This document shows positions 1 to 64,000 of a stretch of 64,000 bases of DNA, one piece after another. The stretch is taken from NCBI GenBank assembly GCA_001304015.1, contig LJUY01000002.1, forward strand, positions 62,001 through 126,000. The letters run 5' to 3'. The notes beneath the pieces are model-generated. The model saw only the letters and a program-made list of their open reading frames with translations. It did not search any database and was not told where the DNA came from. How positions within the stretch are numbered: position 1 is the stretch's first letter; every line of letters begins with the position of its first letter. The translations under genes were made by a program, and so were the position numbers. Source of the DNA: a candidate division Zixibacteria bacterium SM23_81 (lineage in GTDB: Bacteria; SM23-81).

Positions 1-886
1 TAAAATCCTGAATGTGCAGCCTCCCGGAGCCGCCGGTGGCCAGCACCGTGGCTTTCGCCTTGACCACGAAATACTCCTCGGTCTCCAAGTTATAGAACAA
101 GGCTCCGGCACATTGCCCCTGATCGGTGAGAATCAGCTCTATCGCTGTGGAAAACTCCAGAACTTTGATATCCGTCGGCCGGTTTTTGACCTCGTCTCGC
201 AGGGTGCGCATGATCTCTGCGCCGGTGATATCTCCTGCGTAATGCATCCGTTTCCGCGACGTACCTCCACCATGCATGGTTTTCAGCGTGCCGTCTGGGA
301 GCTTCGAGAACATGGCCCCCAAGTCCTCCAGCCAACCCATCACCTTGGGGGCTTCCAAGACCAGGGTTTTGACCAATTTCGGATCGTTCACGAAGTGCCC
401 ACCCCCCATGACGTCGAGGTAGTGGTAGTAGGGCGAATCCTTGCCCCGCTTGGTAGCCGCCTGAATGCCTCCCTCGGCCATCATGGTGTTGGCATCTCCA
501 AGACGCAGCTTGGTGGCCAACAACACTTTGGCTCCGTGTTGCTGTGCCAAAAGGGCCGCCGCAGCGCCCGCGCCACCACCGCCGATAATCAGGATATCGG
601 TCTGGTAGTCCACCCGAGAGAGGTCTATCTTGTTGGGATCCACTCGGCTCCGCGCCTCCAAGATATCCACCACTTCGTGGGAGATAGCATAGCCTTTGTT
701 CGGGCCAACCCGGATTTTGCGACGGGAGCCGGATTTGAAATCCGGGTGATACTTCTTCAGAATCTTCTCCCGCTCATCCAAAGGAATGGTGGGGAATTCC
801 TGGCCCTTCTTTTTTCTCTCCACCCGTGCGGGCCTAGTTTTCTCCACGATCTTGATCAGCTTTTTAAGTTCGGCAGTATAGGGCAT
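1..886 (-). CDS. SdhA/FrdA/TfrA-like FAD-dependent flavoprotein, partial (3' end cut by window edge)
   Basis: The first 295 codons are visible; the reading frame stays open to the window edge. After an N-terminal extension of about 95 residues comes a Rossmann dinucleotide motif GGGGAG (102-107), then the fumarate reductase/succinate dehydrogenase pattern including AEGG (137-140) and the segment HGGGTSRKR. The catalytic capping and C-terminal domains would lie beyond the edge. At the position of the covalent-FAD histidine (SHTVAA in SdhA/FrdA) the protein has ANTMMA, with Asn133 in place of His, so FAD is probably non-covalent. The ATG start has GGAGG seven bases upstream. It lies 29 bases after the SdhB-like gene and is the last visible gene of the hdr-nuo-fumarase cluster. 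Fumarate reductase or succinate oxidase activity is inferred; no membrane anchor gene is visible on this side of the edge. Confidence 0.85.
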   Translation of the reverse strand, partial: MPYTAELKKLIKIVEKTRPARVERKKKGQEFPTIPLDEREKILKKYHPDFKSGSRRKIRVGPNKGYAISHEVVDILEARSRVDPNKIDLSRVDYQTDILIIGGGGAGAAAALLAQQHGAKVLLATKLRLGDANTMMAEGGIQAATKRGKDSPYYHYLDVMGGGHFVNDPKLVKTLVLEAPKVMGWLEDLGAMFSKLPDGTLKTMHGGGTSRKRMHYAGDITGAEIMRTLRDEVKNRPTDIKVLEFSTAIELILTDQGQCAGALFYNLETEEYFVVKAKATVLATGGSGRLHIQDF

Positions 887-915
887 AACAACCCTCCTCG
901 GCATAGCCTCTGAGC

Positions 916-1695
916 TCACACAAAGCTGTTATCTTCAGGCGTCCAATCCTCCTCGGCCATTATGGGCTCGATCTCTCTCTGTTTATATAGTTCTTTCAGT
1001 GTCTTCTCATCGGCATCCATCAAGGTCTGCAGGGATTGCTCAAATCGGTTTTCCTCGATCTCCCGAATTCTCTCGGCCAGATGTTTTGCTCTGGGAGCGA
1101 GATACTTACCATATAGACGACGGCAGAGAATGGCGAAATTGTATTGCGCCTCCTCCGCGGGGCATCGTGCCGCACAAAGCCCACACATGACGCAATCGAA
1201 GGAAAGTTCTGCCACTCCAGCCACATCCCCTCGAATGGCGCGAGCCACGTATTCCATCACGTCGATATCCATGGGACAGCTCTTGGTGCAGACATTGCAG
1301 CCCACACACTTAAACACCTCGGGGTAGAGTTTGGCCACAACCTCACCGGTGGGAGACAATTTCTCGATATCATATATGGCTTTGTTGGCGGGGAAAAAGG
1401 GTATTTGGGCCAGATACATGTTGGGCTTGACCACCGTCTGGCAGGCCAAACCCACCTCAACGCGGTAGCTATCGGGCATGCGAAACACCGTGCCGCAGGC
1501 TCCGCAGATTCCTCCCCGACAACCACAGCCCCTGACCAGCTGATAGCCCGCATATTCCATGGCTTTTTGAATGGTCAGGCTGTCCGGAACCATATATTTT
1601 TGTCCCATGATGAAGATGGGTACCAAGTTCTTTTTCCCCTCCGATTGCTTGCCAGTCTGCTCAGTCCTCTTTTTCCCTTTTCGCTGAGCCACCAT
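916..1695 (-). CDS. SdhB/TfrB-like iron-sulfur subunit (2Fe-2S plus two 4Fe-4S)
   Basis: A 259-residue soluble electron carrier. An N-terminal plant-type ferredoxin domain carries Cys57/Cys64/Cys67 and Cys85 (RGCGCRGGICGACG) for [2Fe-2S]. A C-terminal alpha-helical domain has two four-cysteine sets, Cys130-133-136-140 and Cys168-171-174-178, for two [4Fe-4S] clusters. This is the architecture of succinate dehydrogenase/fumarate reductase subunit B and of the N-terminal part of archaeal thiol:fumarate reductase TfrB. It lacks the CCG domain that TfrB carries; that domain exists here as the separate HdrB. The basic extension before residue 22 is unusual. The ATG has GGAGG five bases upstream and the gene overlaps the end of the mvhD-like gene by 35 bases. 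It most likely passes electrons between the Hdr/MvhD module and the flavoprotein encoded next. Confidence 0.88.
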   Translation of the reverse strand: MVAQRKGKKRTEQTGKQSEGKKNLVPIFIMGQKYMVPDSLTIQKAMEYAGYQLVRGCGCRGGICGACGTVFRMPDSYRVEVGLACQTVVKPNMYLAQIPFFPANKAIYDIEKLSPTGEVVAKLYPEVFKCVGCNVCTKSCPMDIDVMEYVARAIRGDVAGVAELSFDCVMCGLCAARCPAEEAQYNFAILCRRLYGKYLAPRAKHLAERIREIEENRFEQSLQTLMDADEKTLKELYKQREIEPIMAEEDWTPEDNSFV

Positions 1696-2119
1696 CTTGG
1701 CCTCCTTTTCTCGACCCCAGTTTCAGCGGACCGAGGGCTCTAATCTGCTGTGCAAACTCGTTCATAAGCTCGGCAAACCTCTTCCCCTCCGCGGCGGAAA
1801 TCCATTCCAGCCGAAGCCGTCCATCCTCTAGGCCAAACTGCTTAAGGACCCGCTGAAACAGTTCTATCCTCCGCAAAGTCTTATAATTGCCGTCCTGATA
1901 ATGACAGTCTCCAGGGTGACAACCCCCCACGAAGACCCCATCGGCACCCCGGTCGAAAGCCCACAGAATGTGCTCTGGATCCAGCCGACTGGAGCACATG
2001 AAGCGGATGTTCACCCCGTTGGGAGAATATGTCAGGCGGGAGGTACCCGCCAAATCAGCCCCCGCGTATGTACACCATTTGCAAACAAAACAAATGATCT
2101 TGGGTTCGAACATGATCAC
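1661..2119 (-). CDS. mvhD: MvhD/FlpD-type [2Fe-2S] electron-transfer subunit
   Basis: A 152-residue protein of the MvhD (methyl-viologen-reducing hydrogenase delta subunit) family. Visible family signatures are CFVCKWC near the N-terminus, MCSSRLDP, and GCHPGDCHYQDGNYK, which supply the [2Fe-2S] cysteines. In methanogens MvhD links the electron-donating enzyme to HdrA. Here there is no hydrogenase; the donor module alongside is NuoEFG-like, so it presumably relays electrons between the HdrA/diaphorase part and HdrBC or the SdhB-like protein. The start is either GTG at 2119, overlapping the TGA of the upstream gene (GTGA), or ATG at 2113. Tight overlaps on both sides show translational coupling. 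The acidic-basic tail after residue 130 is not part of the family core. Confidence 0.9.
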   Translation of the reverse strand: MIMFEPKIICFVCKWCTYAGADLAGTSRLTYSPNGVNIRFMCSSRLDPEHILWAFDRGADGVFVGGCHPGDCHYQDGNYKTLRRIELFQRVLKQFGLEDGRLRLEWISAAEGKRFAELMNEFAQQIRALGPLKLGSRKGGQDGGSAKREKED

Positions 2120-3882
2120 TCTCCCAGCACAGCCTTAACCATCTGGCGAATTTGATCGTCGGTGAGGTTTTTCTGCTGGGTGGCCCCGGAAGGACAAGCC
2201 ACCACACAGGCTCCACACCCCTCACACAGCAACTCGTTGACCTTGACGATACCCTTTTCCTCGTCAAATTCTCGGGCATCATAGGGACAGACGGATATGC
2301 ACACCTTGCATCCGCTGCACAGATCTTCGTCAACCACTGCCACGATGGGCTCGTGATGGAGCTTCTCCTGTGAGAACAGGCCGATGACCTTGGAGGCGGC
2401 CCCACTTGCCTGAGCAACGGTTTCGGGAATATCTCTGGGACCTTGAGCGGATCCGGCAAGGAAGAATCCCGAGATGATGCTCTCCACGGGGCGTAACTTG
2501 GGATGGGCCTCACTGAGGAAACCATCCTTGTCGGTAGCCAGCTTCAGGATGCTGAAGAGCTTCTGGCTATCTTGACTGGGCACCATGGCCGTGGCCAACA
2601 CAACCAGATCTGCCGCTATCTCCACCTTTTTGGCCGTGAGGGTGTCGACGCCCCATACCATGAGTTTGTCTCCATCTGGAAACACTTTGGAGACCTTACC
2701 CCTGATGTAGGGGACTCCCTCCTGCTCCGAAACCCGATGATAGAATTCCTCATAGCTCTTGCCCCCGGTGCGCACATCGATATAGAAGATGTAAGGCTGC
2801 CCGTCGTGAACGCGATGTTTATAGAGCAAGGCGTGTTTGGCCGTGTACATGCAACAGATCTTGGAACAGTGAGGGCAATACTTCTCCGGATCTCGGGACC
2901 CCGCGCACTGAACGAACACCACCTCTTTGGGCACTTTGCCGTCCGATGGCCTCTTGACCTCCCCACTCGTGGGCCCTGAAGCGGACAACAGTCGTTCAAA
3001 AGCCAGGCCATCGATGACATCTGGGTATTTCCCATACCCATACTCACCGAGATCAGCCAATGGCAGGGTGTCAAAACCGGTGGCTACCACCACGGCGCCT
3101 ACGTCTTCTTCGACGATCTGGTCTTTCTGCTGGTAGTCAACGGCCTGGGGCCCGCAGACCGTTTCGCACACCCTGCACCCTCCTGTTTTGAAGTACACGC
3201 AATGTTCCTTATCGATGACCGGTATATTGGGAACCGCTTGAGGAAACGGTATGTGGACACACGGTCTGGAAGCCAAATTTCTGTCAAACTCAGAGAGAAT
3301 GGGCCGGACCTTCTTATCGGAGAGAGCCTTCAGATCTATGGCGCCCGTCGGGCAGACAAAGGCACAAGCTCCACAGGTTGTACAGACGTCCGAATACGTC
3401 TCGAAGGGGGGGGTGACCTCTCGACGGTAGCCTCTGTTTTCGAAGCCAATGGCCCCAAAACCCATCACATCGTGGCAGACTCGCACACACAATCCACACA
3501 TGATACATTTTTTGTTGCGCTTTTCTTTCCTGGGCCGAAATCGCGTCTTTTCAACCCCGTACTCTGCGGCTAATTCCTTGATCTCTTCCGCTTCCGGTGC
3601 CTCAGCTAACATAAGCGCCAATATGGATTTGCGCAACCTGATCACTTTCTCCGAATTGGTCTTCACCTCCCCTTCCCAGGCCGGATAGGTACAGGCAGTA
3701 TGCAGTCTCGATCTGCCCTTCCAGATCGTCTCCACCACACAAATACGACAGGCACCATAAGGGGTCAACGATTTATGATAACAAAGTGTGGGAATATGTA
3801 TCCCCAGCTCTCTGGCCACTTCCAATACAGTCTTATTCGGATCGGGAGTGGTTTCAATCCCATCGATAATGAGCTTGTCCAT
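2116..3882 (-). CDS. NuoG N-terminal iron-sulfur domain fused to C-terminal half of HdrA
   Basis: A 588-residue chimera. Residues 1-200 resemble the N-terminus of NuoG/HydA: [2Fe-2S] cysteines 34, 45, 48, 64 and two [4Fe-4S] sets at 126-136 and 167-177. The usual His-Cys3 cluster is not seen. From about 205 the sequence is the C-terminal half of heterodisulfide reductase subunit A, beginning at the conserved IPFPQAVPN segment. It continues with VGAVVVATGFD, the NGD/FAD-associated region, Cys336/339/343, and two terminal ferredoxin motifs (522-532, 553-563). The FAD-binding N-terminal half of HdrA is absent here and is found in the gene at 5795-7087. I chose ATG at 3882 (AGGGG upstream) over an alternative seven codons earlier. 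It likely forms one functional HdrA with the other half and accepts electrons from NuoF. Confidence 0.9.
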   Translation of the reverse strand: MDKLIIDGIETTPDPNKTVLEVARELGIHIPTLCYHKSLTPYGACRICVVETIWKGRSRLHTACTYPAWEGEVKTNSEKVIRLRKSILALMLAEAPEAEEIKELAAEYGVEKTRFRPRKEKRNKKCIMCGLCVRVCHDVMGFGAIGFENRGYRREVTPPFETYSDVCTTCGACAFVCPTGAIDLKALSDKKVRPILSEFDRNLASRPCVHIPFPQAVPNIPVIDKEHCVYFKTGGCRVCETVCGPQAVDYQQKDQIVEEDVGAVVVATGFDTLPLADLGEYGYGKYPDVIDGLAFERLLSASGPTSGEVKRPSDGKVPKEVVFVQCAGSRDPEKYCPHCSKICCMYTAKHALLYKHRVHDGQPYIFYIDVRTGGKSYEEFYHRVSEQEGVPYIRGKVSKVFPDGDKLMVWGVDTLTAKKVEIAADLVVLATAMVPSQDSQKLFSILKLATDKDGFLSEAHPKLRPVESIISGFFLAGSAQGPRDIPETVAQASGAASKVIGLFSQEKLHHEPIVAVVDEDLCSGCKVCISVCPYDAREFDEEKGIVKVNELLCEGCGACVVACPSGATQQKNLTDDQIRQMVKAVLGE

Positions 3883-3931
3883 TTTTTCACCCCTGATTTG
3901 CACAAAGAGGCTGATACATCATCTCGATGTT

Positions 3932-5785
3932 CTATTCCAACACGACGGCGTCAAATTTGCAGACATCGTAACAGATGCCACATTTGATGCACTTGCTTTC
4001 ATCGATCTTATGCGGCTTTTTTAACTTACCAGCGATGGCATCCTCAGGACACTGTTTGAAACACACTCCGCATCCGGTGCATTCTTTTTCGTCTATCCAG
4101 TATCGTATCAGTGCCTTACACACGCCAGCGGGACATCTTCTGTCCTTTATGTGCGCTTCATATTCTTTTTTAAAATATTTCAGGGTGCTCAAAACAGGAT
4201 TTGAGGCCGTGGCCCCTAGCTGACACAAGGAGCCGTTGCTGATGGTCCAGGCCAAGTCCTCGAGAAACTCAATATCCTCTTCCTTGCCCTTGCCCTCGGT
4301 GATGTCTTCGAGAACGGCATGCATCTGCACCAGACCCTCACGACAGGGGGTGCATTTGCCGCAGGACTCGTCTTTCAAGAAATTGATGAAATATTTGGCG
4401 ATATCCACCATGCAGTTGTCTTCATCCATCACGATCATGCCACCGGAGCCCATCATGCTTCCGGCCTCGGTGAGACTTTCGAAGTCAACGGGCAAATGGA
4501 GAAGCTTCTCTGGGATCACGCCGCCCGATGGACCGCCGGTTTGTACGGCCTTAAACTTCTTTCCGTCGCGTATTCCGCCACCGATGTCATAGATGACTTC
4601 ACGCAAGGTGATGCCCATGGGAACTTCCACAAGACCTGTGTTCTGCACTTTGCCAACCAAGGAAAATATCTTCGTACCCTTACTTTTCTCCGTGCCTATC
4701 TGGGAATACCAACTCCAACCTCTGTTGATGATCAGCGGCACATTGGCCCAAGTTTCCACATTGTTGAGACAGCTGGGCCTTTCCCACAGTCCCTTTTCAA
4801 CGGTGTGGACATGCTTGGCCCTTGGCTCTCCGGGCTTCCCTTCAATTGATGCCATCAGGGCCGTGGATTCGCCACAGACAAAAGCGCCGCCGCCACGGTT
4901 TACCTGTACGTCGAAATTGAATCGAGAACCCAAAATATTCTTGCCCAGCAGTCCATAATCACGCGCCTGATCCAATGCCAGGATAAAATGCTCACAAGCC
5001 AAAGGGTATTCCTGACGGACATAGATGTAGCCCTCGTGTGCACCTATGGCATAGGCACCGATGATCATTCCCTCGAGGATGGAATGCGGGTTTCCTTCCA
5101 AGAGACTTCTGTCCATGTAGGCGCCGGGATCGCCCTCGTCGGCGTTACACAGCACGTATTTGATATCTCCCTCTGCTTTCCGGCAGGATTCCCATTTGAT
5201 GCCCGTGGGAAAACCACCACCTCCCCTGCCCCTCAGCCCGGATTTCTTTATGATATCGATGATCTCCACGGGACTAATACTCGAGAGCACCTTAACCAGG
5301 GCACTATAGCCGCCAATGGCGATGTAATCATCGATGCTGGTAGGCTCAATCTCGCCGTGGTGGCTCAACAAATTGCGTTGCTGCTTCTGGTAGAAAGGAA
5401 TTTCGTCTCCAGAGACACATCTCTTGCCGCTCACCGGGTCGCTGAAGAGCAGTTCGTCGAGGATTTTCCCTTCCACCAGCGTTTCAGCCACGATCCTGGG
5501 AATATCGTCAGTTTTCACGCGTGGATAATAGATCTCCTGGGGCTTGAGGACAACGACAGGTTCCACCTCGCAAAAGCCAACACATCCCGGCCCCCTGACC
5601 TCGACCCTCTCCTCTAGGCCCTGGTTCTTGATTTCGGCCCTAACCGCATCCAAGATGTCCTCTGAGCCACGAGATCTACCACAGGTGCCCCCAAAGATGA
5701 TGATGCACTGCTTCTTGGTTTCTCGCGTCTTGAGAATCTCCTTCCGGAATCTCTCCAGCTGCTCTATGCTTTTAATCTTTTTCAT
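3932..5785 (-). CDS. NuoF-type NADH-oxidising diaphorase subunit (HydB/HndC-like)
   Basis: A 617-residue NADH-binding flavoprotein. Domains in order: thioredoxin-like [2Fe-2S] domain (1-110, Cys27, 35, 68, 72); the FMN/NADH core with [13 protein letters not shown] (183-195), NADEGDPGA (214-222) and CGEST (304-308); the [4Fe-4S] motif Cys475/478/481 with Cys521; and a C-terminal two-cluster ferredoxin (569-579, 599-609). The fused ferredoxin ends are those of HydB, HndC and NfnB-type bifurcating enzymes rather than respiratory complex I NuoF. It is flanked by the NuoE part (nine bases upstream) and the NuoG part (49 bases downstream), so the canonical E-F-G gene order is kept. Role: electron exchange between NAD(H) and the iron-sulfur chain. 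Ferredoxin use is possible but not shown by sequence alone. Confidence 0.95.
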
Positions 5786-5794
5786 GGGCTCCCT

Positions 5795-7087
5795 CTATGA
5801 TTCTTTATACCGTTTGAGCAGAGACCGGACCTTATCTGTGGTCACCTGGTGGTAGTCCTGGTCAATCATCACCACTGGTCCAAGGGCACAGCAACCGAGG
5901 CAATTCACAGTCTCCAGAGAGAACTGAGAGTCTGTTGTGGTTTCTCCGCGTGGTATCTCCAGCTGCCGCTCAAATTCTTCCAAAACCCTGGGGGCTCCCC
6001 GGGCATGGCAGGCGGTTCCCATACAAACGGTGATGAGATGTTTCCCTCTTGGCTTTAAGCTGAAAGCGGTATAAAAGGTGGCCACATGGTATACCGAAGA
6101 GAGCGAAACGTTCAACTTCTCGGAGACATATTTCATGGCAAAGGGAGGCAGGTATCGATACTCCTGGTTCACATCTTGCAAAACCTGTATGAGCATCTCC
6201 TTGCCGGGAACACCGGGGTTACTGGGAGCATATCTGGCTAAAATGCGACTGAGTTTCCTGCGTTCTTTTACGTCTATCTCTTTGACGTATTTCGGCGTCG
6301 GCGAAATCTGAGGTTCGTTTCGCACGGGACAAGCCGCCTGGCAATCACCACATCCGGTACACCTTTCTTCGTCTATGGCTCTGGCTTTCTTGAGGACCTT
6401 GACCTTGAAATTCCCCACATACCCAGAGATATCCTCCACCTCAGAATGGGTGTATAGCTTAATATTCGGATGTTGCCCCACATCCACCATCTTGGGTGTC
6501 AAAATGCACTGGGAGCAATCCAGCGTGGGAAAGGTCTCCGAAAGTTGCGCCATATGGCCCCCTATGGAGGGAGCTTTGTCCACCAAAACGACCTCGTAGC
6601 CGCTGTTGGCGATGTCCAGAGCTGCCTGAATGCCTGCGATGCCGGCGCCGATGACTATGGCACGACGGGTAACGGGAACGCTGATGGGCTCCAGAGACTC
6701 ATCCAGCCGCACCTTTTCGACGAGGCTTTTGATGATCTTGATGGCCTTGGCAGTGGCTTCATCTCTGTCCTCGTGAACCCAGCTACATTGCTCCCTGATA
6801 TTGGCAATCTCAACCTGATAGGGATTCAAACCCATGGTCTCTGAGGTTCGGCGAAAGGTCAGTTCGTGCAGGGTCGGCGAACAGGCAGCCACGATGATCC
6901 CGTCCAGCTCCTCTCGCTCGATGGCCTCCTGGACCATTTTCTGGCCGGGATCGGAGCACATGTATTGGTAATTCACGGCGTAGGCAACGCCGGGGTAATG
7001 ACGAATTTCCTCGACGACTTTATCCACATCCACCGTTGTGGCGATGTTAATACCACAGTGACAGACGAAAACTCCGATTCTTTTCAT
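5795..7087 (-). CDS. N-terminal half of HdrA fused to NuoE
   Basis: A 430-residue chimera. Residues 1-260 are the N-terminal half of HdrA: the opening FVCHCG motif, the FAD-binding GAGIAG (147-152), the hallmark CSQCILTPKMVDVG region around 191-205, and a [4Fe-4S] set Cys243-246-249-253 ending in CPVRNEP. HdrA normally continues for another 350 residues. Here the sequence passes at about 265-275 into a NuoE thioredoxin-like domain with [2Fe-2S] ligands Cys355/Cys360 and Cys396/Cys400. The remaining HdrA half is fused to NuoG two genes downstream. HdrA carries the bifurcating FAD in known HdrABC complexes. The frame is clean on both sides of the junction, so this is a real fusion rather than a sequencing break. 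It is followed nine bases later by nuoF. Confidence 0.92.
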   Translation of the reverse strand: MKRIGVFVCHCGINIATTVDVDKVVEEIRHYPGVAYAVNYQYMCSDPGQKMVQEAIEREELDGIIVAACSPTLHELTFRRTSETMGLNPYQVEIANIREQCSWVHEDRDEATAKAIKIIKSLVEKVRLDESLEPISVPVTRRAIVIGAGIAGIQAALDIANSGYEVVLVDKAPSIGGHMAQLSETFPTLDCSQCILTPKMVDVGQHPNIKLYTHSEVEDISGYVGNFKVKVLKKARAIDEERCTGCGDCQAACPVRNEPQISPTPKYVKEIDVKERRKLSRILARYAPSNPGVPGKEMLIQVLQDVNQEYRYLPPFAMKYVSEKLNVSLSSVYHVATFYTAFSLKPRGKHLITVCMGTACHARGAPRVLEEFERQLEIPRGETTTDSQFSLETVNCLGCCALGPVVMIDQDYHQVTTDKVRSLLKRYKES

Positions 7088-7160
7088 CGGTTCTCCTACT
7101 GGTGAGAACTTCTAGAATAAAGATTTTCACATCAAAACCATTTCATCAGCGTCTGTCGAC

Positions 7161-8081
7161 TCAAACCAGTTCCCTTTCCTTCAACAGCGGGATGGGATCG
7201 ACAAAATGCCTCTCAAATCCCAAAACCTGCGGGTCCAAACCGAGAGCCAAGGCGAGAAGCTGCGTGAAGAAAAAGACGGGCATGGGCCGAAAGCCGGGGA
7301 AATGTTGACCGAATTCCTTCTGTTTCTGCTCCAAGTTATAGAAACACATAGGGCAGCTGAGCATGATGGCGTCGGCACCACTTTTTCTGGCTGATTCCAG
7401 AATATTGTGGGAAAGCCGTCGAGCAGCCTCTGGAGAGGATAGGGATAAAAAGGACCCACAACACTCTATACGATAGGGGGATTCCACCACGCTGGCTCCA
7501 ATGTGCTCCAAGAAATCCTCCATTATCCTGGGATTCTCCGGATCGTCGAATTCCATTTCCGCTGGAGGACGAAGAAGATTGCAGCCATAGTAGGGGGCCA
7601 CTTTCAGGCCCGAGAGGGGCTTTTCCACGGCTTTTGCCATAACGTCAAAGCCCAGTTCCTCTCGAAGCATCTGTAGATAATGAAGGACCGTCACGCCGCC
7701 ATCATATTCTTGCCCCTCCCCCACCTGTTGACCGCTCGCGGCCCATCGGCGATCGTCATCTTGCAAGAAGGCATTCATGCGCTGTCGTTTCACGGGATCC
7801 TCATGGATGGCGAGATTGGCTCTTTTGAGCACGTTATAACAAAAATCGCAGATGGTGACAAGTTTGTCGCTCCCGGCCTCGCTCACCTCCTTCAGGATTC
7901 GGAAAGGGGCCACCAAGTTAACGATTTTGGTCTCGCTCACTGGATAGACGGCCCCACAACAGGTCCAATTGGGCATCTCCTCGAGCTGGATGCCCAGTTT
8001 TTCGGCGGCGGCCAAGGCGGTGGCCTCTAATTGAGAGGTTCTATCCTTTAGAGTACAGCCAGGATAGTACGGCAACTTCAT
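7161..8081 (-). CDS. hdrB: Heterodisulfide reductase subunit B (HdrB)
   Basis: A 306-residue protein with two CCG domains. The first motif is Cys9, Cys41-Cys42, Cys78 and Cys81; the second is Cys167, Cys207-Cys208, Cys243 and Cys246. Spacings fit the CX31-39CCX35-36CX2C rule for the two non-cubane [4Fe-4S] clusters that cleave disulfides in HdrB, so the active site looks complete. Length matches family members (about 290-310). GGAGG precedes the ATG. It sits between hdrC (37 bases upstream) and the HdrA-NuoE fusion. The physiological substrate is unknown: bacteria of this type lack CoM-S-S-CoB, and a DsrC-type or other thiol partner is not visible here. Confidence 0.95.
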   Translation of the reverse strand: MKLPYYPGCTLKDRTSQLEATALAAAEKLGIQLEEMPNWTCCGAVYPVSETKIVNLVAPFRILKEVSEAGSDKLVTICDFCYNVLKRANLAIHEDPVKRQRMNAFLQDDDRRWAASGQQVGEGQEYDGGVTVLHYLQMLREELGFDVMAKAVEKPLSGLKVAPYYGCNLLRPPAEMEFDDPENPRIMEDFLEHIGASVVESPYRIECCGSFLSLSSPEAARRLSHNILESARKSGADAIMLSCPMCFYNLEQKQKEFGQHFPGFRPMPVFFFTQLLALALGLDPQVLGFERHFVDPIPLLKERELV

Positions 8082-8118
8082 CTCTTCCTCCGATCAATGA
8101 GCCGATGGCAGCGACGCA

Positions 8119-8526
8119 TCATGCACTTAACTTTCGAACCACGGTGACCAACACCTGCTGAGGGGCTTTGGCCAATTCTGATGGGGAAATTTCCACAGGA
8201 CCAAATCGATCGACCCCCCCCTCCATGGCCATCTGTCGCAACGCATCCATGATCTTGGAGATGTCGATACCTCGAGGGCAGCGGGAGAAACACTGAAAAC
8301 AAGAGGCGCACAGCCAGATGGTCTTTGAGGACAACAGCTCTTCCTCCAGACCCAATTGAACGTATCGAATCACCTGGTTGGGCAAAAGATCCATCTCCTC
8401 GGCGACGGGGCAGCCCGAAGAACAACAGCCACATTGATAACAAGCCCAGATGCTCTGTCCGCTGAGCTCCTCAACCTTTTCGAGGAAATCTCCTTTCACT
8501 TTGTCCGCAGAAATCTCCGTGCGCAT
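8119..8526 (-). CDS. hdrC: Heterodisulfide reductase subunit C (HdrC), ferredoxin-like
   Basis: A 135-residue protein with two [4Fe-4S] motifs, Cys29-32-35-39 (CYQCGCCSSGCP) and Cys73-76-79-83 (CASCFQCFSRCP), the pattern of HdrC. It is soluble with no membrane segment, so it belongs to the cytosolic HdrABC type rather than HdrDE. It wires HdrB to HdrA. I chose ATG at 8526 because GAGAGG lies eight bases upstream; a TTG two codons earlier is less likely. It is the first Hdr gene after fumarase beta (62 bases). Confidence 0.93.
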   Translation of the reverse strand: MRTEISADKVKGDFLEKVEELSGQSIWACYQCGCCSSGCPVAEEMDLLPNQVIRYVQLGLEEELLSSKTIWLCASCFQCFSRCPRGIDISKIMDALRQMAMEGGVDRFGPVEISPSELAKAPQQVLVTVVRKLSA

Positions 8527-8588
8527 GACCAAGTCCTCTCTTTAACGGTGACGCCCCTTTCTGCTTTAAAATCATCGGCACAATGGGA

Positions 8589-9146
8589 TCAGGATCGCTG
8601 GTATTTCCGGATGCCCTCCTGATAGAGGTCACCACCATGAGCGTCCTGAGCCACGATCACTGGGAAATCCTCCACCACCAGACGACGAATAGCCTCCGTT
8701 CCCAAATCCTCATAGGCCACAACTTCAGCGCCTTTGATCGCCTTGGCGATGAGAGCCGCCGCACCACCCACCGCACCGAAATACACCGATTTGTAACGCT
8801 TCATCGACTCCACCACCGTCTCTCCCCGCGGTCCTTTGCCGATCATCCCCTTGAGACCTTCCGCGATGAGCTTGGGAGCGTAGGGATCCATGCGATAGCT
8901 GGTGGTGGGTCCAGCCGATCCAATGGGCTTTCCCGGTTTGGCCGGCGACGGCCCCACGTAATAAATAACTTGGCCCTGAATGTCTATGGGCAGGTCCTGA
9001 CCCTGATCAAGAAGCTCCACAAGACGTTTATGCGCCGCGTCTCTTCCTGTATAGATAACACCGTTGAGGAGCACCTTGTCTCCAATTCTCAGCTTGGTCA
9101 CATCTTCATCCGAGAGCGGCGTTGTGAGTTTTATCGTTTCCGCCAC
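8589..9146 (-). CDS. Fumarate hydratase class I, beta subunit
   Basis: A 185-residue C-terminal-type domain of class I (iron-sulfur) fumarases and L(+)-tartrate dehydratase. Visible features are the opening TTPLSDEDV, GKPIGSAGPTTSYRMDPY (substrate-binding loop) and VAYEDLGTEAI. It pairs with the alpha subunit 70 bases upstream to interconvert fumarate and malate in the cytosol. The start is GTG with AAGGGGGAA upstream. L(+)-tartrate dehydratase is the main alternative for this family; the neighbouring fumarate reductase/succinate dehydrogenase-like genes favour fumarase. Its place in the same transcription unit as hdr/nuo/sdh-like genes suggests that fumarate is made or consumed by the downstream complex. 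Confidence 0.9.
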   Translation of the reverse strand: MAETIKLTTPLSDEDVTKLRIGDKVLLNGVIYTGRDAAHKRLVELLDQGQDLPIDIQGQVIYYVGPSPAKPGKPIGSAGPTTSYRMDPYAPKLIAEGLKGMIGKGPRGETVVESMKRYKSVYFGAVGGAAALIAKAIKGAEVVAYEDLGTEAIRRLVVEDFPVIVAQDAHGGDLYQEGIRKYQRS

Positions 9147-9216
9147 CGTCTTCCCCCTTTGACAAAAGAAAAAGCCCGAGCAGATCTTCAGGCAGCTTTG
9201 GAAGGGCCGGACTGCC

Positions 9217-10062
9217 TCAGATGACAGCCTCTTTATGCCTTGAGGCGTGGCACTGCATGTTCACAGCGGCTGGCATGCTGGCGATGTGGCATGGATAGAT
9301 CTCCACGTGCACGTCCAGCGCCGTCACCCTGCCGCCCAAACCCATGGGGCCAATGCCCAAGTCGTTTACTCTACGGAGGATTTCTGTCTCCACCTCAGCA
9401 AATCGAGGATCGGGATGACGCTGTCCCAGAGGTCGGAGCAAAGCCTTCTTGGCCAGCATGGCGCACTTCTCAAAGGTACCGCCAATGCCCACCCCCACGA
9501 CAACCGGGGGGCAGGGATTGCCTCCGGAGCGTTTGACCTTATCCACCACGAAGTCCTTGACGCCCTCGATGCCATCGGCAGCCTTCATCATCTTCACCTC
9601 GCTCATGTTTTCGCTGCCACCCCCCTTGGTGGCGATGGTGATGCGAATTTTATCTCCCGGTACGACCTGGGTATGAATCACTGCTGGGGTGTTATCCCCC
9701 GTGTTTTTACGGTCGAGAACAGGATCGTCTACGATGGACTTACGTAGATACCCCTCGGTGTAGCCTTGACGAACACCTTCGTTGATGGCCTCTTCTAAAC
9801 CCCCATCCACTATATGAACATCCTGCCCCAGCTCTACGAAAAAGACGGCGAAACCCGTGTCTTGACAAATGGGTACCTGCTCCTCTTCGGCAATGCGAGC
9901 GTTTTCCAAAATGAGCTCGAGAATCTCCCGTCCAGTGGGAGATTCTTCCAATTTAAGGGCCTGCTTGAGGGATTGAACGACGTCTTCGCCTAAAGAATAG
10001 TTAGCCTCCATGCACAGACCTTTTACTGCCTCTGTGATCTGTTCAGCCTTCACTTCCCGCAT
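9217..10062 (-). CDS. Fumarate hydratase class I, alpha subunit
   Basis: A 281-residue N-terminal-type subunit of oxygen-sensitive class I fumarase. The three expected [4Fe-4S] cysteines can be placed in VPICQDTG, GGTFEKCAM (or nearby NPCPP) and the C-terminal NMQCH region; GGGSENMS is the conserved substrate loop. Two-subunit fumarases are usual in anaerobes and thermophiles. ATG with GGGAG eight bases upstream; the start overlaps the end of elbB by 20 bases. The labile cluster fits an anaerobic lifestyle. L(+)-tartrate dehydratase alpha subunit is the alternative. Confidence 0.9.
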   Translation of the reverse strand: MREVKAEQITEAVKGLCMEANYSLGEDVVQSLKQALKLEESPTGREILELILENARIAEEEQVPICQDTGFAVFFVELGQDVHIVDGGLEEAINEGVRQGYTEGYLRKSIVDDPVLDRKNTGDNTPAVIHTQVVPGDKIRITIATKGGGSENMSEVKMMKAADGIEGVKDFVVDKVKRSGGNPCPPVVVGVGIGGTFEKCAMLAKKALLRPLGQRHPDPRFAEVETEILRRVNDLGIGPMGLGGRVTALDVHVEIYPCHIASMPAAVNMQCHASRHKEAVI

Positions 10063-10738
10063 AATTGGCTCCCTTGTGAACGAGCTCTAAAGTCCCTCTG
10101 ACCAGATTTTGAATCCCATGGGCCATCTGAGCGATCCCGGCTCCTGATAGAGACGCACACGTGCTGACCAATCGGTTCTCCTCGTCGACGAGCGCCTCAT
10201 CTGCTTTCGTTGGCACATGAACTCCCCCCATAGCGTGAATCTTCCCGGCCAATTCCGCGTCGTTGCCCACCGTCAAAGTAGGGTTGATTCCCTCCCGGTT
10301 TTTGAGAATTCTGGCCAGCAACACGACAGCCATGGAGAGAGCTCCCACGGGCTTTTTCCTGCGAACCATACCGACCACCAGATGGCGAACCTGCTCGTCA
10401 ACGCGACAGTTTTCGCCCACGTCCTCGAAATCGCTCAAATTCTTCACCACCCCCAAACCTCCCGGGATAAGCAATGCATCCAGCTCGCTGGAGTTCACCG
10501 TGTCCACTGCCTTCATCTGTTGTCCCCCTATTCTGGAAGACTCCACCAGGATATTTCGTCGTTCGTCCGCCAATACTCCCGTTCGGTGATCAACCACCTC
10601 TTTTTGCGCACGGTCGGGGGCCAGGAAAACTACCTCGGCGCCAGCCTCGGAAAGAAAAAGGTAGGATAGCACCGTCTCTAGAATGTTTGAACCATCTCCA
10701 TGACCTACTCCGCTTAACAAGATGCCCACCTTTGCCAA
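10043..10738 (-). CDS. elbB: ElbB-like DJ-1/PfpI family protein
   Basis: A 231-residue member of the DJ-1/PfpI superfamily closest to ElbB (isoprenoid biosynthesis protein with amidotransferase-like domain; glyoxalase III activity reported for E. coli ElbB). The visible pattern KVGILLSGVGHGDGSNILET at the N-terminus, LLIPGGLGVVKNLSDF and a GALSMAV segment are typical. The usual nucleophile-elbow cysteine near GALS is not obvious, as SMAV stands where CIAP occurs in many ElbB proteins. The start is TTG at 10738, seven bases after AGGAG; an upstream in-frame start would add 19 poorly conserved residues. It overlaps the fumarase alpha start and so leads the hdr-nuo-fumarase cluster, though a metabolic link is not evident. 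Confidence 0.75.
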   Translation of the reverse strand: MAKVGILLSGVGHGDGSNILETVLSYLFLSEAGAEVVFLAPDRAQKEVVDHRTGVLADERRNILVESSRIGGQQMKAVDTVNSSELDALLIPGGLGVVKNLSDFEDVGENCRVDEQVRHLVVGMVRRKKPVGALSMAVVLLARILKNREGINPTLTVGNDAELAGKIHAMGGVHVPTKADEALVDEENRLVSTCASLSGAGIAQMAHGIQNLVRGTLELVHKGANYAGSEG

Positions 10739-10805
10739 AACGCTGCTCCTACAAAATTCCCCCTGATCCGAGACAGCTCGTGAAAAATTTCTCAATTATT
10801 GCGCT

Positions 10806-10843
10806 AAAAAAAAGCCCCACCTGACCATTACGATTCGATGGGG
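10806..10843 (-). terminator. Rho-independent terminator overlapping the 3' end of rpmA
   Basis: On the minus strand CCCCATC (10843-10837) can pair with GGTGGGG (10821-10815), followed by C and eight T residues (10813-10806). The 5' arm lies inside the last codons of rpmA. It would separate rpmA from elbB and the hdr cluster. Confidence 0.65.
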
Positions 10844-11103
10844 GACGGATCAACAGAGTAAACGCTCACCTGCTTGCGGTGGCGACCCTTGCGCTCAAAG
10901 GCCACGATGCCGTCTATTTTAGAAAACAAGGTGTCATCGCCACCCAAACCGACATTATGTCCCGGATGGAACTTGGTGCCCCTCTGTCGAACCAGGATGC
11001 TTCCCGCCAAGACCCTGTGGCTCGAGAAACGTTTTACGCCCAATCTCTGAGCGGCACTATCCCTTCCATTGCGAGAGCTTCCCACGCCTTTCTTATGTGC
11101 CAT
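10828..11103 (-). CDS. rpmA: 50S ribosomal protein L27
   Basis: A 91-residue protein opening with [16 protein letters not shown] and containing [14 protein letters not shown], both signatures of bL27. Its N-terminus reaches the peptidyl-transferase centre. It begins directly at the mature-type sequence, so no Prp-type N-terminal cleavage extension is present. The C-terminal [10 protein letters not shown] is slightly longer than usual. ATG has GGAGG five bases upstream. The usual upstream partner rplU (L21) is missing: only 123 bases lie between this gene and tamB, and they hold its own strong promoter. Confidence 0.98.
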
Positions 11104-11156
11104 GCCAACCTCCGTACCATCGTCACAAAAATTTCACAACTTGCTAATATTTATAT

Positions 11157-11185
11157 ATTGTAATACATCTTTACTAAGCAGGCAA
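11157..11185 (-). promoter_or_regulatory. Sigma-70 type promoter for rpmA
   Basis: Minus strand: -35 TTGCCT (11185-11180), 17-base spacer, -10 TACAAT (11162-11157), about 45 bases upstream of the rpmA start region, within an AT-rich tract after tamB. Confidence 0.75.
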
Positions 11186-11226
11186 GAAAAAATTTTATGA
11201 AGCTTTAAAATTATTCCCTCCTCTAT

Positions 11227-14200
11227 TTAAAAAGGGAAATTGTGCGTGATCTGGACTCTCTTGTCGCTTGAAGTTCTCACCTTTTTGTCGCCTTCGGTCA
11301 GGTCGCGTTTATAGTCGTACTCAAAATCCAAGACGGTGCTGCCCCTGAGTCGAAATTCCAAGCCAAAACTGTGGATGATGCCCAAGCGGTCATCAAGGAA
11401 TTCATCTGTTCTGGTCTGAAACTTGCCCAGATAGCTGAGAAAGCAGCTATCGGTAACATACTCGCCTATAAGCAAGCTACTGCGTGGAAACAGAAATTGT
11501 CGCGATAGAGACTCCGTCTCCCCGGGAGGTCGTCTATTTTGAACCAGGAGGTTTCGGGCTAAACCCGGTTGAAACCGAACAACGTCGATGCCCAGAGCTC
11601 TCTTGATGGTCCTCTCTACGGGCTCTAACACGGGACGAATGAAGTGATTTTCCAGTTTTGGACCCAGTGTGACTTGTAAAAACTGCAAAGCCTTATCACC
11701 ATAATCACCTGTGTATCCCAGTTTCGCCAAAACTTTCTCCTGGGTATCATCGCTGGGATCGCTCGAGGAGAGCTCCAACTTATAGTCTCCCCACTTTCCC
11801 CGAAGCGTCCTTTCACCGGTTTCCGGGTCGATGGCATACAGGGTGATAAAGATGTCCGTGGCCACCCCCGTGGACTCGGAGTATACGGTGGTCCTGAACT
11901 GTCCTGCAACATGAGGCCGATTGTCGTATCCTTCCCCAGAGGATTCTTCATGGCCCTCGAAATCCAACTCCAACTTCACTACCTGAAAGCGCCTGTCCAG
12001 ATAGGTGACATCACCCCGATCTGCCTCCGCGTGTCCCGCCACCCTCAAGCTTCCCTCGTCCCCGGAGCCGGTGAAATGCAGTTGGGATCGAGTGTCCTTC
12101 ACCCTCAAGTTGGCAAAATCGTTATGGTACCATACGTCTTTCAGGGCCACCAACATCAGATCCCAATGAACCTGCGACAGAAAAGACAGCTGAGCGCCCT
12201 CATCGGATGAGGAAGGAGGGTAGGTGAAATCTAGGTGGTTCAATCCCACCATCCCGAAGACCCTCGGTGACTCCAGAGGGCCGGCGAGCATAAGAGGCCC
12301 CAGCGCATCGAAGTCAGTCAGTCGGATCTTTCCCCTCTCTCCGATGGCCATCAAACCAGGAACGTTGGCCTCTACCCCGTTTTCTCCTGTCTTGATGCCT
12401 AAAATGCCCAGATTTAAACCCAAGCCGGGAATACGGAGTGGCTCCAGGGGCCCGGTGTCCGACTCCAGTTCTCGTAAGTTGGTGACTTTCAGAGAACTCC
12501 CTTCTACAGTACCGACCAGCTCCTTGATCTCAAGGAACTGGTCCTCAGCGTCGATCTCCAGCCACCCATCAAGATCTTCCCATTGCTCCAAAAAGATGGC
12601 CGGTTTCATCCGACCTTCCTGAAAATGAAGTCGGCCGCTCCCCAAGACCAGGGCTTCAGGGGTCCCTCCCAGCCGAAAACTGGCTTGGCCCTTCCCGCTG
12701 GCCTCCTTCACCAATGACGTAAAGGAGGGTAGAAGAGAAAGCACGTCTCCTTCTATTTCGACGGATATGTCTATTTCCTCTTGCCTGAAGGGTCTTTTGG
12801 AGAAGCCGAAAATGGTGTAAGGCAAGGAACCGGTTATAAAAATCCGTCTCTGATCACTTTTGGCCATGGTGAACTGCTCTAATCTCAGTCGTCCTTTCTC
12901 CCCCCTCAGGTCAACCCGTAAGTCATCGAAATCCAAACCCTTTAGCTGACCTTGAACCAATCGCATTTGCCCTCCGAAAACAGGAGATCTGAGAGATCCG
13001 CTGATCTGACCGTGAAAGTCCAGCACGCCACTTACCTCTGGGGAAATCTGGCCAAACAGCTGAGCCATAGTCTGAGCCTCAATCCGCTGCCCCCAGGCTT
13101 GAAGGGATAAAGTGCCCGAAGCAGTCACCTTCCCTGTGAGAACCGCCATCCGATGATCCTGACGGCTCAGCATAGCAGGCCCCAGATGGAGCATATCCCC
13201 GGACACCCATAGGGGCAGGTGGCAAGAGAGATCCTCCAAGCGTCCGAGGCGGCCATGAGTCCACTTCACCTCACCTAAGGCTTTTGGACTCTCTGCGGTT
13301 CCAGCTACTTCCAGCCGACCGGAGATAAGTCCTTCCCAGGGACTCTGGGCCAGATCCGGAAAAGCTAGTCCGCCGAGCCATCGGATATCTGCCTGGGAAA
13401 GGGTCAGCTGCCCCGTTAGCCCCCGCTGACCGACCGTTTCCATGACTCCAAACACCCTAAGTTGATCATTGAGATTAAACTCCCGCAATTGTAGCTGCTC
13501 CTGATCCAGAGAAAAAAGGAGCCTCATGGATATGGGAATATCCTGGACCTCCCAGCTCCGTGAAACCGCCTCTGCTTCTAAACACCACCGGCCTTGATCT
13601 TGCAGGGAAAACTCCCCCCAGCTATGGAAATGGCCCTGCACCCCTGGAATTCCCTCAAGCTTAACCTCTCCCATAACCTTCGCCTGCGCCGCCGAACCTG
13701 AGAAGATCCAGTCTCCAGAGAGTTTTCCGCCCCCTTCTTCTTTCTCCATATCACCCAGGAGTTTCCTTAAGGACAGCTTCCTAAGATGCAGAACTGCCTG
13801 GTGGCCAGAATTCTTAGACCAACCCACCCCCCCACCTTCAAATAGAATCCGCCCATCTGGAGACTCTAATCTATAGGTCAACCGGCCAACTCCCCATTGA
13901 AATCGTCCCCGGACCGCATCTACAGGCAATCTGCGTCCCCTAAGCTTCGATAGCTGGAGCCCACCCCTCAGGAGTGGTGCTTCAATAGAGCCACTCAATT
14001 TACCTGCCAGTACTCCCTTCCCCAGGACAGTGCCGAGACCCAACCGTCTGGAAATCTTCGCCATGTCCAACTTATCCAAGCACCACTCAGCCTCTAAAGC
14101 AACCGGCAACTTGGCGAAATCCAACCTCCCATGCAGGCGCAACGTGGCCCATGGTAGACGAGTCTCCAGACCCTTCACGTGAACAGAAGAGCCCTTAACG

Positions 14201-15354
14201 TCTAAAAGGGCTCCCAGGTTGCTCAGATGATGACCGGAAAGCTCAAGCTTTGCTGCGCTGAGTTGACCCCGAAAGGTGAGGTTCTCGCCCCAACCCTCCA
14301 GGACACCCTGCAGGTCAACAGCTCCTCGAGGCATCTGCTCCTCTGGTTCATTGAATATTTTCGCCAACAACGGAGCCGCCTCCAGATCCTCAGCCTCGAC
14401 AAGAAGGTGGCAGGTCGGTTTAAATAGATTGGCAATTCTGCCCCGGACCCTAACCTCAACATCCTCGAGGTTGGCCTCAATTCCCTCCACCAGCACATTC
14501 ATCCCCTCCAGGCGAGTCTGTGCCCTGACCTGTTCCAAACATACTCCCAGCTTCTCATCGATCACATCTCCGACCTCCAGTGTTAGTCTTCCCAGGAGCT
14601 CTGTCTTTTGCTCCTGGGAGCCTTTGTCTGCGGTCAGAGAGAACCACACCAGACCTCCATCGATGTCATACCGTGGGGGCAGAGCTGGGCCCAGCACACG
14701 GGCGAGGTTGGCTTCTCGAAGTTCAGCCCGAAGAGCATAGGTTTCGAAGAGGTGGCTAAAGGTGCCGGCGCCCACCATGTTTTTCACTCCCCCCCCTCCC
14801 CAGACGCCAGACCAACGGAAGCTTCCCTTCCGGTCTTCTCCTATTTCCAGCCAACCATCGATTTCAGTGAGCTGACTCCGGCGATCTTCCCCGGCACTCA
14901 CCAAGATGATGGAGCCATTCACTACCGTAATACGCTCCGGTAAATCCTCTTGAAAAGCGAAAAGCCCCAGAGAAGTCCTGTCCCTGGCCAAGGAAAACCG
15001 ATTCATATCCACCCTCAAGCGCGGCTGACTGAGGAGCACTTCTGTGAGGGCCGCTGTGGTTCGAAAACCGCCCGTGATAAATTCCACCATAGAAAAACCG
15101 AGTCGAGCCTGGTCAACGATCAGGGAGAAACCCCTATCCTCATCTACCACAGTCACTCCCGTAAGCTTGACATAGCCGAGCCCCAGATGAAAACCCCTGA
15201 CATCTGCCCGGGCTCCCGCCACGGCGGCTATCCGTGACAGGAAGAAGGCCTCGACCCTCTGGCCGATTCTCGCCCGCCGCCAGCCCAGATACAGTCCAAC
15301 GGCCAACAGGCCAGCAATAAAGACGCAGACGAGAACCCATAGGCGAGCTTTCAT
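11227..15354 (-). CDS. tamB: TamB/DUF490-type translocation and assembly module protein
   Basis: A 1375-residue protein anchored by one N-terminal membrane segment (residues 5-24) and followed by a long repetitive beta-strand-rich body of the AsmA/TamB (VPS13-like, RBG) type. It ends in the DUF490 domain with LGYTGDYGDKALQFLQ and a terminal aromatic strand closing in Phe, as in outer-membrane assembly proteins. TamB spans the periplasm and is implicated in beta-barrel insertion and phospholipid transport to the outer membrane. No TamA/BamA-type partner is in the window. It follows clpC after a terminator only 18 bases before its ATG (AAGGA ribosome site), so its transcription may rely on read-through or a promoter I cannot see. 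Its presence is strong evidence for a diderm envelope. Confidence 0.88.
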   Translation of the reverse strand: MKARLWVLVCVFIAGLLAVGLYLGWRRARIGQRVEAFFLSRIAAVAGARADVRGFHLGLGYVKLTGVTVVDEDRGFSLIVDQARLGFSMVEFITGGFRTTAALTEVLLSQPRLRVDMNRFSLARDRTSLGLFAFQEDLPERITVVNGSIILVSAGEDRRSQLTEIDGWLEIGEDRKGSFRWSGVWGGGGVKNMVGAGTFSHLFETYALRAELREANLARVLGPALPPRYDIDGGLVWFSLTADKGSQEQKTELLGRLTLEVGDVIDEKLGVCLEQVRAQTRLEGMNVLVEGIEANLEDVEVRVRGRIANLFKPTCHLLVEAEDLEAAPLLAKIFNEPEEQMPRGAVDLQGVLEGWGENLTFRGQLSAAKLELSGHHLSNLGALLDVKGSSVHVKGLETRLPWATLRLHGRLDFAKLPVALEAEWCLDKLDMAKISRRLGLGTVLGKGVLAGKLSGSIEAPLLRGGLQLSKLRGRRLPVDAVRGRFQWGVGRLTYRLESPDGRILFEGGGVGWSKNSGHQAVLHLRKLSLRKLLGDMEKEEGGGKLSGDWIFSGSAAQAKVMGEVKLEGIPGVQGHFHSWGEFSLQDQGRWCLEAEAVSRSWEVQDIPISMRLLFSLDQEQLQLREFNLNDQLRVFGVMETVGQRGLTGQLTLSQADIRWLGGLAFPDLAQSPWEGLISGRLEVAGTAESPKALGEVKWTHGRLGRLEDLSCHLPLWVSGDMLHLGPAMLSRQDHRMAVLTGKVTASGTLSLQAWGQRIEAQTMAQLFGQISPEVSGVLDFHGQISGSLRSPVFGGQMRLVQGQLKGLDFDDLRVDLRGEKGRLRLEQFTMAKSDQRRIFITGSLPYTIFGFSKRPFRQEEIDISVEIEGDVLSLLPSFTSLVKEASGKGQASFRLGGTPEALVLGSGRLHFQEGRMKPAIFLEQWEDLDGWLEIDAEDQFLEIKELVGTVEGSSLKVTNLRELESDTGPLEPLRIPGLGLNLGILGIKTGENGVEANVPGLMAIGERGKIRLTDFDALGPLMLAGPLESPRVFGMVGLNHLDFTYPPSSSDEGAQLSFLSQVHWDLMLVALKDVWYHNDFANLRVKDTRSQLHFTGSGDEGSLRVAGHAEADRGDVTYLDRRFQVVKLELDFEGHEESSGEGYDNRPHVAGQFRTTVYSESTGVATDIFITLYAIDPETGERTLRGKWGDYKLELSSSDPSDDTQEKVLAKLGYTGDYGDKALQFLQVTLGPKLENHFIRPVLEPVERTIKRALGIDVVRFQPGLARNLLVQNRRPPGETESLSRQFLFPRSSLLIGEYVTDSCFLSYLGKFQTRTDEFLDDRLGIIHSFGLEFRLRGSTVLDFEYDYKRDLTEGDKKVRTSSDKRVQITHNFPF

Positions 15355-15372
15355 TCCTTAGCCCCTCAACCT

Positions 15373-15398
15373 AAAAAGGGGAGCATGTTCCGCTCCCC
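15373..15398 (-). terminator. Rho-independent terminator after clpC
   Basis: Minus-strand stem GGGGAGC (15398-15392), loop of seven bases, GCTCCCC (15384-15378), then five T. It lies between the clpC stop and the tamB start. Confidence 0.85.
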
Positions 15399-15421
15399 CC
15401 TCAGACAGCATGGGTCAGATT

Positions 15422-17805
<2,384 letters not shown>

Positions 17806-17809
<4 letters not shown>

Positions 17810-18909
17810 CTCGGGGATCCTCCCTTACCGCGTTGACGATCATCCTCAGTATGGTCGCTCAGGGGGGTCAATTTTCCTCTGACCAACTCCGCCCGCCGCA
17901 CATCCCGCTCGTTGGCATCCATCGTCTTCCTGGACAGCTTCTGGAGATGGGCAGGCTGCATCAACATGATCAAATGGTTTAAGGTGGCGATGTCAATAGA
18001 TTTGATAATCCTAAGACTCACGCCCAGACGCACCGCGGAAATCAGGCTCATCAGCTCTTGAGAGGACAGCACCCGGGCATTGTTTAGAATTCCATAGGCC
18101 CTCCAGATCTTATCCTCGATCTGTGGCCGGGCGTCCGCCAGGAGCGTTTTACGTGCATTTTCCTCGTAGTCGATGATCTGTCGGGTAACCCTTTCGATAT
18201 TATCGACGATGTCCTCCTCGGAGCGGCCCAACGTGGTCTGGTTAGAAATTTGGAATAAGTTTCCCAAAACCTCAGTGCCCTCTCCATAGAATCCGCGCAC
18301 TGCGAGGCCGACTTGGCTAATGCCCTTGATGACTCTGTCGATGTCCTTGGTCAGGACCAAGGCGGGCAGGTGGATCAGCACCGAAGCCCTCAGCCCAGTG
18401 CCCACATTGGTGGGGCATGCGGTGAGATACCCGTATTGATCTGAAAATGCATACTCCGTGTGCTCGCTTAGTTCGTCGTCTATGCGATCTATGATCTCCC
18501 AGGTGTCTCTCAGTTGAAGACCGGACTGCATGGCTTGAAGACGGATATGATCCTCCTCGTTGACCATGACACTGACCACCTCATGATCGCCTATATACAA
18601 TCCCCGGCTCTTCTTCCCCTTGGCCAGATCAGGACTGATCAGATGTCGCTCCATCAGGAAGCCGCGATCCAGATTCGACAGCTGGCCGATGTTGATGAGC
18701 AATCCGCCCCGGAGGAATTTGCTCTCCTGGGCTGCCAGACGAAATTGATCCAGAACCTCATTGAGCTCTTGATCCCCCAAGCGATTAGTAAAGGGATACG
18801 CTCTCAGGTTCCGGGCCAACCTGATCCGACTGCTCAGGACGATGCTGGACATGGGCCCGGTCCCATCAAGCCATGAGGCGACTTCTTTGACCAGCTCCTC
18901 TACCGTCAC
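17806..18909 (-). CDS. mcsB: Protein-arginine kinase McsB
   Basis: A 367-residue protein of the phosphagen (guanido) kinase family lacking the eukaryotic N-terminal domain, which identifies McsB. Visible family segments are VLSSRIRLARNLRAYPF near the N-terminus, the YLTACPTNVGTGLRASV loop with the reactive-site cysteine, and the C-terminal HLQKL region. It phosphorylates arginine residues and thereby marks proteins for ClpCP. The start is GTG/ATG-type at 18909, overlapping the mcsA stop by four bases. The arginine-rich tail is variable. A candidate counteracting arginine phosphatase is encoded at 62945-64000. Confidence 0.96.
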
Positions 18910-19436
18910 AAGGAGTCCTCCTGCTCGGTCTTCCCGGTTCTTTTATGTTGTAGCTTCCGAATTTTATCCCGAAAAGCCGCGGCCTCTTCGAAATCTTCTC
19001 TCTCCACCGCCCTTTTCATCTCCCTTTGCAGCTTCTTAAGCTCTTTTCGAACGATGAATTTCTCCTGGGCAGATCGCGGCACTTTTCCCGCATGATCGTT
19101 GCTCCCATGTATTCTCCGGAGCAGGTCTTTCAAGTTGTCGAAAAAGGTCTCGTAGCAGCGATGACACCCCAAACGTCCATATTCACGAAAATCCTGATAG
19201 GACAGGCCGCAGCCTTGACACTTAATCTTGGGCAAAGGCTTAGTGCCGGCTTCTTCGCTTTCCTGAATGAAACTGGCCAGAATATTGCCCAGGGAAAAAG
19301 AACCAGTGGAAAGACTATTTTCAAAACCCCTGTTCCGCGCACAGTCCAAACAAAGATTCAAGGCGGTTTTCTTATTGCTCACGATCTGGGTAAAGTGAAC
19401 CGTAGCCTTTTTCTTACCGCAATCCTCACAGAGCAT
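18906..19436 (-). CDS. mcsA: McsA, zinc-finger activator of McsB
   Basis: A 176-residue protein with Cys pairs CEDCG, CLDC, CQGCG and CHRC (two zinc sites) followed by a C-terminal UVR motif (EREDFEEAAAFRDKI). This is the McsA architecture; it binds and activates McsB. I chose ATG at 19436, with AGAGGA four bases upstream, rather than the in-frame start at 19466, which would overlap lolD and add ten unconserved residues. The gene sits directly after lolD rather than after ctsR as in Firmicutes. Confidence 0.93.
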   Translation of the reverse strand: MLCEDCGKKKATVHFTQIVSNKKTALNLCLDCARNRGFENSLSTGSFSLGNILASFIQESEEAGTKPLPKIKCQGCGLSYQDFREYGRLGCHRCYETFFDNLKDLLRRIHGSNDHAGKVPRSAQEKFIVRKELKKLQREMKRAVEREDFEEAAAFRDKIRKLQHKRTGKTEQEDSL

Positions 19437-19447
19437 AACGTCCTCTA

Positions 19448-20170
19448 TTAAAGAGTTTCCGGCCACAGCCTCCCGTCGGAAAGACGGAGCAGACGGTCAG
19501 CCTTGGCGGCTAGCTTTTCATTGTGAGTCACGATGACAAAGGTCTGGTTTTTAGATCGACTGAGGCGCCAGATAAGATCGTGCAGCATCTCACTGTTGGC
19601 TCTATCTAAATTGCCCGAGGGCTCATCAGCCAAGATAATCAAAGGACTCTTGGCCAGAGCTCGCGCAACGGCCACCCGCTGTTGCTCACCACCCGAGAGC
19701 TCGCCCGGCTTTTGATCCACGCACCCATCCAATCCCACCTCCCCCAACAGTCCGCGTGCCACCTCCTCAGCTTCTTTAGGCTTGCGACCATCGATGAGCA
19801 AGGGCATGGCCACATTTTCGAGGGCTGTGAATTCCGGCAACAGATGGTGAAATTGAAAGATAAATCCCATGGCCCTGTTGCGCACTCGGGCCAGCTTCTT
19901 GTCCGAGAGGGAAAAGATATCTGTAGCGTTCAACTCGACCGTTCCCCGGGTGGGATGGTCCAGAGCACCCAGAATATGCAGCAAGGTGCTCTTGCCCACA
20001 CCCGAGGCTCCGACGATAACTAAGATTTCGCCTCGATGGACCTCCAGGTTTATTCCAGTGAGCACATCGAGGCGAGTCGGCCCCGAAAGATAGCTTTTGT
20101 CCACATCTTGAGCTCGCAGCAAAATCTGGGCCTGTTCCAGGCGTTCCTTGTCTGTAGAGAGCTTATTCAT
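19448..20170 (-). CDS. lolD: Lipoprotein-releasing ABC transporter ATPase LolD
   Basis: A 240-residue ATP-binding protein with Walker A GASGVGKST, signature LSGGEQQR and Walker B LIILADEPSGNLD. The segment FIFQFHHLLPEFTALENV is typical of LolD and related MacB-type ATPases. It overlaps the upstream permease gene by eight bases, so the pair forms the Lol exporter that extracts lipoproteins from the inner membrane for transfer toward the outer membrane. The N-terminal 15 residues are extra compared with E. coli LolD. Confidence 0.93.
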   Translation of the reverse strand: MNKLSTDKERLEQAQILLRAQDVDKSYLSGPTRLDVLTGINLEVHRGEILVIVGASGVGKSTLLHILGALDHPTRGTVELNATDIFSLSDKKLARVRNRAMGFIFQFHHLLPEFTALENVAMPLLIDGRKPKEAEEVARGLLGEVGLDGCVDQKPGELSGGEQQRVAVARALAKSPLIILADEPSGNLDRANSEMLHDLIWRLSRSKNQTFVIVTHNEKLAAKADRLLRLSDGRLWPETL

Positions 20171-21404
20171 AGCGAATGGCGTCCACGGGAACGAGCCTGG
20201 CCGCCTTGCGAGCGGGATAGACGGTCGCTAAAAAACACAGTCCCATAGCGGCAAAGGCCACCTTGGCGAAATCCATAACCTTCATCTCGATGGGCAAGGT
20301 GTTGATGAAATAGATTTCGGCAGGCAGAGAGAAAAAGTGAAAGGTCTCCTGAGACCAACAGATCAGATACCCTCCCAGGCACCCCAAAAGAGTTCCCACC
20401 AGGCCCACCAGCAGTCCCTCTATCATGAAGATACGCATGATGCTACTGGAGGTGGCCCCCATGGATTTTAAGATGCCGATATCCTTTGTCTTCTCCATCA
20501 CCACCATGATCAGGGTGCTGATGATGTTGAAGGTGGCCACGATGACGATGAGGCTGAGAACGATGAACATCCCCCACTTCTCCAAGGTCATCCAGGAGAA
20601 GAGATTTTTGTGCATGTGCATCCAGTCAACGGTATAATAGGGATAACCTAAGACCTTGCCGATGGACTTAGCTACTGCACCTGCCTGGTACAGATCGTCA
20701 GTCTTCACCTGGAGGCCGGTAACCCTATTGCCAAGCCCAAAAAGCCTCTGAGCCTCTTGGATGGAGATGTAAGCCAAGGTTGCATCATATTCGTACATCC
20801 CCGTCTCGAACAGTCCGACCACACGAAATTGAGCCGCTTTAGGGACCATCCAGCTGGCTGCATCGCCGGTATCGCGCAGGCTCAGCAAGGTGACTTTGTG
20901 GTCCAAAACAGCCCCCAGGGCTTCGGCGAGAGTGGCACCCAAGACGATGCCCGGTAAAACGTTTCCATCCTTGTCGGATTGAGATTCTAGACGAAGCTGG
21001 CCATACAGGATATTATTTTCCAGACTCGTCACCCTGGCCTCCAGGGTGGCATCAATTCCCCGGACCAAAATGCCGTCGCTGCGTCGTCCTGAGCGTATGG
21101 CCGCTTTATAATAGATAAATGGTGCAGCGGCCACCACATGCGGCACCTCTTCGACCATGGGAAGGATTTCCTGATATTCCTCTATACCTTCGTCGTGAAA
21201 AGCTAACACGTTGACATGCGCTGTAGTCCCCACGATTCGAGAGCGAACCTCGCTCTCGAAGCCGTTCATCACGGACAGAACGATGATCAGGGCGGCCACT
21301 CCAACGAAAACACCACCCACCGAAAACAGGGTGATCACCGAGATGAACTTCACTTTGCGCTTGGAGCGCAGATAACGTCGGGCCACGAACAGCTCATAGG
21401 ACAT
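20163..21404 (-). CDS. lolC: LolC/LolE-type lipoprotein-releasing permease
   Basis: A 413-residue MacB/FtsX-superfamily permease. It has one membrane segment near residues 20-45 (SVGGVFVGVAALIIVLSVMN), a large periplasmic domain, and three C-terminal segments (about 270-300, 320-350, 380-400). The opening ELFVARRYLRSKRK matches LolC/E. Only one permease is encoded, as in many non-proteobacterial diderms that use a homodimer (LolF-like) instead of LolC plus LolE. It lies 23 bases after lysS and is translationally coupled to lolD. Confidence 0.92.
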   Translation of the reverse strand: MSYELFVARRYLRSKRKVKFISVITLFSVGGVFVGVAALIIVLSVMNGFESEVRSRIVGTTAHVNVLAFHDEGIEEYQEILPMVEEVPHVVAAAPFIYYKAAIRSGRRSDGILVRGIDATLEARVTSLENNILYGQLRLESQSDKDGNVLPGIVLGATLAEALGAVLDHKVTLLSLRDTGDAASWMVPKAAQFRVVGLFETGMYEYDATLAYISIQEAQRLFGLGNRVTGLQVKTDDLYQAGAVAKSIGKVLGYPYYTVDWMHMHKNLFSWMTLEKWGMFIVLSLIVIVATFNIISTLIMVVMEKTKDIGILKSMGATSSSIMRIFMIEGLLVGLVGTLLGCLGGYLICWSQETFHFFSLPAEIYFINTLPIEMKVMDFAKVAFAAMGLCFLATVYPARKAARLVPVDAIRYE

Positions 21405-21427
21405 AGACGCATATCCCCTGGCTCTCT

Positions 21428-22894
21428 TCAGAACTTCTCCTGCCTCATGTGGGGAAAGAGAATCACATCTCTGATGGATGGCGCATCGGCGAGCAACATC
21501 ACCAAACGGTCGATGCCCATCCCCAAACCCCCAGTGGGTGGCATCCCATATTCTAGGGCCCGGAGAAAATCCTCATCTAAGACCTGCGCTTGGTCATCTC
21601 CGGCCCGACGAAGCTTCATTTGCTCCTGGAAGCGCTGTCGCTGGTCAAGGGGATCGTTTAGCTCGCTGAAGGCGTTGGCCAGCTCTTTACCGGCAGTGAA
21701 GAACTCGAACCGTTCCACCAAGTCCGAATGTTTGCGATGCCGCTTGGCCAGGGGAGCGCTCTCCAAGGGATAATCGATGACGAAGGTCGGTTGGATGAGC
21801 TCGGGTTCCACCACGGCGTCGAAAAGCGATTCCAATAATCGGCTGCGATGGATCCCTTCACGGGCCTCTATTTCTCGCTGGGCCAGCGACTCTCTGAGCT
21901 CTCTGACTCCCCACTGAGAGACATCCTGGCCCAGACGTCCATTGAGGGCGTCAAAGAACGAAATACGTTTCCATGGCGGGGTCAGATCGAGAACGTGGTC
22001 CCCGTATCGAATCTGAAGAGAGCCAACCACCTCCTGGGCCACATGGGGGATCATCTCCTCCATAAGCGCCATCATGTCCTCGTAGTCGGCATACGCTTGA
22101 TACAGCTCCAGAAGTGTGAACTCGGGATTGTGGTCTCGATCAATCCCCTCATTTCGAAAATTTTTAGAGAGCTCGTAGACCCGGTCGAAGCCCCCAACAA
22201 TCAAACGCTTCAGGTAGAGCTCATCCGCAATACGCAGAAAGAGCTTTATACCTAAGGCCTTGTGCCGGGTCACAAAGGGTTGGGCGAAAGCCCCTCCATA
22301 AATGGGCTGAAGAACTGGAGTCTCGACCTCCAAGAACCCGCGCTCGTCTAAAAAACAGCGCACCGCCCTGATGACCTGTGTTCTCAACTGAAAAAGCTCT
22401 TTGACGTGAACGTTGGCGATGAGATCCAGGTACCGCTGGCGATAACGAATCTCCTTATCTCTGAGTCCGTGCCACTTTTCGGGCAGAAGTCGGAGGGACT
22501 TGGCCAAGAGAGAATATCCCTGAACGCGAACCGTGACCTCCCCAGTTTTCGTCTTGAACACGGACCCCCATGCGCCGATGATGTCGCCGACATCCAGGAA
22601 CCGAAACAGCGTAAATAGCTCCTCTCCCACCTCTTCCTGGCGCATATAGATCTGAATTTTGCCGGTCCTATCCAGGATGTGTGCGAAATTGCTCCTCCCG
22701 TGTTCCCGTGCCGAGATCATTCGCCCGGCGACGCGCACCTGTCGTTCCGAGACCATCAGGTCTTTGAATTCCTGAAGAACCTCTGCAGACAGATGGGTTC
22801 GGGAAAAATTATGCGGGAAGGGATCCAGACCCTTCTTCCGCAACTTCTCTAGTTTTTCAAGTCGTTGTTGACGTAGATCGCTTTTCGGCTCCAC
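21428..22894 (-). CDS. lysS: Lysyl-tRNA synthetase, class II
   Basis: A 488-residue class II enzyme with N-terminal OB-fold anticodon-binding domain (about 50-150) and catalytic core motifs: VRCFLDERGFLEVETP (motif 1), FRNEGIDRDHNPEFTLLE (motif 2) and GLGMGIDRLVML (motif 3). Length is usual for the family. The start is GTG with AAAGGGTG upstream. It has its own near-consensus promoter but follows prfB, a neighbour pair also known in E. coli. Confidence 0.97.
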   Translation of the reverse strand: MEPKSDLRQQRLEKLEKLRKKGLDPFPHNFSRTHLSAEVLQEFKDLMVSERQVRVAGRMISAREHGRSNFAHILDRTGKIQIYMRQEEVGEELFTLFRFLDVGDIIGAWGSVFKTKTGEVTVRVQGYSLLAKSLRLLPEKWHGLRDKEIRYRQRYLDLIANVHVKELFQLRTQVIRAVRCFLDERGFLEVETPVLQPIYGGAFAQPFVTRHKALGIKLFLRIADELYLKRLIVGGFDRVYELSKNFRNEGIDRDHNPEFTLLELYQAYADYEDMMALMEEMIPHVAQEVVGSLQIRYGDHVLDLTPPWKRISFFDALNGRLGQDVSQWGVRELRESLAQREIEAREGIHRSRLLESLFDAVVEPELIQPTFVIDYPLESAPLAKRHRKHSDLVERFEFFTAGKELANAFSELNDPLDQRQRFQEQMKLRRAGDDQAQVLDEDFLRALEYGMPPTGGLGMGIDRLVMLLADAPSIRDVILFPHMRQEKF

Positions 22895-22936
22895 CCATCA
22901 CCCTTTCGGCGCGTATTTTCAGTGACTCTATAAAAA

Positions 22937-22965
22937 AATATAACACCTCTCCATAGGGGTGTCAA
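22937..22965 (-). promoter_or_regulatory. Strong sigma-70 type promoter for lysS and downstream genes
   Basis: Minus strand: consensus -35 TTGACA (22965-22960), 17-base spacer, -10 TATATT (22942-22937), about 40 bases before the lysS start. It may drive lysS-lolC-lolD-mcsA-mcsB-clpC. Confidence 0.85.
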
Positions 22966-23018
22966 GGGAAAAGCAGGGCTCAGCCCCTCAGCTTGGTTCC
23001 TGGAGACAGATCACCCGC

Positions 23019-24111
23019 TCAATGAGAGGTGAGATAGGCTTGGATGAAATCATCTAGCTCCCCATCCAGAACCGCTTGGGCATTACCGATTTCCTTGTCC
23101 GTCCTATGGTCCTTGACCATGGTATAGGGGTGTAACACATAAGATCGTATCTGGCTGCCCCACTCGATCTTTTTCTTTTGGCCCTCTCGTTCCGCTTTTT
23201 CACTCATCTCTTGTTCCAGGTAATGCTGGTAGAGGCGAGCACGCAAGACCTTCAGGGCATTTTCCCGATTGCGATGCTGAGAGCGCTCCGCCTGACACTG
23301 TACCACGATACCCGTGGGAAGGTGCGTGATGCGCACTGCCGAGTCGGTTTTGTTGACATGCTGGCCTCCTGCCCCGCTGGCCCGGAAGGTGTCCACTCGC
23401 AAATCCGATGGGTCGACCTCTACCTCGATGGCATCCTCCACCTCGGGATACACAAAGACAGAGGCGAAAGAAGTGTGGCGTCGTTTGTTGGCATCGAAAG
23501 GGGAGATGCGCACCAAACGATGGACTCCGATCTCCGCCTTGAGATATCCATAGGCGAATTCGCCCTGCACCTCGACCGTCACGTTCTTGATGCCGGCCTC
23601 ATCGCCCGGCTGGAGGTCTAAAACCCGAGTTGCATACTCCCTGCGTTCCGCCCAGCGCAGGTACATGCGCATGAGCATTTGAGCCCAATCCTGTGATTCT
23701 GTGCCGCCAGCTCCTGAGTGGATGTTCACAATGGCGTCTTTGCGGTCGTCTACTCCTCCCAAAGTGTGCTGAAATTCTATCTCAGAAAGGCCATGCTCAA
23801 GCTGGCCCAGCTCCTTCTCCACCTCTCGGGCGGCCTGCTCATCGTCTTCTTCCTCCGCCAGCTGGAGAAATTCGGCCAACTCCTTCTGCTGACGGTGAAG
23901 CTGAGCCCATTGATCAACCCATCTCTTCTGTACCTTGACCGTCTCCACCACCGTCTGAGCTCTCTCGCTGTTATCCCAAAATCCGGGGGCGGCCATCTCC
24001 TTTTCCAGCTGGGCGACCTCCCGCTCCTTGGTTGCTAAGTCAAAGAAAATCCCTTGCTTTTGTCAACCTCTCATCACATTCCTGTAGCCTGAGGCGCAAT
24101 TCGCTGAACAT
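23019..24111 (-). CDS. prfB: Peptide chain release factor 2 (programmed +1 frameshift)
   Basis: The gene is in two frames. Translation starts at ATG 24111 (GGAGG four bases upstream), runs 23 codons to a TGA at 24042-24040, and must shift +1 to continue from 24041 to the stop at 23019, giving about 363 residues, close to E. coli RF2 (365). The downstream part shows the RF2-specific SPF tripeptide (RISPFDANKRR) that reads UGA/UAA, and the GGQ hydrolysis motif (SGAGGQHVNKT). The sequence spanning the shift (RDFL then DLATKEREVAQ) aligns naturally with other RF2 proteins, confirming the shift rather than a pseudogene. It lies 17 bases after tyrS and before lysS. Confidence 0.96.
24039..24057 (-). 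promoter_or_regulatory. prfB programmed +1 frameshift site
   Basis: Minus-strand CTT TGA C (24045-24039) is the universally conserved RF2 slip site. A purine-rich AAGGGA a few bases upstream acts as the internal Shine-Dalgarno stimulator. Low RF2 lets the ribosome slip past the UGA, giving autoregulation. Confidence 0.95.
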
Positions 24112-24128
24112 GAGCCCTCCTTTTCTCA

Positions 24129-25346
24129 CTAGGTTTTGCGTATAACCCGTAGGAATCTTCTTTTGCCCACCTTCAGGGTCAACTCCCGATTCACATCGAG
24201 CTCGAGATTCTCATTAGCCACGCGCTGACCGTTAATGGTCACCCCCCCTTGAGCGATAAGCCGCCGCGCCTCGCCGTTGCTGGAGGCCATTCCACTGGCT
24301 GTCAACAATTTGACGATCCAGATGGGAAGATCCTCGGCTGAAACTTGGAAAAGGGGGATCTCATTGGGCAGGCAGCGATCTTGGAAAACCCGCTTGAATT
24401 CCTCCTGGGCAGCCTTGGCAGACTTTGAGTCGTGATACATGGTGACAATCTCTTGGGCCAACCTCATCTTCAAGTCCCGGGGATTGACCTCTGTTCCCTT
24501 CATCTGGTTTTCCATGGTTTCCAGCTCAACCAAGGGAACGTCCGTGCACAGCCGGAAATAGGGAATGATCAACTCGTCGGGAATGGACATGGTTTTGCCG
24601 AACATCTCGTTGGGGGGCTCGCAGATGCCTATGTAATTGCCCAAGCTTTTGCTCATCTTCTCCACCCCATCGGTGCCCACCAATAACGGCATGGTAATCA
24701 CCACCTGAGGTTCCTGTCCATACTCCCGCTGTATTTCTCGGCCCACCAGAAGATTGAAGATCTGGTCCGTTCCCCCCAGCTCCACATCGGCATGCAGGGC
24801 CACGGAGTCGTAGCCCTGCACCAGGGGATACAGGAACTCCAAGACGCTGATGGGGCGATTAGACCTGTATCTTTCGGCAAAATCCTCCCGCTCCAGCAGC
24901 CGAGCGATGGTGTATTTAGAGGCCAGCTCCAAAACATCTGCGAAGCTCATCGGATTGCACCAGCGGCTGTTGAACTCGATTCGAGTTTTATCGGGATCCA
25001 GAATCTTAAAGACCTGCTCCTTATATGTCTCGGCGTTTTTCAGCACCTCCTCCCGGCTGATCTGCTTTCGGGACTCCAGCATGCCACTGGGATCGCCGAT
25101 CATGCCGGTAAAGTCACCGATAAGGAAAATAACTTCATGTCCCAGATCCTGGAACTGTTTCAGTTTGCGAATGGTCACAGCACTGCCCAGGTGAATGTCA
25201 GGCGCAGTGGGATCAAAGCCTTCCTTGATGCGCAAAGGCGTATTGGTCCGCACCGATTTCTCTAATTTCACGATGAGCTCCTCCTCGGGCAGTATTTGCT
25301 CGGTGCCCCGCTTGATCATCTCCAGCTGAGTTTCAACTGGAAGCAT
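24129..25346 (-). CDS. tyrS: Tyrosyl-tRNA synthetase
   Basis: A 405-residue class I synthetase. The HIGH-type motif appears as HLGS ([11 protein letters not shown]), and KMSKS is intact ([14 protein letters not shown]). [22 protein letters not shown] is the tyrosine-binding region. A C-terminal S4 RNA-binding domain ends the protein ([20 protein letters not shown]). This form resembles the TyrZ/mitochondrial-free bacterial group with HLG rather than HIGH. It has its own promoter, and prfB follows after 17 bases. No T-box leader is visible in the short 5' region. Confidence 0.96.
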
Positions 25347-25401
25347 CTAACCCTCCTGATCGCCATTCATCCTCTGGTTGAATCATTTAGTTTCCTTGGA
25401 C

Positions 25402-25430
25402 ATAATACGCCATGTCAACGGTAAAGGCAA
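25402..25430 (-). promoter_or_regulatory. Sigma-70 type promoter for tyrS
   Basis: Minus strand: -35 TTGCCT (25430-25425), 17-base spacer, -10 TATTAT (25407-25402), about 55 bases upstream of the tyrS ATG. Confidence 0.75.
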
Positions 25431-25472
25431 GAGGAAAATCCTCATACAACCAAGCACTTTTTGATAAGCCTC

Positions 25473-25501
25473 TTGACTTTGTCCTCTGAATTCCCTATAC
25501 T
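25473..25501 (+). promoter_or_regulatory. Sigma-70 type promoter for the PBP1A gene
   Basis: Plus strand: -35 TTGACT (25473-25478), 17-base spacer, -10 TATACT (25496-25501), about 47 bases before the ATG. It is divergent from the tyrS promoter. Confidence 0.82.
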
Positions 25502-25548
25502 TTCGGCGAGACCCACCGATACCTCGCAATCCAGAGCACGAGGACTCA

Positions 25549-27678
25549 ATGCCATTCTCGGCCGCTCACAGAAACAAGAACCAGTGGTGGAGATTGTTCA
25601 AGATCTCCGCTTTGCTCTATCTGTGCATGTTATTCCTGCTGCTGCTGATCGCCATCGTCATCTGGCTCTCCTATCGTTCCGACCTGCCCTCCCTCAGCCA
25701 ATTGGAAAGCTATGAGCCCAGTTTGATCACACGGATATACTCTGATGATGGGAAGGTGCTCAAAGAATTCTACCAGGAGAGGAGAATCCTGGTGCCCCTG
25801 GAAAAAATGCCCTCCACTCTCCGCGACGCTCTCATATCCAAGGAGGACAGAAAATTCTACAAACACTGGGGAGTGGATCTCCACCGCCTGATCGGCGCCC
25901 TCTATGCCAATCTGAAAGCCCTGCGATATGCCCAGGGGGCCAGCACCATCACTCAGCAACTGGCCAGGATGCTCTTTTTGACCAGAGAGAAAATTCTGAC
26001 CCGTAAAATCAAGGAATGGATGACGGCCATCCAAATAGAGAGAAAGTACTCCAAAGATCAAATCTTGGAGATGTATCTCAACCACTACTACTTTGGCCAG
26101 GGGGCCTATGGTGTCCAAGCCGCGGCTCAGACTTTCTTCAGTAAAAACGTCGAGGACCTCACTCTGGGCGAATCTGCCCTGCTCATCGGACTCCTGGGAT
26201 CTCCCTATCGATACGATCCCCTAGAACACCCAGAGGTGGCCATGCAACGCCGGAATATCGTGCTGGGAGCCATGGAGGATTTCGGCACAGTCTCCTCTGA
26301 GGAGGCTCAGCATGCCATGAGTGAGCCCCTACACCTCAATCCCCATGCCTATCAAAGTGGTCTTGCTCCCTATTTCGTGGAGCATGTGCGCCAGTATCTC
26401 GAGGCGAAATATGGAAGTCAGATCCTCTACCAGGGAGGCATCTCCGTTTTCACGACCCTCGATACGCGCCTTCAAGCCATCGCCGAGCAGGCCACGGAGA
26501 AGAAAGCAGAGGAGCTACAAGCCACAGTCGACGCTAAGGCCTCTCAAGGAGACTCTTTGTATATAGTACTCAGCACCACGGCTTCTGGAGAAGACACACT
26601 CGCGTCCAGACAAATCCAGACGGCATTGGTGGCCATGGACCCTAAGACCGGCTATATCAAGGCCCTGGTCGGCGGTCGTGATTTTCGCACCAACAAATTT
26701 AACCTGGCCACCCAAGCTCCGCGACAGCCTGGGTCGGCCTTTAAGCCCTTTCTCTACGCTGCCGCCATAGACAATGGTTTCAAGACCACCGACATCATCT
26801 ACGATGCCCCCATCGTTCTGCCCGCCATGCACGGCCAAGAGGAATGGCGACCGCGAAACTACGACCGGATCTTTCGGGGACCAGTGACCTTGCGGGAGGC
26901 CCTGAGAAGATCCATCAACTTGGTGGCTATCAAATTGCTGCAGCGGATCTCCCCATCACAGGTCATTTTTTACGCCCAGCGCATGGGCATCAAAACCCAT
27001 CTCTCCCCGGTGCCCTCCCTGGCCATAGGCACCGAGGAAGTGAAGCTGCTGGAGATCACAGCCGCCTACGGCGCCTTTGCCAATGGAGGCATTCGCCGCG
27101 AGCCCATCTGGATCTATCAGATTCTGGACCGGGACGGAAATATCATAGAGGAAAACCAACCCTACGAGGAGGAGGTCCTCAGTGCTCCCACAGCCTACGT
27201 GGTCACCAACATGCTCCAGAGCGTCATGGACGATCCTGGGGGGACGGGCCGCACAGCTCGCTTAAACAATTTCACCCGCCCGGCAGGGGGAAAAACGGGA
27301 ACGACGGACGAATACACCGATGCCTGGTTCATCGGCTTTACGCCCCAGATGGTTACCGGCGTCTGGACTGGATTCGCCGAGGGGATGATCCCCATTGGCG
27401 ATAATCAGACAGGAGCCCGTGCAGCGCTTCCCATCTGGACAGAATTCATGATCGGCGCTCATCAGGGGCTGCCCGTAGAGGATTTTCACATCCCCCCCGG
27501 AGTCGTTTTTAAAACTATTTGTGAGGAAACACAACTTTTAATCAACGAAAGCTGCCCCCTGACACATAGAGAAGTCTTTATCAAGGGCACGGAACCCACA
27601 GAAAAATGCCCCCTTCGTCATCAAGATCTGATGCCAAAGGAGGAATCGGAGCCGGGCTCTGAACGCCATTTCTTCTAA
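25549..27678 (+). CDS. mrcA: Class A penicillin-binding protein (PBP1A type)
   Basis: A 709-residue bifunctional peptidoglycan synthase. One N-terminal membrane anchor (residues 20-42) is followed by a glycosyltransferase GT51 domain with the conserved EDRKFYKHWGVD and GASTITQQLARM motifs, then a transpeptidase domain. The active-site serine is in RQPGSAFKPF; the SxN motif is SIN (RRSINLV) and the KTG triad is GKTGTT. It polymerises and cross-links lipid II in the periplasm. The C-terminal tail holds two Cys pairs (CEETQ...CPL, CPL), unusual but seen in some lineages. It is convergent with deoA and their stop codons overlap by four bases. Confidence 0.95.
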   Translation: MPFSAAHRNKNQWWRLFKISALLYLCMLFLLLLIAIVIWLSYRSDLPSLSQLESYEPSLITRIYSDDGKVLKEFYQERRILVPLEKMPSTLRDALISKEDRKFYKHWGVDLHRLIGALYANLKALRYAQGASTITQQLARMLFLTREKILTRKIKEWMTAIQIERKYSKDQILEMYLNHYYFGQGAYGVQAAAQTFFSKNVEDLTLGESALLIGLLGSPYRYDPLEHPEVAMQRRNIVLGAMEDFGTVSSEEAQHAMSEPLHLNPHAYQSGLAPYFVEHVRQYLEAKYGSQILYQGGISVFTTLDTRLQAIAEQATEKKAEELQATVDAKASQGDSLYIVLSTTASGEDTLASRQIQTALVAMDPKTGYIKALVGGRDFRTNKFNLATQAPRQPGSAFKPFLYAAAIDNGFKTTDIIYDAPIVLPAMHGQEEWRPRNYDRIFRGPVTLREALRRSINLVAIKLLQRISPSQVIFYAQRMGIKTHLSPVPSLAIGTEEVKLLEITAAYGAFANGGIRREPIWIYQILDRDGNIIEENQPYEEEVLSAPTAYVVTNMLQSVMDDPGGTGRTARLNNFTRPAGGKTGTTDEYTDAWFIGFTPQMVTGVWTGFAEGMIPIGDNQTGARAALPIWTEFMIGAHQGLPVEDFHIPPGVVFKTICEETQLLINESCPLTHREVFIKGTEPTEKCPLRHQDLMPKEESEPGSERHFF

Positions 27679-29027
27679 GGAAAGGCGCTTTCATATCCCT
27701 CATCTAACCTCACCAACTCACCGATCAGTGGCCTTGGAGGGGAGGGATTTTCAGAAACGGTCAGCGCCTCCAGAAGCTGACTCAGGGCGGCCTGACCCCT
27801 ATTGGCGTCGTTAGCCAACACCACCCCAACCGCTTCTCCACAAGAGACGGCATCCCCCACCTTTTTCATAAAGCGAATACCCACCGCCGGATCTACTTTG
27901 TCATTGAGAGTTGCCCTACCGGCGCCCAGCTGCACACAGGCGCTGCCAACCTTTCCGGCGTCGAGGACCTGAACATATCCCTTGGCCGGACTCTTCAGTT
28001 CTATGGTCAACTTGGCCTGGGGAAGCAAACCGAAATCATCTACCACCCTGGCATCCCCCCCCTGCCGATGAACCAGGGTCTTGAACTTCTCCAAACCTTC
28101 TCCGGAGTCCAGGATGGACCGGAGCTTCTTTTCGGCTTCCAGATGTGTTTGAGCTGCACCTCCCAGCATGAGCATTTGCGCCCCCAAGGCCATAGTCACT
28201 TGAACCACATCCTCCGAACCCTGTCCTCGTAAACACTCGATGGCTTCCATCACCTCCACAGCATTTCCCACCGACCAGCCCAGGGGTTGATCCATGTGAG
28301 TCAGCAGAGCCACAGTTCGTCGACCCATAGCATGACCAATTCTGGTTAGCATCTCGGCGAGCTCTCGTGCTTCCCCAGCGTTTGTCACCACAGCTCCCCG
28401 ACCCACTTTGACATCAAAGACTAGAGCTTTGGGTCCAGCAGCTAACTTCTTGCTCATGATACTGCTGGCAATCAGCGGCAGGCTGTTCACCGTGGCGGTC
28501 ACATCCCTCAAGGCGTAGAGTTTACCATCTGCCGGGGCGATATTGTCACTCTGTCCCATGATGGCCACGCCCACTTGGATTACAGCGTCGACAAACTCCT
28601 GAGGATCCAAAGATGTTCGAAAACCGGGTATAGCCTCTAGCTTATCTAAAGTACCACCGGTATGGCCGAGCCCACGGCCGGAGAGCATAGGAACCGGTAC
28701 GCCGGCGGCGGCCACAAGAGGAGCCAGCACCAGAGACACCTTGTCCCCCACTCCCCCCGTGCTGTGTTTGTCCACAGTGATGGCAGTGATGGAGCTCAAG
28801 TCTAACACTTGGCCAGTATGTATCATGGCCTCGGTAAGGTGTATGACCTCCTCCCAAACCATACCTTTCAGGTAAATGGCCATGAGCAGGGCTGAAACCT
28901 GATAGTCTGGGACTGTTCCCTGCACATATCCTGAAATGACGAATTCGATTTCCTCGGGTGATAGGCTCTCGCCGTCTCTTTTTTTGGCGATGATTTCATA
29001 AACGCGCATGGAATTTCCTGTGCTCAA
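27675..29027 (-). CDS. deoA: Pyrimidine-nucleoside (thymidine) phosphorylase
   Basis: A 450-residue enzyme with the family signature SGRGLGHTGGTLDKLE and the phosphate/substrate segment KHSTGGVGDK. It cleaves thymidine/uridine to base and (deoxy)ribose-1-phosphate in the cytosol. Length fits DeoA/Pdp. It lies 91 bases after deoB, whose product acts on the released sugar phosphate, so the two form a nucleoside-salvage pair. Confidence 0.95.
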   Translation of the reverse strand: MSTGNSMRVYEIIAKKRDGESLSPEEIEFVISGYVQGTVPDYQVSALLMAIYLKGMVWEEVIHLTEAMIHTGQVLDLSSITAITVDKHSTGGVGDKVSLVLAPLVAAAGVPVPMLSGRGLGHTGGTLDKLEAIPGFRTSLDPQEFVDAVIQVGVAIMGQSDNIAPADGKLYALRDVTATVNSLPLIASSIMSKKLAAGPKALVFDVKVGRGAVVTNAGEARELAEMLTRIGHAMGRRTVALLTHMDQPLGWSVGNAVEVMEAIECLRGQGSEDVVQVTMALGAQMLMLGGAAQTHLEAEKKLRSILDSGEGLEKFKTLVHRQGGDARVVDDFGLLPQAKLTIELKSPAKGYVQVLDAGKVGSACVQLGAGRATLNDKVDPAVGIRFMKKVGDAVSCGEAVGVVLANDANRGQAALSQLLEALTVSENPSPPRPLIGELVRLDEGYESAFP

Positions 29028-29118
29028 AAGGAGCTAACGCCCCAGGAATCGCCCCCGGCAAATGAGTTTCTGCAATATGCGGGGGATCCTTGAGGTCCCA
29101 TCTCAGCGGGGTCCTCAC

Positions 29119-30309
29119 TTACTGGCCTGATCCCGCGATCTTGCCCCAAAAACTTTGTCCCTGTCCAGTTCCCGGCAATTGAAAAAACTCCGCTACGGTG
29201 GCGGCTACATCGGCGAAGGAGCCTCTGACGCCGAGAGGCACACCCTTCTTCACATTGGGCCCATAGGCCAACAGAGGCACGTATTCCCGAGAATGGTCCG
29301 TGCTGGGCGTGGTGGGGTCATTGCCATGGTCGGCGGTGATGATCAATAGATCCTCGGTTTGCATCAAGGGAAGGATGTGACCGAGCTGGACATCAAAATC
29401 CTTCAAACCCTGGGCATAAGCCTGGGGATTATTACGGTGTCCCCAGAGCATATCGAAATCCACCAGGTTGACCAGGATGGCTCCACCCGTGACCAATCCC
29501 ATCTGTTCCCGCAGCCGCACCATGGTTTCCTGGTTGCTCTTGGTGTGGATAGCCTGGGTTATGCCCCTACCGGCGAACAGGTCTTCGATCTTGCCGATGC
29601 CCACCACGGGCAGATTCGCTTCCTTCAGCTGGTCTAAAAGGGTCGGGCTTGGCGGGTACAGAGAAAAATCCTTCCTGTTGGCCGTCCGAGTGAAATTGCC
29701 CCTCTGGCCCACAAAAGGTCTGGCAATTACCCTTCCCACGGCGTGCTTCCCGGTCAGCTGTTCACGGGCTACCTCACAAATACGGTAGAGCTCATCCAGG
29801 GGTATGACCTCCTCGTGAGCGGCAACTTGAAACACGCTATCCGCGGAGGTGTAGACGATGGGCTTTCCCGTGACGACGTGTTCCTGGCCAAGTTCCTGGA
29901 TGATGACCGTCCCGGAGGCGGTTTTATTGCCCAGGGTCTCTCGCCCGATGGCTTCTTGAAAAGGTTCCATCACCTCGGGGGGAAAACCGTCGGGATATGT
30001 GGGCAAAGGCCGCTCCGTCACAAGGCCCATCAATTCCCAGTGTCCAGAGATGCTGTCTTTCCCCACGGACTTTTCGGCCATTTTGCCGAAATTCCCCGTG
30101 GGATTAGCCACCCGTGGCACCCCCAAGATGGGCGCGATGTTCCCCAATCCCAAACTTCCCAAATTGGGCACCTGTAAACCGCCTGCCACCCGGGCTGTGT
30201 TGACTAGCGTGTTACTTCCTTGATCTGAATAAAGATGGGCATCAGGAAGCTCTCCAATGCCCACGCTATCTAGGACGATGAGGATGAATCGCCGTGAGTC
30301 TCCGCTCAT
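29119..30309 (-). CDS. deoB: Phosphopentomutase
   Basis: A 396-residue alkaline-phosphatase-superfamily metalloenzyme. Metal-site segments are visible: [16 protein letters not shown] at the N-terminus, the nucleophile region [12 protein letters not shown], and the C-terminal [14 protein letters not shown]. It converts (deoxy)ribose-1-phosphate to the 5-phosphate, following DeoA. The ATG overlaps the end of the slipin gene by four bases. Confidence 0.96.
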
Positions 30310-31070
30310 TTCTCCTGATCCGCCTTACCCATCATCAGTTTCTGAAACGGCTTGAACAAATCGATGGGCACGGGAAAAACGATGGTGGAGTTGTTCTCCG
30401 CGGCCACTTCCGATAAGGTCTGCAGATACCTGAGCTGTAGAGCCATAGGGTGATCTCCGATCACCGTGGCCGCCTCAGCCAATTTCTGAGAAGCTTGAAA
30501 CTCGCCCAGGGCATTGATCACCTTGGCCCGACGATCCCGCTCCGCCTCAGCCTGTCGTGCCATGGCCCTTTGCATCTCCTGGGGCAGATCCACGTGCTTG
30601 ATCTCCACGGTGCCCACCTTGATGCCCCACGGATCGGTAAGCTTATCCAGAATGGTCTGCAGCTCCTTGTTGATTTTATCCCTGGCCGCGAGGAGCTCAT
30701 CTAACTCAGCCTGACCGAGCACGCTCCTCAGAGTCGTCTGGGCTAGCTGAGAGGTGGCGTAGAGGTAGTTCTCCACCTCCACGATGGCCTTCTCTGGCTC
30801 CATGACTCGAAAGTAGACCACGGCGTTTACCTTGACGGAGACGTTATCCTTGGTGATGACATCCTGCGGCGGTACGTCCATGGCCACGGTGCGCAAGCTG
30901 ACCCGATTCATCTTGTCCACCAAAGGAATGAGCAGGATCAAGCCAGGCCCCTTCGCTCCCACCAGCCGTCCGAGCCGAAAGATAACCCCTCGTTCATACT
31001 CTCGCAGAACTCTGATTGCGCTGGCCAAGATGAAGATAGCCACGACCAATAGAGGAAATAGGAAAGGCAT
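30306..31070 (-). CDS. Slipin/stomatin-like SPFH-domain membrane protein
   Basis: A 254-residue protein with an N-terminal membrane segment (3-20) and an SPFH (band 7) domain: [31 protein letters not shown] and the C-terminal [20 protein letters not shown] are slipin hallmarks. Slipins form membrane-bound oligomeric cages. The gene sits one base after the NfeD-family protease gene; the pairing of a slipin with NfeD is widespread in bacteria and archaea, and the protease can cleave the slipin C-terminus. Confidence 0.94.
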
Positions 31071-31071
31071 T

Positions 31072-32385
31072 TCATCCCTCCTGTTCAGTGAGCTTCACAA
31101 CTTTCAGCTTAAGATGGTCTACGGCGACCACCTTCACCTTCTCGCCCTTCTTCACCACGTTCTGACATTCGGCGTTCCACAGCTCGCCATGGAGGAAAAT
31201 CTTGCCCTCGGGAGCCAGCCTCGTCTCGGCCACACCGATTTCCCCGATGAGCCCCCTTTTGCCCGTGGTGGGCTTGCGCAAACGGGCTTTAAGGGCCATG
31301 CCCAAGGCAAAGAGAAAAAAGGCAGCCGTGGCCAAGGTCACGAGCAGGATAATCTGCCAGGAGATACGCAAATACGGCGATGGCGAGCCGATAAGCATAA
31401 GAGACCCCAATATCATGGCGATAATCCCCCCGGTGGTGAGGAAACCAAAGGTGGGCGTGAGCACCTCGGCCACAAAAAGAATGATGGCGAACAAAATCAG
31501 CAACAGTCCGGCGTAGTTGATGGGCAACACCTGAAAAGCAAAGAAAGCCAAGATAATGCAGATGCCGCCCACGATGCCCGGCAGGAAAGCCCCCGGGTTG
31601 GAGAGCTCAAAGAAGAGACCGTAAAAACCGAGAATCAAAAGGATATAGGCCACGTTTGGGTTAGATATGATGTTCAGGACCCGGTAGCGAAAACCTAGAT
31701 CGATTCTCCTGATCTCGGCGCCCTTGGTCTCCAGGGTGACCTGTCCCTGGGTCGTCTCCACCTGACGCCCATGGATAGCGTCCAGGAGTTGACCCAAATC
31801 CTGGCAGATCAGGTCCACAACGCCCAGCTCCAGGGCCTTCTCTGCCGTCACCGACTGGCTCTCCCGAACGGCGCTCTCGGCCCAATCGGCATTGCGCCCC
31901 CTTTCGGTGGCGATGCCCCTGATGTAGGAAACAGCGTCGTTGGTGACTTTTTCCTTCATCTCCTCTTCCATCTTCTGGCCCATGGTCACGGGATGGGCCG
32001 CTCCGATGTTGGTTCCCGGAGCCATAACCGCCAGATGTGCCGCCAGAGTGATGAACACTCCAGCGGAGGCGTCCTGGGCACCAGACGGAAAAACGTACAC
32101 GACCACCGGAATGGGGGCATTCATCAATTTTTTAACGATAGACCGCATGGACTCCATCAGTCCACCGGGAGTGTCCAATTCCACGATGAGACAGTGGGAA
32201 CCATCCCGGTGGGCACGGTCTATGCTCTCCTCGATGTACCGAGCGGCTACCGGGCTGATGGCCCCCTCAACTCGAATGATGTCTACGCTTTGTATGGCAA
32301 AGACGGTGGCGCTGAAGACCAGGACCAATAGGCCGAAGAGAGAAATCCCTAGGATCTTTCTCTGCCAAAAATGTTTCTGCAACAA
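31072..32385 (-). CDS. NfeD-family membrane serine protease
   Basis: A 437-residue long-form NfeD (1510-N type). Signal sequence/anchor at 10-30, then a ClpP-like serine-lysine protease domain with [16 protein letters not shown] and the candidate nucleophile in [12 protein letters not shown] block of four to five membrane segments follows (about 235-360), and a C-terminal OB-fold NfeD domain (about 375-437). It is predicted to act on membrane proteins such as the adjacent slipin. The ALDH gene ends 13 bases upstream. Confidence 0.92.
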
Positions 32386-32398
32386 TCCCGTTTACTCC

Positions 32399-33811
32399 TC
32401 AGGTTTGAAAACAGACCAGCCGAATTTCGGTCATCTCCTCAACGGCGTACTTTAATCCCTCTCGACCCAGCCCACTCCCCTTCACGCCTCCGTAAGGCAT
32501 GTGATCCACTCGAAAGGTGGGAACCTCGTTGATCATTACTCCACCCACCTGAATTCTTTTGGCCGCCTCCAGAGCAGCAGCCAGGTCCTTTGTGAAGATA
32601 CCCCCCTGTAGCCCATACTGAGAATCGTTTACCAGAGTTATGGCATGATCGAGATCGTCCACGGCATTGATCACCACCAGGGGGGCAAAGGCTTCTTCAC
32701 AGCAAACCCGACAGTCGCCAGGGACATTCTGCAAGACTGTCGGCCAGAGCAGAGAACCCTCCCGCTGGCCACCGCAGACCCGTTCTCCTCCTCGGTCCAA
32801 GGCCTCCTGAATCCAGCTCTCGGCCCTCTCCGCAGCGGAAATGGAGATCATGGGCCCCACTTGTGTGCTATCTTCCAGAGGGTTGCCCACTCGCAATTTC
32901 TCGGTCCTGGAGGCCACTTCCCTGACCACATCCTCAAACACCTCTCTATGCACATAGACTCGCTGAACAGATATACACACTTGCCCCGCCAGGGCAAAAG
33001 CACCGGCTGTGATCCGGTCGGCAGCCCTCTCCAGATCGGCATCCTCCATGACGATCACCGCTGAGTTGGATCCCAGCTCCAGGGTGGCCTTCTTCAGGCC
33101 GGCGTGGGCCATAAGCCTTTTGCCCACCTCCAAGCTTCCCGTAAAGGAGATCATCCTCCCGCGGTCATCGGCCACGAGAGCATCGCCAATTTCTCCACCG
33201 TAGCCAGTGATTAGATTGAGAGCCTCATTGGGGAGACCCGCCTCCAAGATGATGCGTCCCAGCATCACATCGGCCAGAGGGGTATCTGTGGCTGGTTTCA
33301 GGACCACGCTGTTGCCCGCGGCCAGGGCCGGGGCTACCTTATGGGCAGCCAGATTCACTGGGAAGTTAAAGGGGGTGATGGCCACCACTACCCCCACGGG
33401 AACCCTGATGGTAAATCCCAACTTGTTTTCCCCCCCAGGGGCGGCGTCCATAGGAACACTTTCTCCATAAATCCTCTTCGCCTCCTCGGCCGCAAAGGTA
33501 AAGGTTTGAATCGTTCGGGAAACCTCACCCCGAGCCTCCCGAATAGTCTTCCCCACCTCCTGAGTCATGGTTTGTGCCAACTCCTCCGCCTGTGCCGTGA
33601 TACCTTCGGCAGCTCGCTGGAGGATCTGGTAACGCTCTTGAGCGGACAGCTTGGCCATCTGCTCTGCACCCCTGACGGCGCTGGCCATGGCATGGTCCAC
33701 ATCTTGCAGGTCTGATCTGGGCACCTGATCGATGATTTCTTCATTGAAGGGATTCGTCACCGGTATGGTCTCATCTTTCCCTACCCACTTGCCACCTAAC
33801 AGCATCTCCAT
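32399..33811 (-). CDS. NAD(P)-dependent aldehyde dehydrogenase (GAPN/lactaldehyde dehydrogenase-like)
   Basis: A 470-residue ALDH-superfamily enzyme. The catalytic Cys lies in LAGQVCISVQRV, and the general-base Glu is in ATLELGSNSAVIV (ELGS instead of the more common ELGG). VAITPFNFPVNL and VLKPATDTP form the cofactor site. These variants match the group of non-phosphorylating glyceraldehyde-3-phosphate and lactaldehyde dehydrogenases; I cannot choose the substrate. I start at ATG 33811, seven bases after GGGAGG; an upstream TTG would overlap the ribosome site. It may be co-transcribed with the diguanylate cyclase upstream (70 bases) and NfeD downstream. Confidence 0.9.
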   Translation of the reverse strand: MEMLLGGKWVGKDETIPVTNPFNEEIIDQVPRSDLQDVDHAMASAVRGAEQMAKLSAQERYQILQRAAEGITAQAEELAQTMTQEVGKTIREARGEVSRTIQTFTFAAEEAKRIYGESVPMDAAPGGENKLGFTIRVPVGVVVAITPFNFPVNLAAHKVAPALAAGNSVVLKPATDTPLADVMLGRIILEAGLPNEALNLITGYGGEIGDALVADDRGRMISFTGSLEVGKRLMAHAGLKKATLELGSNSAVIVMEDADLERAADRITAGAFALAGQVCISVQRVYVHREVFEDVVREVASRTEKLRVGNPLEDSTQVGPMISISAAERAESWIQEALDRGGERVCGGQREGSLLWPTVLQNVPGDCRVCCEEAFAPLVVINAVDDLDHAITLVNDSQYGLQGGIFTKDLAAALEAAKRIQVGGVMINEVPTFRVDHMPYGGVKGSGLGREGLKYAVEEMTEIRLVCFQT

Positions 33812-33881
33812 CCGTACACCTCCCAAAGTCCCAAGGAGAAGCTCATCTATGTCGGCTCGCTCTCATCCTTCCAGACGAAGC

Positions 33882-35525
33882 TTATCCCCACCACACCTCG
33901 TCGTTCTGGCCAACGACGAAAACCTGATTACGCCCACTCTTCTTGGCCGTATAAAGGGCCTCATCGGCCCTCTCCACCAGATCTTTTCCGTTATCAGCGT
34001 CCTCCGGGTAACTGGCCACCCCTATACTGACCGTCAGCCGCTTCTGCGGTTGGAGCTGTCCGTGAGGAAATTTGTAATCCCCAATCTTCTTGCGGATTCT
34101 CTCGGCCACCTTCCAGGCACCCATTTTGTTTGTCTCAGTGAGGATGATGGCGAATTCCTCGCCACCATAACGAGCCAGGATATCGATGTCCCTGATCTCG
34201 GCCTTAATCAGCTGTGCTATGATTCTGAGGATTTTATCTCCCGTGGGATGTCCACACACATCGTTGTAATGTTTGAAGAAGTCGATATCCAACATGATCA
34301 CCGAGAAGCTCCGATGGTGACGATGGCTACGGCTCTCCTCGTCCCTCAAGCGTTCCTGAAAATGCCTGTGATTGAAGAGTTTCGTAAGACCGTCGGTGAT
34401 GGAGTGCTGCTTGGCATTCTGGTAAGCCCGGGCATTTCCCAGGGCCATGGAGACCTGATCGCTCAGAGCACCCCAGAACAGCTCATCGTAGTCGCCAAAG
34501 GCGGTATCCCCTTGGCTCATCAACATCAACAGGCCGATGAGTTTTTCCTGCACCTTTAAGGGAAGCAAAGCAGTAAATCCACCCTTTTGGGAGGATTCCT
34601 CTTCCTTGTGATGGAGACTAAGCTCTGCTGAGATCACCGGCCTGCCCTTTTCGACCACTTGTTGAATCAAACCTTCCGCTTCGGCTAGCTTGGCCAGCAG
34701 AACGCGAGAATCGCCTTTGGGCGCTCCTTCAGTCCACTCCTCTCGCTCCTCATCCCACAGCAATATGGCGCATTGTCGACATTTCAGACGTGCTTTAACG
34801 ACCTCCACTATTCTTTCCAGCAAAAGATCAAATTCCAGGAAGCTCCCGATTTCCCTGCTGATTTCGCAGAGGATATTCAAGCCTTTGGCCGGAACCCTGG
34901 GTGGTTCGGGAAGCGTCAGGTTCTGGAGAGCCTGAGTCGCCTGGATGGCGAATAATTCCAAGAGAGCGATGGTCTGAGCATCTGGTCCTTGCCCATCGAG
35001 AGGTCCATCTACGGACATCACACCCAGCAGTTTTCCGTCGGTCCGAACCAGAGGAGTAAAAAGAGTGCCATCGGGATACCTGCTGGTTCGATGAGCGGAT
35101 TGCCCCTCCATTTTCAGATCAGATTTCGGGGCAGTGCCCTGCTGGTTGTTGATGAAATAGGAGTTGCTGATTTTATGCTCATCCTGAAAAAACTGGAAAA
35201 AGTAATCCTCCGGCACCCGCTGCCCTTTAAACCTCTGAAATACCTCCTGGCTCAATCCCGCCTGGGCTTTTCGTATAAACATGTGGTGATCCCTGTCATA
35301 TAGGCTGATGAGCACTCGCCGAAATCCCAGGCTGCGTTGCACCGCTTGGGCCACTTGATCCAGAAGATCTTCCAGTTCGAGCTGCCGACCAAGGACCTGG
35401 CTGAGATTTTGGATCTCACTCAGCCAGCGAGTCTGTGCCTCCAGTTGGGCATTTTTTCTCTCTAGCTCCTGACGAAGCGTATCCAAAGATCGAAAGTCCA
35501 CCTTTTCTCCTTCCCGCTGGGCCAT
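33882..35525 (-). CDS. Diguanylate cyclase with two GAF domains (GGDEF)
   Basis: About 547 residues. A short coiled coil (about 10-35) is followed by two GAF sensor domains (about 40-190 and 225-370) and a C-terminal GGDEF domain. The active site reads YGGEEF, and an RxxD inhibitory site (RDID) stands five residues before it, so product feedback is likely. FFKHYNDVCGHPTGD is the GTP/metal loop. No membrane segment is seen, so the sensing is cytosolic. The frame is open to 35666, but a promoter lies inside that extension, so I start at ATG 35525, 12 bases after AGGAGG. It makes c-di-GMP; an HD-GYP phosphodiesterase and c-di-GMP riboswitch are at 56.4-57.3 kb. Confidence 0.9.
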   Translation of the reverse strand: MAQREGEKVDFRSLDTLRQELERKNAQLEAQTRWLSEIQNLSQVLGRQLELEDLLDQVAQAVQRSLGFRRVLISLYDRDHHMFIRKAQAGLSQEVFQRFKGQRVPEDYFFQFFQDEHKISNSYFINNQQGTAPKSDLKMEGQSAHRTSRYPDGTLFTPLVRTDGKLLGVMSVDGPLDGQGPDAQTIALLELFAIQATQALQNLTLPEPPRVPAKGLNILCEISREIGSFLEFDLLLERIVEVVKARLKCRQCAILLWDEEREEWTEGAPKGDSRVLLAKLAEAEGLIQQVVEKGRPVISAELSLHHKEEESSQKGGFTALLPLKVQEKLIGLLMLMSQGDTAFGDYDELFWGALSDQVSMALGNARAYQNAKQHSITDGLTKLFNHRHFQERLRDEESRSHRHHRSFSVIMLDIDFFKHYNDVCGHPTGDKILRIIAQLIKAEIRDIDILARYGGEEFAIILTETNKMGAWKVAERIRKKIGDYKFPHGQLQPQKRLTVSIGVASYPEDADNGKDLVERADEALYTAKKSGRNQVFVVGQNDEVWWG

Positions 35526-35621
35526 TTTTCTAATTTTCCTCCTGCCAGTTGGGCGGCCCCCCAACGCTGAAAAAACCGGCCAGAGGATTACCCGTGCCCA
35601 TCGCTCCTGAGGCTCACAAAA

Positions 35622-35650
35622 AACATACTCAATTCTAGCTCTCAATGCAA
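35622..35650 (-). promoter_or_regulatory. Sigma-70 type promoter for the GGDEF gene
   Basis: Minus strand: TTGCAT (35650-35645), 17-base spacer, TATGTT (35627-35622). It supports the downstream start at 35525. Confidence 0.6.
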
Positions 35651-35659
35651 GCATTTTTC

Positions 35660-35688
35660 TTGACAAGAGGGGCCGGAATAGCTAGATT
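35660..35688 (+). promoter_or_regulatory. Sigma-70 type promoter for mazG
   Basis: Plus strand: consensus TTGACA (35660-35665), 17-base spacer, TAGATT (35683-35688), 34 bases before the mazG ATG. It is back-to-back with the GGDEF promoter. Confidence 0.75.
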
Positions 35689-35722
35689 CTTCATAGGTTC
35701 GCCGTTCAAACCCGGAGGATAC

Positions 35723-36544
35723 ATGTCTACCAAATTTGAACAGCTCAAAGAGATCATGCGTCGGTTGCGAGGACCGGGCGGCTGTCCATGGGACAGAGAG
35801 CAAACCCACTCGAGTCTGAGACCCTATCTCATCGAGGAGGCCTACGAAGCACTGGAGGCTATCGATGGCGCAGATGACCAAAAATTGGCCGAAGAGCTGG
35901 GTGATTTGCTTCTGCAGATCATCTTTCACAGCCAAATCGCACAAGAGGATGGCCGCTTCGACATCGAGGACGTCATCGCTGGTATCATCGAGAAATTGAA
36001 ACGCAGACATCCCCACGTTTTCGGCGACAAGAAGGTCAAGGATAGCCGCGATGTCCTCATCGGATGGGAGAGGATCAAACAAGAGGAGAGGGAGAAAAAG
36101 AAAGGGTCCTCTATCCTGGACGGTGTCCCAGGGCAGCTGCCTGCCCTGCTGAAGGCTCACCGAGTACAGGAAAAGGTCTCACGAGTTGGCTTCGATTGGG
36201 AGCACATCGACCAGGTTTTCGCCAAGGTAGAAGAGGAGCTGGCCGAGTTCCGCTCCGCCTATCGGAAACACCACAGAGAACAGGTAGAGGAGGAACTGGG
36301 AGACATCCTCTTTGCCCTGGTCAACCTGTCCCGATACCTGGAAACAAGTTCAGAGGATGCCCTGCGCCGGACCATCGATAAGTTCATCGCCCGCTTTAAA
36401 TATGTGGAATCGGCCCTCCAGCGCCAGGGATTGAATCCCAAAGAAGTGGGGCTTGAGGCAATGGATAAGTTGTGGGACGAGGCGAAATCCCGGGAATCTG
36501 GGAAACACCTTAAGGGCGGAAACACATCGCAAGGGAACCGATGA
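35723..36544 (+). CDS. mazG: Nucleoside triphosphate pyrophosphohydrolase MazG
   Basis: A 273-residue protein with two MazG all-alpha NTP-PPase domains. The first has CPWDREQTHSSLRPYLIEEAYE and EELGDLLLQIIFH, and the second EVEEELAEFRSA-like and EELGDILFALVNL metal-binding EExxE motifs. It hydrolyses (d)NTPs to monophosphates as house-cleaning. Start at ATG 35723 with GGAGG four bases upstream; longer in-frame extension is not conserved. It stands alone on the plus strand. Confidence 0.95.
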   Translation: MSTKFEQLKEIMRRLRGPGGCPWDREQTHSSLRPYLIEEAYEALEAIDGADDQKLAEELGDLLLQIIFHSQIAQEDGRFDIEDVIAGIIEKLKRRHPHVFGDKKVKDSRDVLIGWERIKQEEREKKKGSSILDGVPGQLPALLKAHRVQEKVSRVGFDWEHIDQVFAKVEEELAEFRSAYRKHHREQVEEELGDILFALVNLSRYLETSSEDALRRTIDKFIARFKYVESALQRQGLNPKEVGLEAMDKLWDEAKSRESGKHLKGGNTSQGNR

Positions 36545-37135
36545 AAACAAAATCCTTTTCTCAAAGAGGGCCGAACCCAGGAGTACTGGGAAGCAAGGCA
36601 TTCCTCAGTTGCTTGAGAAGGTTCTCGCTAAACATCCCGCCGCTCTGGCATGTATGCGGTCTTTTCTGGAAAAATCGCTCCATGACCCATACTGGACCCT
36701 ATTCCATATAAGGGATCCGATTGACACCTCTCTTCAAAATCATCACGGGAACGTAGAGATCCCTCGCGTCAATTTCCCCGCCTCATAGAACCATCTCCCA
36801 CCACCCCGATGTTAACCTCTCCCCCGAAGGAACTCGCCACCATCATGTCGATCTACTGATAGTCAAAGTGGTGCGGCTCCAAGCCAATCTTTCATCACCT
36901 CCATCTGAGGATGGCCCCGAAACATATCCACAAGGTGATACCAACATCGACTACCTGGACACCTTCGGGATGACCGAGCTCTGGTCCAGGATGACCATAT
37001 GTGCAAAATGTTGCAACTTTCTCCTCCAGGCCCTCGTGGCACTTGAGCACATCATTGAGGTTCGCGTATTACATAATTCCCTAAAAAATAAAATATTACA
37101 CGGATTTTCCGGTGTCATCTGGCAACCGGGCCTTT
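36545..37135 (+). other. Intergenic region without recognised gene
   Basis: About 590 bases between mazG and the sigma-54 promoter. Short frames exist on both strands but have no ribosome site or recognisable motif. It contains a perfect palindrome GTTGCAAC (37010-37017), about 125 bases upstream of the sigma-54 element, a plausible activator-binding position. Confidence 0.5.
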
Positions 37136-37151
37136 TGGCATGGTCCTTGCA
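37136..37151 (+). promoter_or_regulatory. Sigma-54 (RpoN) promoter for the PEP-CTERM gene
   Basis: TGGCATGGTCCTTGCA matches the -24/-12 consensus TGGCAC-G-N4-TTGCW with one change (C to T) and exact spacing. It lies about 90 bases before the start codon, in the right orientation. Sigma-54 control of PEP-CTERM proteins through PrsK/PrsR is known in other bacteria. Confidence 0.72.
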
Positions 37152-37241
37152 TGATCATGATGATCAGCTCCTAGGTTTCCTGAAAAAGCTCTCCAACGCA
37201 TCGACTGTCTTTGGGGAGCATGAAAAAGGAGGCTGGTTTCC

Positions 37242-37958
37242 GTGAGAAGTTTTTTTCCAATCCTCGCCGCTACTGCTCTGCTAGCCGTCACAACGGCGGA
37301 GGCGTATGTGATCAACGGCCTGCTCGACGATTGGGGCGTGCAGCCTCATATTCAATGGATCCCGTCCTCAAATTCTGTCAACTGGATCGAGGAGGACAAC
37401 TGGGGCAGCGGACATCCGAACTTTCCCAGCGGCGGCGAAATTTATGACGCTGAGGCCCTATACTACGACTTCATGGGCGGTATGGCCTATGTGGCCTTGG
37501 TCACCTCTTTCCCCAGCAACGGTTACATGTATTCCTATCCTGGTGATATCGGCATCGACCTTGATCGGAATGGGAGTTACGAATACGGCCTCAAGACCAC
37601 GGGGCACCTCCAAGGGGGATTCTTCGCCAATCCCACATGGACCAACGCCAGCACTTACCCATCCTCAGGTCCCGCTCGAATTATCGGCGGCACCATGCTA
37701 GACGTGCAACCTCTGGTCTACTTTGAGACAGAGATTATAGAAAATGGTTTTCCCACCTACATCATCGAGGGGAGATTCGACTGGTCCGCATTGGGGAATC
37801 CCAGCCAACCATTCAACCTGCACTGGACCCAAAGCTGCGGCAACGACGTGCTGAATTTGACCGTCACTCCGGTGCCCGAGCCCGGGAGTCTTTTCTTGCT
37901 AGGCACAGGTTATGCAGCCCTATGTGGGCTTTCATGGAGGAGGAGGAAGAAGAAGTGA
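37242..37958 (+). CDS. PEP-CTERM sorting-domain protein
   Basis: A 238-residue exported protein. The signal peptide covers residues 1-21 (cleavage near AEA-YV). The mature body (22-205) is aromatic- and Gly-rich with Asp/Asn-rich loops (DIGIDLDRNGSYEYG), of unknown fold. The C-terminus has VPEPGSLFLLGTGYAALCG, one membrane segment, then RRRKKK, the exact tripartite signal recognised by exosortase/EpsH. Such proteins are sorted to the cell surface or extracellular matrix in biofilm/EPS-producing bacteria. The start is GTG with GGAGG nine bases upstream. No exosortase is in the window. Confidence 0.88.
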   Translation: MRSFFPILAATALLAVTTAEAYVINGLLDDWGVQPHIQWIPSSNSVNWIEEDNWGSGHPNFPSGGEIYDAEALYYDFMGGMAYVALVTSFPSNGYMYSYPGDIGIDLDRNGSYEYGLKTTGHLQGGFFANPTWTNASTYPSSGPARIIGGTMLDVQPLVYFETEIIENGFPTYIIEGRFDWSALGNPSQPFNLHWTQSCGNDVLNLTVTPVPEPGSLFLLGTGYAALCGLSWRRRKKK

Positions 37959-38302
37959 CCTCTTACCGGACAAAAGAAGGATGAGCAGAAGGTGGAGGAA
38001 TACTTCTGGGTGATGTGATTTCCATGGGGAGTGTGCAAATTGGTTCACTTTTTGTGCCCGAAAATGCGACATTCGGGGAAGGAGTTCACATCCGGAGGTT
38101 TACTCCCGGTAGAGGAAATTCTCGATCTCTTATACTGTCCTGGAGGAAAAGGGAAAATTCCTGAAGGGCACCTCTGGCCCAGCGTAAGGGCCATGGTAAA
38201 AAACGAGAACAGGTGTGTGCTTCTGCGAATGTGATGCGCTTCATGTGACCAATCTGTCAGGGCGGCTTAGCGACCGATTATGATGAACGGAGGCGATTTC
38301 TC
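37959..38302 (+). other. Intergenic region without recognised gene
   Basis: 344 bases between the PEP-CTERM and DksA-like genes. I see no convincing frame, hairpin terminator or structured RNA; a TATGAT (38279-38284 region) could be the -10 of the next gene. Confidence 0.4.
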
Positions 38303-38707
38303 TTGCGAAAACGAGATCTAGATCTCATCCAGCACAACTTGTTGAAGATGCGCAGGAGGTTGATGGAAAATCTTCAGCGCATAAAAGAAGATAACCTGCA
38401 GGCTCCTCCCCGAGTGGCCACTGGTGACTCAGGGACATCTCAGTCCCATATGGCCGATCTGGCATCAGATCATTTTGATCGGGAGAATTCCCTTCAACTC
38501 TATCTCTACGAGCGAAGGTTGCTCCATGCCATCGACGAGGCTTTGCACCGTATCAAAGAGGGCACCTACGGCATATGCGCTGTATGCTCCAGCCCTATCA
38601 ATCTTCGTAGGCTCATGGCCGTGCCCAATACAAAGCTGTGTATCCGCTGCCAAGAGGAGAAGGAAAGAAACGGAGTCATCTCCAAAGCTCTGAAGTCCAG
38701 GGGCTAA
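38303..38707 (+). CDS. DksA/TraR-family zinc-finger protein
   Basis: A 134-residue protein with a predicted N-terminal coiled coil (1-90) and a C-terminal C4 zinc finger, CAVC at about 97-100 and CIRC at about 118-121 with PINLRRLMAVPNTKLC between, as in DksA/TraR. Such proteins enter the RNA polymerase secondary channel. The acidic tip pattern of E. coli DksA (DxxDxA) is represented only loosely by ADLASDHFDREN. The start is TTG, nine bases after GGAGG. It is plus-strand, downstream of the PEP-CTERM gene. Confidence 0.85.
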   Translation: MRKRDLDLIQHNLLKMRRRLMENLQRIKEDNLQAPPRVATGDSGTSQSHMADLASDHFDRENSLQLYLYERRLLHAIDEALHRIKEGTYGICAVCSSPINLRRLMAVPNTKLCIRCQEEKERNGVISKALKSRG

Positions 38708-38727
38708 CAGATGCTGAAGGGAAGAGC

Positions 38728-39186
38728 CTAACGGTCCCATCTGCCCGTTCGATAATCCTCCAGAATGGCGGCATGGTCGAAGGCCAGTGCCTCGGGCAGG
38801 CTATTCAGGGGAAATACTTGAGCTCGCTGAGCATCGTCACCCGCCAGGGGTTTGCCTCTGGCTGTAGCTATATAAACGGTGGTCACGGTATGTTGGCGCG
38901 GGTCCCGGTGGGGATCTGAGTAAGTATGCAGCTGACGCTTAAGCTGAACCGCTAGACCCGTCTCCTCTCGAGCTTCCCGAACGGCCGCCTCCTCCAAACT
39001 TTCACCGTATTCCACGTAACCCCCCGGAAGTGCCCATCCGTACGGGGGGTTTTTCCGTTTGATCAGGGCAATGCCCTGGCCTTCTACTTCGATGATAACA
39101 TCGACGGTGAGGAAGGGATTTCGATACTTCTTGACCTCTGCTGAGAGGACCACGGAAAAATCCTCTTCTCCGGAAGAGCCCTGCAA
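38728..39186 (-). CDS. NUDIX hydrolase
   Basis: A 152-residue NUDIX-fold enzyme with a complete box: [18 protein letters not shown] followed by REETGL, giving the metal-binding REXXEE. The surrounding residues ([14 protein letters not shown]) suggest an ADP-ribose pyrophosphatase-like or general nucleotide-derivative hydrolase. The start is a TTG at 39186 immediately after the Mth938 stop; an in-frame GTG at 39153 with GAGG nine bases before it is an alternative. Confidence 0.88.
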
Positions 39187-39187
39187 C

Positions 39188-39538
39188 TCAACAGGTCAGA
39201 TGCAGGGCCGCAACTGTTCTCTTCGAAGGACTTAGCCGATTGTACGTGTGACAAGCCCTCTGGGTTCTCTCCACCACCAGTTGGATGCCCAGATGACGAA
39301 TCAGCCGGCGGGTCTCTTCTGTCACCACCATCATGCCGGACCCACCGGTGCCCACCACTAAAATCTCAGGATTCCGGTCTAAAATGGATTTGACATCATG
39401 GGGGCTAAGGGAGTGGCCCTGCATCCTCCACCAGTCTGGCTCGACGCCCTGGGCATGTATGATCACGTCCGAGCTGTAGGAACGCCCATCGATGACGATG
39501 TACCCGAACCGATATTCCTCGATCTTGGGGCTGAACAT
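39188..39538 (-). CDS. Mth938-like domain protein (MTH938/NDUFAF3 family)
   Basis: A 116-residue protein of the small Mth938 fold. Pattern elements include [29 protein letters not shown] and the C-terminal half with [11 protein letters not shown]. The family is widespread, and eukaryotic members NDUFAF3/AAMDC act in complex I assembly or remain unknown; the bacterial role is not established. Start at ATG 39538, GAGG six bases upstream. It sits one base before the NUDIX gene and 32 bases after the EF-Tu-like gene. Confidence 0.85.
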
Positions 39539-39570
39539 GTGGGGCCTCTGGAAGGCGGCCAGAGCCGGGG

Positions 39571-39825
39571 CTATTCCACCACCTTATAGATTTTGTCGTG
39601 GGCGCGGCAACGTTCCTTGACCTTGATGCCCACGGAATCGCCAGGTTTGGCCTCCTCAATGAATGCATGCTCAATCTGCATGGAATCCACAGTCTGCTGA
39701 AAATCGCTGGTGTGGCCCTTGATATGAATGGTATCGCCCACAACCAGTTGACCGGTTATCTCGATGCCGGCAACCCCGATCTTGGCGAAGTAATCCACCA
39801 CTCTTCCCACTTCCTGTTCCTCCAT
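39571..39825 (-). CDS. EF-Tu domain 2-like small protein (translation elongation factor-like)
   Basis: An 84-residue beta-barrel protein. EEQEVGRVVDYFAKIGVAGIE, LVVGDTIHIKGHTSDFQQTV and KPGDSVGIKVKERCR match the second (beta-barrel) domain of translational GTPases as a stand-alone unit. No G domain is present. The family occurs in many bacteria and archaea with unknown function. Strong ribosome site GGAGGTG. It lies between MBL-fold hydrolase and Mth938 genes. Confidence 0.85.
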   Translation of the reverse strand: MEEQEVGRVVDYFAKIGVAGIEITGQLVVGDTIHIKGHTSDFQQTVDSMQIEHAFIEEAKPGDSVGIKVKERCRAHDKIYKVVE

Positions 39826-39838
39826 GGTTTCACCTCCT

Positions 39839-40441
39839 TCATAGGATCTTTACGGGAACCTGGCATAGCTCCTGAAATTTTTCGGCATCCCTCCGGGAAC
39901 CAACGATGGTCCCAAAGTGCATGGGGATGGCGAAGCGAGGGCCGATGGCGTTGGCAGCTTGCGCTGCCTCCTCGGCCGTCATGGTGTAGGTTCCACCCAC
40001 GGGTAGAAGTGCGATATCGGCTTTGATATGGTCCATTTCGGGAATGAAATCAGAGTCGCCGGCGTGGTAAATGCGCTGCCCCTCTATGGTAACGATGAAT
40101 CCAATCCAGCCATTGGCTTGAGGGTGGAAGTCCTTGTTCAGATTGTAAGCGGGAACTGCCTCCACCTCCACCTCATCCACGGTCATACGCTGGCCTGGCG
40201 CGATGACCCGTACATCTCCAGAGAGCTTTTGGGCACAGTCTGCGGTGGTGATGATCACCGTCTTTTCACCTTGGATTTTGGATACGTCCTCGGGTACACA
40301 GTGATCGTAATGATCGTGAGTGATGAGGATGATATCGGCCTTTTCCTCACTGCCCCGAAGTTTCCAGGGATCGATGTAGATCACCTTGTCGCTTTTGATC
40401 TGAATTGAGGCATGCCCCAACCATTTGATCTTGTCGATCAT
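39839..40441 (-). CDS. UlaG/YtnP-like metallo-beta-lactamase-fold hydrolase
   Basis: A 200-residue metal-dependent hydrolase of the MBL fold. The key motif is THDHYDHC (HxHxDH), with further ligands in YHAGDSD and the terminal MHFG. The family (UPF0173-like) has no single known substrate. Start at ATG 40441 with GGAGGTG eight bases upstream; a longer frame to 40516 overlaps the IMPase gene and is not conserved. It is in a compact minus-strand run with small conserved genes. Confidence 0.9.
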   Translation of the reverse strand: MIDKIKWLGHASIQIKSDKVIYIDPWKLRGSEEKADIILITHDHYDHCVPEDVSKIQGEKTVIITTADCAQKLSGDVRVIAPGQRMTVDEVEVEAVPAYNLNKDFHPQANGWIGFIVTIEGQRIYHAGDSDFIPEMDHIKADIALLPVGGTYTMTAEEAAQAANAIGPRFAIPMHFGTIVGSRRDAEKFQELCQVPVKIL

Positions 40442-40454
40442 GCAGCTCACCTCC

Positions 40455-41243
40455 TTAACGGAAACGAGATGTATCTGTGCACAACACCTCCACCATTTGG
40501 CCGTGTATCCTTCCATTTGAAGCTAAAATCTCCCTGGCGTCTATCCCAAAAGGACCGCCACAGAAATTAGTGACCACACCCCCCGCCTCAGCCACCATCA
40601 AAGCTCCGGCAGCCATGTCCCAGGGAGCCAGTTTCATTTCCCAAAATCCGTCAAATCGCCCAGCGGCCACGTAACAAAGGTCCAGCGCCGCGGAACCGGC
40701 CCGTCTTATGGCCTGGGCACGAACGGCCAAACGGGCAAAATTATCCAGGTTGTTATCCCGGCTTCGACGGATATCATAAGGAAAGCCCGTCGCCAGCAGG
40801 CTATCGGTGAGATCTTCCGTTCCAGACACAGTCAACTCCTCTCCATTCACAGTGGCCCCATGCCCCTTGCGAGAGACGAAAATTTCGTCGAGAACCGGGT
40901 TATAGATGACGCCTAGGGCAATCTCCCCCTCATCTTCCACCGCAATGGAGACACAAAAACATGGATATCCATGGGCATAATTGGTGGTTCCATCCAGGGG
41001 ATCTACAATCCAGCGCACATGGCCCTCTCCTCCCCGGCTGGTTCCCTCTTCCGTGAGGATCAGGTGGTCCGGGTAAACATCCCGGATGGCCTTCACGATG
41101 GCTAGCTCGGAGCGGCGATCGACATCGGTCACCAGGTCAATCTCCCCCTTGTGCTGGACCCTTTGACGAGGTCCGAAGCGCTCCATGAGAAGCTGGCCGG
41201 CCATCTTGGCCGTCTCCTGTGCCAGCTGTAACATGCCCCTCAA
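40455..41243 (-). CDS. suhB: Inositol-1-monophosphatase family protein
   Basis: A 262-residue Mg-dependent phosphatase. The metal motifs are TEEGTS (Glu), WIVDPLDGTTNYAHG and the C-terminal WDMAAGALMVAEAGG, complete for IMPase/SuhB. It may dephosphorylate inositol phosphates, and SuhB-like proteins can also act in rRNA transcription or fructose-1,6-bisphosphate hydrolysis. The start is uncertain between TTG 41243 and ATG 41234. The DUF763 gene ends three bases upstream. Confidence 0.92.
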   Translation of the reverse strand: MRGMLQLAQETAKMAGQLLMERFGPRQRVQHKGEIDLVTDVDRRSELAIVKAIRDVYPDHLILTEEGTSRGGEGHVRWIVDPLDGTTNYAHGYPCFCVSIAVEDEGEIALGVIYNPVLDEIFVSRKGHGATVNGEELTVSGTEDLTDSLLATGFPYDIRRSRDNNLDNFARLAVRAQAIRRAGSAALDLCYVAAGRFDGFWEMKLAPWDMAAGALMVAEAGGVVTNFCGGPFGIDAREILASNGRIHGQMVEVLCTDTSRFR

Positions 41244-41246
41244 AGA

Positions 41247-42320
41247 TCACACCTTCCCCATGCGGTTCAAGCGGCCCATGGCCTCTGCCCTCTCCCGCCG
41301 CCCGACCCTGGCCTTTTCCACGGCCCGCCGCAGAATTTGAATGCTCTCATCATAGCCGTGGCGATTTACAGGAAAGGGGTGGCCGTCCTTTCCCCCGTGT
41401 GCGAAGGCGAATCGAGCCGGGTCTCGAAAGCTGGGCTTCACCCCGTGGATCAGCTCGGAAATCAAACTCAGGGCTCGGATGGTTTTTGGCCCTACCCCCT
41501 TGAGGCTCAACAGGGTCTCGAAATTCTCCGGCTGGCGCTGATAGGTGGTTAAAAATCCATTTTTCAGGCGGTGGGGATGAATATCCTGTAAAACAATATG
41601 GTGACGTCTGGGCAGACACAGACGCTGCAATTTCCTCATATCGGCCACCAAACAGTCTGGCCGTTGTGCCGCCAAAGATGTGATGGTGGCTCGGGCTTGC
41701 TCGCTTTCCCGGGCGACCAAGTTCAAGGGTTTTGCGACGGCCTGAGCGCAGACGGCTGCGTGAGGCTCGTGAACGAAATCCTCCATTTGGGAGCTCAGCC
41801 AGTGATATCGGCGTGCGAAACCGGTTCTCGGATTCAGCCCCTGCTGAACCACCGCCCATGATCCCGCTCTGTCAAAGAAGAAACAATGGTGATAAATCTG
41901 ATGGCCATCCTGAAGGGCACTGCTATCGACTTTGGCCGCCATTCGGCTGGCATAAACCAGGTCTTCTCCATCTACAGAGATCGCCTCGGCTCCCAGGCGT
42001 ATTTCCTGTGGGGTTCGCTGGGACACACGTCCTTTGCCCCCGGTCACCCACAAGCCCAGCTCTTTTTCTAAACCCCTTAGACCCACCTTTAGAGCTCCAC
42101 AAACGGTGGTGGTCACGCCGCTGGAGTGCCAATCGAAACCCAGAACGCATCCCAGGGATTGGAACCAGAAGGGATCGGAGAGCCGATTCAGCATCTGTTC
42201 AGACCCCCATTGATCCACCATGAAGATGGTAATTTCCCGGGCCAGCTGGCACATCCTGGTGAACAGCCAGCGGGGGACTTTTCCTCGGTGAAGAGGCAGA
42301 TCGGCAATTCCAGTTCTCAT
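41247..42320 (-). CDS. DUF763 domain protein
   Basis: About 357 residues matching the DUF763 family: opening RTGIADLPLHRGKVPRWLF, central GGKGRVSQRTPQEI, YHHCFFFD, and a C-terminal helix-hairpin-helix (LLSLKGVGPKTIRALSLISE) typical of DNA-binding or repair proteins. The family is most common in archaea and thermophilic bacteria; its function is unknown. The HhH suggests nucleic-acid binding. I start at ATG 42320 with GAGG five bases upstream; an extension to 42389 is unconserved. Confidence 0.85.
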   Translation of the reverse strand: MRTGIADLPLHRGKVPRWLFTRMCQLAREITIFMVDQWGSEQMLNRLSDPFWFQSLGCVLGFDWHSSGVTTTVCGALKVGLRGLEKELGLWVTGGKGRVSQRTPQEIRLGAEAISVDGEDLVYASRMAAKVDSSALQDGHQIYHHCFFFDRAGSWAVVQQGLNPRTGFARRYHWLSSQMEDFVHEPHAAVCAQAVAKPLNLVARESEQARATITSLAAQRPDCLVADMRKLQRLCLPRRHHIVLQDIHPHRLKNGFLTTYQRQPENFETLLSLKGVGPKTIRALSLISELIHGVKPSFRDPARFAFAHGGKDGHPFPVNRHGYDESIQILRRAVEKARVGRRERAEAMGRLNRMGKV

Positions 42321-42408
42321 GGACCCCTCGTCCCATAAAGAATTTCTCTCTTCAACTCTGTATAATACACCTAAAAAGACGTCTGTCAAGGGGAAAGTGG
42401 TACGGCGA

Positions 42409-43272
42409 TTACAGAAGGATGCAACAGACGCCCCCCACCATCATGGCCCCTCCCAACAGGCGAACTTTCACGTGGCTTTCCCCGAAGAAGAAATATCCCA
42501 GCAAGATGCTGAAGACCATACCAGCTCTTTTGATGGCAATGACGTAACTGGCTAGGGTCAGCCTGAAAGCCAACATCTGGAAGACGATCATCACGGCTCC
42601 CAGGAAGGCGAATGTCAGAAGTGCAGGAGCCTCTTTGATGACCTGCTGCTTCCATTGGTCCGCCTTGAGCCAAAGCACCGGGAAATAGAACAGCGGAAAA
42701 AGGACGTGAAAAACCGCCAGAAAAAAGAATGGGGAGGAGTTCAGAACAGCCACCTTGTCGGCAGCTGCCGAGATACCCCACAACAGGGCGACCAGGATCA
42801 TCAACAAGCTACCCCGCTCCCTGGCGATGTTCCGCAAAGGCGCCCAGAGGCCTTCCTTGAGCTTATCTAAATTCAGGAAATAAGCACCAATAACGATGAG
42901 ACCAATGCCAACTATTCCAAGAGCGTCGGGCACCTCACCCAGGGCCACATACCCAGTGAGTATGAGAAAAAGCGGTGTGAAGGCCAGAAAGGGAAAGGCC
43001 AAGGACAGGGGTGACAGTTTGATGGCCCGCACGTAAAGGGTAACGGCCAGGAGGTTGACGCCCAACGTAACCGCCAGGGCTGGCCAAAATGAGGCCCGCA
43101 CTTGAGGCAGACCATCGATTCCCAAGGCTAAAAGCAGAAAGGGAATGGCAAAGGCGAACATAGCCCAGGTGACTATATAGGGATGAATTCGGCCCAAAAT
43201 CCGCTTGCCATGGGCGCCCTGCAGGGCGAAGAAAAAGGAACACAGCAGGGCGAATAGAATCCACATGGTCAT
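42409..43272 (-). CDS. EamA-family (DMT superfamily) transporter
   Basis: A 287-residue integral membrane protein with about ten hydrophobic segments forming two EamA repeats, as in drug/metabolite transporters and RhaT/YdcZ-like exporters. The first helix begins MTMWILFALLCSFFFALQGA. Substrate cannot be assigned. The stop lies close to the DUF763 gene upstream region and nth-like gene ends 48 bases before its start. Confidence 0.85.
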   Translation of the reverse strand: MTMWILFALLCSFFFALQGAHGKRILGRIHPYIVTWAMFAFAIPFLLLALGIDGLPQVRASFWPALAVTLGVNLLAVTLYVRAIKLSPLSLAFPFLAFTPLFLILTGYVALGEVPDALGIVGIGLIVIGAYFLNLDKLKEGLWAPLRNIARERGSLLMILVALLWGISAAADKVAVLNSSPFFFLAVFHVLFPLFYFPVLWLKADQWKQQVIKEAPALLTFAFLGAVMIVFQMLAFRLTLASYVIAIKRAGMVFSILLGYFFFGESHVKVRLLGGAMMVGGVCCILL

Positions 43273-43320
43273 GCCTCAGGCATCTGGGAGTACACAGAGG
43301 GCGCTATCCCCACGAAACCT

Positions 43321-44061
43321 TTACCGGGTGGCATCTTCCCTTTGGTCATGTGGAGCTAGGAGGATCGGATAGGCTGGGCACAGCCGGCGAAGAGAACACC
43401 CTTTACAGGAGGGATTTCTCGCTTTGCAGGTGGTCCGCCCGTGTTGGATGAGGTTGAGGTGAAATGAATATACCAAGTTTGCTGGAACGACAGCCTGCAG
43501 TAAGTGGTGGGCCCGGCTGGCGTTTGCTTCCTGGGGAAGCAATCCCAGCCGTTTGCTGACCCGCAAAACGTGGGTGTCCACGGGCATCACCGGTCTGCCC
43601 AATGAGAAGAGCAGCACACAAGCGATGGTCTTCTCCCCCACGCCCGTGAATTGCGCCAGGAAATCCCTGATGCGCCACGTAGGCCAGCCAGATAAAAAGG
43701 ATAGATCACAGTCCGCATACTGGTGACAGATCTGAACCAGGATCTCTTTGATCCGACGAGCCTTGATCTGGGCTAGTCCCCCAGAGCGAATTGCTTTAGC
43801 CACATCCTGGACTGAGGCGTTGTGGACCTGGAGCCAGGTGGGAAAGCGCTCCCTCAGATTCTGAAAAGCCCGAAGGGAGTTGGAGTCCGTGGTATTCTGG
43901 GACAGGATTGTTTTGATGAGCTGAGAGAGAGGATCAACTTTTCGTTCCCAGCGCTTGGGCCCATATACCTCCTCTAGAAGATCGGCAATTCTTCTGATCT
44001 TTGGGACCTTCCTCTGGCGGGATATCACACGTGGAGAGAACTTCACCTCATATCTAGACAT
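43321..44061 (-). CDS. Endonuclease III-like DNA glycosylase (HhH-GPD)
   Basis: A 246-residue HhH-GPD protein. The hairpin FTGVGEKTIACVLLFSLG retains the catalytic Lys, and MPVDTHVLRVSKRLGLLP retains the catalytic Asp. The C-terminal CKARNPSCKGCSLRRLCP gives the four Cys of the [4Fe-4S] loop. It is thus a base-excision glycosylase/AP lyase; the spacing and N-terminal extension resemble the archaeal/bacterial endonuclease III-related branch rather than E. coli Nth. It overlaps holA by eight bases. Confidence 0.92.
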   Translation of the reverse strand: MSRYEVKFSPRVISRQRKVPKIRRIADLLEEVYGPKRWERKVDPLSQLIKTILSQNTTDSNSLRAFQNLRERFPTWLQVHNASVQDVAKAIRSGGLAQIKARRIKEILVQICHQYADCDLSFLSGWPTWRIRDFLAQFTGVGEKTIACVLLFSLGRPVMPVDTHVLRVSKRLGLLPQEANASRAHHLLQAVVPANLVYSFHLNLIQHGRTTCKARNPSCKGCSLRRLCPAYPILLAPHDQREDATR

Positions 44062-45073
44062 CTTCCCAATCTCCCATGGGACGGCACAGATGATAAACCA
44101 GCAAGGTCATGGCCATCCTGGGCTCCTGGCTGCCCGTTTTCAGCTTGAGCTCCGTCTCATATATTTGGGCGAAGGCTTTCTCCAGATCATCTTCGTCCAA
44201 GTTTGCCGATTGTTGGATGATATCATTTACATGCTTCTTCGGGATGTGCAGGCCGACGGCGATCTGATGGGCGGATTTTCCCTTCCGGGAAATCTGCCCA
44301 ACCCTAGCCAGCTTAACGAAATGCTGGCGAATGGCCCACACGATATGAGAGCGTGGGGCACCAGCCTCCTGCAGTTGGCTCAACAGGGTCATCGCCTCCG
44401 GCAAATCTCCCCTTCCAACGGCATCGCACAACTTAAAAACGGTTTGGGACCGCAGCTTCCCCACCACAGCTGCCACATCCCGTGCCTCAATAGTGGGTTT
44501 CTCCTCTACGTAGATGGCCAGCTTCTGGATCTCGTTGTCCAGGGCGATGAGGCTCTCTCCGATGCTGTCGCACAGGATCTGGACTGCCTCTGGCACGATA
44601 GACTTTCCGTATCGCTGGATGCGCCGCTGCACCCAATCGAACAGCAATTTATCATTTAAGGGATAAAAGTTCACATGGCAGGCCAGGGAAGCGAGATTTT
44701 TGTAAAACCCCCTGCTGGCATCCACATCAGGGGCCGTTAAGATGAGACAGGTATGGTCAAAGGGAGTGCTCAAGTGTTGCAGAATTTTCCTTTTGTCTGT
44801 GGCTTCCAGGTTGTTGACGTCACGAACCACCACCACCCTACGCTCCGCCATCATGGGCAGAGCGGAGATTCGGTCGATGATCTGGACCCAGTCGGTCTCA
44901 TCACCGTAAAGGATGTCCAAATTGAAGTCCCTCAGATCCGGTGGAACCGCCTTCTGGATGAGGGACTGAACGGCCTCCTCCTTGAGCAACTCCTCGCGGC
45001 CATAAAAAAAATAGACCGGAACGAGATCACCTCGGTTGATGTCGTTGACCAGGTTCTTGTACGTGCATTTCAT
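44054..45073 (-). CDS. holA: DNA polymerase III delta subunit
   Basis: A 339-residue clamp-loader subunit. The opening NRGDLVPVYFFYGREELLKEEAV is the HolA N-terminal AAA+-like domain without a functional P-loop, as expected; C-terminal YETELKLKTGSQEPRMAMTLLVYHLC is the conserved collar domain. Delta opens the beta clamp during replication. I start at ATG 45073 (GGAGG five bases upstream), eight codons inside the longest frame. A perfect TATAAT at 45180-45175 upstream may be the -10 of its promoter, though no good -35 is present. Confidence 0.95.
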   Translation of the reverse strand: MKCTYKNLVNDINRGDLVPVYFFYGREELLKEEAVQSLIQKAVPPDLRDFNLDILYGDETDWVQIIDRISALPMMAERRVVVVRDVNNLEATDKRKILQHLSTPFDHTCLILTAPDVDASRGFYKNLASLACHVNFYPLNDKLLFDWVQRRIQRYGKSIVPEAVQILCDSIGESLIALDNEIQKLAIYVEEKPTIEARDVAAVVGKLRSQTVFKLCDAVGRGDLPEAMTLLSQLQEAGAPRSHIVWAIRQHFVKLARVGQISRKGKSAHQIAVGLHIPKKHVNDIIQQSANLDEDDLEKAFAQIYETELKLKTGSQEPRMAMTLLVYHLCRPMGDWEDV

Positions 45074-45174
45074 CCGTCCCTCCAGCGGATACTCCATCTT
45101 TGATTATTCCACGTCCCCAAGATGCACATCGCCACTTTGGTGATGGAACACTAAGAGGAACCACGAGGAGGCTA

Positions 45175-45180
45175 ATTATA
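45175..45180 (-). promoter_or_regulatory. Possible -10 element for holA
   Basis: TATAAT on the minus strand about 100 bases upstream of the holA start. The -35 region is weak. Confidence 0.4.
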
Positions 45181-45352
45181 ACAAGTCTTTTTCAGATAAG
45201 CACTATTGGCATAAGACGCTTCATTGGTGTGTGCTGGACTCACAAACCGTTTATCCCTCCATATCCCCTCGATAAACTCGATAGGTAGGATAGGTGAAAT
45301 CGATGTCGGATTCCTGATCAAAGGCGTTCAAGAGTCTTCGCACACCTTTTCT

Positions 45353-45696
45353 TCACACCTTGTTCAATCCTTCAACGAAATTAAGAGATATGGCGAAGAG
45401 AATCCCCTTACCGGATTCGTTCAGATCTCCTCAGATGGACTGAATTACCTCGATGGCCTTTTTTAATGTCTCCTCCCTTTCAATAACCGCAAAGAGAGTT
45501 TTATTGGTGGGTTGTTTTTCAGCCAGCGCCCTTCAATAATTTTTATGACCGTGACATCCGCCTTGCTCTCCAGCAAGATTCTGCCCATTCCAATACTATC
45601 CTAAACCGTTGTGCCGGTCACCCCAATTTTGATCAGCCTCTCCAGAATCGTGGAAAGGTGCTCGGTATGCTCTAGTACATCAACTAGCAGAAACAT
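45353..45696 (-). pseudogene. PII-like signal protein, pseudogene (two in-frame stops and a frameshift)
   Basis: Reading the minus strand from ATG 45696 gives a 31-residue block ending GVTGTTV, a stop (TAG), then DSIGMGRILLES. After about 30 codons a shift of frame is needed to continue with FAVIEREETLKKAIEVIQSI, a stop (TGA), and GDLNESGKGILFAISLNFVEGL. The order GVTG-T-DS-GMG, then FAVI, then GD-NE-GKGILF matches a PII-like small-protein family of about 110 residues, often next to transporters. The original gene was therefore intact and has decayed. GGGGG lies upstream of the ATG. Confidence 0.75.
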
Positions 45697-46063
45697 TTCT
45701 TCCGCCCCCAAACCTAATATGACCTACTTTTGAAGCTCACTCCTTCACGCTGTACAGCCTTTTTTAAAAAAATGGACACCGGAGGTATTCATGGCTATGA
45801 TCATCTATATTCTTTTGAATTCAGGAGAATGGCCATTTGGGCAGCAACATCCATACAGTATTGGGTCCAGACTTTTTTAAGATACGGGCAGGCTATCTTT
45901 CAACCCTCTTTCCCTACAGAGAATTCAATTTTTGTTGGTTTTGCCTTCAATCGTATGTTTTTACGATCGCTTCTTGACGGATACGTCCCCCTATCCTTCT
46001 CAACGCCTTTGGTGTAATCTGGCTCCTTCACACCAGCAGCAACTCGCTTCGTCGCCTATGTGC
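45697..46063 (-). other. Intergenic region without recognised gene
   Basis: About 370 bases, noticeably AT-rich. Short open frames on both strands have no ribosome site or motif. It sits between the PII-like pseudogene and a coiled-coil gene and may hold further decayed sequence. Confidence 0.4.
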
Positions 46064-46435
46064 TCATCCTCCCTTTTCGCCTCGTGGTCTCGTCTCAGCC
46101 TGTTTCTCTTTCTCAAGCTCCTTTCCTTGTAACCGCTCAATTTCCTTTTCAGCGCCTTCGATCTTCTCTTCCAGTCCTTTGACCTTCTCTATTAGTTTCT
46201 TGACCTCGAGGTCACGATAAACCCGTGGTGCTTTCTCTTGGATGAGGTGGTAGACCCTCCCTCCAAGTTCGGTGAAATGGCCCTCCGTTGTGCGATTGAG
46301 ATTGTGAATCTGAAGTTTAAGGTTGCCAATGTTAATTGCCTCTTGGGTTTTCTCGGCAACTGTCGTGGCTCCTTCCCTCATTGCCTCGGCGCCTTCTTGC
46401 AAGGCTTCTTTGACCTTTTTCCAAAACTGAGTCAT
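46064..46435 (-). CDS. Small coiled-coil protein
   Basis: A 123-residue hydrophilic protein, helical throughout. An N-terminal amphipathic segment (1-30) FWKKVKEALQEGAEAMREGA is followed by heptad-like coiled coil (70-110) and a basic tail. No signal peptide or membrane segment. GGAGG lies eight bases before the ATG, so it is likely expressed. The first 75 residues resemble those of the TrkA-C protein at 47324: the pattern is W-K-VK/IK-L-EGA, then SEK/AEKT, then FTELGG/FTDLGG-VY/TYDL. The two are therefore probable paralogues. Function unknown. Confidence 0.8.
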   Translation of the reverse strand: MTQFWKKVKEALQEGAEAMREGATTVAEKTQEAINIGNLKLQIHNLNRTTEGHFTELGGRVYHLIQEKAPRVYRDLEVKKLIEKVKGLEEKIEGAEKEIERLQGKELEKEKQAETRPRGEKGG

Positions 46436-47323
46436 GTCATAATCCTCCTTGAAGGTTTCCCTCTGTTATTTAAAATTGATCCGTGAAATGGGTGTATTAT
46501 TGTTCTCCCTCTTTGTTCATTTCATGCTCAACCATTTTTCTTTTAATTGTTGAAGAATCTATTGTGATATTTAATTAAAATTTTTTTAAAAATTCCTGAG
46601 CTCTTGAGCCTTCGCTTTCTTTTCATATCTGGCTAATTGATCCACGATGGTAATTTGATACGCCAAAATATCTTTAAATTGCGCAAGTGAAGTCATTGTA
46701 GGCTGACTCACTATTCTGAATAAGAAATAAGTAAAGGTGCGGTTCTCATTCAAGTACCTGCCGAAGCAAGAGCTGGTCAAGTGCAACGGTACGTTGAGCG
46801 GTGCCATCACCCCTGAATGGCACCTGACGTTTCCACCAGTCGTCGGCCACTTTGAGGTCGGTGCTCATGTAAATATCTAGGCGGCGCGTCGTCGATTGTT
46901 CATCTTATCAATAACGGTGGACACTCTGGGGAGGCCAACGGCTTTCACCTTGATGCCCTTGAACAATTCCATGGAGATCAGATCGCTTGAGACGGCGATC
47001 GTCTTCATACCGAGCACAAGCTTTTCACCCCAAGCCGTGATTATGGGTTTGTCCTGGGATTGATCCGGAAGTGAGTTATAAGACGTCCCGGTGACCTTGA
47101 GGATGTGCTTGCCCTCACCTCAATCAAGGGAAGCCAAAAGAAAGAAGATCGTGAGGATGAGCCCAGATATGTAACGCATGTCGTGAAGAAACATCAACTC
47201 ACATTCTCTCTAAAGCGATAATTGCTCTAGTAGGTCATGCCCACTTACAAAACCATGAGTAGGATGGCAGCAATATTGGGCTTCATCGCTTAGGGGAATT
47301 TCTTATTTATGAGCTCGCTTCCC
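46436..47323 (-). other. Gene-poor stretch with decayed coding sequence
   Basis: About 890 bases. It contains a probable pseudogene (46877-47179) and short minus-strand frames at 46586-46810 and 46740-46856 with no clear homology or ribosome site. AT content rises sharply around 46480-46600. Confidence 0.5.
46877..47179 (-). pseudogene. Probable exported-protein pseudogene with in-frame TGA
   Basis: From ATG 47179 the frame encodes a signal-peptide-like start MRYISGLILTIFFLLASLD, then TGA (47122-47120), and continues in the same frame for 80 codons (GEGKHILKVTGTSYNSLPDQ and on) to a stop at 46877. The continuity of a hydrophobic leader with a polar body across one stop codon suggests a gene broken by a nonsense change. 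I do not recognise the family. A sequencing error, or two unrelated frames, cannot be excluded. Confidence 0.45.
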
Positions 47324-47968
47324 TCAGCACTGTGGTCTTATCTGCTCAATGGCTTTTTCAACGTCTTTCCTTTTCCCCAATAGAGTCACTTTGTCGCCCA
47401 GCTGAAAAGCGGTCTCGCCGTCAGGGATAATAACCTCTTCCTCGCGGACGATGGTTCCGACCAAGGTGTCTTCCGGCAATTTGATTTCTTTCAGCTTCTT
47501 GCCAAGAAATGGAGATTTATCCTCAATGACCGTTTGTTCAATCGCCCCACCACCAGCTTCCAGATCTTTTTTCAGGTCCTGGATATTTCTTTTGTCAATG
47601 GATTCCATCTCAAAAACTTTGGGCAGTTGCTCTATCTCCCTCTCCTTGTTTTCCAGGTCCTTTTCCAGGAAGCGCAGTTTTTGGATATTTTCCCCAGTTT
47701 CTTTCTCCAGATCCGCCTCTCTGTTTTCGCACAAGAGGTCGTAGGTTTTTCCCCCTAAATCGGTAAACTCCCTTTCGATGTCCTTCTGAATACCTCGGTA
47801 CTCCCATTTGAGCTTTGCCAATCTAGAACCATAGACAGTTTTTTCAGAGACCCTTTCTGCTCCCTCTTTAACCACCTCAGCGCTAGTCTTAAGCCACTCG
47901 GCAGCTTTCTCCGAAACGGTCGATGCCCCGTCCTCCAGGCCTTTCTTGATCTTTTCCCATAAATCCAT
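47324..47968 (-). CDS. Coiled-coil protein with C-terminal TrkA-C (RCK_C) domain
   Basis: A 214-residue cytosolic protein. Residues 1-75 are an amphipathic/coiled-coil segment similar to the protein at 46064, and 75-135 a charged coiled coil. Residues about 140-214 form a TrkA-C/RCK_C domain (SPFLGKKLKEIKLPEDTLVG, EVIIPDGETAFQLGDKVTLL), which binds small ligands in K+ channels and antiporters. The usual TrkA-N NAD-binding domain and any membrane segment are absent. ATG at 47968 has GGAGG ten bases upstream; a frame extension to 48022 is unlikely. It may be a ligand-sensing partner for a membrane or OmpA-linked system. Function unknown. Confidence 0.8.
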   Translation of the reverse strand: MDLWEKIKKGLEDGASTVSEKAAEWLKTSAEVVKEGAERVSEKTVYGSRLAKLKWEYRGIQKDIEREFTDLGGKTYDLLCENREADLEKETGENIQKLRFLEKDLENKEREIEQLPKVFEMESIDKRNIQDLKKDLEAGGGAIEQTVIEDKSPFLGKKLKEIKLPEDTLVGTIVREEEVIIPDGETAFQLGDKVTLLGKRKDVEKAIEQIRPQC

Positions 47969-48237
47969 AAGTTCACTCCTCCTTTCTATTTTGGACGTCA
48001 AGATAGATAAAGCATTTACCATTCATTTCCTTTGGCCTCTATATCGAGCACTACTTCTGTATACGGCTCCGCCTCATACCTCTTTCCCGTTAACGCCTCT
48101 GACCGCCAAGTATCCAGAGCAGGAAAGGATTCTCCTTTTGCGTTGCACCAAAATTGTTCTTTAATGACCGACCGAGTGAAAAACGGGTTAGAAAAATGTA
48201 CCTCCTACCCTGAGTCTTTGGGAAACCTATTTATGGC

Positions 48238-49683
48238 CTACTTTCCTGCAGGTTGAATGACCACATCGATCCTACGATTCTTGGCCCGGCCCTCTAGGGT
48301 CTCATTGCTGGCAATAGGACGAGATTCGCCGTAACCTATAGCCTCGATTCTGCCCGAGGAAATATTCGTGTTGGCCAAGATATACTGCTTCACCGCCTCG
48401 GCCCGCTCACTGGCTAAGCGCTGGTTTGCGACATCACTGCCCTGAGAGTCAGTGTGGCCCTCGATGATCACCCTGCAGTCCGGAAACTCCGCGAAGGCAT
48501 TCTGTACCTTGGTGAGCAAACTGAAGTACTGAGGCTCGATGGTGGATTTGCCAACGGGAAAGCTAAGGCCGTACAATCGGATGATGACATTTTCACCATC
48601 CAACAAGATGTTCCCTTCCGCACGGCTAAAGGATGCGCTAATGCGGTCCATTTTCTCCCGCCGAATCCGCTGCCACTGTACTTCTTCCCTCAGCTCCTCT
48701 TCCTTAGAGCCCAATTTAAGCAGCCGCTGTTCCATCTCTCCCCTTGCTTGGGCACACTTGATGTTTTCATCCTGCAGCTTCTCGATAACCTCCGCGATTT
48801 GCTGAGCGGGGATATCCAACCCCTGATGAAATTGAGCCGTCATGTCAAGCATGGCCGCTATTTTATGCAATGGTCCTTCCCCTGCCAGCAGCACATCCTC
48901 GAAACTATTGTCATTGGCTTTCAACCTCTTGATCGTCTCAGATAAATAGATGGCGTGGACAGCCTCATATTCAGCCTGCTGGGCCAGTTGTCTCGCTTGG
49001 TCAGTGTCGTAGCGGTTTTTGGTCAGCAGTCCCTCGGCCTTTTGGACCAGATGGCGCGCCTTCTCGAGGGTCTTGGGAGCATGATCCTGAACATCCATAT
49101 CCTCCGCCCTTTGAAGTGAAGACCAAGCCCCTTGTATGTAGTGCGTTTTAACGGCTTCCAATTCGGCCATACGATACATCGTCTCCACCTCTCCACCCTT
49201 TGACTTGGCCCCTTTCGCGTCTCCGCCTTCCAGGGTTCTGGCCGCCTCCTCGAACTTGCGCTCAGCTTTGTTCCAGCTTTCCGTAGCATAGTTGGTGACC
49301 TCGGCACGCAAGGCGTCATTGCGGGCAGCTGCGACAGCGGCAAAAAAAACGGCTGCTACCTCGGTCGCCTCGGCAGCCTTCTTGAAGTGAACCTCCGCTT
49401 CCTTAAGCTTCTTGCGGATATCGTCAAGATTCTTGCCTTTACGAAGATCCACCTCAGCCTCTTTGTAACGCTTCATGCCTTCGAGAAATGCTTTTGGTGC
49501 ATAGAGCTCGGCCTGTTTTTCCTGGGCCAGCTGCAGTGCTTCATCGGCGTTTTTAAAAAGAGATTTTTTGATGTCCTGCTGAGCCACTGAAGTTGATGTG
49601 ACTAAAACTACGCTTCCCAGCATGAATAAAACTGCTGCCAGCATAGGAAACAGACCCACCCTGTTCGAAAATAGCCAATTCAT
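48238..49683 (-). CDS. OmpA-family peptidoglycan-binding protein with helical N-terminal region
   Basis: A 481-residue exported protein. Signal peptide 1-35 (SVVLVTSTSVAQQ). Residues 36-300 are almost entirely helical, resembling DUF4398-type repeats (ADEALQLAQEKQAELYAP, YKEAEVDLRKG). The C-terminal OmpA-like domain (365-481) has IIEGHTDSQGSDVANQRLA and RIEAIGYGESRPIASN, the diaminopimelate-binding pattern. It would tether the outer envelope to peptidoglycan through the periplasm. No lipobox is obvious. ATG at 49683 with GGAGG six bases upstream. The closest neighbours are the two coiled-coil genes, suggesting an envelope-stress role (inference). Confidence 0.9.
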   Translation of the reverse strand: MNWLFSNRVGLFPMLAAVLFMLGSVVLVTSTSVAQQDIKKSLFKNADEALQLAQEKQAELYAPKAFLEGMKRYKEAEVDLRKGKNLDDIRKKLKEAEVHFKKAAEATEVAAVFFAAVAAARNDALRAEVTNYATESWNKAERKFEEAARTLEGGDAKGAKSKGGEVETMYRMAELEAVKTHYIQGAWSSLQRAEDMDVQDHAPKTLEKARHLVQKAEGLLTKNRYDTDQARQLAQQAEYEAVHAIYLSETIKRLKANDNSFEDVLLAGEGPLHKIAAMLDMTAQFHQGLDIPAQQIAEVIEKLQDENIKCAQARGEMEQRLLKLGSKEEELREEVQWQRIRREKMDRISASFSRAEGNILLDGENVIIRLYGLSFPVGKSTIEPQYFSLLTKVQNAFAEFPDCRVIIEGHTDSQGSDVANQRLASERAEAVKQYILANTNISSGRIEAIGYGESRPIASNETLEGRAKNRRIDVVIQPAGK

Positions 49684-49798
49684 GGTACCCTCCTCAGCTA
49701 AATGGCTTCTTTGAGATGAGTTTCTGACCCCTGACTTCTGGTTCCAGTTGTCGCTTGCCATAAACCATAACGGAGCAGCAAACGATCAACTGCAGGAA

Positions 49799-49996
49799 TC
49801 AACCTCCTGGGGCACTTGGATCAATTACTCCATGCGCCGCAACTTGCTTGCAGGCCTCCTTGCGCGAATCCCACTTGTTCTCAACACCTACCCTGACATT
49901 TTCCCAAGCGTCTTCAACTGCATCGCGAGTCTCTCTTTTTCTTTCCTGGGCATCGATTATCCTTGATTGATCTCCTTTGTTTAGAGAGTTTTTCAC
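49799..49996 (-). pseudogene. Possible C-terminal fragment of a coiled-coil stress-response protein
   Basis: A 65-codon frame whose second half, AVEDAWENVRVGVENKWDSRK, resembles the repeated tail of sll1863-type coiled-coil stress proteins, where AWE-LK-GVE-AWD-LKEA is common. The N-terminal two thirds that such proteins need is missing upstream. Start would be GTG with no good ribosome site. It is more likely a remnant than a gene. Confidence 0.35.
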
Positions 49997-50262
49997 CCCA
50001 ATTAACTTGCCACCCCTCCCCTTACATTTCCTGACTTCACTTGAAGCTTCTCCCGGATCAGCGTCACCTATGTAAACTTTCTTTGCCTTTCACCGACAGC
50101 TCTTTGGAACCTGACCAGGAGGGCAAAAGCCTCCACCTTTCCAACACAGAGAGTGCAGATAGAAAAAAGCCATATCTTCGCTGTAAATAGACTTTGTAAA
50201 ACGATCTGTCTTCAGGGCATCCCTTCGTTCTCACATCAAATCTTCCACAATCATCTAGGATG

Positions 50263-51441
50263 CTATGACTTCTCAGCTTCCCCTTGCTCCCAAGCTCGTC
50301 GCACCTCCTGGTACACCTCCCAGAGAGGCACACCATGCTCTGCGGCCACTCGGAAACAGTCCTCGAATTCCGGAGAAAGCCTTTCGGTGCCGTCGAAGAG
50401 AGACACCTTGGCTCTGAGTGGACCCCACCGGGTAGTCACCTGACGCATATGACGCGGGAGCTTGCTTCTGTGGACCCGCTGGGCTCGAATGCCCAGCGTG
50501 GTGGTGTGACGAAAGACGGTCTCGGTAACGGTTGAGACCTTTTCCTCGGGTACCAGAACCGTCAAGACCACCGCCGGGCGCCCTTTTTTCATAACCACCG
50601 GGGTCAAATAAGCATCCCTGGCTCCCTCCGTGAACAGGACCTCCAGAAGAGGCCCGCACAGTTCTGGACTCATGTCGTCGATGTTGGTCTCAAGAACGAC
50701 CATCTGATCGTACTCCAGAGCCCCCTGGACCTGGCCGATGAAGATCCGCAGCAGATTGGGCATTTCCTTCAGGTCACGCTGGCCGACTCCATAGCCTATC
50801 CGCTCTATCCGCAAGGGAGGCGAATTTTGAAAAGCTCGCGCCAGGGTGCTGATCACAGCAGCTCCGGTGGGAGTAACCAGCTCAGCCTCTACGTCGCTCA
50901 TCTGCAGGGGTACATCTCTCAAAAGCTCCACCGAAGCCGGCGCCGGAACGGGAAGGGTTCCATGATGACACTGGAGAAAACCCCTACCCAACCGTACCGG
51001 GGAAGAAAAAATTTCCTTCACTCCTAAAAGTTTCAGCCCGACCACTGCACCCACAACGTCGATCAAGGCATCGGTGGCGCCCACCTCATGAAAGTGAACC
51101 TGGGAAGGCTGAATCCCATGGACTTTCGCCTCGGCCTGGGCTAAACGGGAAAATACGGTCTTGGCCTGATTCACCAGCTCATCGCCCAGAGCGCTTCGGG
51201 ACAGAATTTCTAGAACCTCCGGTAAAGCACGTTCCCGTTGTCCATCGGCCACTTCGACTTCCACACGGGTGCCGGAGATCCCCCCTCTCTGCTCACGGCG
51301 AGCTTGAATTTTCCAGCCGGATAGAGAGAGCTTGGCCAGCTCCTGTCGGAGAGAGTCCAACTCCAGACCAGCATCCAACAGAGCTCCCAGGATCATGTCT
51401 CCACTAATGCCCGCAAAGCAATCAAAATAGGCGATTCTCAT
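50263..51441 (-). CDS. larC: Nickel insertion protein LarC (pyridinium bis-thiocarboxylate nickel insertase)
   Basis: A 392-residue protein opening MRIAYFDCFAGISGDM, with VHFHEVGATDALIDVVGAV and LETNIDDMSPE, all LarC signatures. LarC is a CTP-dependent cyclometallase that inserts nickel into the pincer nucleotide cofactor of lactate racemase LarA and related enzymes. In Lactobacillus plantarum it is made by frameshifting (LarC1/C2), but here it is one continuous frame. It overlaps larB by four bases. Confidence 0.95.
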   Translation of the reverse strand: MRIAYFDCFAGISGDMILGALLDAGLELDSLRQELAKLSLSGWKIQARREQRGGISGTRVEVEVADGQRERALPEVLEILSRSALGDELVNQAKTVFSRLAQAEAKVHGIQPSQVHFHEVGATDALIDVVGAVVGLKLLGVKEIFSSPVRLGRGFLQCHHGTLPVPAPASVELLRDVPLQMSDVEAELVTPTGAAVISTLARAFQNSPPLRIERIGYGVGQRDLKEMPNLLRIFIGQVQGALEYDQMVVLETNIDDMSPELCGPLLEVLFTEGARDAYLTPVVMKKGRPAVVLTVLVPEEKVSTVTETVFRHTTTLGIRAQRVHRSKLPRHMRQVTTRWGPLRAKVSLFDGTERLSPEFEDCFRVAAEHGVPLWEVYQEVRRAWEQGEAEKS

Positions 51442-52220
51442 CGGGCTTTTCTGCTCCCCACAAGCTTTGCCTGAGAGACGACTATCAAGCTGGCGGCGTA
51501 GCCAGCGCCGAAGCCGTTATCGATGTTCACCACCGTCACCCCAGCGGCGCAGCTATTCAACATGGCCAGCAGTGCGGTCACTCCCCCAAAACTGGTTCCA
51601 TACCCCACGGAGGTGGGCACGGCGATGACCGGCTTATCCACCAATCCCCCGATGACGCTGGCCAGCGCCCCTTCCATGCCAGCCGCCACGATGATTACGC
51701 TGGCCTGCTGAAATTTATCCCAGTGGCCCAGAAGGCGATGCAAACCGGCCACGCCCACGTCAAAGATGCGTTCTACTCGATGTCCCATGACCTCAACGGT
51801 GACCGCCGCTTCTTCGGCCACGGGTATGTCGGAGGTGCCCGCGGTGACGACTAAAACGAGAGGCCCTCTCTTGGCTATTTTGATGTCGGATGGCGTGACG
51901 ACTCTCGCCAGGGGGTGGTAACGAGTGCCGGGGATTTCTTTTCTAATGGCCTTGGCCATCCCCGGGTTTACCAGCGTGGCCAAGAAAACTTTATGGTCCT
52001 TGGCGATCTTCTTGAGGATAGTGACCACGTGATTCACCGTCTTGCCTTGACAAAGGACCACTTCAGGAAAACCTCGCCGAAGAGTGCGGTGATGGTCGAT
52101 GTGGGCAAAAGCGATGTCCTCGAAGGGAAGCTTCTTCAACGCCTCCATGCCCGTCTTAACGGTCATCTTCCCTTCTTTAACGGCCTCTAACACCTCCTGG
52201 ACTCGATTTTTGTCAATCAC
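51438..52220 (-). CDS. larB: Nickel pincer cofactor synthase LarB (NaAD carboxylase)
   Basis: About 260 residues. The C-terminal AIR-carboxylase (PurE)-like domain shows VVTAGTSDIPVAEEAA, VAAGMEGALASVIGGLV and PTSVGYGTSFGGVTALL; the N-terminal helical part (MIDKNRVQEVLEAVKEG on) is specific to LarB. It carboxylates and hydrolyses nicotinic acid adenine dinucleotide in the first step of the cofactor pathway. I prefer GTG at 52220 with GGGGAG eight bases upstream over GTG at 52256. Together with LarC it makes two of the three maturation proteins; LarE and LarA are not in the window. Confidence 0.93.
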   Translation of the reverse strand: MIDKNRVQEVLEAVKEGKMTVKTGMEALKKLPFEDIAFAHIDHHRTLRRGFPEVVLCQGKTVNHVVTILKKIAKDHKVFLATLVNPGMAKAIRKEIPGTRYHPLARVVTPSDIKIAKRGPLVLVVTAGTSDIPVAEEAAVTVEVMGHRVERIFDVGVAGLHRLLGHWDKFQQASVIIVAAGMEGALASVIGGLVDKPVIAVPTSVGYGTSFGGVTALLAMLNSCAAGVTVVNIDNGFGAGYAASLIVVSQAKLVGSRKAR

Positions 52221-52351
52221 GTCGGCGGCTCCCCAGTATAAAGAGTTTGCAGACACAAGAAACGCATCTGTTGTCTTAAAATATGCGATGAAATCACTTC
52301 ACAGATTACATGAGATCATCATAAAAATTAGCTTGTTTACAAGTGCGTTAT

Positions 52352-53359
52352 CTATATTGTTCTTTCCGCAACCTGTGGAAACTTCTGAGAATAGCTGGCT
52401 CGCTCCCTTTGGTAGTTTTGGAAAACGCTCTCCACATCTTGCAGGCGCTCCAGCCGCACCAGGGTTCTGCGGAGCTGGGCTCCTCCAGGAAATCCTTTGG
52501 TATACCACCCGAAATGCTTGCGCATCTGCCGCAATCCAGTGAAATCCCCTTTGATAGCCAATAACTGTCGAGTGTGTCTCAGGCAGAGATCGATTCTCTG
52601 GTTCACAGAGGGAAACGTGAGGTCATCCTTGCCCTCCAACAAGGCCACTATCTGACTGAAAATCCAGGGATTTCCCAGGGCTCCTCGGCCGATCATAGCG
52701 GCATCGCAGCCAGTTTCCGCAAACATCCTGAGACCATCTTGCGGCGTGCGCACATCACCATTACCAATCACGGGGATTTCCACCCTTTCCTTCACCATGC
52801 CAATGAGTTCCCAATTAGCCCTACCGGAGAAAACCTGTTGCCGTGTGCGGGGATGAATGGTGATGCCCGCGACTCCCAGTGCCTCGCATAAGATTGCGGC
52901 CTCACTGGCCACGATGGAAGTTTGGTCCCACCCGCTGCGAATCTTCACCGTCACGGGAAGATCTGTAGCCCCAACCGCTGCCCGGACCATTCCCTCCATG
53001 AGAGTCAAGTCCTTAAGCACAGCCGCCCCCCCATTCTTGCGGACCACCTTCCGGGACGGGCATCCAAAGTTGAGGTCGATAAGATCCGGCTGCCTCTGTG
53101 TCACAATCTGGACGGCGTCAGCCAGAACTTCTGGCTGAGATCCGAAGAGCTGAACGCCGATGGGTCTCTCATCGTCCCCAAACTCCATCAAACGGCGGGT
53201 CTTTGCGCCCCCGCGCACCAAGCCCTCGGCGCTGATCATCTCCGTATAGACCAGGCCGGCGCCATGCTCCTTGGCCACCAGACGAAAAGCGGAATCGGTG
53301 ATGCCCGATAAAGGGGCTAAGAAAACGCGATTGGATACTTCTAAGCGGTTCAATTTCAT
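52352..53359 (-). CDS. dusB: tRNA-dihydrouridine synthase (DusB-like)
   Basis: A 335-residue FMN enzyme. LAPLSGITDSAFR, DLNFGCPSRKVVRKNGGAAVL (with the catalytic Cys) and IGRGALGNPWIF are the Dus hallmarks. It reduces uridine in tRNA D-loops. Length and C-terminal helical domain fit the DusB group. The promoter's -10 ends only six bases before the ATG, so the message appears leaderless. Confidence 0.95.
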   Translation of the reverse strand: MKLNRLEVSNRVFLAPLSGITDSAFRLVAKEHGAGLVYTEMISAEGLVRGGAKTRRLMEFGDDERPIGVQLFGSQPEVLADAVQIVTQRQPDLIDLNFGCPSRKVVRKNGGAAVLKDLTLMEGMVRAAVGATDLPVTVKIRSGWDQTSIVASEAAILCEALGVAGITIHPRTRQQVFSGRANWELIGMVKERVEIPVIGNGDVRTPQDGLRMFAETGCDAAMIGRGALGNPWIFSQIVALLEGKDDLTFPSVNQRIDLCLRHTRQLLAIKGDFTGLRQMRKHFGWYTKGFPGGAQLRRTLVRLERLQDVESVFQNYQRERASYSQKFPQVAERTI

Positions 53360-53365
53360 AAAGCA

Positions 53366-53394
53366 AATATACTATAACTCTTCTCATACTGCAA
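53366..53394 (-). promoter_or_regulatory. Sigma-70 type promoter for dus
   Basis: Minus strand: TTGCAG (53394-53389), 17-base spacer, TATATT (53371-53366). The -10 ends six bases before the ATG, placing the transcription start at or next to the A of the start codon. Confidence 0.68.
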
Positions 53395-53453
53395 GGTTTT
53401 TTAAGAAGGACCCTTGGGATGAAGTCGCTCCCGAGCTGGGGAAGGCCTTGGGG

Positions 53454-53480
53454 AAAAAAAACGGCGGACTGAGTCCGCCG
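53454..53480 (-). terminator. Rho-independent terminator after the metalloprotease gene
   Basis: Minus-strand inverted repeat CGGCGGAC / GTCCGCCG (53480-53462) with a three-base loop, followed by eight T (53461-53454). Confidence 0.92.
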
Positions 53481-53509
53481 ATGCACATATCACCAAGCTG
53501 GTTTCTTCC

Positions 53510-55432
53510 TTACCGCACCACAACCATCTTCCTGGTTTTCACGAAATCCCCGGCCTTAAGCTGGTAGAGATAGATCCCGGCAGACACCCGCTCTCCCCGA
53601 GCGTTGGTGCAATCCCACCCCCCCATCTTCCAGTCAGGGCCATCATGATGTCCCGGCTCTAGATATCCCTCGTACTTGTGCACTACTTGACCGTCTATGG
53701 TGAAAATCCGGAAGGAGACTTGTCCCCCCGCGGCTACGTAAAAGGGAATGACCGTACGATCACCGACCACTGGATTGGGATAATTCTGGCCCAACCAGGT
53801 GACCGTCTGACTGGGCTCGGTGAGGCTGGAATCCGGCACTCCTCGATAGGCATATTGCAGGCCGCTCCCCGAGAGGGCAAAAGGGGTGATCACCAAGGTC
53901 ACCTCTCCATATTGGCTCCAGTTGAGCATCTGACCTGATCCACGCCCCAAGACATTCAAGGAGATCCCGACGATCTCATGAGGAGGTCCGATGCCCAACA
54001 GGGCGGCCTTCCATGAAACCTGTGGTTGACCTTCCAGCTCTATTCTCAGGCCACCCGGGGTGTCCTGGGTCACAAAGCGAGCATAGCTGGCGCCCAAAGG
54101 CTCAGGAGGATAGGAGACAGAGTCCACCACCACGGGATAATTCGAGTGCACATTGTCGGTATAAACGGCGACCTGAGGATATCGATTCCCCTCGGGATAA
54201 AAAAGGTTCGTATCCGCGCGAGAGCCGGTGAAATAGTTCCAAATGGCAAATTCGTTATGCGCTGAGGCCAGAGTCATACCGCGACTGTCTAGAACCTCCC
54301 CCATGGCGTCCAGTGCCGTCTTTTGAACGCACCCCTCCCAGATTTCTCTCATTATGCGTCGGCCAAATCTTTTGGCCAAATAGTGGGCCCACACGCAACT
54401 GCTGTACTCGTGGATCCCGTCAAATGTGACCAGTGAAAGCTCAGGACAGTTGAAAAGGGCGGAAGATCCAGAAGCGAGATAATAATAATAGTCGTTAACC
54501 GCATCGTAGACCACGTCCTCCATCCAGGTGGAGGAGATTTCCATGAAAAAGCGCTCCTCCCGGGTGTCGTAAGCGAACTGAACGGCGTGAAAGAACTCAT
54601 GGGCCGCGGTGACCATCAATCCGGCGTTCCCAGGAGTCGGATAAATGGAGCTGGAGTAATCGTTGTCCACCACCAAGTAGCTCGTGGTGGCCAGCGGGTG
54701 ACCCTCAGGAACGACATACTCGCTCTGGGTATATCCGTAAACCCAGTGGTTGTCAAGGTCTTCAACATAGACGTCGTATCGGGAATCCCCTCCATAGTCC
54801 TCATCCCCATACCAGGGCCCGTCAGCGGGAGGCTGCCTGTAGCCTAGAGAATCCACCTCCACCTCCCATACATGGTCGAAGACCTGGGCACAGAGATGGA
54901 TCCAGTCGGGGATTGTGTCGCCGTGGGTATATACGGGTACTGGACTGTCGCGGGTGGAAGTGACGTACCAGATGCGGAAGTGACCGCCCGGGCTATCGTA
55001 GTAGACCGCCGGGACGAGATAGGAATGGCCGTAAGGAAAGGGTTCCTGACCAGGTTCGGTGGGCCGCAGCAAGTAAGGAGCGAGCATCGCCTTTGCCCGC
55101 GGACTTAAACTATCCCAGTGAGTTCGAACCTCCAGTAACAATGGGGTCAGCGATTTGAGGAATCTTCGGGGTTGGCTTTGAAATCTGGGGGGAAGCCGTT
55201 GCGGATCTAAAACCGCCCAGACCCGATACACCAGGGAGGTTTCAGCGTCCAGTTCCCCCCGTAGATGGGCCTGGGTAATCACATCAAGGGAGCTCAGCTC
55301 TCCGACATTGGCTTCTGGCTCCATGGCAGAGGTATAAAAAAGGGCTAGAACAAAAGCAAACACAAAGAAATTCCGCAACCTCTTCCGAGCCTCTATCTTT
55401 TGGAGGTATCTTACGATCCCGACTGTAGCCAA
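53510..55432 (-). CDS. Secreted MXAN_6640-like metalloprotease with FlgD-type C-terminal sorting domain
   Basis: About 640 residues. A hydrophobic signal lies at 19-36. The catalytic centre is HEFFH (278-282), with a candidate third ligand Glu in FFMEISSTWMED (298-305), the gluzincin arrangement of MXAN_6640-family proteases. The last 90 residues form a FlgD Ig-like/type IX-style sorting module with FRIFTIDGQVV, WDCTNARGERVSAGIYLYQL and a basic KTRKMVVVR end. This suggests secretion to the surface or medium by a T9SS-like route in FCB-group bacteria. The start is TTG at 55432 (overlapping the PHP gene by 22 bases) or TTG at 55378, nearer the signal peptide. A strong terminator follows. Confidence 0.85.
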   Translation of the reverse strand: MATVGIVRYLQKIEARKRLRNFFVFAFVLALFYTSAMEPEANVGELSSLDVITQAHLRGELDAETSLVYRVWAVLDPQRLPPRFQSQPRRFLKSLTPLLLEVRTHWDSLSPRAKAMLAPYLLRPTEPGQEPFPYGHSYLVPAVYYDSPGGHFRIWYVTSTRDSPVPVYTHGDTIPDWIHLCAQVFDHVWEVEVDSLGYRQPPADGPWYGDEDYGGDSRYDVYVEDLDNHWVYGYTQSEYVVPEGHPLATTSYLVVDNDYSSSIYPTPGNAGLMVTAAHEFFHAVQFAYDTREERFFMEISSTWMEDVVYDAVNDYYYYLASGSSALFNCPELSLVTFDGIHEYSSCVWAHYLAKRFGRRIMREIWEGCVQKTALDAMGEVLDSRGMTLASAHNEFAIWNYFTGSRADTNLFYPEGNRYPQVAVYTDNVHSNYPVVVDSVSYPPEPLGASYARFVTQDTPGGLRIELEGQPQVSWKAALLGIGPPHEIVGISLNVLGRGSGQMLNWSQYGEVTLVITPFALSGSGLQYAYRGVPDSSLTEPSQTVTWLGQNYPNPVVGDRTVIPFYVAAGGQVSFRIFTIDGQVVHKYEGYLEPGHHDGPDWKMGGWDCTNARGERVSAGIYLYQLKAGDFVKTRKMVVVR

Positions 55433-56253
55433 CGTTTACGCTTTTTCAAAGCAGTGACGCAGTGATATGGCACGGACAGTTTGCCCAGCATGGTCTCTTG
55501 ACCAAATCGGGTTCCATGGCAATCTGAGCCACCGGTGACCAAGAGACCATAACAATTGGCCAGACGAAGGTAATGGCGCCTGGCCTCAGTATCGTGCCTG
55601 ACATGATAGGCCTCCAGCCCATCCAGCCCTAATTCCACCAGAAACGGAATGAGATCGTCCCTTCCCAGGACTGCTGGATGCGCCAGCACGGCCACTCCCT
55701 GAACGGAATGGATGAGCTCGATGGCCTCCTGAGCCGTCAAACCTATCTTAGGAACGTATGCAGGAGCGTGATAGCCCAAATAGCGAGCGAAGGCCTCACG
55801 ATAGCTACCCACATATTCCTCGCGAACCAGGGCATCGGCCACGTGAGGGCGCCCCAACGGAGCCTCCCCGGCAATGGCCATCACCGTTTCCATCTGGAGA
55901 TCGACCCCCAGTTGGTTGAGCTTATCGACGATCTTCTGCCCTCGATGATATCTGGCCCGCTGAAAACGCCGGATTTCTCTCAGCAGAGTTGGCGCGCGGT
56001 AATTCACCAGATACCCCAGCAGATGGACATCTGCACCGTCGTCGTCGACGCTCAGCTCCACCCCAGGGATAATCTCCAGCCCACTGCCCCTCGCAGCGCA
56101 AATGGCGTGATCTATAGCCGCAACGCTATCGTGGTCGGTGATGGCAATGGCCAACAATCCCCGATCGAGAGCTCGCTGAACGACCTCGTGAGCACTCTGT
56201 TGCCCATCCGATGCCGCGGTATGAATGTGAAGGTCAACTCTCTTTTTAGTCAT
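55411..56253 (-). CDS. PHP-domain phosphoesterase (YciV/RNase AM-like)
   Basis: A 280-residue PHP protein. Metal ligands: VDLHIHTAASDGQQ, AITDHDS, IIPGVELS, VAVLAHP and GGSDCHG, all intact. It matches the YciV/TrpH group that hydrolyses 3',5'-nucleoside bisphosphates or trims RNA 5' ends. Cytosolic. It overlaps the metalloprotease gene start, though functional connection is unlikely. Confidence 0.9.
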   Translation of the reverse strand: MTKKRVDLHIHTAASDGQQSAHEVVQRALDRGLLAIAITDHDSVAAIDHAICAARGSGLEIIPGVELSVDDDGADVHLLGYLVNYRAPTLLREIRRFQRARYHRGQKIVDKLNQLGVDLQMETVMAIAGEAPLGRPHVADALVREEYVGSYREAFARYLGYHAPAYVPKIGLTAQEAIELIHSVQGVAVLAHPAVLGRDDLIPFLVELGLDGLEAYHVRHDTEARRHYLRLANCYGLLVTGGSDCHGTRFGQETMLGKLSVPYHCVTALKKRKRWLQSGS

Positions 56254-56364
56254 GTGGCGCGTTTAGTCCCGCCCCGGTGTTTTTTGTTCCACTTATATCT
56301 ATGAAATTACTGTGTTAAAATTTATGGGTCGCAGGCATACCAAGACCAGCAAAACATCTCTCGC

Positions 56365-57018
56365 TCAAACAACCTCCTGGGTGCCGACCATAATTTTGCC
56401 CTTCGCAAAAGCCGCACAAAAGGCCTCCACTATTTGAGGATCGAACTGGGTCCCAGCTTCCTCTCGCAACTCTTGGAGGGCCTCCTGGGGCGATAAGGCC
56501 TTTCGATACGGCCGATTTGAGGACATCGCATCGAAAGAATCGGCCACCGTAAGAATTCGAGCCTCCAGGGGAATTTGGTCTCCCCCAAGACCATCTGGAT
56601 AGCCTCTGGCATCATAACGCTCGTGATGGTGCCGGATGACGGGAATGATATCGGCCAGCTGTTCTACCGACTCCAGAATACGAACACCCAGGAGGGGATG
56701 AAGTCTGATGGCCGCCATCTCCAACTCGCCTAAGGGTGCTGGCTTGCTTAAAATGAATGCCTCTACGCCGATCTTGCCTATGTCGTGCAGCAGAGCGGCA
56801 ATCTCCAGGCGTTCCAACCTGTGGGGCGAAAATCCCAGCTCGACACCAATGGCCAAGGCGTACTGACACACTTTCACGGAGTGACCTCGGGTATGAGGAT
56901 CCCGAGCGTCAATGGTTTGAGAAAGAGCATGCAGGAGACCTATGAATTGCTCCTGTAGATCTTTCACTTTCTTTTGGAGCCGGGCCTGATTGTTCTCAGC
57001 TCGCGTATGGCTCTTCAT
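56365..57018 (-). CDS. HD-GYP domain c-di-GMP phosphodiesterase
   Basis: A 217-residue stand-alone HD-GYP protein. An N-terminal coiled coil (5-40) is followed by HDIGKIG (HD pair), RHHHERYDARGYPDG (HHE and GYP motifs) and VADSFDAMSSNRPYR, so the metal site and c-di-GMP motif are complete. No receiver or membrane domain. It hydrolyses c-di-GMP to pGpG/GMP. GGGGG lies four bases before the ATG. Its leader carries a c-di-GMP-I riboswitch with overlapping terminator, so its expression should rise with c-di-GMP, giving feedback control. Confidence 0.93.
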   Translation of the reverse strand: MKSHTRAENNQARLQKKVKDLQEQFIGLLHALSQTIDARDPHTRGHSVKVCQYALAIGVELGFSPHRLERLEIAALLHDIGKIGVEAFILSKPAPLGELEMAAIRLHPLLGVRILESVEQLADIIPVIRHHHERYDARGYPDGLGGDQIPLEARILTVADSFDAMSSNRPYRKALSPQEALQELREEAGTQFDPQIVEAFCAAFAKGKIMVGTQEVV

Positions 57019-57102
57019 CCTACCCCCTACTTTTTAAAATATATGCTTAACTCAAATAATCTGCAACATTTTTCTTTCAGGCAGTCCCATCACGGGGCGT
57101 AG

Positions 57103-57150
57103 AAAAGCCGGGTTGCCATAACTACCCCTTACAGACTTCGGCAACCCGGC
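57103..57150 (-). terminator. Riboswitch-controlled terminator upstream of the HD-GYP gene
   Basis: Minus strand: GCCGGGTTGCC (57150-57140), 22-base loop, perfect complement GGCAACCCGGC (57117-57107), then TTTT. The 5' arm is the 3' strand of the c-di-GMP aptamer, so folding of aptamer and terminator are mutually exclusive. Confidence 0.85.
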
Positions 57151-57287
57151 CGTCATATCAAGTCCAAAGCAGAAGCTTGAGCGGAGCCCAGATTTCCTGA
57201 GCCGGAAGGGAACTCCTGAATTGGACTTGACTTAGACCCGTAGCTTTGTGCACTACCCTTTCAGGTAGATTACCCTGATCGGTCTGT
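57131..57287 (-). ncRNA. Cyclic di-GMP-I (GEMM-I) riboswitch
   Basis: Minus strand. An outer helix ACAGAC (57287-57282) / GTCTGT (57136-57131) encloses CAGGGTAATC, a CTACC-TGAAAG-GGTAG hairpin with GAAA tetraloop, GCACAAAGCTACGGGTCTAAG, a long variable hairpin (GTCAAGTCC ... GGACTTGA), and the closing GCCGGGTTGCCGAAG. These are the conserved GEMM-I blocks in order. The position equivalent to G20 is G, favouring c-di-GMP over cGAMP. Confidence 0.9.
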
Positions 57288-57309
57288 GATGATCGGGATG
57301 ATCTATCCG

Positions 57310-57339
57310 ATTATGACGAATCCCTCATCTGGTATGCAA
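57310..57339 (-). promoter_or_regulatory. Possible sigma-70 promoter for the riboswitch-HD-GYP transcript
   Basis: Minus strand: TTGCAT (57339-57334), 18-base spacer, CATAAT (57315-57310), placing the transcription start about 15 bases before the aptamer. Confidence 0.55.
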
Positions 57340-57848
57340 CTAATATGCAAAAAATGTGCCTACTTAGACCTCTTCCGCAACTTAGTTGTCTAAAAATGAT
57401 GCCTTTTCAACCTTTCTCTATAAAACGTCCTGATAACCAATTGTTTAATAAGAATTTGTACATTTAACTTGATCCCCCATCTGAGATGATGATGTGCGTC
57501 ATACATGAAAGCTGAACCGCTCCCAATACGCCTCATTGGGTAAGGTTTTCTTTCCATCTGACGGTATCCGCTCGAATCCACTGGGATCACCTGTTTCATC
57601 AACATGGCCTTCATAGCCTTTGCCTCTGTTAATCGTCCGCAACTGTTTTCTATCTGGCCAAAGGCAAACCCTGCATGAAGCATGCCTTGCACTCGCAAAC
57701 GGCAGGCCAAACGTGTTGAGATTATTTAAGTACTTTCCTGAAATTAGGTTATCTTCACGGCCTGGGGGGAAAAACAGCTGCCTGAAAACCTGGGCTCAGT
57801 TTGCAATTCAATTTTGCAGATTACAGCTTTTCCAAATAAACTCTTGAT
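57340..57848 (-). other. Intergenic region without recognised gene
   Basis: About 510 bases between the ftcD-cluster terminator and the riboswitch promoter. A minus-strand frame at 57390-57710 has no ribosome site or motif. I see no further structured RNA. Confidence 0.4.
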
Positions 57849-57881
57849 AAAAAAGCCGAGTCAGCACATTTCTGACTCGGC
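57849..57881 (-). terminator. Rho-independent terminator after the cyclodeaminase gene
   Basis: Minus strand: GCCGAGTCAG (57881-57872), seven-base loop, CTGACTCGGC (57864-57855), then six T. Perfect ten-base stem. Confidence 0.95.
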
Positions 57882-57915
57882 GAAGTCATTGAGATATTGC
57901 CTTGGAAAACAAAGT

Positions 57916-58545
57916 TTAAGTAAGTTTATCATCAACCATTTTAATAACTGAACTGTACAATGTTATTATTCTATTAGTTATTGCAGACATACTTTCCCGC
58001 GTATCAGTCACAAAGGATTCGTCCTGAAGACCGCCCAGGTTGATTTGAACATTGAGAGCTGCTCCCCGAGCACCAGCCCTGGCCATCTCTGCGGCCACGC
58101 CAGCGTCACTTACAGAATTCACATTGCCCTTTGCGGCAACCACCTGAGAGAGCTCCAACACTCTCGCCGAGACGGAGAGGACCTCCAGGGGAACTTCGGT
58201 GGCCCGCCGGGTAGCCTCCTGTATCGCAGAAGATCTCTCACTTCTCTGCTCCTCCGTCTCCTTGGGTAACCGAAAGGCCGCCATGACACTATTGAAGGCT
58301 TCCGTATCGCGCTCCACAAGGCCTTCAAGCCTTTGACGCAGTTGTTCCGCCTCTGATAGAATCCCTCTAAGTTCTTCGCTAACCTCGGCGTATTTAGGCT
58401 TATCAACTGTCAAGCGGCAAACCATAGCAACCAAAGCTGCGCCCAGACATCCAGAAAGGGCGGCTACGCTCCCTCCACCAGGCGCAGGGGAGCTGGAAGC
58501 CAACTCTTGAAGAAATTGATCGATTTTTAGCTCCGTCAGCATCAT
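57916..58545 (-). CDS. fchA: Formimidoyltetrahydrofolate cyclodeaminase (FchA/FTCD C-terminal type)
   Basis: A 209-residue helical protein. SSPAPGGGSVAALSGCLGAAL and the C-terminal QINLGGLQD region are signatures of cyclodeaminases, which convert 5-formimino-THF to 5,10-methenyl-THF with loss of ammonia. The start overlaps the ftcD stop by four bases. In animals the two activities are one protein; here they are separate but coupled. A strong terminator follows. Confidence 0.93.
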   Translation of the reverse strand: MMLTELKIDQFLQELASSSPAPGGGSVAALSGCLGAALVAMVCRLTVDKPKYAEVSEELRGILSEAEQLRQRLEGLVERDTEAFNSVMAAFRLPKETEEQRSERSSAIQEATRRATEVPLEVLSVSARVLELSQVVAAKGNVNSVSDAGVAAEMARAGARGAALNVQINLGGLQDESFVTDTRESMSAITNRIITLYSSVIKMVDDKLT

Positions 58546-59585
58546 AAGGCTCCTATCTGAAATTCGATGACTTTCTGGTCAGGTTCAAAGGTCCCCAGCT
58601 GGCTGAGCCCGAGATAGTCAGCGGTTACCGCGACCAGCTCTCTCTCGGTCAAATCAGCTCTTTTACCCTGGGAGCTCAGGTGATACCGAGCAGCCATCAG
58701 CAGCGCCTCAAGGGGGGTTAGGCCAACGATCTCACTTCCTGTCACCTCGACGCTCAGTTTAGCCCCCTCCTTTTTGACCTCCTCAAAAGCCACGTGAGGC
58801 GGAGTCACTTTATAATTCACTAAATTGATGGACACCTGAGCGATGTCGTGTTCCTCAAGAAGAACTCCCATGGCCTTCACGGCCTTGAGGGTGCCAGGCA
58901 CTCGCTTGGCTTTTCCCATCTGGTCATGGATGGTCTGGCCCTTGTCATCCTTCAAGACCCGCCCGCTTTCCCTGATATTTTGGGCAATGGTCTGAGCGAT
59001 TGCCACGTCGTTCGTGGCCAGATTCACATTATAGGCGATCAGGAATACTCGAGCGCCAGCGATGGTGCCCCCAGATTTGGCATTAAAGATCTGAGGTCCG
59101 TAGTCTGGCTTCCACTGGGGATCTCTGAGCTTCTCTGCCAATCCCTCGTACTCGCCCTTGCGCACCTTGGCCAGGTTCCGCCGTTCCGGCCTGGTGGCCG
59201 CCTCCTCGTAGAGGTAAACCGGTATACCAAGCTTTTCCCCAACCTGCTGCCCATACTGATGGGCTAGTTGCACACACTCCTCCATAGTCACCCCAGAGAC
59301 GGGAACGAAGGGAACAACATCGGTGGCCCCGAGGCGAGGATGTTCCCCCTTCTGTTTGGTCATGTCGATGAGCTGGGCGGCCCTCTGGGTTGCGGCAAAA
59401 GCTGCTTGGACCACCGCCTGGGGCTCGCCCACAAAGGTGACCACCGTCCGGTTGTAATCCCGATCCGGATCCACACCCAGCAGCTTGACCTTATCCACAG
59501 CCGTGATCTCAGCGGCAACGGCGTCGATGATCTGGCGGTCCCTCCCCTCGCTGAAGTTAGGGACGCACTCGACGATCTTCTCCAT
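58542..59585 (-). CDS. ftcD: Glutamate formimidoyltransferase
   Basis: A 347-residue protein opening with VECVPNFSEGRD and carrying EHPRLGATDVVPFVPV and NVNLATNDVAIAQTIA, the FTCD formiminotransferase signatures. It moves the formimino group from formiminoglutamate to tetrahydrofolate, ending histidine degradation or feeding one-carbon pools. The usual hut genes are not adjacent. GGAGG lies seven bases upstream of the ATG. The fchA partner follows with a four-base overlap. Confidence 0.95.
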   Translation of the reverse strand: MEKIVECVPNFSEGRDRQIIDAVAAEITAVDKVKLLGVDPDRDYNRTVVTFVGEPQAVVQAAFAATQRAAQLIDMTKQKGEHPRLGATDVVPFVPVSGVTMEECVQLAHQYGQQVGEKLGIPVYLYEEAATRPERRNLAKVRKGEYEGLAEKLRDPQWKPDYGPQIFNAKSGGTIAGARVFLIAYNVNLATNDVAIAQTIAQNIRESGRVLKDDKGQTIHDQMGKAKRVPGTLKAVKAMGVLLEEHDIAQVSINLVNYKVTPPHVAFEEVKKEGAKLSVEVTGSEIVGLTPLEALLMAARYHLSSQGKRADLTERELVAVTADYLGLSQLGTFEPDQKVIEFQIGAL

Positions 59586-59603
59586 GGGACCTCCTTATGA
59601 GTT

Positions 59604-60659
59604 TCAGCACTTCGTTTCGTCAATCTTCAGGGAGATTGAACGTAGGTCCTGCACGGCCTTCTCGGGGGCAATGGGATTGATGTGAAAACCACTTCCCCAT
59701 TCGAAACCTGCTGTGCGCATAATCCGGGGGATGATCTCAAAATGCCAGTGATAGTCCTGGTCGATAGTCTGCCAAGCTCCTTTTTGGGGGACGGTGTTAG
59801 GTGCATCGTGGAGCACGCAGTTATAAGGCGGATCGTTCAGCACCTGATGGAGTCGGTTGAAGATTCTCTTGAACAGTTGGGCCAAACCCTTCAGCTCGGC
59901 ATCCTCAATTTGGGAAAACTGGGCTCGATGTCTTTTGGGCAGGATTAAGCATTCGTAGGGGAACCGGGAGGCATAGGGAATCAGGCACAGAAATGTCTCA
60001 TTCTCATCCACGACCCGGACGCCGTCCTTGAGCTCCTGTCGGATGATGTCGCAAAAGATGCACCGGTCCTTCATCTTGAAATACTTAAGCGTGCCATGAA
60101 GCTCCTGGATTGTCCGAATGGGCACTACCGGCGTGGCGATGACCTGGGAATGGGCGTGGGAGACATGCAGGGATCCGGCCGGTTTGCCGCGATTCTTGAA
60201 TATGAGCACATATTTAAGACGCTGGTCCTTCTTTAAATCCACGATCCGATTCCGATAGGTGCTCAAGATTCTCACCACTTGCTCTAAGCTCGAGTTATGA
60301 TAATCGCAGTCATGGTGAGGTGTCTCGATAATCACCTCGTGCGCCCCGATGCTGTGCATCATGTCGAAAAGACCCAAGCCCTTCCGATCCAGGTTTGCCC
60401 TGACTGACAGCCAGGGACGAATGTGAGGAATGCACCGAACGAACCAGCCGGGCGTGTTGGGATAGGTACCCTCCTTTCGGTACGCGAAAATTTCCGGAGA
60501 GGTGCGATCCTCATGGCCTTCACAAAAGGGACAGTTTTCCGTGTCGCCATCGGCACCAACAGGCTCCCATTTCGGTAGCTCCCTCTGCCCATCAACATAA
60601 ATAATAGCCCATCTGCCTGTGATGGGATCTTTCCTCAACTCAGTGATATCGGCGTTCAT
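59604..60659 (-). CDS. galT: Galactose-1-phosphate uridylyltransferase (GalT family)
   Basis: A 351-residue HIT-superfamily nucleotidyltransferase. Zinc ligands appear in CPFCEGHEDRT and ETPHHDCDYH; the active site is SHAHSQVIATP (HxHSQ rather than HPHGQ, as in many thermophile and anaerobe members). A second CxxC (CIFCDII) lies at about 200. It may use UDP-glucose/galactose-1-P or a related ADP-sugar reaction. ATG at 60659 overlaps the preceding gene by four bases. No other galactose genes are nearby. Confidence 0.87.
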   Translation of the reverse strand: MNADITELRKDPITGRWAIIYVDGQRELPKWEPVGADGDTENCPFCEGHEDRTSPEIFAYRKEGTYPNTPGWFVRCIPHIRPWLSVRANLDRKGLGLFDMMHSIGAHEVIIETPHHDCDYHNSSLEQVVRILSTYRNRIVDLKKDQRLKYVLIFKNRGKPAGSLHVSHAHSQVIATPVVPIRTIQELHGTLKYFKMKDRCIFCDIIRQELKDGVRVVDENETFLCLIPYASRFPYECLILPKRHRAQFSQIEDAELKGLAQLFKRIFNRLHQVLNDPPYNCVLHDAPNTVPQKGAWQTIDQDYHWHFEIIPRIMRTAGFEWGSGFHINPIAPEKAVQDLRSISLKIDETKC

Positions 60660-61630
60660 CTTGCCCTCTCCCCCTGCCCACCATCTTTCGTCAGCCCAAA
60701 GCGTATTGCCGTCGCCAAAAGAGGAATCATGATCTCGTGATGACCAATCATCTGCAGCCCGCGACCTCCAACCAGCTCGGGACGCTGAACGAGGTTCATG
60801 GTGGAACGATAGTGGCGGATCATGTCGAAATCAACGGTGGTAAATCCGGTCATTTTCCCTCCAATATTCCTGACAATGGACAGCGATTTCAGAAAAAGCT
60901 CCGGTAAAAAAACGGCTGACCCAAAATTCAGAACCACACCACCTCCGCTCAACTGAGAGACACAATGGGTGAAGATCTTGAAGTCACTGTAGCTCAATCG
61001 ACCAATAGCCGCTCCGTCGGCCGATGGATGTTGATGGATCACATCGGTGCCAAGAGCCACATGGACGGTCACTGGGATGGAATGCCGGTAGCCGGTGGCC
61101 AGAATGCTGTGATCTTCGTGAGGTGGACCCAATTGGCACAACCGTTGACCCACACATTCCCCGAATCCCAGATCAACCGGAGCCTCCTTGATGGCACCGT
61201 TGATCAGGTCCGCTGTTTCAGCGGCCATGCCGAAGCTGCCGTCAACCAGGGATTCGGCCACATCCTCGGAAGTATGCCCCCACATGGCTATCTCCACGTC
61301 ATGAATGGCCCCAGCACCGTTCATGGCAACGGCAGAGAACACACCTCGACGCATCAGGTCCACGATGAGGTCAGCAAGACCGCATTTGATCACATGCGCG
61401 CCCATCATAAGAATGACCGGCTTGCTTCCCTTCACAGCGGCCAGAACGAGACCTACGATCTCACAGAACTCCTTTCCTGCTAGAATATTCGGAAGAACCT
61501 GATCCAACTTATCAAACCAGGCCTCCGGTTCCACCACCTGGGCAAAATCTTCCACATGGACCTTGCTCTTCCGGCTCTCAATAGAGGTACTCTTAACTTT
61601 ACTTAAATCGATCTGTGGATGTTTCGACAT
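60656..61630 (-). CDS. Conserved protein of unknown function (possibly deoxyhypusine-synthase-like fold)
   Basis: A 324-residue cytosolic protein I do not firmly recognise. Visible features are LMMGAHVIKCGLADLIVDL and VAMNGAGAIHDVEIAMWGHTSED, a glycine-rich nucleotide-type pattern, FGECVGQRL, and a histidine-rich stretch HVALGTDVIHQHPSADGAA. The alternation of hydrophobic strands with GAH/NGAG turns resembles NAD-binding folds such as deoxyhypusine synthase-like proteins, but the match is weak. No signal or membrane segment. It sits between DUF3108 and galT with a four-base overlap to galT, so it is co-translated with a sugar-phosphate enzyme. Confidence 0.7.
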   Translation of the reverse strand: MSKHPQIDLSKVKSTSIESRKSKVHVEDFAQVVEPEAWFDKLDQVLPNILAGKEFCEIVGLVLAAVKGSKPVILMMGAHVIKCGLADLIVDLMRRGVFSAVAMNGAGAIHDVEIAMWGHTSEDVAESLVDGSFGMAAETADLINGAIKEAPVDLGFGECVGQRLCQLGPPHEDHSILATGYRHSIPVTVHVALGTDVIHQHPSADGAAIGRLSYSDFKIFTHCVSQLSGGGVVLNFGSAVFLPELFLKSLSIVRNIGGKMTGFTTVDFDMIRHYRSTMNLVQRPELVGGRGLQMIGHHEIMIPLLATAIRFGLTKDGGQGERAR

Positions 61631-61644
61631 TCCTCATCCCACCT

Positions 61645-62619
61645 TTAGGAGATCTGACCCGGCTTGAAGCTCTTGAGTTTGGCGTCGATGGATCCGACGA
61701 TGATCTTGCTCTTCATCAGAACGGGCATCTTGCGTTCGTCGGTGGTCAGCCATACCCAGATCCTGCCTTTGTGTTTAAACATCCCTCCCGCCTTCAGGAT
61801 GGGCTCTACCACGAAGCAGTCGAAGGACCCAGCCGGCACCTTTACTCGCTCCCGCCGGTGAACCTTCACTTCCAAAGGGTAGAGTTTCCGCCCGGAGTGA
61901 TTGTCCACGTATAAAGGACGCCCCACCTCTAGGTCTTGAGTGCGCACGTAGTAAAGGGCTGAGAGCACATCCTGCACGTAAGGCGGCACTTCCATGTTTC
62001 CTTTGTTGGTGGTGGCGATGTGACGGATCTGGTCATAGTTGGCAAATCGATCTGCCCGATAATGGCCCTCCCTGAGGTGCTGCTCGAATTTCCAGGAGAA
62101 GATGCCTTTCACGTCGATGAAGGACTCCACCCGATCTTCCACCTTGAAGAAAGAAGAGAAGAACTTGTTAGACTTGGCCGTAGAAATAACGTGATAGCAA
62201 TCCCGTTCGTTCAATTGAACGATCCGGCTAATTTCCATCACCGCCGTGCCGGCATTAACGGGACCATAGGAAATGCTGAAGACCAGCTTCTCACCCAGGC
62301 CAAAAGCATTATTTTCAATCTCCCGAAAGCCCTCAAAGGAGATGCTGTCAGGAACCGGAGTAAGCAGCTCCAGTGGCTCAACCTCCGGAGCCAGCGAATC
62401 TGCCGGCAGAGAGTCCGCCATCAGAGTGTCGCTGTCCAAGGAATCGATCCACACCTGTTGGCCCCTGAGGGAATCCTGGGCCAAAGAATCGACTGCCTCA
62501 AAGAGGATCAGCGAGGTGTCCTGAGCTACCGGGATCTGACCATCGGTCAGGCCGGGACCCGAGGACCAGAGTGGCACAATCAACAGGATCAGTGTGCTGG
62601 TCAGTATGAGTCTCTTCAT
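61645..62619 (-). CDS. DUF3108 domain exported protein
   Basis: A 324-residue protein with a signal peptide (1-25; LTSTLILLIVPLWSSG). A low-complexity Asp/Ser/Leu-rich stretch (40-85) precedes the DUF3108 domain (about 100-324), recognisable by LVFSISYGPVNAGTAVMEI, YHVISTAKSNKFFSSFFKVEDRVESF and VWLTTDERKMPVLMK. DUF3108 proteins form periplasmic beta structures in diderms; function is unknown. AGGAG lies eight bases upstream of the ATG. The unrecognised 324-residue gene follows after 14 bases. Confidence 0.85.
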   Translation of the reverse strand: MKRLILTSTLILLIVPLWSSGPGLTDGQIPVAQDTSLILFEAVDSLAQDSLRGQQVWIDSLDSDTLMADSLPADSLAPEVEPLELLTPVPDSISFEGFREIENNAFGLGEKLVFSISYGPVNAGTAVMEISRIVQLNERDCYHVISTAKSNKFFSSFFKVEDRVESFIDVKGIFSWKFEQHLREGHYRADRFANYDQIRHIATTNKGNMEVPPYVQDVLSALYYVRTQDLEVGRPLYVDNHSGRKLYPLEVKVHRRERVKVPAGSFDCFVVEPILKAGGMFKHKGRIWVWLTTDERKMPVLMKSKIIVGSIDAKLKSFKPGQIS

Positions 62620-62944
62620 CCAGAATGCTCCTGGCCGCAGAGCAAGCCTGCTTCACGGATATCACGGGATACGAATCGGAACGCGGACAGCCCTTTCATG
62701 GATACCGCGAACATTCTGGAATCTGCGGTGCGGCCATAAGGGCCTCAACGGTTAGGGCTTGTCCGATGACCACCCCCCAAATGTGAGTGCTGGTCCTCAT
62801 GACAACGAAAGCCTGAGGAAAATCCCTACCTAGAACCTCAAGATAGGCGTTTAGAGCAGGATGTCTTCCCCCTATCGGTCTGCCCAGCCAAAATGCGCGC
62901 GACGCTCTACTCTCCAATACCGTTTAGCCCGACCATCAGAAAGG
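62620..62944 (-). other. Intergenic region without recognised gene
   Basis: 325 bases between the Sua5-phosphatase gene and the DUF3108 gene. A minus-strand frame at 62696-62917 lacks a ribosome site and motif. No hairpin with a T-run is seen. Confidence 0.4.
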
Positions 62945-64000
62945 CTAACTGCCGGGCCATTTGACAAGTGCTGGCAAAATCCGCTCCAGCTCCCTCCTGA
63001 TCTGGCGATACACTCGCTGATAGACGGGACGTGACTGGCCCATAGGATCCTCGATGTCTGCCAGATCCCCACTATCGGTGTTCAAAAAAGATGTGAGAAG
63101 ATGTGTCTTGCGAGCAAATCTCCTGCCCATTCGCTCAATATGCCTGGCGTGAGAAAGGGTCATGGCCAGTATCAGATCCGATTGCCGAAGCAGATCCTTG
63201 GTGAGCCGGCGGGCGCGATGTTTGGACAGGTCAACTCCGTCCTCAGCCATAGCCACCTCTGTTGCCCAAGAAGCCGCCGGATTTCCGGCCACGGCATGGG
63301 TACCGGCAGACCGAATCTGAATATGATCGATACCTTTAGCTGAAATCATCTCCGTGAGCAATCCCTCGGCCATGGGGCTGCGACAGGTGTTTCCGGTACA
63401 GACCAGCAGGATGTTAGCCGGTTCTGGGGATTCTGCCCCCATGGGCTTCCGAACGGCCACCACCTGTTGAATCTCCGTAAGGGTAATCCGGCCCCGACGG
63501 ATCAGAGTGGCTGGCTCTTCCCGGACGTCCAGGATAGTTGACGGAATGGCCTCGGGGGATTGACCACCGTCTAAAATCAGGTCGACGCGATCCCCTAGTT
63601 GCGCTTGAACTTCCGCGGCTGTCACAGGAGGAGGATAGCCGGCGAGGTTGGCGCTGGATGCGGTCAGGGGAACACGGGCCAAATCGAGGAGGGCCCTGAC
63701 CACTGGGCTTCCGGAAATGCGCAGGGCGATGGTAGAACCACCCCCCAACGCTTCCCCGGAAACTCTGGAAGAAGCCTCCAAGACTAAGGTCAGGCCATCC
63801 GGCCAGAAGCGATCCATGAGGGCTTTGGCCGATGGGGGAAGTTCTCTAACAAGGGTTTTAAGCTCACGAAGATTGCGCACCAGCAAAATGAGCGGTTTGT
63901 CGGGCGACCGACCCTTGATTTCGAATACCCTTCTCACCGCTTTCCTGTCCAAGGCGTTGGCTCCCAGGCCATAAACCGTTTCTGTGGGATAGGCTACCAC
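62945..64000 (-). CDS. Sua5/YrdC domain fused to arginine-phosphatase-type LMW phosphatase, 5' end cut by window edge
   Basis: 351 residues are visible and the start lies beyond the right edge; the first codon here is internal (the V of VAYPTETVYGLGAN). Residues 1-180 are a YrdC/Sua5 threonylcarbamoyl-AMP synthase domain (PTETVYGLGANA, KGRSPDKPL, RVPLTASSANLAGYP), acting in tRNA t6A synthesis. Residues about 195-351 are a low-molecular-weight phosphatase with the P-loop VCTGNTCRS and the DP acid (IEDPMGQ). The Thr in the loop (CTGNTCRS instead of the Ile of tyrosine phosphatases) is the specificity residue of the arginine phosphatase YwlE. In Bacillus ywlC and ywlE are neighbours; here they are one polypeptide. 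Confidence 0.93.
   Translation of the reverse strand: MVAYPTETVYGLGANALDRKAVRRVFEIKGRSPDKPLILLVRNLRELKTLVRELPPSAKALMDRFWPDGLTLVLEASSRVSGEALGGGSTIALRISGSPVVRALLDLARVPLTASSANLAGYPPPVTAAEVQAQLGDRVDLILDGGQSPEAIPSTILDVREEPATLIRRGRITLTEIQQVVAVRKPMGAESPEPANILLVCTGNTCRSPMAEGLLTEMISAKGIDHIQIRSAGTHAVAGNPAASWATEVAMAEDGVDLSKHRARRLTKDLLRQSDLILAMTLSHARHIERMGRRFARKTHLLTSFLNTDSGDLADIEDPMGQSRPVYQRVYRQIRRELERILPALVKWPGS

Follow-up and report, generated by a model that had tools for sequence, protein, structure and literature searches.

On the minus strand of the window (the whole 64-kb stretch of DNA that was analysed), a c-di-GMP-I riboswitch aptamer lies 118 nt upstream of the start of a gene for a stand-alone HD-GYP phosphodiesterase domain (56365–57018, 217 aa; PF13487 (HD_5), E 5.9e-40), which is followed by a PHP phosphoesterase gene (55411–56253, minus strand, 280 aa; PF02811). 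Based on cmscan, the aptamer matches the complete RF01051 model (positions 1–87 of 87) at 57284–57137 with 61.4 bits (E 1.4e-9), above the gathering score of 35 bits, and is the sole above-threshold Rfam match in the window. An independent covariance model (R1), which we built on a set of 18 c-di-GMP-I aptamers excluding this one, gives it 43.5 bits (E 4.1e-9). The genome search found one copy of this aptamer in total in the window genome (G000). An earlier sequence-only reading had described all GEMM-I blocks on the minus strand, within 57103–57287, and had proposed an Infernal search with RF01051 as a check. That search returned the full-length match given above, and the coordinates also fit: P1 begins at 57287 and the terminator TTTT ends at 57103.

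By alignment, G20, A47 and C92, which are key ligand positions (PMC11218506, PMC9049102), fall at 57273, 57247 and 57141. The pocket pairs U21–A45 and G20–C46 correspond to 57272–57249 and 57273–57248. An A at position 20 is the mark of the cGAMP (GEMM-Ib) type. In the window, position 20 reads G, by which cGAMP specificity of the aptamer was ruled out; as judged from the aligned residues, the pocket is of c-di-GMP type and not of cGAMP type.

The complete aptamer (57131–57287), delimited from the sequence, its coordinates and a constrained fold, has a P1 longer than that of the Rfam model, in which ACAGACCG (57287–57280) pairs with CG-aa-GTCTGT (57140–57131). According to the sequence, the RF01051 alignment and the fold, P2 is a hairpin with a GNRA tetraloop (CTACCT-GAAA-GGGTAG, 57253–57268). 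The P3 arm (57152–57237), placed by the same alignment and by growing-chain folds, includes the tetraloop receptor (GTCTAAG/UAUGAC) and a structured insert of ~64 nt, which folds as an extended arm and was absent from the sequence-only reading.

The PHP gene begins 111 nt past the HD-GYP gene, with no terminator found between them by a simple scan allowing loops of 3–8 nt, and it stands in the same order in G001, a genome of a sister genus in the same family. It is probably an operon partner of the HD-GYP gene. The protein resembles RNase RNM and 3′,5′-nucleoside bisphosphate phosphatases, yet scores below their naming cut-offs. It lies directly behind HD-GYP in two genera and might act on the pGpG product; a role as the sole pGpG hydrolase is unneeded, as the genome also encodes a DHH protein that, at 326 aa, is roughly as large as NrnA.

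Among the GGDEF domains encoded by the window genome, three have an undamaged GGEEF/GGDEF motif; there are also four HD-GYP domains and one PilZ domain. One of the three lies in the window itself (33924–34400, minus strand), ~23 kb from the HD-GYP gene; its motif is GGEEF, and it also has an RxxD I-site. A putative metalloprotease of the MXAN_6640 family (53510–55432, minus strand) carries a T9SS type A sorting domain, which suggests type IX secretion.

Terminator, predicted switch direction and probable promoter

The strand GCCGGGTTGCC (57150–57140) comprises the P3 3′ side together with C92 and a single P1 base, and its exact 11-nt complement, GGCAACCCGGC, is found at 57117–57107. The two would form an 11-bp terminator stem, so that the 3′ side of the aptamer also serves as the 5′ arm of the terminator. 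After GGCAACCCGGC comes TTTTCTACG (57106–57098); as read from the sequence, the U-tract consists of four T only (57103–57106), followed by CTACG, a point missing from the sequence-only reading. When the 118 nt that follow the aptamer were dinucleotide-shuffled, an 11-nt complement of GCCGGGTTGCC appeared in 0 of 20,000 cases, compared with 0.015% for 10 nt and 0.055% for 9 nt. The simple terminator scan missed this hairpin because of its 3–8-nt loop limit. These data uphold the claim that an 11-bp terminator with TTTT uses the aptamer 3′ strand as its 5′ arm.

A terminator arm shared with the aptamer is the anatomy of a transcriptional ON riboswitch and, as far as sequence can indicate, points to ligand-ON polarity for the window leader. 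The same design has been published as ligand-ON for Bc3–Bc5 of Bacillus thuringiensis (PMC4759541), and the ON polarity claimed earlier agrees with it. The free leader folds at −81.5 kcal/mol with the terminator vs −65.6 kcal/mol with P1, P2 and the base of P3 enforced, and in growing-chain folds the terminator displaces the aptamer as its 3′ arm emerges. Since the free leader prefers the terminator by a gap of 16 kcal/mol, the ligand would have to act fast, during transcription. Translation control via a masked ribosome site was ruled out, the hairpin ending ~88 nt ahead of the start codon.

A sigma-54-type promoter, AGGCACATTTTTTGCA (GG-N10-GC, 57346–57361, minus strand), with an estimated start site near 57335, probably drives the leader, as suggested by its motif and its conservation in G001. 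The GG-N10-GC boxes are present, with A and not T as the first base, and RpoN was found in G000, G001 and a third genome, G002. The pattern GGCACN5TTGCW occurs once in the window, where 0.32 occurrences would be expected in 64 kb, and the chance of a match in the 100 nt ahead of the aptamer is well under 0.001. In G001, GGCACA-N4-TTGCA-like boxes with the GG-N10-GC spacing are retained, against 36% identity over the rest of the upstream region. Genome-wide, the strict TGGCAC pattern shows only weak enrichment (9 vs 5 in a reversed control), so the case for the promoter rests on position and conservation. A candidate sigma-70 promoter, TTGCAT-N18-CATAAT (57339–57310), has 8 of 12 matches in a stretch unconserved in G001, and the sigma-54 site was preferred.

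Related leaders in other genomes

The orthologous locus of G001 (L116) has the gene order of the window, FTCD_C – leader – HD-GYP – PHP, and its HD-GYP protein is 64–67% identical to the window protein. Its leader (L116 1420–1660, minus strand) is 80% identical to that of the window from P3 to the aptamer end and 44% identical over the P1/P2 half. The terminator 3′ arm with the first T-tract bases is identical at 16 of 18 positions (89%), the terminator loop is unconserved, and the C92 position reads U. A search for Rfam riboswitches gave no match in this leader at E ≤ 10, and R1 gave an incoherent alignment of 8.1 bits with no recognisable aptamer; together these results ruled out a hidden aptamer. 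The extended P3 arm has 29 pairs; 12 vary from one genome to the other, and in 10 of the 12 pairing is preserved (9 one-sided changes and 1 compensatory). From the conserved P3 pairing and terminator, both elements are therefore under selection in both genomes.

Within this pair of genomes, the ligand-binding half is, by the search models, recognisable only in the window genome, and in the closest relative, G001, one half of the sensor seems to be gone. Its leader has either decayed or been remodelled, on a comparison of two genomes. An error in the metagenome-assembled sequence at L116 is possible, but it must then coincide exactly with half of the aptamer. Because the P1/P2 half is lost in the sister genus, the wiring of aptamer to HD-GYP cannot be called a conserved trait of the family. 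A speculative reading, to which we give little weight, is that the G001 leader is a remodelled regulator which lost the P1/P2 half, acquired U at C92 and retained the P3 arm, terminator and sigma-54 promoter, and which may sense something else or be a ligand-free attenuator. If true, it would be a natural snapshot of riboswitch rewiring. The orthologous genes behind an intact aptamer in G000 and a broken one in G001 offer a natural comparison for the loss of riboswitch wiring.

The c-di-GMP-I aptamer occurs in three of the four genomes of the phylum examined (one, one and two copies), above different genes. Both G002 loci, L006 and L018, have the same ON-type shared strand as the window, and their downstream ORFs were judged by eye to be secreted peptidase-like and PqqD-like, respectively. 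The P3 insert of L018 (1573–1220, minus strand) is roughly 220 nt long, and Rfam misplaces its 3′ end: the true 3′ strand lies ~220 nt beyond the Rfam placement, with an ON-type terminator next to it. In G001, an aptamer with a long P3 insert (L011 172–385; 63.5 bits with the RF03167 model) is found above genes that by eye are type IV pilin-like. A strong terminator, ATCTACTTGC-ATCC-GGCAAGTAGAT-T9, stands apart from the aptamer and is in competition with pairing of the aptamer 3′ strand, so that the ligand would switch L011 off; from this arrangement L011 looks like an OFF switch, the opposite of the window type.

As judged by eye, none of the 25 aptamer loci of a 60-genome set precedes an HD-GYP gene, apart from that of the window. 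For 80 HD-GYP relatives, all taken from named genomes, R1 detected no upstream aptamer in the sequence scanned, which extended to at most 3 kb ahead of the domain and covered a few hundred bases in some relatives (e.g., L055 and L061). In an Omnitrophota genome, R1 detected a c-di-GMP-I-like aptamer immediately behind the HD-GYP gene (L063 3683–3803).

Proposed feedback loop and comparison with known systems

We suggest, with a probability of about 0.72, that the leader of the HD-GYP gene contains a transcriptional ON c-di-GMP-I riboswitch and that the enzyme hydrolyses c-di-GMP, making a negative feedback loop. Without ligand, GCCGGGTTGCC would pair with GGCAACCCGGC and transcription would end at TTTT. 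When c-di-GMP is bound during RNA synthesis, GCCGGGTTGCC would be kept in P3 and P1 and the terminator could not form. Consequently, the HD-GYP gene would be transcribed, probably together with the PHP gene, and its product would hydrolyse c-di-GMP, closing the loop. Transcription probably begins at the sigma-54 promoter, and the loop would thus run only when an activator fires. Such feedback would cap or pulse c-di-GMP.

Of the readings considered, this one best fits what the locus holds: the aptamer, the exclusive terminator, the ON polarity, the HD-GYP gene and the c-di-GMP parts of the genome together point to it. It is favoured by the full-length RF01051 match with its c-di-GMP-type pocket, the exact 11-bp overlap, the preference of the free leader for the terminator, the conserved terminator 3′ arm, the retained HD-GYP metal ligands, the three intact GGDEF domains and the ON design reported for Bc3–Bc5. 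Against it stand the four-T U-tract, the 16 kcal/mol gap, the sister locus with no recognisable aptamer and two substitutions in the enzyme, a DA in place of DG and a His in place of the third-metal Glu of PmGH.

These substitutions would suit a leader that binds c-di-GMP and switches transcription ahead of an HD-GYP protein that is inactive or prefers another substrate, e.g., cGAMP, which would give regulation without c-di-GMP feedback. Among its solved relatives, V-cGAP3 (5z7c) and PmGH (4mcw), the best by score is the cGAMP-specific V-cGAP3. However, pairwise alignments with both, read with the metal-ligand assignment of PmGH, show that the protein retains the GYP motif and all of the H, HD, H, HH and D ligands; DG is present as usual in the sister protein, and the RNA pocket is of c-di-GMP type. 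We therefore regard an inactive or redirected enzyme as unlikely. The gene, which the sequence-only reading had correctly named as HD-GYP from its sequence and which retains the binuclear metal ligands, probably encodes an enzyme that destroys c-di-GMP.

The leader may instead be mainly an attenuator, in which the terminator and P3 arm fix the level of read-through and the ligand effect in the cell is small. The conservation of these two elements, and not of the aptamer, in G001 would agree with this, as would the large energy gap and the precedent of Bc1 of B. thuringiensis, which has a terminator, yet is unresponsive to c-di-GMP in vivo (PMC11218506) and so also counts against the feedback loop. 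Yet the window aptamer is complete, with pocket, tetraloop and receptor matching the family well, and disuse would bring decay; we consider this explanation quite improbable. The window leader is long and structured and has a putative promoter of its own, and merRNA of Bdellovibrio (PMC3627812) is a precedent for an RNA that acts as a sponge for c-di-GMP; such a role here is very improbable, since bound aptamer and terminator are mutually exclusive, so that the terminated RNA would be ligand-free, and since, unlike in merRNA, a conserved gene lies 118 nt downstream.

Under the feedback loop preferred here, the riboswitch/HD-GYP pair is, from its sequence features, a sound new example of an already known type of control. 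Newly added here are a probable promoter of the sigma-54 type, a probable partner in the operon and a caution against assuming conserved wiring in the family. One transcript carries both the sensor RNA and the signal-destroying enzyme, a compact case from a little-studied candidate phylum.

The window aptamer resembles RF01051 c-di-GMP-I (GEMM-I) in the full model match, the G20/A47/C92 pocket, the GNRA loop of P2 and its receptor in P3, and differs from the model in the ~64-nt P3 insert and extended P1. Its terminator is built from the C92, P1 and P3 strand, as in Bc3–Bc5 (PMC4759541); unlike that triple, the window riboswitch is single, precedes an HD-GYP gene and has a predicted ligand response. 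The window HD-GYP shares with 4mcw and 5z7c the fold family, by sequence, the binuclear metal ligands and the GYP motif, and differs from them in the missing sensory domain, the His at the third-metal Glu and the DA. GEMM elements have been reviewed as occurring upstream of DGC and PDE genes (PMC3971182), and the window riboswitch likewise precedes a c-di-GMP turnover gene; unlike those elements, it belongs to a candidate phylum (four genomes examined), the sister genus lacks its wiring, and it stands behind a sigma-54-type promoter.
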